A DNA stretch of 34,582 bases, taken from the NCBI GenBank assembly GCA_963205385.1, contig CAUJKE010000208.1, forward strand, positions 1 through 34,582, in the 5' to 3' direction. The notes under the pieces were generated by a model that was not told where the DNA came from, made no database searches, and was given only the letters and a program-made list of their open reading frames with translations. Position 1 is the first letter of the stretch. Each line of letters starts with the position of its first letter. Origin of the DNA: Planctomycetota bacterium (lineage in GTDB: Bacteria > Planctomycetota > Planctomycetia > Pirellulales > Pirellulaceae). Of this stretch, positions 1 through 34,582 are shown piece after piece. The position numbers and the translations under genes were made by a program.

Positions 1-230
1 TGTCAGGGCATACGATTTCATAGGGCACCCCAAGGACGAAGGACGGGCCAGCCTTTGGCCAACTTGACACAAAGAAACTTAGCCTGAATTTGGCTTACCC
101 CCAAGTTATCCTATCCCCCAAGTCGGCAAACAACCCGAGACCGCAGGGTCGCGCTTGGCAAAATCCGCACAACCCGCAGCCGCCAGCGGTTTCATCCCGG
201 GACGTGAAGCCCCAATTGGCTCGCGACCCC

Positions 231-1055
231 TTACCCGGCCTTCGCTAAGTCTGGCTCCGCGTTTGCCAGCGGGAGCCCCAGCACTTCACGGCACAGGTTG
301 CGATAATCTTCCGCCCCATTTGAGTGGGGCGAGTACTCGAAAATCGATTGCCCAAAGCTGGGCGCTTCCGCCAAACGAATGTTGCGGCGGATGTGCGTTT
401 TGAAGTTGCGCACCTCCCGCCACACGCCTTCGCTGCCGGCGCGCTTCGAGAAGAAGTCGTAGACGTCCGTGCTGACCTCCGCGGCCAACCGTGTTCCACT
501 GTCATACATGCAGAATACCACGCCTGTCAGTTGCAGCACCGGGTTGAGCCGCTTGGCGACGATCTCAATGGTGCGGAGCAGTTTGCTTAACCCGTGGAGC
601 GCCAAGAAGTGCGGCTGAAGCGGCAGGAACACCTCTTCCACCGTGGTCAAAGCATTCAACGTCAGCACGCCTAAACTCGGCGGGCAATCGAGAATGACGT
701 AGTCAAATTTCTGGTCGTCGGCTTCGAGTTTGTCTCGCAATATGACCTCGCGGCCGACTTCGTTCGCAAGTTCCATCTCGGCAGCGGCCAGGTTCAAATC
801 GGCCGGAACAACCCACAAGTTCTCAGCCACCTGACGGCGGACTTGAGCGATCGCATAATCGCGGGTCAGCACGTCGTACACGCTCGGCTCGTCTTCGGAG
901 AGACAAACGCCAACGTGCAGCGAAGCATGCGCCTGCGGATCAAGGTCAATCAAACAAACGCGTTGCCCTGACTCCGCCAAAGCAGCGCTGAGGTTCACGG
1001 CAGTGGTCGTTTTACCGACGCCGCCTTTTTGGTTCAGAATAGCGATGGAACGCAT
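231..1055 (-). CDS. ParA-family chromosome/plasmid partitioning ATPase (orphan)
   Basis: A 274-residue deviant-Walker ATPase of the ParA/Soj/MinD superfamily. Seen directly: the P-loop KGGVGKTT starts about ten residues from the N-terminus, followed by LIDLDPQAHAS (the second conserved Asp) and VILDCPPSLG (Walker B-type). Family knowledge: such proteins dimerise on ATP, bind DNA non-specifically and position a cargo such as a ParB-parS complex. The ATG at 1055 is preferred over an in-frame GTG at 1073 because an AAGGAG Shine-Dalgarno lies between them. A perfect TATAAT on the minus strand (1109-1114) lies about 55 bp upstream. No ParB follows in this window, so the gene is either an orphan or its partner is elsewhere. 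Partition function is inferred; the ATPase fold is certain. Confidence 0.93.
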   Translation of the reverse strand: MRSIAILNQKGGVGKTTTAVNLSAALAESGQRVCLIDLDPQAHASLHVGVCLSEDEPSVYDVLTRDYAIAQVRRQVAENLWVVPADLNLAAAEMELANEVGREVILRDKLEADDQKFDYVILDCPPSLGVLTLNALTTVEEVFLPLQPHFLALHGLSKLLRTIEIVAKRLNPVLQLTGVVFCMYDSGTRLAAEVSTDVYDFFSKRAGSEGVWREVRNFKTHIRRNIRLAEAPSFGQSIFEYSPHSNGAEDYRNLCREVLGLPLANAEPDLAKAG

Positions 1056-1108
1056 CGCGGGACTCCTTTCCACGTGATGCCGGTCGAATCGGGTAAACTC
1101 AGCCGGAG

Positions 1109-1114
1109 ATTATA
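1109..1114 (-). promoter_or_regulatory. Candidate -10 box for parA
   Basis: The minus strand reads TATAAT here, about 55 bp upstream of the parA ATG. That leaves a short leader carrying AAGGAG. No good -35 hexamer is visible 16-18 bp further upstream, so this is a candidate only. Confidence 0.4.
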
Positions 1115-1260
1115 CGCGCCCTCGCCCCGCGGCCACTAGACGAATTCGGCGCGGAATCGCCATCGACGTGCCCCAATTCGCCAGCGTTTGGAAACCGCTG
1201 CGACGGCGCACGGACCTTCCGCCTTCACTGCACAGAAGTATACGGTCGAGGCTAGATGTT

Positions 1261-1750
1261 GTCAATATGTCTTTACCAATTAACATCGAACTATTGTTGC
1301 TCCCTGCCGACCAGCGCCGCGGGCCAAGAGTGAAATTGCGCTCGCTGGAACGTGAAACCCACCCCTCTGAGGACAATTATTAGCGTGTTTGCGCGCATGC
1401 GAATCGGTGTAAACCGTGTGATTCAAAAGCCTTACGGAATTCCCGTTGCGCACCAACACGAGCGGCTATTAATGCCGCGCCACGAGACTGCCTATGCTTG
1501 CCATCTTTCCCACTTTTGACGCCGAACGATTGTTGCTCCCTGCCGACCAGCGCAGGGGCCAAGGGTGAAATCGTGCTCTTCGGAACGTCAAACCCACTCC
1601 TTTGAGGACAATTATTAGCGTGCTCGCGCAGATGCGAATTGGCGCAAACCGTTTGATATCATAGAGTTATAGAATTCGTGTCGCGCCGCATCGCCAGCGG
1701 CTATTAATAGCGCGCCCTCATGTTGCCCAAACGTCTTATTTTGCCCACTC
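1261..1750. repeat. Degenerate non-coding tandem duplication, period about 235 bp
   Basis: Two tandem copies are recognisable by shared blocks at constant offset. TTGTTGCTCCCTGCCGACCA occurs at 1294 and 1530, AGGACAATTATTAGCGTG at 1370 and 1605, and AGCGGCTATTAAT at 1461 and 1696. The copies differ by scattered substitutions and small indels; a weaker third start may follow at about 1720. No reading frame is preserved between copies on either strand. At the 3' part of each unit a short self-complementary segment persists in two forms: GCGGC-N7-GCCGC in copy 1 and the palindrome GCTATTAATAGC in copy 2. This suggests a structured RNA or a protein-binding site rather than a gene. Function unknown. 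Confidence 0.75.
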
Positions 1751-1952
1751 TGCCCTTATTGACGGCATGGCCTCTTAGGCGAAGATTGGCTCACGGCTGC
1801 ACGCACGCTTGCATCACGACGGAGCGCAGGGCGACAAACAGACGCGACAATTGGGAATAGACTCACGCGCCGCCGAGTTCCCCCCAGCGCTACTCTTCTG
1901 AAGCAGGGGGGGGAGCCAATTCGCAGAGGCGCCGCGCGTCCTTTCCGTGGCT

Positions 1953-2522
1953 TCATGCCTGCGTGGCGGAGTCGACCCCGGCCCGCAATTTCGCCCGCGC
2001 GCGGCTGAGCGTGGGGCCGATGCTGTTCTCAGGCATGCCTAGGGCCGCGCTGATTTCCTGGTAAGACTTGCCTTCCAAATGGTAGAGTCGGACGATTTCC
2101 GCCTCGGAGCCTTCCAGCCCTTCCAGCAGGCGGTCGACTTCGTCGCGATCCATGATCCGCTGTTCGGCGGAAGCGGTCGCCGCGTGATGTTGGTCGGCGT
2201 CGGTCAATTCCGCCCCAGGCCGACGCTTCAGCAATTCGCGCACGACAACCCGTCGGGAAATGACCGTCAAGTAAGTCGCCAAACTGCTTTCGCCACGAAA
2301 CCGCCGCAGTACGGCGAAGTCGTTGACGACAATCGACAAAAAGACGTCCGCCGCCAGGTCTTCGACGTCTTGCGGGCTTAAGCGAATCCCTCGCGACTGG
2401 GCCGAGTGGTTGATCACATGGATCACCAAACCCAAAAACCGATCGACAAAGTCCTCCCAGGCGCGAGGTTTTGCCGTCAAGCAGCGATCCAGCAGCTCGC
2501 GGTCGACAGGAGACAGCGCCAC
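1953..2522 (-). CDS. ECF-type RNA polymerase sigma factor
   Basis: A 189-residue sigma-70-family factor with only regions 2 and 4, the layout of group 4 (extracytoplasmic-function) sigmas. Region 2 spans roughly residues 18-100 and includes DVEDLAADVFLSIV and the promoter-melting segment FRGESSLATYLTVISRR. Region 4 spans roughly 130-182, with the helix-turn-helix GKSYQEISAALGMPENSIG followed by LSRARAKLR. It redirects RNA polymerase core to a specific regulon. The start is a GTG at 2522 preceded by AAAGG; a short palindrome CCTTTAAAAGG (2529-2539) overlaps the leader. No anti-sigma factor gene is adjacent: upstream is a 0.66-kb empty region and downstream the tandem-repeat region. Its signal and regulon cannot be read from sequence. 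Confidence 0.9.
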   Translation of the reverse strand: MALSPVDRELLDRCLTAKPRAWEDFVDRFLGLVIHVINHSAQSRGIRLSPQDVEDLAADVFLSIVVNDFAVLRRFRGESSLATYLTVISRRVVVRELLKRRPGAELTDADQHHAATASAEQRIMDRDEVDRLLEGLEGSEAEIVRLYHLEGKSYQEISAALGMPENSIGPTLSRARAKLRAGVDSATQA

Positions 2523-3186
2523 GTTGAAAACCTTTAAAAGGACCGAACGGACAACAAGACAAGTACGACTTCCCGCCTGCGCACAGTCGGCGCAAGAATC
2601 AAACCACCCTAATTCTAAGTCCCCCCAGTTTATCAGGCAAGTCGAATGCTGGCGCGCATGATGAGTTCGTACAACCGAGGTGGGCTTCCAGGCCCTGCGA
2701 AAAGCCGCAATAACGGCCCCAAGTTGCCTCGCTCCCCCCTCTCTCCAGTCCGCAATCCCTTCGCGGCCGGTTCCTAACGCTTGCGATGACAGCTAGTTCG
2801 ACCGACGTTCCGGCGGCAGTCGTCACCAGGCGGCGCGATTGCGGCCGCAGTCCGGTCGCCGTGCGCAACAAGCGGCGGTTGAAGTTGGATTGGCTTCCAA
2901 CGCAGCCGCAACCCTCTCACGTCTCGGCGCCAGGTGGTCAAACGGTCGCGCCGCCACGAAAACTCCCCGAAGGTGGGCTTGAAATTCGGCTTCGCGCGAT
3001 TTTCCGAATTCGCAGCTAAACGACTTCGACCCGCCCGCCCGATAAACACGACGGACATCAAACCACCGCGAGGCAATGGGGGGTGTTCAGGCGTGCTGAA
3101 TCTGCTTAAGTTGTGGAGAGATTGAAGCGGCAATTTGAGTTGCTAGCGCTTCCATCCAGTTGTTGGAGACAAGGAGAAACTGGTCC
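2523..3186. other. Intergenic region upstream of the sigma factor and ferredoxin genes
   Basis: About 660 bp between two divergent genes. No ORF with recognisable content, no tRNA and no clear repeat was found. The right end carries the ferredoxin ribosome-binding site AAGGAG at 3171. Promoters for both genes presumably lie here, but no convincing -35/-10 pair was identified. Confidence 0.5.
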
Positions 3187-3468
3187 ATGACTCATATCGT
3201 TGCGCAGCCCTGCTTTGCCTGCAAGTACACCGACTGTGTTGTCGTGTGCCCTGTAGAATGTTTCTACGAAGGGGAGCAGATGCTTTACATTCACCCCGAT
3301 GAGTGCATTGATTGCGAGGCCTGCGTGCCCGAATGCCCCGTCGAGGCTATTTTCCATCAGGACAATTTGCCTGAGGAATGGAAGGACTTCACCGAGCTGA
3401 ACGCCGAAATGGCGCCGCAGTGCGAAGTCATCACCGAAAAGAAGGAACCGCTCGGCCCGCCCGTCTAA
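3187..3468 (+). CDS. fdxA: FdxA-type 7Fe ([3Fe-4S][4Fe-4S]) ferredoxin
   Basis: A 93-residue soluble electron carrier of the seven-iron ferredoxin family. Cysteines fall at 9, 12, 17, 21, 25, 40, 43, 46 and 50. By analogy with Azotobacter ferredoxin I, Cys9/17/50 would hold the 3Fe cluster and Cys21/40/43/46 the 4Fe cluster. The segments [18 protein letters not shown] and [17 protein letters not shown] are diagnostic. The ATG at 3187 follows AAGGAG (3171) with a ten-base spacer; an in-frame TTG at 3160 lies upstream of that site and is less likely. It is monocistronic, ends in a strong hairpin, and converges on the HNH gene. Its redox partner is not evident from the neighbourhood. Confidence 0.95.
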
Positions 3469-3493
3469 GCGCCGTGCGGACGAATTCGCAACA

Positions 3494-3529
3494 CAAACGC
3501 CTCGGCCTATCTAGGCACTGAGGCGTTTG
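3494..3529 (+). terminator. Hairpin terminator between fdxA and the HNH gene
   Basis: Perfect 10-bp inverted repeat CAAACGCCTC / GAGGCGTTTG. Inside it sits a second stem, GCCTA-TC-TAGGC. It begins 26 bases after the fdxA stop and lies between convergent genes, so it can serve both. No U-tract follows, so it may not be a canonical intrinsic terminator. Confidence 0.6.
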
Positions 3530-3640
3530 CGCGTTCTTGGAAGTGCACTTCCAAAATTCTCATGGTTGCGGAGGCTGAATTCTGAATCTCGGCCGTTTGC
3601 ATTGGCTGGGATTTTGCTGCTTCGGACTTGGAATGTTCCA

Positions 3641-4276
3641 TCACCGGGCATCCAACATCCCGCCGCCATTGCCCAAAAAGCTCTTCCAAACCGCGTACTT
3701 TTCCTGCCGCAACTTCGCCGCCAAGAGTGGATGTTGTTGGGGGCGCTTGGGTTGCGAGATGAGTTTCATCCGCGCTTCCTGCGGCGTGCGGCCGCCCTTC
3801 TTGGTGTTGCAGGCGACGCACGAGCACACGATGTTTTCCCAACTCGTCTCGCCGCCGCGACTGCGCGGAATGACGTGGTCGAGGCTCATCTGATGGGAAG
3901 GGAGCGTGCGGCCACAATACTGGCAGCAGTGCCCGTCGCGGGCGAAGAGGTTGCGACGGTTGAAACGCAGAGCCGTCCGAGGGACGCGGTCGAAAGTCAT
4001 CAAGCGGATGACGCGAGGAATCTGCAATTCAAAGTGGACCGAGCGTATCCAGTCGTCGTCGTGCTGCTTATCGAACTGCCTCAACTCGCTGAGGATTCGC
4101 CAACTTTCAAAGTCGTAGTTGGCGTACTGCCCGTCTTCGATGTGGATCACTTCCGCATAGTCGCGATACAACAACGAAATCGCCCGCCGCGCCGCAATCA
4201 CATGTACGGCCGCGTAATGGCGGTTAAGCACCAACACGCTAGATCCGAGAGCAATGCTCGGGTCGGCGCTGATCAT
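3641..4276 (-). CDS. HNH endonuclease-domain protein
   Basis: A 211-residue protein. The N-terminal half (VLVLNRHYAAVHVIAARRA and on) is the region that precedes the HNH nuclease domain in a widespread bacterial family. The C-terminal half carries CQYCGRTL, then LDHVIPRSRGG with the catalytic His, then N-x4-CVACNTKK. That gives the Zn-binding CxxC...CxxC pair and the beta-beta-alpha-metal site. The start at 4276 follows GGGAGGG at good spacing; a longer in-frame start at 4336 lacks such a site. The minus strand 73-97 bp upstream has TTGGCA-17-TACCAT, a plausible promoter. The nuclease is expected to nick or cut DNA, but whether it serves repair, defence or another role is unknown; no methylase or mobile element is adjacent. 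Confidence 0.88.
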   Translation of the reverse strand: MISADPSIALGSSVLVLNRHYAAVHVIAARRAISLLYRDYAEVIHIEDGQYANYDFESWRILSELRQFDKQHDDDWIRSVHFELQIPRVIRLMTFDRVPRTALRFNRRNLFARDGHCCQYCGRTLPSHQMSLDHVIPRSRGGETSWENIVCSCVACNTKKGGRTPQEARMKLISQPKRPQQHPLLAAKLRQEKYAVWKSFLGNGGGMLDAR

Positions 4277-4694
4277 GCAAACCCTCCCTTGCAGGCGCTG
4301 GGCGCGGCAACAATCGCGCAAACCAACGGATTTCACTTAGTCCGATGGTAGCAGACCGCCTCGCAATTGCCAACTTCAGGCGAAATATTCACCGGGGGAA
4401 GTCGGTCCCGAAGGTCCGTTTTGGCAACGTCTCAACACGCCGCCTGGCCGTTGTCAAGCACCCTCGCGCCCTCGGCAAAGATCGTAATCTTTGCCACTAT
4501 TAACTGTCGCGGTTGAACTTTTTCTTCGAAACACGCTTGTCGCCATGCGCACTTTGGGATTAGGATAAATCTTGTTAACACGGCGCTAAGAAGTCTGAAC
4601 ATCTCCCACTGCGTGTTGGCGATGTGACGATCATCAGCGCCTGCCGCCTGCATGGAGCAGGGCTGGCGTTCGCTTCCTTTTCGAGGGCCCGGTG
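4277..4694. other. Divergent intergenic region
   Basis: About 420 bp between the HNH gene and the small Cys-pair gene. Besides the HNH promoter candidate, the plus strand has TTGTCG (4537) and TAGGAT (4561) with an 18-base spacer as a weak promoter candidate for the rightward gene. Nothing else was recognised. Confidence 0.35.
4345..4373 (-). promoter_or_regulatory. Candidate sigma-70 promoter of the HNH gene
   Basis: On the minus strand, TTGGCA (4373-4368) and TACCAT (4350-4345) are separated by exactly 17 bases. They match consensus at 5/6 and 4/6 positions. The predicted transcript starts about 60 bases upstream of the HNH ATG. Confidence 0.4.
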
Positions 4695-5003
4695 ATGATC
4701 CATTACTCGTGCGACCGTTGTAAGCGGTTGATCGATACGGAAGAAGAATTGCGATATTCAGTGAAGCTGGAAGTGTGCGCCGCCATGGAGCCGCTCGCCA
4801 GTGACGAGTTCGAGGATGATCGGGATCACCTCTTGGAAGTGCAGGAGATTCTTGAACGTCTGGATGACTTGGAAGACGACAACATCGGCGACGAAATCTA
4901 CCAAAAGAAGCATTACGATCTGTGCGCGTCATGCTATCGCGAGTTCATCAAGAACCCGCTCGGCCGCGAGCAACCGGTGCATCTCGGCTTCAGCCAGAAC
5001 TAA
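4695..5003 (+). CDS. Conserved small protein of unknown function with two CxxC pairs
   Basis: A protein of about 102 residues with no assigned function. Seen directly: CDRC near the N-terminus and CASC about 70 residues later, a spacing that could hold one zinc ion. Between them lies a strongly acidic, helix-prone stretch (roughly residues 38-68, rich in Asp, Glu and Leu) that could form a coiled coil. The start could be the GTG at 4692 or the ATG at 4695; GAGGG about eight bases upstream serves either. It is followed after 36 bp by the SNase-fold gene in the same direction, so the two may be cotranscribed. Coding potential is supported by the ordered Cys pairs and by codon use like its neighbours. 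Zinc binding is inference. Confidence 0.7.
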   Translation: MIHYSCDRCKRLIDTEEELRYSVKLEVCAAMEPLASDEFEDDRDHLLEVQEILERLDDLEDDNIGDEIYQKKHYDLCASCYREFIKNPLGREQPVHLGFSQN

Positions 5004-5039
5004 CCACCGATTCCCAATATCCTGACGTTAGGCGCACCG

Positions 5040-5588
5040 ATGCCTCGTCCCCGGCGTCGTATTCCCAGTTGGCGATTTTGGACGTGGGCGTGTTTGGCTT
5101 ATGTGGCGATCTTGCGCACGGTCGCCGCTTCGCCTGACACGGCGCCTGCGCACAACGGGGAACGTCGATTCGATGTCCCCAGTCTCCCACCCGGGCCATG
5201 CGAAGTCGTGGAAGTCATCAGCGGCGATACGTTCGTCGTGCGGCCGGCAACGAGTCATGTCAGCTTCGTCGTGCGTCTGTTGAGCACCCAGGCGGCCAGC
5301 GTGGAGCAGGACGGCCCCGAACTTGCCGCCGCCGCGACGCAGTCCGCGCGCGACTTTCTAACCCACGGCGACGTCCGCCTGCGGCTCGATAATCATCGGC
5401 TCGATAGTCACGGGCGTTATCTGGCGTATCTTGAAGCCCGCGGCGAGATGCTCAATCTCGCCTTGATCGAGGCCGGTCTCGCGAGGTTCTATTTTTTCCC
5501 CGGCAACTCCGCTTCGACGGATCGCCAATTGAGCAACGCGCAGGATGCCGCCCGCATCGCCCGCCGAGGAATTTGGCGAACCAGGTAA
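5040..5588 (+). CDS. Exported or membrane-anchored SNase-fold (thermonuclease-like) protein with a degenerate active site
   Basis: A 182-residue protein. An Arg-rich N-terminus and a hydrophobic stretch (about residues 11-30) suggest an export signal or membrane anchor. Residues about 54-180 match the staphylococcal nuclease fold: CEVVEVISGDTFVV (Asp63), VVRLL (Arg79), LDSHGRYLAYL (Arg126) and LNLALIEAGLARFYFF. The usual segment RLxxIDTPE, which supplies a metal-binding Asp and the general-base Glu, reads RLLSTQAAS here. The residues equivalent to Asp40 and Glu43 are therefore Gln84 and Ser87, while the two substrate Arg equivalents are kept. It may bind nucleic acid or phosphate without cleaving it, or have changed function. 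It sits 36 bp after the small CxxC protein gene. The fold assignment is good; loss of activity is inference. Confidence 0.8.
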   Translation: MPRPRRRIPSWRFWTWACLAYVAILRTVAASPDTAPAHNGERRFDVPSLPPGPCEVVEVISGDTFVVRPATSHVSFVVRLLSTQAASVEQDGPELAAAATQSARDFLTHGDVRLRLDNHRLDSHGRYLAYLEARGEMLNLALIEAGLARFYFFPGNSASTDRQLSNAQDAARIARRGIWRTR

Positions 5589-5713
5589 AAACCCGGTATC
5601 GCACGCACATTTCCCTGTACCGTCCGCCGGAATTGCAAACCATGCACTAGCCTGCTGCGATGGACCAACCACGGGACCACCGACTGCGGTATAAGCTTGC
5701 ATCGCGCACCAGC

Positions 5714-5748
5714 GGCGTTACATTGACGTTCTCACTCTCCGTAACGCC
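5714..5748. promoter_or_regulatory. Perfect inverted repeat in the leader of the isomerase gene
   Basis: GGCGTTAC - 19 bases - GTAACGCC, ending two bases before the GGAG ribosome-binding site at 5751. It could be an operator for a dimeric regulator or an mRNA stem controlling access to the start site. Confidence 0.5.
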
Positions 5749-5763
5749 TTGGAGCCCTGGTCG

Positions 5764-6585
5764 ATGAAACTCGGTTTGATCAATTCCGCCTGGGTGCAGG
5801 CCAATCAGCCTACCGTCTTTGGCCTCCAGAAGACGAAGGAACTCGGCTTCGACACGATCGACATCTTCGCCGATCCGCTCGACATTGACATCAAAGAGCG
5901 ACGGCTCATCAAGGATCAGTGCGATCGCCTAGAACTGCCCATCGTCTCCGTCGCCTGTGTGGCCGTGGGCTTGATCGACTTCAACCCAAGTTGCCAGCGG
6001 TTCCACTTGGAGCGGTGCAAAAAGTATCTCGACCTGGTGTACGAGTACGAAGCGAAAAACTTGCTGCTCGTGCTAGGCGAGTATATTTGGAACCAGGAAG
6101 TCATTCCGCCGGCGGAGCAATGGAACACGGCGATCCAAAATTGCCGCATCCTGGGGGATTACGCCGCGGATCTCGGTGTACAGATCGCGCTGGAACTCGA
6201 GCCGTTCCACCTCTCGCTGCTGAACAATGTCGACAACATGGTCCGGTTCATTGATGACTGCAACCATCCGGCGGTGAAAGCCAATATCGACATCTCCCAC
6301 CTCTGCCTGGCGAACGTCGCCCCGGAGGAAGTGCGGCGACTGCGCGGAAAGGCGATTCACGTCCATATCAGCGACTGCGACGGAAAAAAACATGGCGATT
6401 TGCCACCGGGGCGGGGCGTTGTCGATTTCGCCCCGTACTTGCAAGAAATCAAAGCACTCGGTATCGACGGGGCTGTTTCCATCGAACTCGAATACTCCCC
6501 CGAACCAGACAAGATCATCGACTGGGTCGCGGAAGCCTATCGCGAGACAGACAAGCTAATGCAGGCGGCGGGACTGCGGGATTAG
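5764..6585 (+). CDS. Sugar phosphate isomerase/epimerase (xylose isomerase-like TIM barrel)
   Basis: A 273-residue TIM-barrel protein of the AP_endonuc_2 superfamily. Putative metal ligands lie at the strand ends: Glu in ALELEPFHL, Asp/His in NIDISHLCL, His in HVHISDCDGKKHG, and Glu in SIELEYSPEP. Such enzymes isomerise or epimerise sugars, inositols or related polyols, usually with a divalent metal. The substrate cannot be told from sequence. The ATG at 5764 is chosen because GGAG at 5751 is properly spaced; an in-frame TTG at 5749 precedes it. No signal peptide is present, so it is cytoplasmic. It stands alone, with a perfect inverted repeat just before the ribosome-binding site that may regulate it. 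Confidence 0.88.
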   Translation: MKLGLINSAWVQANQPTVFGLQKTKELGFDTIDIFADPLDIDIKERRLIKDQCDRLELPIVSVACVAVGLIDFNPSCQRFHLERCKKYLDLVYEYEAKNLLLVLGEYIWNQEVIPPAEQWNTAIQNCRILGDYAADLGVQIALELEPFHLSLLNNVDNMVRFIDDCNHPAVKANIDISHLCLANVAPEEVRRLRGKAIHVHISDCDGKKHGDLPPGRGVVDFAPYLQEIKALGIDGAVSIELEYSPEPDKIIDWVAEAYRETDKLMQAAGLRD

Positions 6586-6762
6586 CGTCGGCAGGCCACC
6601 ACGAATTTTCACGCGCTCGTAAATTGCATTTGCCCCGCCCGCTACGAATGGGGACAATCAAAGGACGCCGCGACGGAACTTTGGTCATCGACGTGTGTTC
6701 CAAAGGAATCGCTCGTCACGCGCGCGTGCGCCGACATACTGCTTTTCTCAAGGAACACTTGC

Positions 6763-7425
6763 ATGTTTTCGAGTCGTTTGCAACTCACCCGCCGCACCTT
6801 TTGTGGCGGTCTCGCGTTCACCGCCGCCGCGCTCGCTACGCCGGGGTTGATGGCGGAAGAGCTGATCCGCACGCCGGCGCAAACTGAAGGGCCGTTTTAT
6901 CCCGACAAGCTGCCGCTCGATACCGACAACGATTTGATCATCGTCAACGATCAACTCACGTCCGCTGTGGGGGACATCACGCACTTAACGGGACGAATCC
7001 TCGATGCCCAGGGGAACCCCATTCGCAACGCCTTGGTCGAGATCTGGCAGGTAGACAACAACGCTGCGTACCTGCACACGCGGAGCGGCAATCGCGACAA
7101 ATACGACAGCAATTTCCAAGGCTTCGGCCGATTCCTGACGGGTTCCAGCGGCGGGTATTATTTCCGCACCATCAAGCCGGTTCCCTATCCCGGCCGCACG
7201 CCGCACATCCACGTCAAGGTAAAGCTCAAAGGTCGCCCGGAGTTCATCACGCAGTGCTACATCAAGGGCCATGCCGGCAACGAGCGTGATGGTATTTGGC
7301 GAAGCATCCGCGACGAGCAGCAACGCAACTCTGTCACCATCGACTTCGCGCCGCTGAAGAACTCCAAGTTAGGCGAATTGGCGGCGAATTTTGACGTCGT
7401 GCTCGGCTATACGCCGGAAGGTTAA
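6763..7425 (+). CDS. Exported intradiol ring-cleavage dioxygenase-like protein (Tat signal)
   Basis: A 220-residue protein of the protocatechuate 3,4-dioxygenase beta-sandwich family. The N-terminus LTRRTFCGGLAFTAAALA is a twin-arginine (Tat) signal, consistent with export of a cofactor-loaded enzyme. The non-haem Fe(III) site is visible: Tyr103 after EIWQVDNN, Tyr142 in PVPYPGR, then His148 and His150 in TPHIHVKV. Family members cleave catechol-type rings between the two hydroxyls; exported forms are often annotated only as intradiol dioxygenases of unknown substrate. The gene ends six bases before the gamma-glutamyltransferase ATG, so the two are almost certainly cotranscribed. Substrate unknown. 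Confidence 0.9.
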   Translation: MFSSRLQLTRRTFCGGLAFTAAALATPGLMAEELIRTPAQTEGPFYPDKLPLDTDNDLIIVNDQLTSAVGDITHLTGRILDAQGNPIRNALVEIWQVDNNAAYLHTRSGNRDKYDSNFQGFGRFLTGSSGGYYFRTIKPVPYPGRTPHIHVKVKLKGRPEFITQCYIKGHAGNERDGIWRSIRDEQQRNSVTIDFAPLKNSKLGELAANFDVVLGYTPEG

Positions 7426-7431
7426 GCCCTC

Positions 7432-9147
7432 ATGTTGGTTCCCAAACCGCTCGTCGCAGGCGCGATTGTCTTGTGGATCACGGCCAGCGCGCTGCCGCTG
7501 CCGGCGCAAGAGTCGGCGGTTGCTCCACGCGCTGGGCCAACGGCCATTTCGACGCGTGACATGGTTGTCAGCGTCTCGCGCCCGGCGAGCGAGATTGGCA
7601 GCCAAGTTCTGAACCAGGGGGGCAACGCCGTGGATGCGGCCGTCGCCACGGCGTTCGGCCTCGCGGTCGCCTGGCCGGAGGCTGGCAACATCGGCGGGGG
7701 CGGGTTCATGCTCATCGTCCGCGCCGGCGAAGAGCCGGTCTTTATCGACTATCGCGAAACCGCTCCCGCCGCCGCCACGCGCGAGATGTTCGCCGACGGC
7801 AAGCCCCCTTCCCAATACAAACTCGTTGGCGTGCCGGGAACCGTGCGGGGGCTCGCGCTGGCGCATGAAAAGTTCGGCCGTTTGCCGTGGGATAAACTCA
7901 TCGCCCCGGCGATCGCACTGGCCGAACACGGCGTCATCGTGAACGACGCCCTCGCCGGGTCGCTCAACGGCGCGCTCGCGAAATCGCCAGATTTTCCCGA
8001 ACTCCGCCGCGTCTACGCGCCGCCGGAGGGGCGCGACAAGTGGCAAGCCGGCGACAAGCTGGTGCAACCGCAACTCGCGGTCACCCTACGGCTCATCGCC
8101 ATCGAAGGTCCCGACGCCTTCTATCTGGGGCGAATCGCGGAGCAGATTGTTGTCGAGATGCAGCGCGGCGGTGGCTTGATTACCAAAGAAGATCTCGCTG
8201 GCTATCAGCCGCTTGAACGCCGGCCGATCCACGGCACATATCGAGGCTACGACATCTACGCGCCCTCGCCTCCCAGTTCCGGCGGCATTTGCCTCGTCGA
8301 AATGCTGAACATCGTCGAAGGCTTCGACCTGCGTAAACACCCGCGCTGGTCCAGCCGCACGGTGCATGTAATGACGGAAGCGATGAAACGCGCCTACGCC
8401 GATCGCGCGCGTTACCTCGGCGACTCCGACTTCGTTCGCATCCCGCCGCAGCTTACGACCAAAGAGTACGCTTCCGACCTGGCGAAGACCATTTCGCTAG
8501 CCAAGACAACGCCGAGCGAACAACTCGCGCCGGAAATCAAGCTCGCGAAAGAATCTGAGCAAACGACGCACTTCAGCGTCATCGACCGGGGCGGCATGGC
8601 CGTCTCGAACACCTACACGCTGGAACAATCCTTCGGCGCGAAGATCGTCGTGCGCGGCGCAGGCTTTCTGTTGAACAACGAGATGGGGGACTTCAACCCG
8701 CAGCCTGGGATTACCACGCGCGACGGGCAGATTGGCACCGCCGCTAATGAAGTCCGTCCTAAAAAGCGAATGCTGAGTTCCATGTGCCCCACGATCGTCT
8801 GCCGCGACGGCGAGCCGGTGCTCGTCACCGGCAGTCCCGGCGGGCGAACGATCATCAACACTGTCTTTAACGTGCTCGTCAATCGTTTGGAATACGAACA
8901 ACCACTGGAAGAAGCCGTCGATGGCCTGCGTCATCACCACCAGTGGTTTCCCGACCGGATCTCGCTCGAAGGCTCGCGCATCAAGCGGCATCCGAACTTA
9001 GTGCGGGAACTCGAAGCCCTCGGCCACACCGTAACCACCCGTTACGCGCGTCAAGGCGACGCTCACAGCATCGCCCGCGACCCGCGGACCAAACGACTCG
9101 AAGGGGTCGCCGATCCGCGGATTGATGGTTGGGCAGTGGGGAATTAA
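7432..9147 (+). CDS. ggt: Gamma-glutamyltransferase
   Basis: A 571-residue Ntn-hydrolase precursor of usual family length. A signal peptide (about residues 1-25, ending near LPAQ) indicates export. The autoprocessing site is intact: Thr378 in ESEQTTHFSVIDRGG would become the N-terminal nucleophile of the small subunit. Other signatures are GNAVDAAVATAFGLAV, NIGGGGFM, LNNEMGDF and GSPGGRTI. It hydrolyses glutathione and gamma-glutamyl conjugates or transfers the glutamyl group. It lies six bases after the dioxygenase gene. Together they suggest an exported pathway acting on aromatic or thiol-conjugated substrates, which is inference from proximity only. The stop is two bases from the HemP stop on the opposite strand. 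Confidence 0.95.
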   Translation: MLVPKPLVAGAIVLWITASALPLPAQESAVAPRAGPTAISTRDMVVSVSRPASEIGSQVLNQGGNAVDAAVATAFGLAVAWPEAGNIGGGGFMLIVRAGEEPVFIDYRETAPAAATREMFADGKPPSQYKLVGVPGTVRGLALAHEKFGRLPWDKLIAPAIALAEHGVIVNDALAGSLNGALAKSPDFPELRRVYAPPEGRDKWQAGDKLVQPQLAVTLRLIAIEGPDAFYLGRIAEQIVVEMQRGGGLITKEDLAGYQPLERRPIHGTYRGYDIYAPSPPSSGGICLVEMLNIVEGFDLRKHPRWSSRTVHVMTEAMKRAYADRARYLGDSDFVRIPPQLTTKEYASDLAKTISLAKTTPSEQLAPEIKLAKESEQTTHFSVIDRGGMAVSNTYTLEQSFGAKIVVRGAGFLLNNEMGDFNPQPGITTRDGQIGTAANEVRPKKRMLSSMCPTIVCRDGEPVLVTGSPGGRTIINTVFNVLVNRLEYEQPLEEAVDGLRHHHQWFPDRISLEGSRIKRHPNLVRELEALGHTVTTRYARQGDAHSIARDPRTKRLEGVADPRIDGWAVGN

Positions 9148-9150
9148 TCG

Positions 9151-9348
9151 CTACTTCGTGAGGTACAGCTTCCCCGACCGGGTCAGCCGGAGGCGATACA
9201 TCTCTTCGCCATGCTCGATCCACAACTCGCGGCGGCCTTGCAACAGTTCGTCGCTGCGCAGGATGCGGGGGCGGTCCGTGCTTTCAGGTCGCGACGATTC
9301 ATCTTCGCGCGTCTCGTCATTTTCGGTCATGGAGGCAAATTGGATCAT
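9151..9348 (-). CDS. hemP: HemP family small protein (hemin uptake protein HemP)
   Basis: A small protein of 59-65 residues. The C-terminal half SDELLQGRRELWIEHG...YRLRLTRSGKLYLTK is the HemP domain: an Gln-Gly-Arg turn followed by beta strands ending in Leu-Thr-Lys. The N-terminal third is acidic and probably disordered. Two starts are possible, 9348 or 9330; neither has a clear Shine-Dalgarno. In proteobacteria HemP is linked to haem uptake and acts as an activator of haem receptor genes. Here no TonB receptor, haem ABC transporter or haem-binding gene is adjacent, so that role is uncertain. It converges tail-to-tail on ggt with almost no gap. Confidence 0.85.
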   Translation of the reverse strand: MIQFASMTENDETREDESSRPESTDRPRILRSDELLQGRRELWIEHGEEMYRLRLTRSGKLYLTK

Positions 9349-9445
9349 GGCGTTCGCATTCTGGGGTAAGAGTTATGATGTGTAGGCAACCCGCTAAGTC
9401 GACCTCACGTTCCGCGCGCGGAAGCTACGTCGCGAAGCGAGATGC

Positions 9446-10555
9446 TTACGGCGCCTGGCAATGGCTCAGCGCCAGCAGCGCATACGCGGTGACGAGGTTC
9501 GCATCCCCTTCGAGGAAGCGGCCGTTTTTGTTGACCCAGGAACCGTCAGGCTGCTGCTGCGCGGCGAGCGCTTGGACGAGCTCCGCCCGCCAATTGTGCT
9601 CCTGGCCGTCGGCGTCGGCGATTTTGTCTTCGCCCAGCGTGTCGAGCGCTTTGGCGAACGTGTGATAGTAATAATAGAGGCCGGAGTCACCCATGCCGGG
9701 GTTCGACTTCAGATCGTAGTTCTTAGCGATCCAGCCGATGGCCGCCTTGACGCGCTTGTCGTTTTTATCCACCCCAGCGTAAATCATGCTCTTGAGTCCG
9801 GCGTACGTCATCGTGCCGTAACTCCGCAAGCCTTGGCCATCGGCGGACTCTGGCCCTTGTCCGCCTCCGGCCACGGTGTAGAAGAAGCCGCCATCGTTCA
9901 CCTTGGCGGCCAGCGGCGAAGTGTTGTGCTCGCTCTCTAAGTTCTGGCAACGCGAGACGAACAGCAAGGCGTTCTGAATCGCCTGATCATCCGCCCCCGC
10001 GCCGGCGGAGTTGAGCGCCTCGACCATGAACGCGGTGTTGGAGAGATCGGGCCGACGCTTGGCGTTATAACCGCCGCCACCGTAGCTGACGTCTTCCTTC
10101 CCCACACCGTGCCGCTCACCCACCTGCAAGCCGCGCAGGAATTTGTCCGCATTGGCGATGATCGTGTCGTAGCGGCCGTCCTTGTTGGCGGCGGTGAAGC
10201 ACATCAGGCCGACGCACGTTTCGTAGTTTTGAAAATCGCTCTTGGGAGCATAGATGCCGCCGTCCGGCTGCACGTTCTTTTCCAGGAACTTCAGGCTATC
10301 GGCCACGAGCGGATCATCCGGCGAGCGGCCGTGGCTGAGGATCGCCGTGGTCGCCAGCGCCGTCACGCCGATGCCCGTGCGACTGGAATAGGACCCGTCC
10401 GCGGCCTTGCCCTTGGTTTTGAGATAATCAATTCCCTTGGCGACCAGCGCGTCGTATTGTGCGTTTGTCGGTTCGGCTGCACGCGCAGGCAGCGACATCC
10501 AGCCAAGCAGGGCGAAAGCGAATAAAGCGATCATCTGAGAACGGCGTGCGTGCAT
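9446..10555 (-). CDS. Secreted prenyltransferase/squalene-cyclase-fold repeat protein
   Basis: A 369-residue protein with a signal peptide (LFAFALLGWMSLPARAAEP). The remainder is built of alpha-alpha hairpins of the squalene oxidase/prenyltransferase (alpha/alpha toroid) type: NAQYDALVAKGIDYLKTKG, DSLKFLEKNVQPDGGIY, NTAFMVEALNSAG and LVQALAAQQQPDGSWV. The recurring QPDG(G/S) turns are typical QW-like motifs. The catalytic DxDD of squalene-hopene cyclase is not evident, so enzymatic cyclisation is unlikely. Exported proteins of this fold are common and uncharacterised in planctomycetes. It is separated from hemP by about 100 bp and from the palindrome-repeat locus upstream by about 270 bp. Confidence 0.85.
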   Translation of the reverse strand: MHARRSQMIALFAFALLGWMSLPARAAEPTNAQYDALVAKGIDYLKTKGKAADGSYSSRTGIGVTALATTAILSHGRSPDDPLVADSLKFLEKNVQPDGGIYAPKSDFQNYETCVGLMCFTAANKDGRYDTIIANADKFLRGLQVGERHGVGKEDVSYGGGGYNAKRRPDLSNTAFMVEALNSAGAGADDQAIQNALLFVSRCQNLESEHNTSPLAAKVNDGGFFYTVAGGGQGPESADGQGLRSYGTMTYAGLKSMIYAGVDKNDKRVKAAIGWIAKNYDLKSNPGMGDSGLYYYYHTFAKALDTLGEDKIADADGQEHNWRAELVQALAAQQQPDGSWVNKNGRFLEGDANLVTAYALLALSHCQAP

Positions 10556-11222
10556 CGGTGGTCTTTCCTCGAAATATGGAATGGCGCGTCAGGTTAGTTC
10601 GCGTCGAGCTAGTAGCTGATTAGCACTTTGCGTGCCACTGTTGCGAGCCGCAGAGAACCCGCGGAATATGGCTACCGATAGCGACTTCGCCGGTTGTGAC
10701 TGTCGATCCTTGCGACACGCATGTCGAAATGCGCGACATCGCCAAGAACGCGGCAGGTCGCCAAGTGCGTCAGCGTGTAGGCGATTCAGCGTCGAAAGTC
10801 TCTGGGGACTTGGATGACAAGCAAGGGGCGATCGAGCAATGAGTTTCCGATTCTCACGCCGGCCAAGAGATCACGACCCCATCCGCCTCGTGCGGATGGT
10901 GAGCGAGTTGGTGAGCTAGTAGGAGGACGCACCAACATCACGACCCCATCGGGCTCGCTCGCCCCGATGGTGAAGAAGTCCTTTAATAGTATTCACAAGA
11001 CCAGAAAGTTAATTCCCGGACACACCCCAGCGGCGTTCGGCTCCCAGTCCGCCCCATTTCCGCAGTCCCTCAACCCCTCACATCAACAAAAAATGGCCTA
11101 CGGAGAAGCGCGCGTTTTAGGTACGATGGGCAAACATTAGTAAGGGTGCTATTCCGCCCCAGCGCCGACTGGAACTTCGCCTTTCCCATCTCGAAGGAAG
11201 AGGGAAGGCGCCATATTCGCTC
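10556..11222. other. Intergenic region containing palindrome-repeat locus 1
   Basis: About 670 bp between divergent genes. The middle (10825-11028) is the dispersed hairpin element described separately. The flanks contain no recognisable gene. A 108-codon plus-strand frame across the element (10814-11140) has no domain and is explained by the repeat. Confidence 0.6.
10825..11028 (+). repeat. Dispersed palindromic (REP/BIME-like) element, locus 1
   Basis: This segment is almost the same as 23228-23385 plus 23587-23626. It contains two hairpins, each introduced by ATCACGACCCCATC and closed by GATGGTGA. Hairpin 1 (10879-10899) has stem CCATCCGC/GCGGATGG and loop CTCGT. Hairpin 2 (10946-10970) has stem CCATCGGG/CCCGATGG with an enlarged loop containing CTCG twice. 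Between them lies the conserved GTGAGCGAGTTGGTGAGCTA. A distal module at 10989-11028 (CAAGACCAGAAAGTTAATTC and on) also recurs at locus 2. Non-coding; mobility or function unknown. Confidence 0.8.
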
Positions 11223-12170
11223 GTGCGGCAATCGTCGCCCAATGCCGGGGACCAAGGAGCCAAGTCCGACGACTCTCGCCAGGATGCGAACTTGAGTAAG
11301 AGCAAGAAGACCGCCGCTGCGCCGACGCCGATGCAGTGGAATTGGGGAATGTTACTGCACGCGCCCCCGACAAGGCGTTTGCTACTTGTGCTGGTTTCAC
11401 TCAGCATTTTGGGGATGCTCTTTTCCGCCGCGTGGCGACATTGGGGGCCGACGATCCTCCAGTCGCCGCAATATGTCCTTGCCGCCGACCAGATCGACGT
11501 CACGCCGCAACCCGCCTGGATTCACGCCAACGTCAAGGCGGACGCCGTGCGCGCCGGGCAACTCGCCGGACTTTCGATTCTCGATCCCAAGCTGACCGAA
11601 AAGGTGCAAAATGCGTTCGCGGTGCAAACCTGGGTGGCGCGCGTCAAACGGGTGATGAAGCAGCATCCGGCGCGGGTGATTGTCGAACTCGAATATCGCC
11701 GCCCCATCGCCATGGTGCAGGTGAGCGACGGCGACATGCGGGGCCTGCTCCCGATCGATGTCTACAGCGTGCTGCTCCCGCCGGAGGATTTTTCGCAGAG
11801 CCAGGTTCCCAAGTATTTGCGGATTGTGGTCGGTCCGACGCAACCGGAAGGGCCCGTTGGCACACCGTGGGGGAACGACCGCGTCGCCTCGGCCGCTGTG
11901 ATCGCCGCCGCGCTCGACGAACATTGGCAACGGCTGGAACTCTACAGCATCGTGCTGGCCCTGCCGCCTCAAGGCGAACTCCCCGGCACGCCCACCTTCG
12001 ACCTGCTCACGCGCGACGGCGCCCGCGTCATTTGGGGACACGCCCCCGGGCAAGAACAAAGTGGCGAAGCGACCACCAAAGAAAAGCTGGCCGCGCTCGA
12101 GAAATACTACACCGAGCATGGCCCGCTAACCGGCGAACAACGCGTACTTAACGTCCGCGATGGCAACTGA
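11223..12170 (+). CDS. Single-pass membrane protein with FtsQ/DivIB-like POTRA architecture
   Basis: A 315-residue bitopic protein. Residues 1-50 form a polar, basic cytoplasmic tail; RRLLLVLVSLSILGMLFSAA (about 51-70) is one membrane segment; the rest is extracytoplasmic. Residues about 85-165 read like an FtsQ-type POTRA domain: ..IDV.., a helix, LTEKVQNAFAVQTWVARVKR and VIVELEYRRPIAMV, matching the family pattern 'PWV..A.V.R..P..L.I.V.ER.PVA'. The C-terminus (LLTRDGARVIWG, then KEKLAALEKYYTEHG, then VLNVRDG) parallels the FtsQ beta domain. FtsQ scaffolds the FtsB-FtsL divisome subcomplex. The start is a GTG at 11223 preceded by a purine-rich tract; an ATG at 11331 is possible. Assignment rests on pattern only. 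Confidence 0.6.
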   Translation: MRQSSPNAGDQGAKSDDSRQDANLSKSKKTAAAPTPMQWNWGMLLHAPPTRRLLLVLVSLSILGMLFSAAWRHWGPTILQSPQYVLAADQIDVTPQPAWIHANVKADAVRAGQLAGLSILDPKLTEKVQNAFAVQTWVARVKRVMKQHPARVIVELEYRRPIAMVQVSDGDMRGLLPIDVYSVLLPPEDFSQSQVPKYLRIVVGPTQPEGPVGTPWGNDRVASAAVIAAALDEHWQRLELYSIVLALPPQGELPGTPTFDLLTRDGARVIWGHAPGQEQSGEATTKEKLAALEKYYTEHGPLTGEQRVLNVRDGN

Positions 12171-12264
12171 CGAACGGGAAGACGCCCGCGAGAGACACTG
12201 ACTTCGTGGCATGCGTCCACGCGGGAATGTCATGGGAACAATCCAGAAATTCGGCCTTCCCGCA

Positions 12265-13752
12265 CTACGCCTTCACCGCCCAGTCGCGTCGTTGACGTGA
12301 ACTGGGAATGTTCATCTTTTGGCGATACTTGGTGATCGTGCGGCGGGCGACGTTGAGGCCTTGCTTGTGCAACTCCGCCACAAGCTCGTCGTCGCTGAAT
12401 GGCTTCGATTTGTTTTCGTTGTCGATCAATTCTTGCAGCTTGATGCGGATGATGTCCCAGGCGACTTCTTCCCCTTCTTCGCTCTTGGTGCCGCCGACAA
12501 AGAACCGCCTGAGCGGATAGAGTCCGCGGGGCGTTTGAATCCACTTGTCGTCCACCGCGCGACTGACCGTCGTGACATGCACGCCGACTTTCTCGGCAAT
12601 TTGCTGCATTTTCAGCGGTTCGATGCACTCCGGGCCTTCCTCCAAAAACCGCTTCTGATAATCGACGATCGCTTGCGAGACGCGCGTGAGCGTGCTCCGC
12701 CGCTGTTCGATGGCTTCGATGAGCCACTGCGCGGCGTTGATCTTGCGCTTGATGAACTCTTTCTCAGCGGCGGTCGCGGTGCCACTGGAGAGCCGCCGGC
12801 GATAGTATTCGCTGATGTGCAGCGTGGGCAGCCGCGTCTCCGGCAACACCACTTTGTAATTGCCTTCGTCGTCGCGCTCCAGGAGCACGTCCGGCGTCAC
12901 CACGTGCACAATCGTTTCCGCGAAATCGGCGGCCGGTTTGGGGTTCAACCGCCGCAATTGCTCCCAGGCATCCTTGATGCGCTGGATGGAAAAGCCGGTC
13001 GCCTTTTCGATCTGCGGCAGGCGATTATCGCGCAAGTCCTCGAGGTGATCAGTGATGATCGTCTTGACTTCCTCGTAGTAGGGGAAGTCCGGCGTCAACT
13101 GCAGTAGCAAACATTCCTTCAAATCGCGCGCCGCGATGCCTGGCGGATCGAGGTTTTGCACCACCGCTAATGCCTGCCTGGCGAGTTCCAATTGATCGGG
13201 GCCGGCATCGGCGGGGAGCATATCTTCCAGCGAGATGCGCAAGTAGCCGCCATCTTTGGGATCGAGCGTCGAGACGATCCGCTCGCACATGGCTAAGAGG
13301 TCAGCGTCGAGTTCGAGTTCGCCGAGTTGGTGCAACAAGTGATCGTGCAGCGACTCCGGCCGATCCACGATGTTCGCCATCGCATCGTGCTTGCGATCCG
13401 ATTCGTCCTCCATCCGCGACGCGGACTTGCGGATGGACTCCTCGTACGGTTCAGGCATGTCGTCGCCCATCTTGTCCAACCGCTCGAAATCATCGGCGTT
13501 GTTGTGGGCTTCATCGACTACCAGTTCCCGCTCGTCAACATCGCGCGTCGGTTCATCCGCCTGCACGCCGTCGTCGGGCGCTTGCGGATCCCCATCGACC
13601 GCTTCGAGCGTGGGATTATCGACAAGCGCTTGCTCGATGCGTTCTTGCAACAGCATTTGCGGCAGCTGCAGAATCTCCATCGATTGGATCATCCGCGGCG
13701 CCAACTTCAGCGTCTGGACTTGCTTGGCTTCAAGGCCGAGGTGCAGTCTCAT
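12265..13752 (-). CDS. rpoN: RNA polymerase sigma-54 factor RpoN
   Basis: A 495-residue sigma-54 with all expected regions. The N-terminal activator-interacting region I is Gln/Leu-rich (LGLEAKQVQTLKLAPRM, MEILQLPQMLLQERI). An acidic region II covers about residues 48-115. The core-binding domain follows. The helix-turn-helix lies near MQQIAEKVGVHVTTVSRAVD. The RpoN box reads ARRTITKYRQKM near the C-terminus and recognises the -24 promoter element. RpoN needs AAA+ enhancer-binding activators for open-complex formation; none is encoded in this window. It is downstream of recR on the same strand with a 126-bp gap that contains a hairpin, so it probably has its own promoter. Confidence 0.97.
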   Translation of the reverse strand: MRLHLGLEAKQVQTLKLAPRMIQSMEILQLPQMLLQERIEQALVDNPTLEAVDGDPQAPDDGVQADEPTRDVDERELVVDEAHNNADDFERLDKMGDDMPEPYEESIRKSASRMEDESDRKHDAMANIVDRPESLHDHLLHQLGELELDADLLAMCERIVSTLDPKDGGYLRISLEDMLPADAGPDQLELARQALAVVQNLDPPGIAARDLKECLLLQLTPDFPYYEEVKTIITDHLEDLRDNRLPQIEKATGFSIQRIKDAWEQLRRLNPKPAADFAETIVHVVTPDVLLERDDEGNYKVVLPETRLPTLHISEYYRRRLSSGTATAAEKEFIKRKINAAQWLIEAIEQRRSTLTRVSQAIVDYQKRFLEEGPECIEPLKMQQIAEKVGVHVTTVSRAVDDKWIQTPRGLYPLRRFFVGGTKSEEGEEVAWDIIRIKLQELIDNENKSKPFSDDELVAELHKQGLNVARRTITKYRQKMNIPSSRQRRDWAVKA

Positions 13753-13809
13753 ACGTAAACGCGCGTCCCGGGAAGTGAGTTCGTCTGTTCGTAATCTACC
13801 TTGCGAATG

Positions 13810-13846
13810 CCGCTGCTAGCTTAACTGCTAGCTAGCTTGCCAGCGG
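13810..13846 (-). terminator. Bulged stem-loop between recR and rpoN
   Basis: CCGCT-GCTAGC ... GCTAGC-TTGCC-AGCGG forms an 11-bp stem interrupted by a five-base bulge, with a ten-base loop. It lies 33 bases after the recR stop and 58 bases before the rpoN start on the minus strand. No U-run follows. It may terminate the dnaX-ybaB-recR transcript or structure the rpoN leader. Confidence 0.4.
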
Positions 13847-13878
13847 GCTCGATCTGTCTTTATGCTTGTGGTTGAATT

Positions 13879-14478
13879 CTACAACTTCTGTCTGCCGGTG
13901 ATTGCATCCGCCAGAATCTCTTTGTTGGTGTATTCCAGCACGCTGCCGGTCGTGATGCCCCGCGCCAGCCGCGTAATCGTTACGGGCAGTTCTGCTAACT
14001 GGTTCGAGATAAACAACGACGTCCCATCGCCTTCAACGGTGGGGTTGGTCGCCATGATGAGCTCGCGAAAATTTCCGTTCCGCACCCGTTCGACTAAAGC
14101 TTCAATCGTGAGTTGGTCGGGGCCGATGCCATCCAGCGGCGCGATCCGCCCGAGCAACACGTGATACATCCCTGCATACATGCCAGACTGTTCAAGGGCC
14201 ATCAAGTCGCGCGGTTGCTCGACAACACACAATAGCGTGCGATCGCGCTTGGGATCGCGGCAGATGGCGCATTCTTCCCCTTCGGCCAGGTTGAAACAGG
14301 TCTTACAATAGTGCACATTCTCGCGCACGTCGCGAATGGCGTCTGCCAGCGCGAGGGCTTCCGACTTGTGCACGCGCAGAATGTGGTACGCGAGCCGCTC
14401 GGCGGACTTGCGCCCAATGCCGGGGAGCTTCGCGAACTCATCAACCATGCGCGTCACGGAGTCGGCGACTTGGGTCAT
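13879..14478 (-). CDS. recR: Recombination protein RecR
   Basis: A 199-residue RecR of standard length. Present in order: an N-terminal helix-hairpin-helix (FAKLPGIGRKSAERLAYHIL), the C4 zinc finger (CKTCFNLAEGEECAIC), the Toprim domain (LLCVVEQPRDLMALEQ, then IMATNPTVEGDGTSLFI) and the C-terminal ITRLARGITTGSVLEYTNKE. RecR works with RecO/RecF to load RecA at single-stranded gaps. The start codon overlaps the ybaB stop by four bases (14475-14478), indicating translational coupling. It is the last gene of the classic dnaX-ybaB-recR operon. Confidence 0.98.
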   Translation of the reverse strand: MTQVADSVTRMVDEFAKLPGIGRKSAERLAYHILRVHKSEALALADAIRDVRENVHYCKTCFNLAEGEECAICRDPKRDRTLLCVVEQPRDLMALEQSGMYAGMYHVLLGRIAPLDGIGPDQLTIEALVERVRNGNFRELIMATNPTVEGDGTSLFISNQLAELPVTITRLARGITTGSVLEYTNKEILADAITGRQKL

Positions 14479-14831
14479 GTCCCGTTCCCCGTGAATTGTG
14501 CAAGCGCATCTTGCAAGCCGGGAACATCCATCCCTTCGGTCAGCGACTGCATCGCCGCGACGTGCAACTCCTTGGCCTTCTGCAGCGCTTGATTGATCGC
14601 GGCGGCGGTCAAGTCCTCGATCATCTCGGTCTCGCCGCGCGCGACCAGCTCTGGATCGATCTTCACGCGGACCACTTCGCTGAGGCCGTTGATTTCCACT
14701 ACGACCATCTCGCCCCCGGCCGAGCCTGTCGCGCGCTCGTGCTTGAGGCGCTCGTTCACCGCTTGCATCTTCTCGCCCATCTGCTGGGCAGAACGCATGA
14801 GCGTTCCAATATTCGCTAACGCTTTGAACAC
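14475..14831 (-). CDS. ybaB: YbaB/EbfC family nucleoid-associated protein
   Basis: A 118-residue YbaB/EbfC protein. The N-terminus LANIGTLMRSAQQMGEKMQAV forms the first helix of the tweezer-like dimer, followed by the strand GEMVVVEINGLSEVVRVKIDPEL and a C-terminal helix with AAAINQALQKAKEL. Family members bind DNA as dimers and coat the nucleoid. Location between dnaX and recR, with a four-base overlap into recR, is the canonical order. The C-terminus is slightly extended (VPGLQDALAQFTGNGT). Its start lies about 60 bp after the dnaX stop. Confidence 0.95.
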   Translation of the reverse strand: MFKALANIGTLMRSAQQMGEKMQAVNERLKHERATGSAGGEMVVVEINGLSEVVRVKIDPELVARGETEMIEDLTAAAINQALQKAKELHVAAMQSLTEGMDVPGLQDALAQFTGNGT

Positions 14832-14891
14832 GGTTCCGGTTTCCTTTGCATAAGAGCCAAGAAAGTCTGGCGGAACCGGGACGCCCGAGGC

Positions 14892-16652
14892 TTACTTCGG
14901 GCGGGGCGGTTCCGCGTTGACCACTTCGGCCCCAAACGCCTCCATCGTCTGCTGGACGAGCGGATGGCGTTCGAGTTCCTTCATCAACAGGCGTTTGTTG
15001 GGGGCAGGCGTCGGCCGTTCGGTCGGCCTGGCTTTCCCCGGCAGGAGTTCAAAATCGACCCGGATGATTTCGCCCGTCAAATCGCTGAGGGCTTTCTCAA
15101 ATCGGGACCGGCTGTTCGGCCGCTCGCAGAACTCCTTGTGGGTAATATACTCCGCAGGAAAGGAAGCAACCAGTCGATTTGGCCCAGAACTTGCTACTTG
15201 AGCGGCCAGGCGGCCCATGTCGGCCACCATATCTCCCATATTATCAAGGACTTGCTGCCAAATCTCGGTTGCGTTGGCCGGGGTCAAAATGCCCTCAGAA
15301 GATGCCGCTCGAGGCGGCTGAGCCGGCTCATTCAACGGCTCAGCGGTTATGTGTTCCGTTTTTTTTTGAACCGTAGCAGGCCCCGGCGCCGCCGGGCCGC
15401 GCGCAGTGCCCGGAGCCGCGGGCGCAGGCGAATTAGGACGAGTTGCCGGCCCGCCTGCGTGAGAACCCGCCGCCGGAACCGCACCCCCCCGCAGACTAGC
15501 AAGCACGCTTGCCAGTTCATCCAGCGCTTCGAGTTGGCAGATCCGCACAACGGCCACTTCGAGCAGCACGCGGGGGTGCATGCTCGTCTTCATCCGCACC
15601 AAGGCATGATCGACAATCTGGAGCATGGCCAGCAGCGTTTCCGCGCCGAGCTTGCGCCCATTCTCGACCAGCAGCGCGTATTCATCAGCGGCGCTGTGCA
15701 GCATGAGGTCCGGCGAGCCGCCTACGGTCGCGGTCAGCATGTCGCGCAAGTAGCCGAGCAACTGTTCGGCCAACTGCCCGACATCGACCCCTTCCCGCGT
15801 CGCGGTGTCGATAGACGCCAGCGCCGTCGCCGCGTCGCGGTTCGCCAACTGCTCCATCAGCTCCGCCAAGCGCGCTCCGCGGGCCGTGCCCAGCATGCGA
15901 TGCACTTCTTCCACGGTGATCTCTTGTTCGCACACGCTGAGCAGTTGCTCAAGCAGCGACTGGCTATCGCGCATCGAGCCGGCCGCGCGCCGCGCGAGCA
16001 GCTTGAGCGCCTCCGGCTCCGCGGTCAGACCTTCGTTCTTGGCGATCTCGCTCAGCCGCTTTTGAATCGCATCGGTGGCGACCGGCGCAAAGTCAAACCG
16101 CTGGCAGCGCGAGAGAACCGTGATCGGCAGTTTCTCGGGATTGGTCGTGCAGAACACGAACTTCACATGCTCCGGCGGCTCCTCCAACGTCTTCAGCAGC
16201 GCGTTGAAGGATTCGGTTGTCAGCATGTGGACTTCGTCGATGATGTAAATCTTGAAGCGCGAGCGGCTCGGCCGGATCGCCACGTTCGCCCGCAGTTGGC
16301 GAATGTCATCGATGCCGCGGTTGCTGGCGCCGTCGATCTCGATGACATCGACATCGCCGCCGCCGGTGATGCTCACGCAGGACTCGCACTTGTTGCATGG
16401 CGACGGCGTGGGGCCTTGTTCGCAATTCAGCGCCTTGGCGAAAATCCGCGCCGTGGAAGTCTTGCCGGTTCCCCGCGCGCCGGTGAATAGATAAGCGTGG
16501 CCCACGCGCTCCGTCGTGATTGCCGTGGAGAGCCCGTGCGCGACATGCGGCTGGCCCACCAATTCGTCAAACAATTGCGGCCGATACTTGCGGGCAACGA
16601 CTTGATAAGAGCCTGCTTCGCGGCGGGCTTGGGGCGGGGACTCGTTCGGCAT
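14892..16652 (-). CDS. dnaX: DNA polymerase III subunits tau/gamma, with a probable programmed slippage site
   Basis: A 586-residue clamp-loader ATPase. Numbering from the start at 16652, features are Walker A GARGTGKTSTA (about 58-68), four zinc cysteines in CEQGPTPSPCNKCESC, Walker B IIDEVH (about 138) and the SRC arginine-finger motif at about 181-183. Domain III ends near residue 390, then a Pro/Ala-rich linker and the tau-specific C-terminal region. The linker codons CAA AAA AAA ACG (Q429 onwards) form a nine-A run. A one-base deletion would give a 434-residue product and a one-base insertion 437 residues, close to E. coli gamma (431). A perfect stem-loop follows. The ATG at 16652 has GAGGAG upstream; longer in-frame starts run into the SRP RNA gene. 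First gene of dnaX-ybaB-recR. Confidence 0.97.
   Translation of the reverse strand: MPNESPPQARREAGSYQVVARKYRPQLFDELVGQPHVAHGLSTAITTERVGHAYLFTGARGTGKTSTARIFAKALNCEQGPTPSPCNKCESCVSITGGGDVDVIEIDGASNRGIDDIRQLRANVAIRPSRSRFKIYIIDEVHMLTTESFNALLKTLEEPPEHVKFVFCTTNPEKLPITVLSRCQRFDFAPVATDAIQKRLSEIAKNEGLTAEPEALKLLARRAAGSMRDSQSLLEQLLSVCEQEITVEEVHRMLGTARGARLAELMEQLANRDAATALASIDTATREGVDVGQLAEQLLGYLRDMLTATVGGSPDLMLHSAADEYALLVENGRKLGAETLLAMLQIVDHALVRMKTSMHPRVLLEVAVVRICQLEALDELASVLASLRGGAVPAAGSHAGGPATRPNSPAPAAPGTARGPAAPGPATVQKKTEHITAEPLNEPAQPPRAASSEGILTPANATEIWQQVLDNMGDMVADMGRLAAQVASSGPNRLVASFPAEYITHKEFCERPNSRSRFEKALSDLTGEIIRVDFELLPGKARPTERPTPAPNKRLLMKELERHPLVQQTMEAFGAEVVNAEPPRPK
15317..15367 (-). promoter_or_regulatory. 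A9 slippery run plus stem-loop inside dnaX
   Basis: On the minus strand the nine A's (15367-15359) are followed by 14 bases and then GCTGAGCCG - 10-base loop - CGGCTCAGC (15344-15317), a perfect 9-bp stem. After the run, one alternative frame reads CGG AAC ACA TAA and the other AAC GGA ACA CAT AAC CGC TGA. Thermus thermophilus dnaX uses nine A's for transcriptional slippage; E. coli uses AAAAAAG with a downstream hairpin for -1 ribosomal frameshifting. This site combines features of both. Confidence 0.75.
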
Positions 16653-16707
16653 CCGTGGCTCCTCGCTGCGAGCCGAGACAATGGCAGGGGGATTGCGCCG
16701 CGGGATT

Positions 16708-16807
16708 GCGATTGAGAGGCCCTCGCACAAGAGTCACCCGCTTAGGGCTGCTCCGATTAAGGCCTGACCCGGTTCACGTATCCCCCTCGCGAGGGCCACT
16801 CAATCGC
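16708..16807 (-). ncRNA. ffs: Signal recognition particle RNA (small bacterial/4.5S type)
   Basis: On the minus strand the conserved Ffh-binding core is present: GTGAACCGGGTCAGGCC followed by GGAGCAGCCCTAAGCGGG, with the symmetric and AGCAG asymmetric loops of domain IV. The ends pair as GCGATTGAGTGGCCCTCGC with GCGAGGGCCTCTCAATCGC, 18 of 19 positions, giving a closed hairpin of about 100 nt. The apical segment reads CC-TTAATC-GG rather than the common GGAA tetraloop. It lies 55 bp upstream of dnaX on the same strand, a neighbourhood also known for SRP RNA genes in other bacteria. The boundaries are set by the terminal stem and may be off by a few bases. Confidence 0.9.
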
Positions 16808-17051
16808 AATCACTCCGCACCAAATAGGAACACAGAGTTGTACGCGGGAAGCCGTCCGCCGTCAAACCCCTGTCACCCGCACCTGCCGCCCGTCGCCGGA
16901 CTCGCGAGCGTTCGGAGATCGTCCCCCGATCACAATTCTGGCGACCTCGACTGCGGTTTTCCCCACTGCGCACACCATTGACTTCCCCATCTGATTAGCT
17001 AGGATGCTGATAATTCGCTAACAAACTAATTTTTTAAGTCCCCCTTTTTTC

Positions 17052-17486
17052 ATGCTCAAACGCGAAGAAATGCTCTGCTTCAGTCTCGGCGTTGCGATGC
17101 GGCGGATCAGCAAGATCTATGCCGACGCGCTGGCCGGGCATGAGATCACGCCGCCGCAGCTTTTTCTGTTGAGTTGCCTGGAAGCGGCAGATGGGCAAAA
17201 GCCGCGCGACCTGGCCGAGCAGGTTTGTCTTGACGCTAGTTCGCTGACCGGCTTGCTCGACCGGACCGAAAAGGCCGGGCTGATCGAGCGTCGCCCCGAT
17301 CCCGAGGATCGCCGCGCGTTGCGCATCCATCTTACCGAGCAGGGCCACAAGAGCCTTAGCGGACTCCATCCCGTGGTGGAAGAAGTGCACGCCCGCATCG
17401 AGCGCGAGTTCTTCGCGGACTACTCACCTCAAGAGCGCGAACTATTCAAGCAAATGTTGACGCGGATGCGCGAGGTCACGGGCTAA
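17052..17486 (+). CDS. MarR-family transcriptional regulator
   Basis: A 144-residue winged-helix regulator of typical MarR length. Helices at residues 1-30 form part of the dimer interface. The DNA-binding domain covers about residues 33-98, with recognition helix DASSLTGLLDRTEKAGLIER and the wing RRPDPEDRRALRIHLTEQG, whose D-x-R-D/A-R pattern is characteristic. C-terminal helices complete the dimer. MarR proteins usually repress nearby genes and release DNA on binding phenolic or oxidising ligands. The DinB-like gene follows 75 bp downstream on the same strand and is a possible target or operon partner. An upstream imperfect inverted pair TTAGC/GCTAA (16995-17022) could be an operator but is weak. 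Confidence 0.93.
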   Translation: MLKREEMLCFSLGVAMRRISKIYADALAGHEITPPQLFLLSCLEAADGQKPRDLAEQVCLDASSLTGLLDRTEKAGLIERRPDPEDRRALRIHLTEQGHKSLSGLHPVVEEVHARIEREFFADYSPQERELFKQMLTRMREVTG

Positions 17487-17561
17487 ATCACAGGCCAAAT
17501 CATAAGCTGAGCCGCGCGTTGCCGCTCGCTTTTCATTTTACTGCTTGCCGGGGAAAATTCG

Positions 17562-18056
17562 ATGAGCCAGGTCGATCGCTTACGTCGTCAACTCGAAAGC
17601 GCCCGCAACATGAGCCTCAAGTTGCTCAGCGACTTCAAGTCGCCTCAAGAGTGGACGCAGCAAGTCCATCCGCAAAGCAACCATGCGCTCTGGTTCGCCG
17701 GTCACATGGCGACCACCGACAACTTCTTCATCTCGATTGTGTCCCCTGAGCAAGCCAAAGATCTCGGCTCGTTTCAAACGCTGTTTGGCATGGGGTCGGA
17801 ACCCACTAGCGACGCGAGCGCCTATCCGGCCCCCGGCGAAGTGCTCGACGTGATGGCCGAACGCCGCGCCACATTGCTCGCGGTTCTCGCGAACCTCACC
17901 GAAGCCGACCTGGCCCAGCCCACTTCGCCAGGGACGCCTGCCTTTCTTCCCGACATCGCCTCGATCTTCGAGACCGCCATCTGGCACGAAGGGATGCACA
18001 GCGGGCAATTAACCGTCGCCCGGCGCGCCCTCGGTCATCAGCCTGTGATGGGGTGA
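17562..18056 (+). CDS. DinB-like four-helix-bundle protein
   Basis: A 164-residue protein of the DinB/YfiT superfamily. The metal-binding triad is visible: His48 in LWFAGHMATTDNF, and His142 and His146 in IWHEGMHSGQL. Many members are thiol-dependent transferases using bacillithiol, mycothiol or glutathione; others are damage-induced proteins of unknown activity. Nothing here fixes the thiol or the substrate. It follows the MarR gene in the same direction and is followed by a possible terminator at 18104-18118, then converges with hrpB. Confidence 0.88.
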   Translation: MSQVDRLRRQLESARNMSLKLLSDFKSPQEWTQQVHPQSNHALWFAGHMATTDNFFISIVSPEQAKDLGSFQTLFGMGSEPTSDASAYPAPGEVLDVMAERRATLLAVLANLTEADLAQPTSPGTPAFLPDIASIFETAIWHEGMHSGQLTVARRALGHQPVMG

Positions 18057-18103
18057 TCGCGACCGCTCCGAATGAGTCAGCGAGGAAACTGGCCACGATC
18101 CGC

Positions 18104-18128
18104 CGGCGAACGGCGCCGTTGTTATTCA
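18104..18128 (+). terminator. Possible intrinsic terminator after the DinB-like gene
   Basis: CGGCG-AACGG-CGCCG followed directly by TTGTTATT, a short GC stem with a U-rich tail. The stem is only five base pairs, and the tail reaches the last codon of the convergent hrpB. Confidence 0.4.
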
Positions 18129-20660
18129 GCCCCGCCCCTTCCGCTGCGCCACCGCCGTCCACGGATCTTCCGGCCAGGCGTGCTTAGGATAGCGGGCGCG
18201 CAGATCCTTGCGAACTTGCGGATAGGTGTTCGTCCAGAAGCTGCGTAAGTCGTCGGTCACTTGTTGCGGGCGCATGTTCGGCGCAAGTAGGTGCAGCAGG
18301 ACGCGAACTCTGCCGCCGGCGATGCGCGGCGTTTCAAGCAGGCCAAACACTTCTTGAATCCGCACCGCGAGCACCGGCGGCTGGGCGCCTTGATACTCCA
18401 GTCGAATCTGACTCCCACTGGGAACGGTGACGCGCTGGGGCGCTTCGCGCTCGATGGTTTGCAGTTGCGCGTGATCGAACAGGTTCTTCACATACATCAA
18501 CCACGGTCCGCGCCCCAGTTCCGCCAGCGAGCGGCAGTTGTAACCAACCAGCGGCAGCAATTCCTGCAGCGCGGCGTCATCCAGCACTGGCAACGCCAAC
18601 TCCGGCATCCAGTGGGCCAGCGCACGCACACGCTCAATGAAGTTCAGCGTTTCGTCGCCAAGCAGCGCAAACATGCGTTCCCACCGCTCGCGCGCGATGC
18701 TCGCCAGCGCCGCGGCGGTCGCTTGCGGATCGGGAAGCGCCGCTGGGACTTCCTCCAACAGCAGCGTCTCCCAATACGTGCGGCGGCGCGCTTGCAAGCG
18801 ATCATGCGCTTCATCGTAATCGACCTCCACGGTCGTCCGCACATGCGCCGGCGGCAGCCACTGGCGGTCGACGGCCGAAGCTTGCCGCACCAGCGCCTCG
18901 CTCGTATCGCCGGTGACATCCACGCACAGAAAGAACGGCGCCGCGCGTTCGAGCACGCTGCTGGGCGCGAGTTGCACCCCTTTGCCGCCGACCATCACCG
19001 CGCGGCGACTTTCAGGCTCACGGCGGCGCGCCAGACGGTCGCCAAAGGCGGCCAAGAGCGCCCGCAACAGCGGCTCGTCGTCCGCGGATAACGGACTGGC
19101 AGTAGCTTGCGCGCCGATCTGCCGCAGCAGTTGTTCCGCCACGCGGAGCACATTTTTGGCGCCGGCGCGGTGCAACGCGCCGTGGGCTGTTTCCAATTGT
19201 CCGGTCGTTGCAAATGTCTCCAGCGCCGCGACGCGCTCCGCCACATCGCTCCGCGCGTGATAACTGGCCGCGCGCGATCGCCCCGCGCCGGACGCGACGC
19301 GCGTGAACGGATCGCGCTCGGTCAGGAGCGCCGCGGCCAGCGCTGCTTCGCGCGGGCATCCTAATTCAACCCCGGCGAGCAACAGTCGAGCCACGCGGGG
19401 ATGGGCTGGCAGGCGAGCTAGTTGTTTGCCGAGTTCGGTGACTTGACCATCGACCACTGCGTCGAGTCGTTCCAGCAGCGCGAGCGCTTGTTCAAGCGCT
19501 GCCGGTCGTGGCGGTTCGAACCAGGGAAACTCTGCAAGGTCCGGCTCGATCCACGACTTGAGTTGCAACACCGGCCCCGCCAGATCCAAGCGGCGAATCT
19601 CAGGTTCATCAAACTCGGGGCGACTGCGCTGCGCCGCTTCCGGCCAGAGACGCAAGCAGTAGCCGGGCGCGGTGCGTCCCGCGCGGCCGGCCCGTTGTGC
19701 GGCCGACGCCTGCGAAATTGGCTCGATCTCGAGACGATCAACGCCGACGCGCGGATCGAATCGCAACACCCGCGCCAGCCCGCTATCGACAACGCCGGTC
19801 ACGCCTGCGATGGTGAGCGACGTTTCCGCGACGTTGGTCGAGAGAATGATTTTTCGTCGCGGCCCCGGCATGAGCACCGCGTCTTGCTGCTCCGGCGGAA
19901 GATCGCCGTATAGCTCATGCAGCGCGAGATTTTGCTCGCGGGCAAAAACGTCCAACGCGCGCGCCGCTTGGCGAATCTCGCCCACGCCTGGCAAAAAGAC
20001 CAGCACATCGCCGGTTGTCCTGTGCAGCACCTGCTGGGCGGCGGCGGCGACCAACTCCGCGAGTTGCCGCTTGTCGAGCGCGGGGGCATATTCGATCTCG
20101 ACCGGATGCAACCGCCCCGCGCTGACCACCACGGGGCACTGCGCGAGGTACGCGGCAATCGGTTCCGCGGCGAGCGTGGCCGACATTACGACGATCTTCA
20201 AATCCGGCCGAACCGAGAGTTGAAGCTGGCGAATCATCCCCAGCGCGAGCTCGCTGTTGAGATTGCGCTCATGGAACTCATCGAAAATGACCACGCCGAC
20301 GTCGTCCAGAAACGGATCGTCGTGCAGGCGGCGGAGCAGAATTCCTTCGGTGACAACCAGCACTCGCGTGCGGCGACTAGCCCGCTTCTCAAACCGCACC
20401 TGGTAGCCAATCTCGTCCCCCAACGCGCTGCCACGCTCACTGGCCATGCGAGCGGCGGTCGCCCGCGCTGCCAGGCGGCGCGGTTGCAAGACGACGACTT
20501 GCTGCTCGTCGGCCAAGCCGGCTTGCCAAATAGCGGGTGGCACGCGCGTTGTTTTGCCGGCCCCGGTCGGCGCTTGCAACACTACGGCGGCATGTTCGCG
20601 CAACGCCGCCAACACCTGCGGCAAGACGTCGTCAATCGGCAGGCGAACCAAAGGGGTCAT
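18126..20660 (-). CDS. hrpB: ATP-dependent RNA helicase HrpB
   Basis: An 844-residue DExH-box helicase of full HrpB length. Motif I is APTGAGKTTR (residues 30-39), motif II DEFH (127-130) and motif III SAT (160-162). The second RecA domain carries the STNVAETSLTIAGV and QRAGRAGRTAPGYCLRL motifs. The HrpB C-terminal domain is complete, ending with RPQQVTDDLRSFW and the YPKHAWPEDPW segment. These proteins are bacterial relatives of DEAH/RHA helicases; their cellular role is poorly defined. The gene starts nine bases after the MGMT stop on the same strand, indicating an MGMT-hrpB operon. Confidence 0.97.
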   Translation of the reverse strand: MTPLVRLPIDDVLPQVLAALREHAAVVLQAPTGAGKTTRVPPAIWQAGLADEQQVVVLQPRRLAARATAARMASERGSALGDEIGYQVRFEKRASRRTRVLVVTEGILLRRLHDDPFLDDVGVVIFDEFHERNLNSELALGMIRQLQLSVRPDLKIVVMSATLAAEPIAAYLAQCPVVVSAGRLHPVEIEYAPALDKRQLAELVAAAAQQVLHRTTGDVLVFLPGVGEIRQAARALDVFAREQNLALHELYGDLPPEQQDAVLMPGPRRKIILSTNVAETSLTIAGVTGVVDSGLARVLRFDPRVGVDRLEIEPISQASAAQRAGRAGRTAPGYCLRLWPEAAQRSRPEFDEPEIRRLDLAGPVLQLKSWIEPDLAEFPWFEPPRPAALEQALALLERLDAVVDGQVTELGKQLARLPAHPRVARLLLAGVELGCPREAALAAALLTERDPFTRVASGAGRSRAASYHARSDVAERVAALETFATTGQLETAHGALHRAGAKNVLRVAEQLLRQIGAQATASPLSADDEPLLRALLAAFGDRLARRREPESRRAVMVGGKGVQLAPSSVLERAAPFFLCVDVTGDTSEALVRQASAVDRQWLPPAHVRTTVEVDYDEAHDRLQARRRTYWETLLLEEVPAALPDPQATAAALASIARERWERMFALLGDETLNFIERVRALAHWMPELALPVLDDAALQELLPLVGYNCRSLAELGRGPWLMYVKNLFDHAQLQTIEREAPQRVTVPSGSQIRLEYQGAQPPVLAVRIQEVFGLLETPRIAGGRVRVLLHLLAPNMRPQQVTDDLRSFWTNTYPQVRKDLRARYPKHAWPEDPWTAVAQRKGRG

Positions 20661-20669
20661 GCGGCCACG

Positions 20670-21239
20670 TTAAACGAGCGTCCCTTCGCGGGCGAGCAAC
20701 TTTCGCTTCATGTCGAGACCTTCCGGCGCTGAATAGCCGCCGAGCGCGCCGCTGCTGCCGACAATACGATGGCACGGAACCACTAGTGGGAGACGATTGT
20801 GCGACATCACGCTCCCCACCGCCCGCGCCGCGCCAGGCGAACCCGCGAGTTGCGCCAGTTGTCCGTAAGAAAGGGTCTCGCCGGGGCCGACGCCGCGGCA
20901 GGCATCCAACACGCGACGTTGAAACGGCGTCACGCGACCGTAATCAACCGCGAGATCGGCAAAGTCGTCGTCGTTGCCAACCGCAAACGCTTGCAACCGT
21001 GCTATCACCTGGTCGATGGTCGAGTCGAGTTCGCGGGCGGCCGAAACTTTCACTTCGTCGAGCGCCGCGAGCGCCTCGCGCCGCGACTGATAGCCAAACG
21101 CCAACCGCGCGAGCGCCCCCCCGTGAAAAACCGCGGCCATCCAGCCCAAAGCGGAAGGAAACGCCACGACGAATTTTTCCGGCTCCAAAATCTTCCGCGC
21201 GGCTGGCTTCGCCCGCGCCGACGTAGCAGAATGAACCAT
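20670..21239 (-). CDS. ogt: Methylated-DNA--protein-cysteine methyltransferase (Ogt/MGMT)
   Basis: A 189-residue O6-alkylguanine-DNA alkyltransferase. The catalytic Cys156 sits in LVVPCHRIVGSSGALGGYS. The helix-turn-helix with the arginine finger is seen in TLSYGQLAQLAG...AARAVGSVMSHNRLP. The N-terminal domain resembles the Ogt half (ALARLAFGYQSRREALAAL). The protein transfers alkyl groups from O6-guanine to itself, a suicide repair reaction. The ATG at 21239 has GAGGAAGG at ideal spacing; an in-frame extension to 21296 is unlikely. It is the first gene of a pair with hrpB and divergent from the unknown gene at 21593. Confidence 0.96.
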   Translation of the reverse strand: MVHSATSARAKPAARKILEPEKFVVAFPSALGWMAAVFHGGALARLAFGYQSRREALAALDEVKVSAARELDSTIDQVIARLQAFAVGNDDDFADLAVDYGRVTPFQRRVLDACRGVGPGETLSYGQLAQLAGSPGAARAVGSVMSHNRLPLVVPCHRIVGSSGALGGYSAPEGLDMKRKLLAREGTLV

Positions 21240-21358
21240 GCTGGCCTTCCTCAATATACGAAAGTGTCTGGACAGCGCCCGGCAGGGCGGTTGCAACTAA
21301 AATGCCTTTGCGAACCGCAAAATCATGCCCCAACACTCGCCCTGCGGGCAGCAACCAC

Positions 21359-21387
21359 TTGGATGCGACCCGTCCGCATTCTATACT
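21359..21387 (+). promoter_or_regulatory. Candidate promoter of the unknown gene at 21593
   Basis: TTGGAT (21359-21364) and TATACT (21382-21387) with a 17-base spacer. The -10 matches 5/6 and the -35 only 3/6. It would give a leader of about 200 nt before the ATG at 21593. Confidence 0.4.
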
Positions 21388-21498
21388 GAACAAAGGTGAC
21401 GTTCCCAGTATCCCTTCTTGAAAAGGAGCTTCGTACAGACTGAGCATCGTCGGCAAGCAGTGCGGAGCCGCTTGTCTTGCGAGCACACGGCGGGCACG

Positions 21499-21524
21499 GC
21501 CGAGGCTTGACGAATCGCCTCGGC
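21499..21524 (+). promoter_or_regulatory. Leader stem-loop upstream of the unknown gene
   Basis: GCCGAGGC - ten-base loop - GCCTCGGC, a perfect 8-bp stem within the long leader, ending 68 bases before the start codon. It does not match a riboswitch class I can recognise. Confidence 0.4.
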
Positions 21525-21592
21525 TGGTAAGGATTCCAGGGGAAATGACTCCCCCACTCGCTGACACAACTTTGCCGAAAGGAAACATCGAG

Positions 21593-22336
21593 ATGTCTCG
21601 CTACGGAACTTTCAGCGACGATCATTACATTAACGTGACCCTGCACACGGAAATGGACCTCCCGCAAAATCGCGAGACGGTGCTCCATTATTTCGAGCAG
21701 GTTCAAAAAAAATACCCAACGATGCGGAATTTCTATGGCCGCGAGCGGGGCGAATATGTGCTGGAGGAAGACAAGGAGCAGGGGCACTACCGCTGGACCT
21801 CCGTCGAAGCGCGCCGCGTCAGTTCGGGGCAGGTCAATCCGGCCTCGTTCGATGACGCTCTCGAACAGCACACGCTCGTGCTGGACATGATTCCCTACGC
21901 GCTGAGCGTTAGCCCGCTGGATTGCGAATCGCTCAACGTGATGCTCGGTTTCGATTTTACCTATCGGGGCAACCACAACGAACTGTTAGCCGAGGCGCTC
22001 GGCCTAGTTCCGGCGTTTGAGAAGATGTCGGAAATCGAGGGGATCACGCTCGTGGGGCACGAACCGTCGATCCAGTTCGCGTTGGATACGGATTGCCGCG
22101 TGCAATGCCGCCTCAGCGTGGAGACGCGCACCAGCGCTTATCACGTCCGCACAGGCGAATATCCTGAAGAGCAACTCAGCGTCTATTTAACCGCGCGGCG
22201 CTACGGCAGCCTGGAAGCTGGCGAGACTTATGTCTCGACCATGCAGAAGCTGGCGGGCGTTTGTAAGGAACTGGTCGATAACTACATGATCGACAACGTC
22301 CTTCGCCCGCTGCAGCAGGCGATTGCCATTCGGTAG
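21593..22336 (+). CDS. Conserved protein of unknown function, cytoplasmic
   Basis: A 247-residue protein I do not recognise. No signal peptide, membrane segment or metal motif is visible. It begins MSRYGTFSDDHYINVTLHTE and alternates strand-like and helix-like stretches. Notable segments are VLHYFEQVQKKYPTMRNFYG, a block around SPLDCESLNVMLGFDFTYRG, and a C-terminal helix rich in Leu/Val. The ATG at 21593 has AAAGGA nine bases upstream, and codon use matches real neighbours. It is monocistronic, divergent from the MGMT-hrpB pair, preceded by an unusually long leader with a hairpin, and followed by a strong hairpin. It may be a lineage-specific planctomycete family. No function is proposed. 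Confidence 0.75.
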   Translation: MSRYGTFSDDHYINVTLHTEMDLPQNRETVLHYFEQVQKKYPTMRNFYGRERGEYVLEEDKEQGHYRWTSVEARRVSSGQVNPASFDDALEQHTLVLDMIPYALSVSPLDCESLNVMLGFDFTYRGNHNELLAEALGLVPAFEKMSEIEGITLVGHEPSIQFALDTDCRVQCRLSVETRTSAYHVRTGEYPEEQLSVYLTARRYGSLEAGETYVSTMQKLAGVCKELVDNYMIDNVLRPLQQAIAIR

Positions 22337-22377
22337 CGCACCAGTTCGTCCTGCGCCGTCGCCGCTTACAGTCGTGG

Positions 22378-22406
22378 CTTGTCCTCTCGCATGGTGAGAG
22401 GACAAG
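22378..22406. terminator. Bidirectional hairpin between convergent genes
   Basis: CTTGTCCTCTC - GCATGGT - GAGAGGACAAG, a perfect 11-bp stem. It is placed 42 bp after the unknown gene and 17 bp after the stop of the oppositely oriented ConA-like gene. There is no U-tract on either side. Confidence 0.6.
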
Positions 22407-22422
22407 TCATGCGCAGTCGCGG

Positions 22423-23118
22423 CTATTTCTGCTGCTCCACCTTCGTGCCGCGGAGCACGATTTGATCGTAATCCGCCGTGTCGTCGAACGTGCCGATGCC
22501 GATCTGTCCCCAGGCGAACGTCTTGTCGCTAGCGGTCATGCAGGGAGTGTCCATGTCGTCGTAGTAGATCTCGATCGTGCCGTCCTTCACCTTGCGCACC
22601 ACGCGAACGTGATGCCAGTCGTCGGTCCACTTGGTTCCCGCGGTGGTTTTGGTGGAGATCTTCGTGCGGGGGGCGTCGTTGACGATGAAAATCTGGTTGG
22701 CGTGGTCGTCGGTCTTGGCGCCTAAATGCACGTAGTAGAAGTGAGCCGGATCCTGATAGCCGAACACCAGGCAAGCGTCGCGATGACCGTAGTCGGGATG
22801 CGTGCTCTTAACCTGCACGTCCAGCACCATGTCGCCGACGATCACGTCCTTGAGCAACGCGATGTTGGTCGGGCTGCGATGCGGCGGCTTATACGCGCTT
22901 TGCTTGACGTGCTGGCTATAAACATGCCCGTCGCCATCCTTCTTAACCTCCCACTGCCTGGCATCAAACGGTTGCCAGTGGTCGGCCCCCTGTTCAAATC
23001 CGTCCTCGAAAACCACGGGCAATTTCTGATCCGCAGCCGAGAGGTGCGAAGCCAAAAACGACAATGAGCAAAGAATCGCGGCCACCGAAGCGGCCAAACG
23101 TGGCAGAAAGACGAGCAT
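22423..23118 (-). CDS. Exported ConA-like jelly-roll protein (3-keto-disaccharide hydrolase/DUF1080-like)
   Basis: A 231-residue protein with a signal peptide ending near SHLSAADQ. The mature part reads as a concanavalin-like beta-sandwich: VFEDGFEQGADHWQPFD, then WEVKKDGDGHVYSQH, VLDVQVKSTHPDYGHRDACL, FYYVHLGAK, WHHVRVVRKVKDGTIEIYYD and a closing WGQIGIGTFDDTADYDQIVL. This layout is shared by 3-keto-disaccharide hydrolase-like (DUF1080) and LamG-like proteins that are expanded in planctomycetes and linked to polysaccharide use. No catalytic residue can be named. It lies between the hairpin at 22378 and palindrome-repeat locus 2. Confidence 0.75.
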   Translation of the reverse strand: MLVFLPRLAASVAAILCSLSFLASHLSAADQKLPVVFEDGFEQGADHWQPFDARQWEVKKDGDGHVYSQHVKQSAYKPPHRSPTNIALLKDVIVGDMVLDVQVKSTHPDYGHRDACLVFGYQDPAHFYYVHLGAKTDDHANQIFIVNDAPRTKISTKTTAGTKWTDDWHHVRVVRKVKDGTIEIYYDDMDTPCMTASDKTFAWGQIGIGTFDDTADYDQIVLRGTKVEQQK

Positions 23119-23227
23119 GGTGAGATTTTCCTGAACCGGGCGGCGGGAGAAATGGCAAGGCTTTTGTTGTAATCGACCGCCTCGCGGATTGCAAAATTTC
23201 GCGCGGGAAATTTTTGGAGGGGTGTTT

Positions 23228-23385
23228 GGGGCGATCGATCAATAAGCTTCCGATTTTCACGCCGGCCAAGAGATCACGACCCCATCCAGCTCGACTGGAT
23301 GGTGAGCGAGTTGGTGAGCTAGTAGCCAGACGCACCAACATCACGACCCCATCGGGCTCGCCCCGATGGTGAAGAAGTCCTGTGG
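23228..23385 (+). repeat. Dispersed palindromic element, locus 2, forward pair
   Basis: Nearly the same as 10825-10982. Hairpin 1 (23282-23302) has stem CCATCCAG/CTGGATGG and loop CTCGA. Hairpin 2 (23349-23369) has stem CCATCGGG/CCCGATGG with loop CTCGC. Flanks GCCGGCCAAGAGATCACGAC and GTGAGCGAGTTGGTGAGCTA are unchanged from locus 1, whereas the first hairpin's stem bases differ on both arms. Confidence 0.8.
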
Positions 23386-23420
23386 GCTACCGGCGCCACG
23401 CGGGGATCTTCAGCCCAGGA

Positions 23421-23530
23421 ACTCATTCACCATCCGCACGAGGCGGATGGGGTCCAAGAAAAACGAAGCGGCAACGCAGTTAGCTCGCCATCTGGTTCAC
23501 CATCCAGACGAGCTGGATGGGGTCCGGGAG
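23421..23530 (-). repeat. Dispersed palindromic element, locus 2, inverted pair
   Basis: Two further hairpins in the opposite orientation. At 23430-23450, the minus strand reads GACCCCATCCGCCTCGTGCG and on, identical to hairpin 1 of locus 1 over 28 bases. At 23500-23520, the stem is CCATCCAG/CTGGATGG with loop CTCGT. The long flanks of the forward pair are absent; only GACCCC and GGTGA remain. Confidence 0.75.
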
Positions 23531-23586
23531 GACGTTCGGGGCCAGCCACAGATCAGCATCCAGATGTCACGCAAATCGCGGCGTTC

Positions 23587-23626
23587 GTATTCCCAAGACC
23601 AGAACGTTATTTACCGGACGCCCCTT
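23587..23626 (+). repeat. Distal module shared by both palindrome loci
   Basis: GTATTC-C-CAAGACCAGAA and following bases to CCGGAC resemble 10989-11028. In locus 1 this module directly follows hairpin 2; in locus 2 about 200 bp, including the inverted hairpin pair, lies between. This suggests an insertion at locus 2 or a deletion at locus 1. Confidence 0.6.
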
Positions 23627-23746
23627 ACCCAGCGATTCACCCCAGACGGTGGAATTTTGCCCTCTCGGGGGCGGGAATGCATCGCGCAACGTGTTTCACA
23701 ACGACGAATTAGCGCCGCAGCCTATCTTCTGCGATGAGACCGCGAC

Positions 23747-24727
23747 TTAGAAACCGCTAAGATCGACGGGTTGGTGGTCGCTGCGATTGCAGAGGCGGTA
23801 GTGGGTGTTGCCGTCGATGGAATAGTTGATGCTATGCACCGAGCCATCGCACATCACCATGTTAAAACCATTGGAGTGCGCGCTGCCGAAGATATTCCAC
23901 GCCGTGGAGCCGTGCCGGTCTTGCTTCGGGAGATTGGATGGACTCCCCCACCGCATCACGTCCCAGTCATGCCCTTGATACATGCTCGTGTTGTCGGCGC
24001 CGTCCTGACCATCGGTGTAGTGGTCCGCGTTGATATACTTTTCGCCGGCCAGGTAAGTATTGGACGAACCATCCTTGACGTGCGCTTTCTTAATCTCGCT
24101 CCGCAAGAAGGAGATGCCGGTGGCCGTATCGCGCCAAAGGGGATTGACCGAGGGTAAGTCGTTGTCGTAGGCCGAGGGATCGTTCACCCCGGTGAAGTTC
24201 TGTGGCTCAGTGCCGCCGTTAATGGCATAGCAACTGCGCGCATGGGACGGCGTATCGTTGGCGTTAAAGGCATTCTTGGGGTTGCCCGAATAAAAAGCCG
24301 TAAACGCCTTGGATTGCCGGCGCGTGGGGCAATTGAACGTGGGGACCGGTGTTTGCGTCATTTGCGCCGTGAGCGCTCGCTTATCACTACCGGCGAGCGG
24401 CAAGTCGTGCAAATTCTGTTGCTCCGTGTACGGCAGAACGTTGTAGATCCAGCCACCTGGCTGATTCTTGCCAAACGCCCGCTCGGGATCGCCGACCCAC
24501 GCCCAACCCCAGCCGTTGGATGGATAATGCCCTTGCGACGCCAAATGGTTGAGCGACGCCAGGCCGATCTGCTTGAGATGGTTCTGGCACTGCAAACGTC
24601 GGGCGGCTTCGCGGGCGGACTGCACGGCGGGAAGCAATAACCCCACCAGAATGCCAATAATCGCAATCACTACGAGCAATTCCACTAGCGTGAATGCATG
24701 CCGTGGCAACGAAGAGTTGTGCCTCAT
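23747..24727 (-). CDS. DUF1559 domain-containing protein with prepilin-type N-terminus
   Basis: A 326-residue protein. A short basic leader ([11 protein letters not shown]) precedes [20 protein letters not shown], a type IV prepilin/pseudopilin cleavage and methylation motif with Glu at position 5 of the mature protein. Then comes the conserved [19 protein letters not shown] segment. The C-terminal half is the DUF1559 domain, ending with the typical [18 protein letters not shown] block. Such proteins occur in many copies in planctomycete genomes and are thought to be exported through a type II/IV-like pseudopilus system; their function is unknown. It is flanked by the palindrome locus and a 447-bp gap. 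Confidence 0.95.
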
Positions 24728-25174
24728 GAACTGTTTCCTTCGCTGACAGAACGCCAGCCATCAAATGAATCGCGGCGATAAGAAGTAGAACTGAATCGTA
24801 AGCGAACGGCGCGAAATTTGCAAAAATTTCAATTTGCCCAAGAGCCTGCGCTCACAATAGCAACGGTCAGCCACGCTCACGTCGTCCGCGACGGCGCGAC
24901 GGCGCGACACGAAGTTGAGGTGTTCATCGGCGCGCATCCCGACCGCCGCCAGCATGCCCAAGGCAAACGGCATCGCTGAGAAGGGAGCATGCATCGGTCG
25001 CATCATCCGCGTGCTGCTGGCGATGGTCGATCCGATGGAAGACCTCATTCTGGTCACAAGAGCAACCAGGATGCAAATCGCCATTTAGTGGCGAACGCCA
25101 GGCAACATGATACGCTGATCGCGGCAAGGTGGGTGGGGGGCCGCGACTGTCAGGCAGGCAAGGGTCGATCCGGC
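24728..25174. other. Intergenic region upstream of the DUF1559 gene
   Basis: About 450 bp. A 107-codon minus-strand frame (24761-25084) is Arg/Met-rich with no domain and no clear ribosome-binding site, so it is not called. No repeat or RNA gene was recognised. Confidence 0.5.
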
Positions 25175-25375
25175 TTACGCGGGATGCGTCGTGTCCGACT
25201 GGGAAGCCGCGCTATCACGCTGGATCGCGTCGTACACTTCCTGGCGGTGAACCGGCACATCCACCGGCGCTTCGATGCCAAGACGAACCTTATCGCCTCG
25301 CACCTCAATCACCGTGATGACGATATTCCCGCCGATGACAATTCGTTCGTCGCGCTTTCGAGAGAGAACTAGCAT
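25175..25375 (-). CDS. csrA: Translational regulator CsrA
   Basis: A 66-residue RNA-binding protein. The N-terminus MLVLSRKRDERIVIGGNIVI contains the essential RNA-contacting residues (Leu4 and the SRK turn); Arg43-Glu45 (HRQEVYDAI) follows in the usual place. CsrA dimers bind GGA motifs near ribosome-binding sites and block or stabilise mRNAs. The start codon is preceded by AAAGGATG, so its own Shine-Dalgarno contains GGA and autoregulation is plausible. In many bacteria CsrA is paired with FliW near flagellar genes; neither is here. The C-terminus (RDSAASQSDTTHPA) is slightly longer than the core fold. Confidence 0.96.
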   Translation of the reverse strand: MLVLSRKRDERIVIGGNIVITVIEVRGDKVRLGIEAPVDVPVHRQEVYDAIQRDSAASQSDTTHPA

Positions 25376-25707
25376 AGAGCATCCTTTGCAACCTTAAGAG
25401 AACAAAACTTCAGCCTGAAGTCCTGGATTCGCTCTAATTCTAGCTCGCGTCAAGAATTGCCAAGGACACTTTCGCACCCACGCGCTTCATGGCCACACTT
25501 ACGGCGGGGGGCGGCGTGCTTGGGTGCAGTTTCAGCGATCTTCACAAGTGCTTGCTGTGAAGCAGTTTGCGATCTGATTTTCAGCGCGGGCGCAAGTTCC
25601 TCCCGGTCCGACGCCCTCTCAAAAAATCTTGAGAATTTTCCCAAAATTTCCGAGTTTGCGACTTGGACACAGGACTTCCCTATTGTGCCAGCATTGCCAG
25701 GCTAGCG
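25376..25707. other. Intergenic region between the PhyH gene and csrA
   Basis: About 330 bp holding the csrA leader hairpin and a possible TAGAAT -10 box. The AT-rich stretch at 25610-25660 contains short runs of T and A. A 64-codon minus-strand frame (25450-25644) from a TTG is not supported by a ribosome-binding site or a domain. Confidence 0.45.
25407..25421 (-). promoter_or_regulatory. Hairpin in the csrA leader
   Basis: On the minus strand, ACTTCA-GGC-TGAAGT is followed by TTTGTT, 31 bases before the csrA ATG, with GGA immediately before the stem. It could be a weak attenuator or a CsrA-binding stem. A TAGAAT box (25442-25437) lies just upstream. Confidence 0.4.
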
Positions 25708-26604
25708 TCAGCCGGAGGGTTGGTTGGTCGCCTCCGGGTCGAAGAGCAAGGGGAAGAACTGCCCCTCCATCGGCTCGCCCGGCGCGATTGGAGGGACGCC
25801 TTGCAGCAAGGTTTCGCTGCTGGCGGATTGGACGCCGTTGCGGAACACATTGACGACCGCCGCCCGGCGCGGCTGGGAGGTGCGGTTCTCGAACGAGCCA
25901 TGCACCATCAGCGGGTGATGGAACGAACACTCGCCCGCCTTGAGTTCCACCGCGACGGGATGATTGAACTGCTCCCACTGCTGATCGTCGAGCACATCGC
26001 GGATCGCCTCCATGTCGCCTGCCAAACCGGTGATTGGGAGCAGGCTCCAGCGGTGACTTCCGGGGACGTAATGCACGCAGCCGTTGGCGCGCGTGCTGTC
26101 GTCCAGGCCGATCCAGCAGGTTAGGTGGGCCATCGGCTGGGTACGCGTCCAGTACGAATAATCCTGATGCCACGCGACGACGCCGCCATGTTGGGCCGGC
26201 TTGCAGAATAGTTGGTCGTGCCAAAAGCGGACCGCGCCCCCGAGCAACTGACTAGCCGCCACGGTAAACGCCGGATGCCACAACAGGTCGTGAAAGCCCG
26301 GTGTGATCCGCCACGCGCCGAGCGCGTGAAACAACACCTTCTCCGGATTTGGCGATTCGTTGGTGTGATACTCGTACCACAACTCGTGGCCAGGGTGATC
26401 CGGCTTGAACAGCGGTTCGAGCTCTTGCCGCAACTGCTGGATTTGGTCGTCGTCAAGAATCCGCACCCCGGCGAGATAGCCGTGCTCCTCATAAAAGGCG
26501 ACTTGCTCCGGGCTGAGTCGATACCGCTCCCACTCAGCGGCCGACTGCGGCCACTTGAGAAAGCTGCTTACAGGCTCGTGGCGGGTCGAAAGGTCGAGCG
26601 ACAT
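25708..26604 (-). CDS. Phytanoyl-CoA dioxygenase (PhyH) family protein
   Basis: A 298-residue Fe(II)/2-oxoglutarate-dependent oxygenase. The double-stranded beta-helix signature is complete: His146-x-Asp148 in WHQDYSYW, distal His235 in [11 protein letters not shown], and the following Arg that binds 2-oxoglutarate. Other family marks are [13 protein letters not shown] and GECSFHHPL. Members hydroxylate varied small molecules (phytanoyl-CoA, ectoine, natural products); planctomycetes carry many with unknown substrates. No signal peptide is present. A divergent promoter region with TATAAT on the minus strand (26652-26647) separates it from the exported esterase gene. Confidence 0.95.
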
Positions 26605-26646
26605 AGCGGGCGTGGTCCGTGGGAAGTGAGGCGAGTTTGCGGAGCT

Positions 26647-26710
26647 ATTATAACGACAAACGGCGCGCCGCTAAAGCAGCTTGCGCGCTGCCCTCAGAAT
26701 CCTCTATAAT
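26647..26710. promoter_or_regulatory. Divergent promoter region with two TATAAT boxes
   Basis: Minus strand: TATAAT at 26652-26647, 43 bases upstream of the PhyH ATG. Plus strand: TATAAT at 26705-26710, with TTGCGC 18 bases upstream (26681), leading to the esterase gene start at 26769. The -10 boxes are perfect; the -35 boxes are weak. Confidence 0.5.
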
Positions 26711-26768
26711 CAACGCGTTGATTCTGGTTGTCCGGTTGTATCATTTGCATCTCTTTGGAGCCACCTTC

Positions 26769-27650
26769 ATGAATGTTCGCCCCCTGCTGCTCGGCATCGC
26801 CTTCGCGCTCTGCTGTTCCCACGTTGTGTTGGCTGCGGAACCCAAGACTGAACTGCTCTGGCCAGACGGCGCGCCGGGCGCGACCGGGGACGAACCGAAA
26901 GACAAGCCGCAACTCATCATGTATCTGCCCGAGAAACCCAACGGCTGCGCGATTGTCGTGACGCCCGGCGGCGGCTACGGGGGGTTGGCGATGGGACATG
27001 AAGGGCACGAAATTGGCCAGTGGCTGAACTCGCTCGGCATCACCGCCTTCATCTGCGATTATCGCCACCGCAACAAAGGCTACGGCCATCCCGCACCGCT
27101 GCAAGATGCACAACGGGCCATTCGCACCGCTCGCGCGCGGGCGGAGGAGTTTCACCTCGATCCTCAGAAGATCGGCATTCTCGGATTTTCCGCCGGTGGG
27201 CATTTGGCATCCACTGCGGCGACGCATTTCGACAGCGGCAAACCAGACGCCGCCGACCCCATCGAGCGCGTCAGTTCGCGTCCAGACTTCGCGGTGCTCT
27301 GCTATCCGGTGATTGCGTTCAATAAGGAATACACGCATCGCGGCTCGCAGCAGAATCTCATCGGTCAAGACGCTTCGCCGGAACTCGCCGCCAGCCTGTC
27401 GAACGAACAGCAAGTAACCGACAAGACGCCTCCGTGCTTTCTCTGGCATACCAACGAGGACAACGGCGTGCCGGCGGAAAACAGCGTCTACTTCTATCTC
27501 GCGCTGCGCAAGCACAAAGTTCCCGCGGAACTGCACATCTACGAAAAAGGACCGCACGGCATAGGCCTGGGCAAAAAGTTTCCCGGCGCCGATCAATGGC
27601 CCACCGCGTGTGAACTGTGGCTTAAGAATCGCGGTTATATTCCCCAGTAG
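26769..27650 (+). CDS. Exported alpha/beta hydrolase (acetylxylan esterase/xylanase B-like)
   Basis: A 293-residue protein with a signal peptide (LLLGIAFALCCSHVVLAAEP). The alpha/beta-hydrolase fold shows the oxyanion region VVTPGGGYGGLA and the nucleophile elbow GILGFSAGGHLAS (Gly-Phe-Ser-Ala-Gly). A late Asp appears in TNEDNGVPAENSVYFYLAL and the catalytic His in YEKGPHGIGLG. Exported hydrolases of this pattern are commonly annotated as xylanase B or acetyl esterases that remove ester groups from plant or algal polysaccharides. The substrate is inferred. The ATG at 26769 has GGAG nine bases upstream; longer in-frame starts would place the signal peptide internally. Confidence 0.88.
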   Translation: MNVRPLLLGIAFALCCSHVVLAAEPKTELLWPDGAPGATGDEPKDKPQLIMYLPEKPNGCAIVVTPGGGYGGLAMGHEGHEIGQWLNSLGITAFICDYRHRNKGYGHPAPLQDAQRAIRTARARAEEFHLDPQKIGILGFSAGGHLASTAATHFDSGKPDAADPIERVSSRPDFAVLCYPVIAFNKEYTHRGSQQNLIGQDASPELAASLSNEQQVTDKTPPCFLWHTNEDNGVPAENSVYFYLALRKHKVPAELHIYEKGPHGIGLGKKFPGADQWPTACELWLKNRGYIPQ

Positions 27651-27667
27651 CAAGGCATCCACGGAAA

Positions 27668-27693
27668 GCCGCCGAATTGTTCGCAGCGGCGGC
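27668..27693 (+). terminator. Possible terminator hairpin after the esterase gene
   Basis: GCCGCCG - 12 bases - CGGCGGC, 17 bases after the esterase stop. A 7-bp GC-only stem without a U-tract. Confidence 0.35.
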
Positions 27694-27854
27694 CGGTTGC
27701 CGTCTGAAGCTCGAAAAAATGGCGGCAGACTCGTTACGACCCGCGCCAGCGGTTGCCCTGGGGCGCCGCGGCCGACGTTTGCGGCGTAGAGTATTCAGTG
27801 GGAAAATCTCCTCGGAATTGTCCCGCTGCTTTCGGATGCAGGCGAGGTCGGAAC

Positions 27855-28646
27855 ATGATTCAGACAGGGCTGGACGCGCTCATCACCTACAATCCCTGGA
27901 CGCTCGTCGCCACGACGACGCTCGGGGAGGCGGTGCGCCTGCTCGACGAGACCGGCATCGGGCAGTGGCCGGTGGTCGATGACGATGGCCGGTGGCTCGG
28001 GTCGCTCGATACGGAACTCGTCGTCTCCGCGCTCGGTGACCGGGCGCTGTGCGACGCCCCGGTGTCGGAGTTCATGCACCGTGATGAGCCGCCGGTGAAT
28101 CTGGGAACCAGTCCCCGCGACGCGCTGCAGCGCATGCGCGCTCCGCAGCCCAGGTTCTTGGCGGTGGTCGATGGCGAGCGGGTAGTCGGCACCCTCTCCC
28201 CCGCCGATTTCGTCCGCGAACTCTCCTACGGAGAGAATCCGGTCGCGCGCGAACTGATCATCGACCACATGCAAACACACCTCGATCCGCTCGACACCGA
28301 ACAGACCGTGGACGAAGCCTTGGCCTGCTTGAACGGTCGTCAAAAAGATTACGCGGCGGTCGCCCAAGGGGATTTTCCATTTGGCGCCGTATCACGCGCG
28401 GCGCTCTTTCAAGCCCGCGGCCGCGCCTTGGCCCGCCAACTGCGCGGCGAAACCAGTCCCGCGCGCACGCTCGGACAGATCCTCCACCGCGCGCCGACCA
28501 CGCCCCCGGGGCGCACGCTCGGCGAAGCCGCCAGCCTCATGGTCGAGCACGACGTTGACGCACTCGCTGTCGCCAATCAAGCAGCGCACTTGCTTGGCAT
28601 CGTCACGGAGGATCAAATAGTACAAGCCCTCCTCGCCGCCGACTAA
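27855..28646 (+). CDS. Stand-alone protein with four CBS motifs (two Bateman modules)
   Basis: A 263-residue cytoplasmic protein made only of CBS repeats. The four units are near residues 15-60 (VATTTLGEAV to LGSLDTELVV), 77-120 (VNLGTSPRDALQRM to VGTLSPADFV), 142-185 (DTEQTVDEALACL to FGAVSRAALF) and 212-258 (GRTLGEAASLMVEHDV to LGIVTEDQIV). CBS pairs bind adenine nucleotides or S-adenosylmethionine and sense energy state; a protein with no attached enzyme is likely a regulatory adaptor. The ATG at 27855 follows GAGGT at 27844; an in-frame start at 27753 adds sequence with no CBS similarity. It lies about 200 bp after the esterase gene and 105 bp before the glycosylase gene. Confidence 0.85.
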   Translation: MIQTGLDALITYNPWTLVATTTLGEAVRLLDETGIGQWPVVDDDGRWLGSLDTELVVSALGDRALCDAPVSEFMHRDEPPVNLGTSPRDALQRMRAPQPRFLAVVDGERVVGTLSPADFVRELSYGENPVARELIIDHMQTHLDPLDTEQTVDEALACLNGRQKDYAAVAQGDFPFGAVSRAALFQARGRALARQLRGETSPARTLGQILHRAPTTPPGRTLGEAASLMVEHDVDALAVANQAAHLLGIVTEDQIVQALLAAD

Positions 28647-28751
28647 CCCCAACGCGCTAGCGCGGGACTGCGGCCTCTCCCATCCACGCCTGCTGCGCGA
28701 GCTTCGCGCGCACGGCGCATCCGCTCACCTCTTTCTTCCGCAACTCCGCTT

Positions 28752-29441
28752 ATGCCGCGCAAGGATACTTGGACGTCCCTCAACGATCGCATCGTCGCCT
28801 GCGCGGCGTGTCCCCGCTTGCGTGAATACTGCGCACAAATTGGCCAGGAGAAGCGCAAGGCGTATCTGGATTGGGACTATTGGGCCCGCCCTGTGCCGAA
28901 CTTAGGCGATCCGCGCGCGCGGCTCTTGATCGTCGGGCTCGCGCCGGCCGCTCACGGCGCCAATCGCACCGGGCGAATGTTCACCGGGGACCGCAGCGGC
29001 GATTGGCTCTTCCGCGCGCTGCACAAAGCAGGCTTCGCGAACCAACCGACGGCCGAGCACGCCAGCGACGGGCTGAAACTGTTCGACTGCGCGATCACCG
29101 CGACGTGCCACTGCGCGCCGCCGGGTAACAAGCCCACGCCGGCGGAAATTGCGAACTGCGAACCGTGGTTTTCAAAAACGTTCCAGCTTGTTCCGGCCGT
29201 GGTGTATCTCGCCTTGGGGCAGATCGGCTTTCGTACGCTATGCCGGGCTTTGCGCCAGCAGGGGGCGCTCGCCGGCAAGTTGCCGAAGTTCGCCCACGGC
29301 GTGGAAGTTCCGCTCACCGAGGGCCGCTGGCTGTTGGGCAGCTATCACCCCAGCCAGCAAAACACGTTCACCGGCGTCCTGACTGAGCCGATGTTCGACG
29401 CCATCTTTAGCCGCGTGCAAAGCCTGCTCGCGGCCGACTGA
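28752..29441 (+). CDS. Uracil-DNA glycosylase family protein, family 5 (UdgB)-like
   Basis: A 229-residue iron-sulphur glycosylase. Cys17 and Cys20 (CAAC), Cys121 ([12 protein letters not shown]) and Cys136 are spaced as the [4Fe-4S] ligands of family 4/5 enzymes. Motif 1 is [14 protein letters not shown] (62-75); the family 5 form has Ala where family 4 has Glu in GEAPG. The DNA-contact motif SYHPSQQN (197-204) is present. The enzyme excises uracil, and in family 5 also hydroxymethyluracil or hypoxanthine, to start base-excision repair. It converges tail-to-tail with the FG-GAP gene, six bases apart. Confidence 0.92.
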
Positions 29442-29447
29442 GGCAGG

Positions 29448-30653
29448 CTACTCGCGCACTTGCTCGAAGTAGAAGGTTCCCTTTTTGTTCGAGATCACGA
29501 TGTCCAGCAGTTGGTCGCCGTTGACGTCGGCGACTTCGAACTGCGTGCCGACGCCGCTGTCGTGATCGATCTGATGGCGGGTCCATGACGCCTTGTTCCC
29601 CGCGCGGCTCAACTCGTACCAGTAGAGCACGGCCGGGTTGTTCGGTTCGGGATCGCCGCTGGGGCCATGCGCCCAATGGCGTTTGCCGGTGACCAGGTCC
29701 GGTTCGCCGTCGCCGTTGATATCGGCCAGGCAAACCGCGTGCGTTTGCGAGTAGGTCTTGTCGATTTCATGCTTTTCCCACTGATTGGGCTTCACCTGCT
29801 CGAACCAGTAGACGCCGATTCCGTGCGGGCTACTGGCGAACACGTCATTGTCGCCATCGTTGTCGAAATCGTACACGTACATCTGCGCGGCGCCGCCGCC
29901 GGCATCAAAATTCGCGGGATGCCATTTCCACGGCGACTCGGCAGGATTTTCGGGCGCTTCCCACCAACCTTCCGCAATCAAGATATCATTGCGGCCATCT
30001 TTGTTCACGTCGCCCATCCCCAGACCGTGCGAAAAACGATTCGCGCCCGGCGCGTTCTTTTCGCTCACCGGGAACAGTTTCCAAGGTTCGTTGGCGTCGC
30101 CGGTGGGACGCGCGAAGCCGACGCGCTTTTCCGGACCATCGGTTTGCGCCGGGTCAGGCGACCAGGCGAACAGCAGTTCCGGCGACTTGTCGTTGTCCAT
30201 ATCGACGAGTTGCGGGCTCTCGTTGTTGGTCACGCGCGCCAGCTCGTGCTGCGGCCACAACTTGCCGGGTTCTTTCGGGTTCTCCATCCACCAGGTGTAA
30301 CTCCCCGGAAAATCGACAATGATCACATCCGTCCAGCCATCCTTGTTCGCATCCCAGGCAAACGTTTGAAACGAATGGCTATAGCCGTGCGGATCATGCT
30401 CCGGCGCCTTTTCCACCATCGAGTGCATCTTCCAATCGGGCGCCTCATACCAGACATACCCCGCGGCGATATCCTGCTTGCCGTCCTTGTTGAAGTCGCC
30501 CACCGCCACCCCTTCGCTCCGAAAGACCGGGTCGATGTGCGTCTTCTTGAAGGAAATCTTTTCGCCCTCGGCGGCGCGGGCCCCGTTTTGGAAGAGTGCG
30601 AAGCTGGCGGAGATCGCAAGCAGGCAGGTAACGATGAACCAATGACGAGCCAC
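29448..30653 (-). CDS. Exported FG-GAP/VCBS repeat beta-propeller protein
   Basis: A 401-residue protein with a signal peptide (FIVTCLLAISASFALFQNGARAAEG). Seven calcium-binding-like FG-GAP repeats are readable: VGDFNKDGKQDIAAG, AWDANKDGWTDVIIV, LVDMDNDKSPELLFA, MGDVNKDGRNDILIA, VYDFDNDGDNDVFAS, LADINGDGEPDLVTG and VADVNGDQLLDIVIS. Together they would form a seven-bladed propeller with integrin-like Asp-rich loops. The start is taken as GTG at 30653 because AAGGAG lies just upstream and the signal peptide begins there; the in-frame extension to 30956 would bury the signal. Such proteins are abundant in planctomycetes; ligand unknown. Divergent from the Gfo/Idh/MocA gene. Confidence 0.9.
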   Translation of the reverse strand: MARHWFIVTCLLAISASFALFQNGARAAEGEKISFKKTHIDPVFRSEGVAVGDFNKDGKQDIAAGYVWYEAPDWKMHSMVEKAPEHDPHGYSHSFQTFAWDANKDGWTDVIIVDFPGSYTWWMENPKEPGKLWPQHELARVTNNESPQLVDMDNDKSPELLFAWSPDPAQTDGPEKRVGFARPTGDANEPWKLFPVSEKNAPGANRFSHGLGMGDVNKDGRNDILIAEGWWEAPENPAESPWKWHPANFDAGGGAAQMYVYDFDNDGDNDVFASSPHGIGVYWFEQVKPNQWEKHEIDKTYSQTHAVCLADINGDGEPDLVTGKRHWAHGPSGDPEPNNPAVLYWYELSRAGNKASWTRHQIDHDSGVGTQFEVADVNGDQLLDIVISNKKGTFYFEQVRE

Positions 30654-31040
30654 AGGATGCTCCTTGTCGCGGTGGGATGGCAGGGAAAGTTTGGTTGGCG
30701 GAACCTGTAAATTGTAAACCAGCCCCGCCGCAATTGCAGCCATGTATTGGCCAAATAAAGCCGCCGCGGACTGACAACGGGGCCGAATTCCTCCAGAGCT
30801 TGGAAATAGCGGGCGAAATTGCGCTGGGGCGCAACCGAATCCTGGGCGACGTGGCTTACCGCTGGTTTTGCCATTTTTTGCCGGCACAAGTTCAATCGCC
30901 CGCCCGTTTCGAGTATCGTTGACAGTAGGACGGTCATGAAAAGCGCGCTCCGTCAACGTGGCCAGGCAACTTCGCCCTCCGGCAAACCACTTTCAACCAA
31001 GAATCGCCTCCCCTCGATTTTCTCCACAAGGAAATTACCC
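30654..31040. other. Divergent intergenic region
   Basis: About 390 bp between the FG-GAP and oxidoreductase genes. A minus-strand TACAAT (30716-30711) may be the -10 of the FG-GAP gene. A perfect TTGACA at 30919 on the plus strand has no matching -10. AAGGAAA at 31028 serves the oxidoreductase. No gene was recognised. Confidence 0.35.
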
Positions 31041-32411
31041 ATGCGAACCACTCACCAGGCAGGCCGTCGTCAGTTTCTTCAAGGCGTCGCCGCGGCAGGC
31101 GCTGCGAGCATTTTGCTCCCCTCGGCCGATCGGGCCTTCGGTTACCAGGCGCCCAGTGAACGCCCGGTGTTTGCGACGATCGGACTTCGTAACCAGGGGT
31201 GGGCGATCACCAGTAAGTCGTTCAAGTTTGCCGATTTCGCCGCGCTGGCCGATGTCGATGCGAACGTGCTGGGGGACAACGTGGAGAAGGTTCGGAAAGC
31301 CCAGGACAAGAAGCCGGATGCTTACCAGGACTACCGCAAGGTGCTCGATCGCAAGGACATCGACGCCGTCATGATCGCCACGCCGGACCACTGGCACACG
31401 AAGATCGCGGTCGAGGCGATGCTCGCAGGCAAGGATGTGTATTGCGAAAAGCCGCTCACGCTGACGATCGACGAAGGGAAGCTGATCGAGAAAATCGTCA
31501 AGCAAACGGGACGAGTGTTTCAAGTCGGCACGATGCAGCGAACCGAGTCGGACCAGCGGTTCCTCAAGGCGATCGCGCTGATCAAGAATGGCCGCATCGG
31601 CAAGGTCCAAAAAGTGACCTGCGGCATCAACGGCATGGAAGCGTCGCCGGTCATTCCGGCCGTCCCTGTACCCGAAGGGCTGGCTTGGGACTTCTGGCTG
31701 GGGCCAGCGCCCAAGGTGGCCTATCGCGCGCTACCGGAAATCCGCCAAGGCTACGGCGGCGGCGTACCGCTGTATAGCAATTGCCACTACTCCTTCCGCA
31801 ATTGGCACGAATACTCCGGCGGCAAGCTCACCGACTGGGGCGCCCATCACGTGGACATCGCGTCCTGGGCTCTAGGTGCTAGCGATACGGGGCCGAGCAA
31901 AGTCACGCCGGTCGATTACACGCTGCCGGTGGAGTACAAGGACGGCTATCCCCTGGTCGACGATCAGTACAACGCCGCGACCAAGTTCAACATCCGCGTC
32001 GCGATGCCCAACGACGTGGAACTGATCATCACCAGCGAAGGGGACAACGGCATCCTCTTCGAAGGGACGGACGGTCGCTTCTTCGTCAACCGCGGCAAAC
32101 TCGCCGGCAAGCCGGTTGAAGAACTCGAAAACAACCCGCTCCCAGGCGGCGCGATCGAAGCGGTGTACGGCGGCAAGGTCAGCGAGAACCACACCGCCAA
32201 CTTCATCGAGGGGATGAAGTCCCGCAAACAGCCGATCTCCGATGTCTGGTCCCACAACCGGATGCTCGAAATCTGTCACCTCTCGAACATCGCCATGCGC
32301 CTAGGGCGAGAACTTCAGTGGGATCCGGTCAAGCGCGAAATCATCAACGATGCGCAAGCCAACGCTTTCCTTTCGCGGGAATATCGCAAGGGGTTTGAAA
32401 TCCAGATGTAG
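31041..32411 (+). CDS. Exported Gfo/Idh/MocA-family oxidoreductase (Tat signal)
   Basis: A 456-residue protein. The N-terminus QAGRRQFLQGVAAAGAASIL is a twin-arginine signal, consistent with folding around NAD(P) before export. The Rossmann domain covers roughly residues 38-160: IGLRNQGW replaces the usual GxGxxG, then LADVDANVL, VMIATPDHWH and YCEKPLTLT with the catalytic Lys. The C-terminal alpha/beta domain includes GGGVPLYSNCHYSFRNWHEYSGGK, TDWGAHHVDIASWALG and a late SRKQPISDVWSHNRMLEICHL. Family members oxidise or epimerise sugars and cyclitols; Tat-exported forms are greatly expanded in planctomycetes. ATG 31041 follows AAGGAAA. Substrate unknown. Confidence 0.93.
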   Translation: MRTTHQAGRRQFLQGVAAAGAASILLPSADRAFGYQAPSERPVFATIGLRNQGWAITSKSFKFADFAALADVDANVLGDNVEKVRKAQDKKPDAYQDYRKVLDRKDIDAVMIATPDHWHTKIAVEAMLAGKDVYCEKPLTLTIDEGKLIEKIVKQTGRVFQVGTMQRTESDQRFLKAIALIKNGRIGKVQKVTCGINGMEASPVIPAVPVPEGLAWDFWLGPAPKVAYRALPEIRQGYGGGVPLYSNCHYSFRNWHEYSGGKLTDWGAHHVDIASWALGASDTGPSKVTPVDYTLPVEYKDGYPLVDDQYNAATKFNIRVAMPNDVELIITSEGDNGILFEGTDGRFFVNRGKLAGKPVEELENNPLPGGAIEAVYGGKVSENHTANFIEGMKSRKQPISDVWSHNRMLEICHLSNIAMRLGRELQWDPVKREIINDAQANAFLSREYRKGFEIQM

Positions 32412-32430
32412 TGTTCGTCGCCGCATCAAT

Positions 32431-32472
32431 CAGAGGCGGGGGTTACTCGAGAGCAGTCATCCCCGCCTTCTG
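32431..32472. terminator. Bidirectional terminator between convergent genes
   Basis: CAGAGGCGGGG - about 19 bases - CCCCGCCTTCTG, a stem of about 11 bp with one bulged base. It is centred between the oxidoreductase stop (32411) and the ceramidase-like stop (32484). Confidence 0.55.
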
Positions 32473-32483
32473 TTCGTTATGCA

Positions 32484-33911
32484 CTACTGTTTCAATTCCT
32501 CAAGCATCTCAAGCAGGTTGTTGGTGAGGATGACGGAGGCGTCTTTCTGCACCAGGTTCGTACCGAGCCAGGTTTCGTATCCGCCCAGGCGATGTTGCTG
32601 GGGCGTGGGTAAGTAGCCGTGGCGGCCGTTGGCCAGGCCGATCACCATGGTCCGCGGAAAGGGGCTGCGGTCCTTCAATTCGAGACCGGTCTCGACGAAC
32701 GTTTCAAACGGGATGCCGCAGACCGCGAGGTCGCCAATGCGGATCGCGTGGAGCTTGACAGTGAGTGTATCTTCCGCGCGCTCCGCGGCCGCCAGCGTGC
32801 TGCGCGCGTAGTGTTGCGCCAGGCGCGGCAGTTTGGCGATCGTAGCGTCGTCCTTAACAGCAAGCACCTCCTTGGCTGCGGCGACTTCTTCCGCACTGGG
32901 GCGACGATATTGCAGTTCGACCTGGCGCTCCAGCATCCCCAGCGGCGCGTCGGACTGGTGGGTTTCGATCTGGCGATGCGCGAACCAGGCCGCGTCCGCT
33001 GCCTTGGCGGCCACAATGCGAATCTGCTCGAACAGTTCGCGCGGCGGGCGGGTCACGTTGAACGGGATGTTGTTGATATCGCCGGACGTGCCATTGGACA
33101 TCATCGCCACGAAGTCGTCCCCTCCACGCAGCCGCGACGGCATGAGCCGCGCGAATTCACCAAAATAATCGGCCGAGATTTGCGCAGGCGGAGTCGCGCC
33201 GACGTAATGCAGCGAATAGTTGGCGAACAGCGCAAGTGGCCGCCGCTTTTCATCTTGCACCGAAAGGATTGTCAGTTCGGGATCGGTGGGACCGGCCGGG
33301 CGGTCGAGCACGTCGGGGTCGCTGCTGGGATTCATCTTCACCTGATCGAGCTGGCCAAACGGATTGAGCGGCATCTTGCCTGGCTTCAAAAACCAGCGGC
33401 GATTAAAGACTTCCTCCGGGAGCGGATGCGACGCCGCGCCCACGGCGGCCGGCCGCAGCGCCGCGTGCGCCTGGATGATCGAGTTGGCGATCCCCTCGAC
33501 AAGCAGCTTGCGATACGCGACGGCTGGCGGCGAACCTTCCTTGGTGTTCGAAGGCGGGCCACTATGCGTGTGCGTCGAGCTGACCAACATCTTGTCGGTC
33601 GTCATGCCGGTTTTCTCGGCGGCCATCGCCTTGGCCTCATCGAGCACTTCCGGCCCGATGCCGAGATTATCCACGACCACCATTGCCAGCGTCGTGGTCC
33701 CGTCGCTCAGCACCAACGCCCGAGCGTGGAGCGGATCGTGCGCTTTCTCCGCGGGATTTGCACTGAATCCGCCAGGCATGTTCAACGGAAACTCTCGCGG
33801 CGTGATATCCACCGCGGCGGCGCCCGCTTGAAGGGTGTGCCGTGGTTCAGCCGCGTGGGTTGTTGTCGCCAATAGCAATAGCAGCGCCAGGAGTGTTGCC
33901 GGTTTGTGCAT
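32484..33911 (-). CDS. Exported neutral/alkaline ceramidase-like protein
   Basis: A 475-residue protein with a signal peptide (LLALLLLLATTTHAAEP). The mature sequence opens with LQAGAAAVDITPREFPLNM and then SSTHTHSGPP, the His-x-His zinc motif region of neutral/alkaline non-lysosomal ceramidase N-terminal domains. Further family-like blocks are MMSNGTSGDINNIPF and a C-terminal GLANGRHGYLPTPQQ..GGYE. Ceramidases hydrolyse the amide of ceramides; many environmental homologues have unknown substrates. The ATG at 33911 follows AGGACG. It lies 53 bp after the glycerophosphodiesterase gene on the same strand and may be cotranscribed with it, a grouping consistent with lipid turnover (inference). 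Confidence 0.88.
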   Translation of the reverse strand: MHKPATLLALLLLLATTTHAAEPRHTLQAGAAAVDITPREFPLNMPGGFSANPAEKAHDPLHARALVLSDGTTTLAMVVVDNLGIGPEVLDEAKAMAAEKTGMTTDKMLVSSTHTHSGPPSNTKEGSPPAVAYRKLLVEGIANSIIQAHAALRPAAVGAASHPLPEEVFNRRWFLKPGKMPLNPFGQLDQVKMNPSSDPDVLDRPAGPTDPELTILSVQDEKRRPLALFANYSLHYVGATPPAQISADYFGEFARLMPSRLRGGDDFVAMMSNGTSGDINNIPFNVTRPPRELFEQIRIVAAKAADAAWFAHRQIETHQSDAPLGMLERQVELQYRRPSAEEVAAAKEVLAVKDDATIAKLPRLAQHYARSTLAAAERAEDTLTVKLHAIRIGDLAVCGIPFETFVETGLELKDRSPFPRTMVIGLANGRHGYLPTPQQHRLGGYETWLGTNLVQKDASVILTNNLLEMLEELKQ

Positions 33912-33964
33912 GAGAAAGCGTCCTGTCGAAATAGTGGCAGGCTGGAAGGTCGTCCTGTCACGAA

Positions 33965-34582
33965 TCAATCGGCTGATTTATTCTGCGGGGCGTGGAAGAA
34001 CTCGCGTTTGCTTGCCGGCACGGGGGTCGCGTGGTAGAGCAGAGGGCCGACTTGAACAGGGATGTCGGTTTCGATCACGTCAGCGCCTCGCTTGAGAAAT
34101 GCGCGATAGTCATTTTCAATCTCGCGCAGCTCCTTGACTTTGCCGGTCACGAACTTGCGATCCAAATTTCGCGACGTGCCGATCATGCAACAGGCTCCAC
34201 GTGCATGGATCAGTTCGTACAGCTTTAAATCCTCCGGCGGGTCGTGTCCGACGAAGGCGATGACGTTTCGCCAAGGGATGTTGAGCTTGTCGAACGCGAC
34301 CACCTTGTCGCGGTTGGGGATCATGACTTCCAGCATGATGTGGGGATTGAGCCGATACGCCTCCGCCGCATCGTGGAAGCTATTCACAATCAGCATGGCG
34401 TAGCTTTCCGCCTGGTGCGATTCAATCGCCTTGACCCGCGCCGCGACGGGAACATCCTTTTGATCGAGCACCAGAATCGTCTTGCCTCGCGCCCATTTTA
34501 GCGCTTCATCGAGCGTGGGAATCTGATACTCGGTGACGTTTCCCGCGGCGTCCTTCAGGCGCAGTTGTTTCAGTTCCTGGAC
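33965..34582 (-). CDS. Glycerophosphodiester phosphodiesterase family protein (5' end outside the window)
   Basis: Partial: the reading frame is open to the right edge, giving 205 residues including the true C-terminus. The visible part begins with an IPTLDEALKWARGKTILVLD stretch, the family block after the catalytic HRG region, in which an acidic residue of the metal site is expected. It continues with a TIM-barrel-like pattern (MLEVMIPNRDKVVAF, NVIAFVGHD) and ends with GADVIETDIP, the closing GDPD strand. The N-terminal catalytic His-Arg-Gly and any signal peptide are outside the window. Such enzymes release glycerol-3-phosphate from phospholipid head-group diesters. It precedes the ceramidase-like gene by 53 bp. 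Confidence 0.82.
   Translation of the reverse strand, partial: VQELKQLRLKDAAGNVTEYQIPTLDEALKWARGKTILVLDQKDVPVAARVKAIESHQAESYAMLIVNSFHDAAEAYRLNPHIMLEVMIPNRDKVVAFDKLNIPWRNVIAFVGHDPPEDLKLYELIHARGACCMIGTSRNLDRKFVTGKVKELREIENDYRAFLKRGADVIETDIPVQVGPLLYHATPVPASKREFFHAPQNKSAD

Follow-up and report, generated by a model that had tools for sequence, protein, structure and literature searches.

The question raised by this locus is whether a run of nine A's inside the dnaX gene of a planctomycete lets one gene yield two forms of the clamp-loader protein, the long tau and a short gamma-like product, and whether this would be the work of the RNA polymerase or of the ribosome. The gene, which encodes the gamma and tau subunits of DNA polymerase III, lies at 14892..16652 on the minus strand of the window, by which we mean the whole stretch of 34,582 nucleotides that was analysed. 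It begins with an ATG and its template frame is a tau of 586 aa. TIGR02397 and NF004046 both matched the product above their cut-offs, and the Pfam matches were PF13177 (residues 34-191), PF22608 (196-242) and PF12169 (245-377). The features of clamp-loader membership, which are the AAA+ core, the lid and domain III, are present up to residue 377, and they are followed by a linker (around 378-470) and by the tau-specific C-terminus (around 470-586). This dnaX is a normal clamp-loader subunit gene. Regarding its surroundings, genes for a sigma-54 factor (rpoN), recR and ybaB lie directly downstream on the same strand (window positions 12265-13752 and 13879-14831), and a MarR-type regulator lies upstream (17052-17486).

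The run occupies 15359..15367 of the minus strand (T9 on the plus strand), in codons 429-432 (CAA AAA AAA ACG) and in codon phase 1, 52 residues past the end of domain III. After a spacer of 14 nt (15358-15345) there is a perfect inverted repeat of 9 bp at 15317..15344 of the same strand, with arms at 15344-15336 and 15325-15317 and a loop of 10 nt at 15335-15326. The first-pass annotation had described this same arrangement, with the run in the linker after domain III, and had predicted short products of 434 and 437 residues against 586 because both shifted frames stop soon; the coordinates agree exactly and our own computation returned the same lengths. An mRNA with 8, 11 or 14 A's would meet a TAA at 15347..15349 (minus strand) and give a product of 434-436 aa, and one with 7, 10 or 13 A's would meet a TGA at 15340..15342 (minus strand) and give 436-438 aa. 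By number of A's, the computed products are 586 aa for 9, 434 for 8, 437 for 10, 435 for 11 and 587 for 12. The short form, of a predicted 45-47 kDa, would finish with a tail read in a shifted frame (...QKKNGTHNR or ...QKKRNT). The sequence features of the Thermus type, namely an uninterrupted A9, a template frame that encodes tau and a nearby stop in each of the two other frames, were found here. The run also contains an A_AAA_AAA heptamer in frame.

We consider it probable, with a probability of roughly 0.8, that this gene carries a programmed transcriptional slippage site of the type known from Thermus thermophilus dnaX. On the nine T's of the template the RNA polymerase would re-align its growing transcript and so produce mRNAs with varying numbers of A's. 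Those with 9, 12 and so on would be translated into the full-length tau of 586-587 aa, and those with other counts would reach a stop, TAA or TGA, some 2-6 codons on and yield a presumably used gamma-like form with a computed length of 434-438 aa. This form would retain the AAA+ core and domain III and would lack the tau-specific C-terminus.

The window contains one A9 where shuffles give 0.22 on average, and 15% of the shuffles contain one, therefore the run is only suggestive when the window is taken by itself. In the whole genome (6.03 Mb in 417 contigs, both strands) a pattern search found just two A9/T9 runs. The other one is a T9 at G000:C305:1047-1055 (L005), inside a 473-codon open frame for a putative membrane protein. 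In the genomes of 25 relatives the A9 density was around 1e-6 per strand-base, therefore around 3e-4 A9 runs are expected per linker of 300 nt, and at most 2.5e-3. Chance is ruled out because the run is kept in around 200 relatives, so that the earlier remark that it was unlikely to be accidental is borne out both by the two runs in this genome and by conservation.

In order to measure this conservation, dnaX genes were gathered at four levels, those of family, order, class and phylum, and were counted only where the linker was readable. A run of A9-A11 was present in the DnaX linker in 116/126 genes of the family Pirellulaceae, including those of Aporhodopirellula aestuarii (L011) and L233, which carry the same site, in 59/67 from elsewhere in the order Pirellulales, in 28/37 from elsewhere in the class Planctomycetia and in 1/43 of the remaining genes of the phylum. 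The run is thus conserved in related planctomycetes of the family, the order and the class. Among the 203 class genes the run was A9 in 102, A10 in 99 and A11 in 2, and none of the dnaX genes of the family had a run of A7 or A8. Three genes have tandem A9 runs a few bases apart at the site (L276 and L277 at around residues 426-433 and L168 at around 433-439), which perhaps raise slippage. A sampling of bacteria beyond the Planctomycetota showed scattered A9-A10 runs in a few Bacteroidota, Ignavibacteria, Desulfobacteraceae and Opitutaceae. In L071 (Opitutaceae), L033, L066, L083 and L082 they lie at the same boundary of DnaX; in L071 gamma is in the template frame and the shifted frame is open.

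The run was found in codon phases 0, 1 and 2, and the DnaX tree requires 28 phase changes or more, a count that is rough because this FastTree tree was built with the linker left out and has many weak branches. In every phase the minimum was 9 nt and the length 9 or 10, apart from the two runs of 11. Furthermore, 220 kb of conserved N-terminal coding DNA of the same dnaX genes contained no run of A8 or T8 or longer. In this N-terminal part 60% of the lysine codons are AAG, yet the run is free of G in the 203 genes. The first-pass annotation had named synonymous G's breaking the run in relatives as the observation to be looked for against slippage, and this result favours slippage instead. All these data, namely the use of all codon phases, the commonness of AAG elsewhere and the lack of A8/T8 runs in the N-terminal DNA, point to selection for the nucleotides of the run rather than for lysines; selection for lysines was rejected by the phase changes and by the lack of AAG in the run.

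In 80% of the genes a stop follows within 10 codons in each of the two shifted frames, against 6.6% at control codon positions, and the signal of paired stops peaks sharply exactly at the A-run. Taken by frame, the stop is there in 93% of the genes for an inserted A (25% in controls) and in 86% for a deleted A (27% in controls). The comparison of these genes thus shows that at least nine A's, in any codon phase, together with stops in both shifted frames, are kept by selection across most of the class. Slippage by the RNA polymerase is favoured because it predicts both the stops in the two frames and a minimum of 9 nt that does not depend on the codon phase. The genome also has separate tRNA-Lys genes for AAA (anticodon UUU) and AAG (anticodon CUU), a situation in which a review sees a link to the polymerase slippage of Thermus. 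As a separate observation on its tRNA genes, a dense array of at least 26 of them on one strand occupies around 3 kb at G000:C119 ~4500-7500 (L427, L431, L433) and resembles the arrays of tRNA genes in phages or mobile elements, and ordinary scattered tRNA genes are also present.

The first-pass annotation had also pointed to the hairpin, and a role for it is the part of the earlier proposal that is not supported, while slippage at the A9 giving a gamma-like form is strongly supported by the comparative evidence. The stem is real in this gene, although its folding against shuffles was weak (z of -1.6 for 80 nt and -3.6 for the window of 6-56 nt). In around 200 genes the downstream folding was not enriched, with a mean z of -0.31 against -0.31 and -0.26 in control windows 90 and 150 nt further, and the upstream window folded like its controls. 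Exact stems of at least 7 bp were found at the site in 3/202 genes, against 3-9 in controls. Shine-Dalgarno-like motifs upstream of the run were found in 5/203 genes (2.5%), against 2-13 of around 203 (1-6%) in controls, and none was found in the 30 nt upstream of the run of this gene. Thus, we rejected the hairpin as a shared stimulator on folding, control windows and stem counts, and likewise an upstream stem or a Shine-Dalgarno-like stimulator, which showed no enrichment. The stem in this dnaX is probably incidental or lineage-specific, to judge from the relatives; it may have a local effect, but it lies outside the conserved signal and probably outside the mechanism.

These negative results weigh mainly on the best of the alternatives, which is -1 programmed ribosomal frameshifting on A_AAA_AAA, with the stem that follows as its stimulator. 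In E. coli dnaX this mechanism uses A_AAA_AAG, a Shine-Dalgarno-like element and a stem-loop. The gene is the same and so is the predicted outcome, a short gamma beside tau, and in the gene studied here the in-frame heptamer and the 9-bp stem 14 nt downstream would fit such a signal, although this spacer is long for frameshift signals of the E. coli type. However, a signal of this type is not supported, because stems, folding and Shine-Dalgarno-like motifs equal the controls in around 200 genes, and what the relatives conserve in the run is not A_AAA_AAG. Furthermore, the heptamer would need from 7 to 9 A's depending on the phase, whereas the observed minimum is 9 in every phase, and the stops in the deleted-A frame (86% against 27%) would be superfluous for a -1 shift; unlike in E. 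coli, the stops are in both frames and not in one. We therefore regard -1 frameshifting as improbable as the explanation of the site, although some ribosomal shifting may occur at the run because it holds the in-frame A_AAA_AAA.

Somewhat less probable still is that ribosomes slide on the poly-A independently of any hairpin and thus yield out-of-frame products. Sliding ribosomes exit poly-A in several frames (PMC4363877), and this too would favour a stop in each shifted frame. Nevertheless, E. coli extracts showed robust sliding on A11 and little on A9 or A10 (PMC4363877), and the clade retains 9-10 A's and almost never 11. Finally, it is very improbable that there is no recoding at all and that the A's are explained by a lysine-rich element of the linker, by an accident of mutation or by phase variation: the DnaX linker does vary in sequence and length and poly-A runs mutate easily, but it is the nucleotides and not the residues that are conserved, in all phases, without AAG and class-wide, the stops peak at the run, and a tract for phase variation has no need of stops in both frames and would be odd in a clamp-loader gene.

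Slippage by the RNA polymerase is thus the reading that we keep, although the genes of the class that lack the run count against it. A run of at least nine A's is absent in 27 class genes (L103, L104, L149, L150, L153, L154, L158, L200, L213, L234 and others), and no replacement slippery site was evident in the 26 genes with fewer than 8 A's that were inspected. These genes fall in several lineages, and presence and absence need at least 18 changes on the same rough tree. Therefore, the need for a short form is not universal, since these 27 genes lack the run and the 26 inspected show no evident substitute. In four other genes (L180, L185, L222 and L228) the template frame meets a stop right behind the run, and tau is open only in a shifted frame. 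In these four, tau would need slippage; the arrangement could be real or could come from homopolymer assembly errors. For the class as a whole, there is about an even chance that slippage in dnaX is an ancestral trait of Planctomycetia, kept through run length and paired stops alone, with frames that flip between tau and gamma and with some lineages that have lost the short form. Under this proposal single-A changes, which turn tau-in-frame into gamma-in-frame or the reverse, would be tolerated because slippage supplies both frames.

The kind of mechanism is already known. In Thermus thermophilus dnaX transcriptional slippage takes place on an A9 with stops in both non-zero frames (Larsen et al. 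2000, as described in PMC1088944 and PMC5009743). According to these two accounts, the likeness extends to the A9 on the sense strand, to a tau in one open frame and to near stops in both others; what they say of the Thermus site mentions no stimulator, and likewise we found no conserved one in planctomycetes. The differences are that the planctomycetes are a far-off phylum, that both lengths 9 and 10 occur in them and that the site is common to most of the class. The run lies seven-eighths through the gene in Thermus as described there, and at codon 429 of 586 (73%) here. Among these cases slippage is proven for Thermus only, and in planctomycetes we infer it from the sequences. GeneTack found dnaX genes with two ORFs and 7-10 A's, for which slippage was proposed, and the main text of that work names Chlorobi for three cases and no planctomycete (PMC3711429). 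Poly-A at the gamma/tau boundary is shared with those genes, and the four exceptions with gamma in the template frame share their arrangement, whereas most planctomycete genes have tau in the template frame. In our searches, which covered open-access texts without supplements, no paper joined dnaX slippage with planctomycetes, and the sole text matching dnaX, slippage and planctomycetes had the latter only in a table of genome counts. Because of this scope we call the finding apparently unreported, and what is apparently new is how widely the site is distributed in the clade, together with the evidence of selection that comes from comparing the genes.

According to a survey of 2005 (PMC1088944), slippage is hard to assess from the comparison of sequences when its effect is to truncate a protein. 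The around 200 genes gathered here supply such comparative evidence, with the run and the paired stops under selection class-wide and with natural losses for comparison. It has hitherto been hard to judge how important a short DnaX is in bacteria other than E. coli, Thermus and Caulobacter, and the lineages without the run offer a natural comparison for the need of it; several of the members that bear the run are culturable isolates, and cultured examples are Aporhodopirellula aestuarii with an A10 and Gemmata sp. IIL30 with an A9. Furthermore, dnaX genes that are annotated as broken at the A-run may actually be functional.
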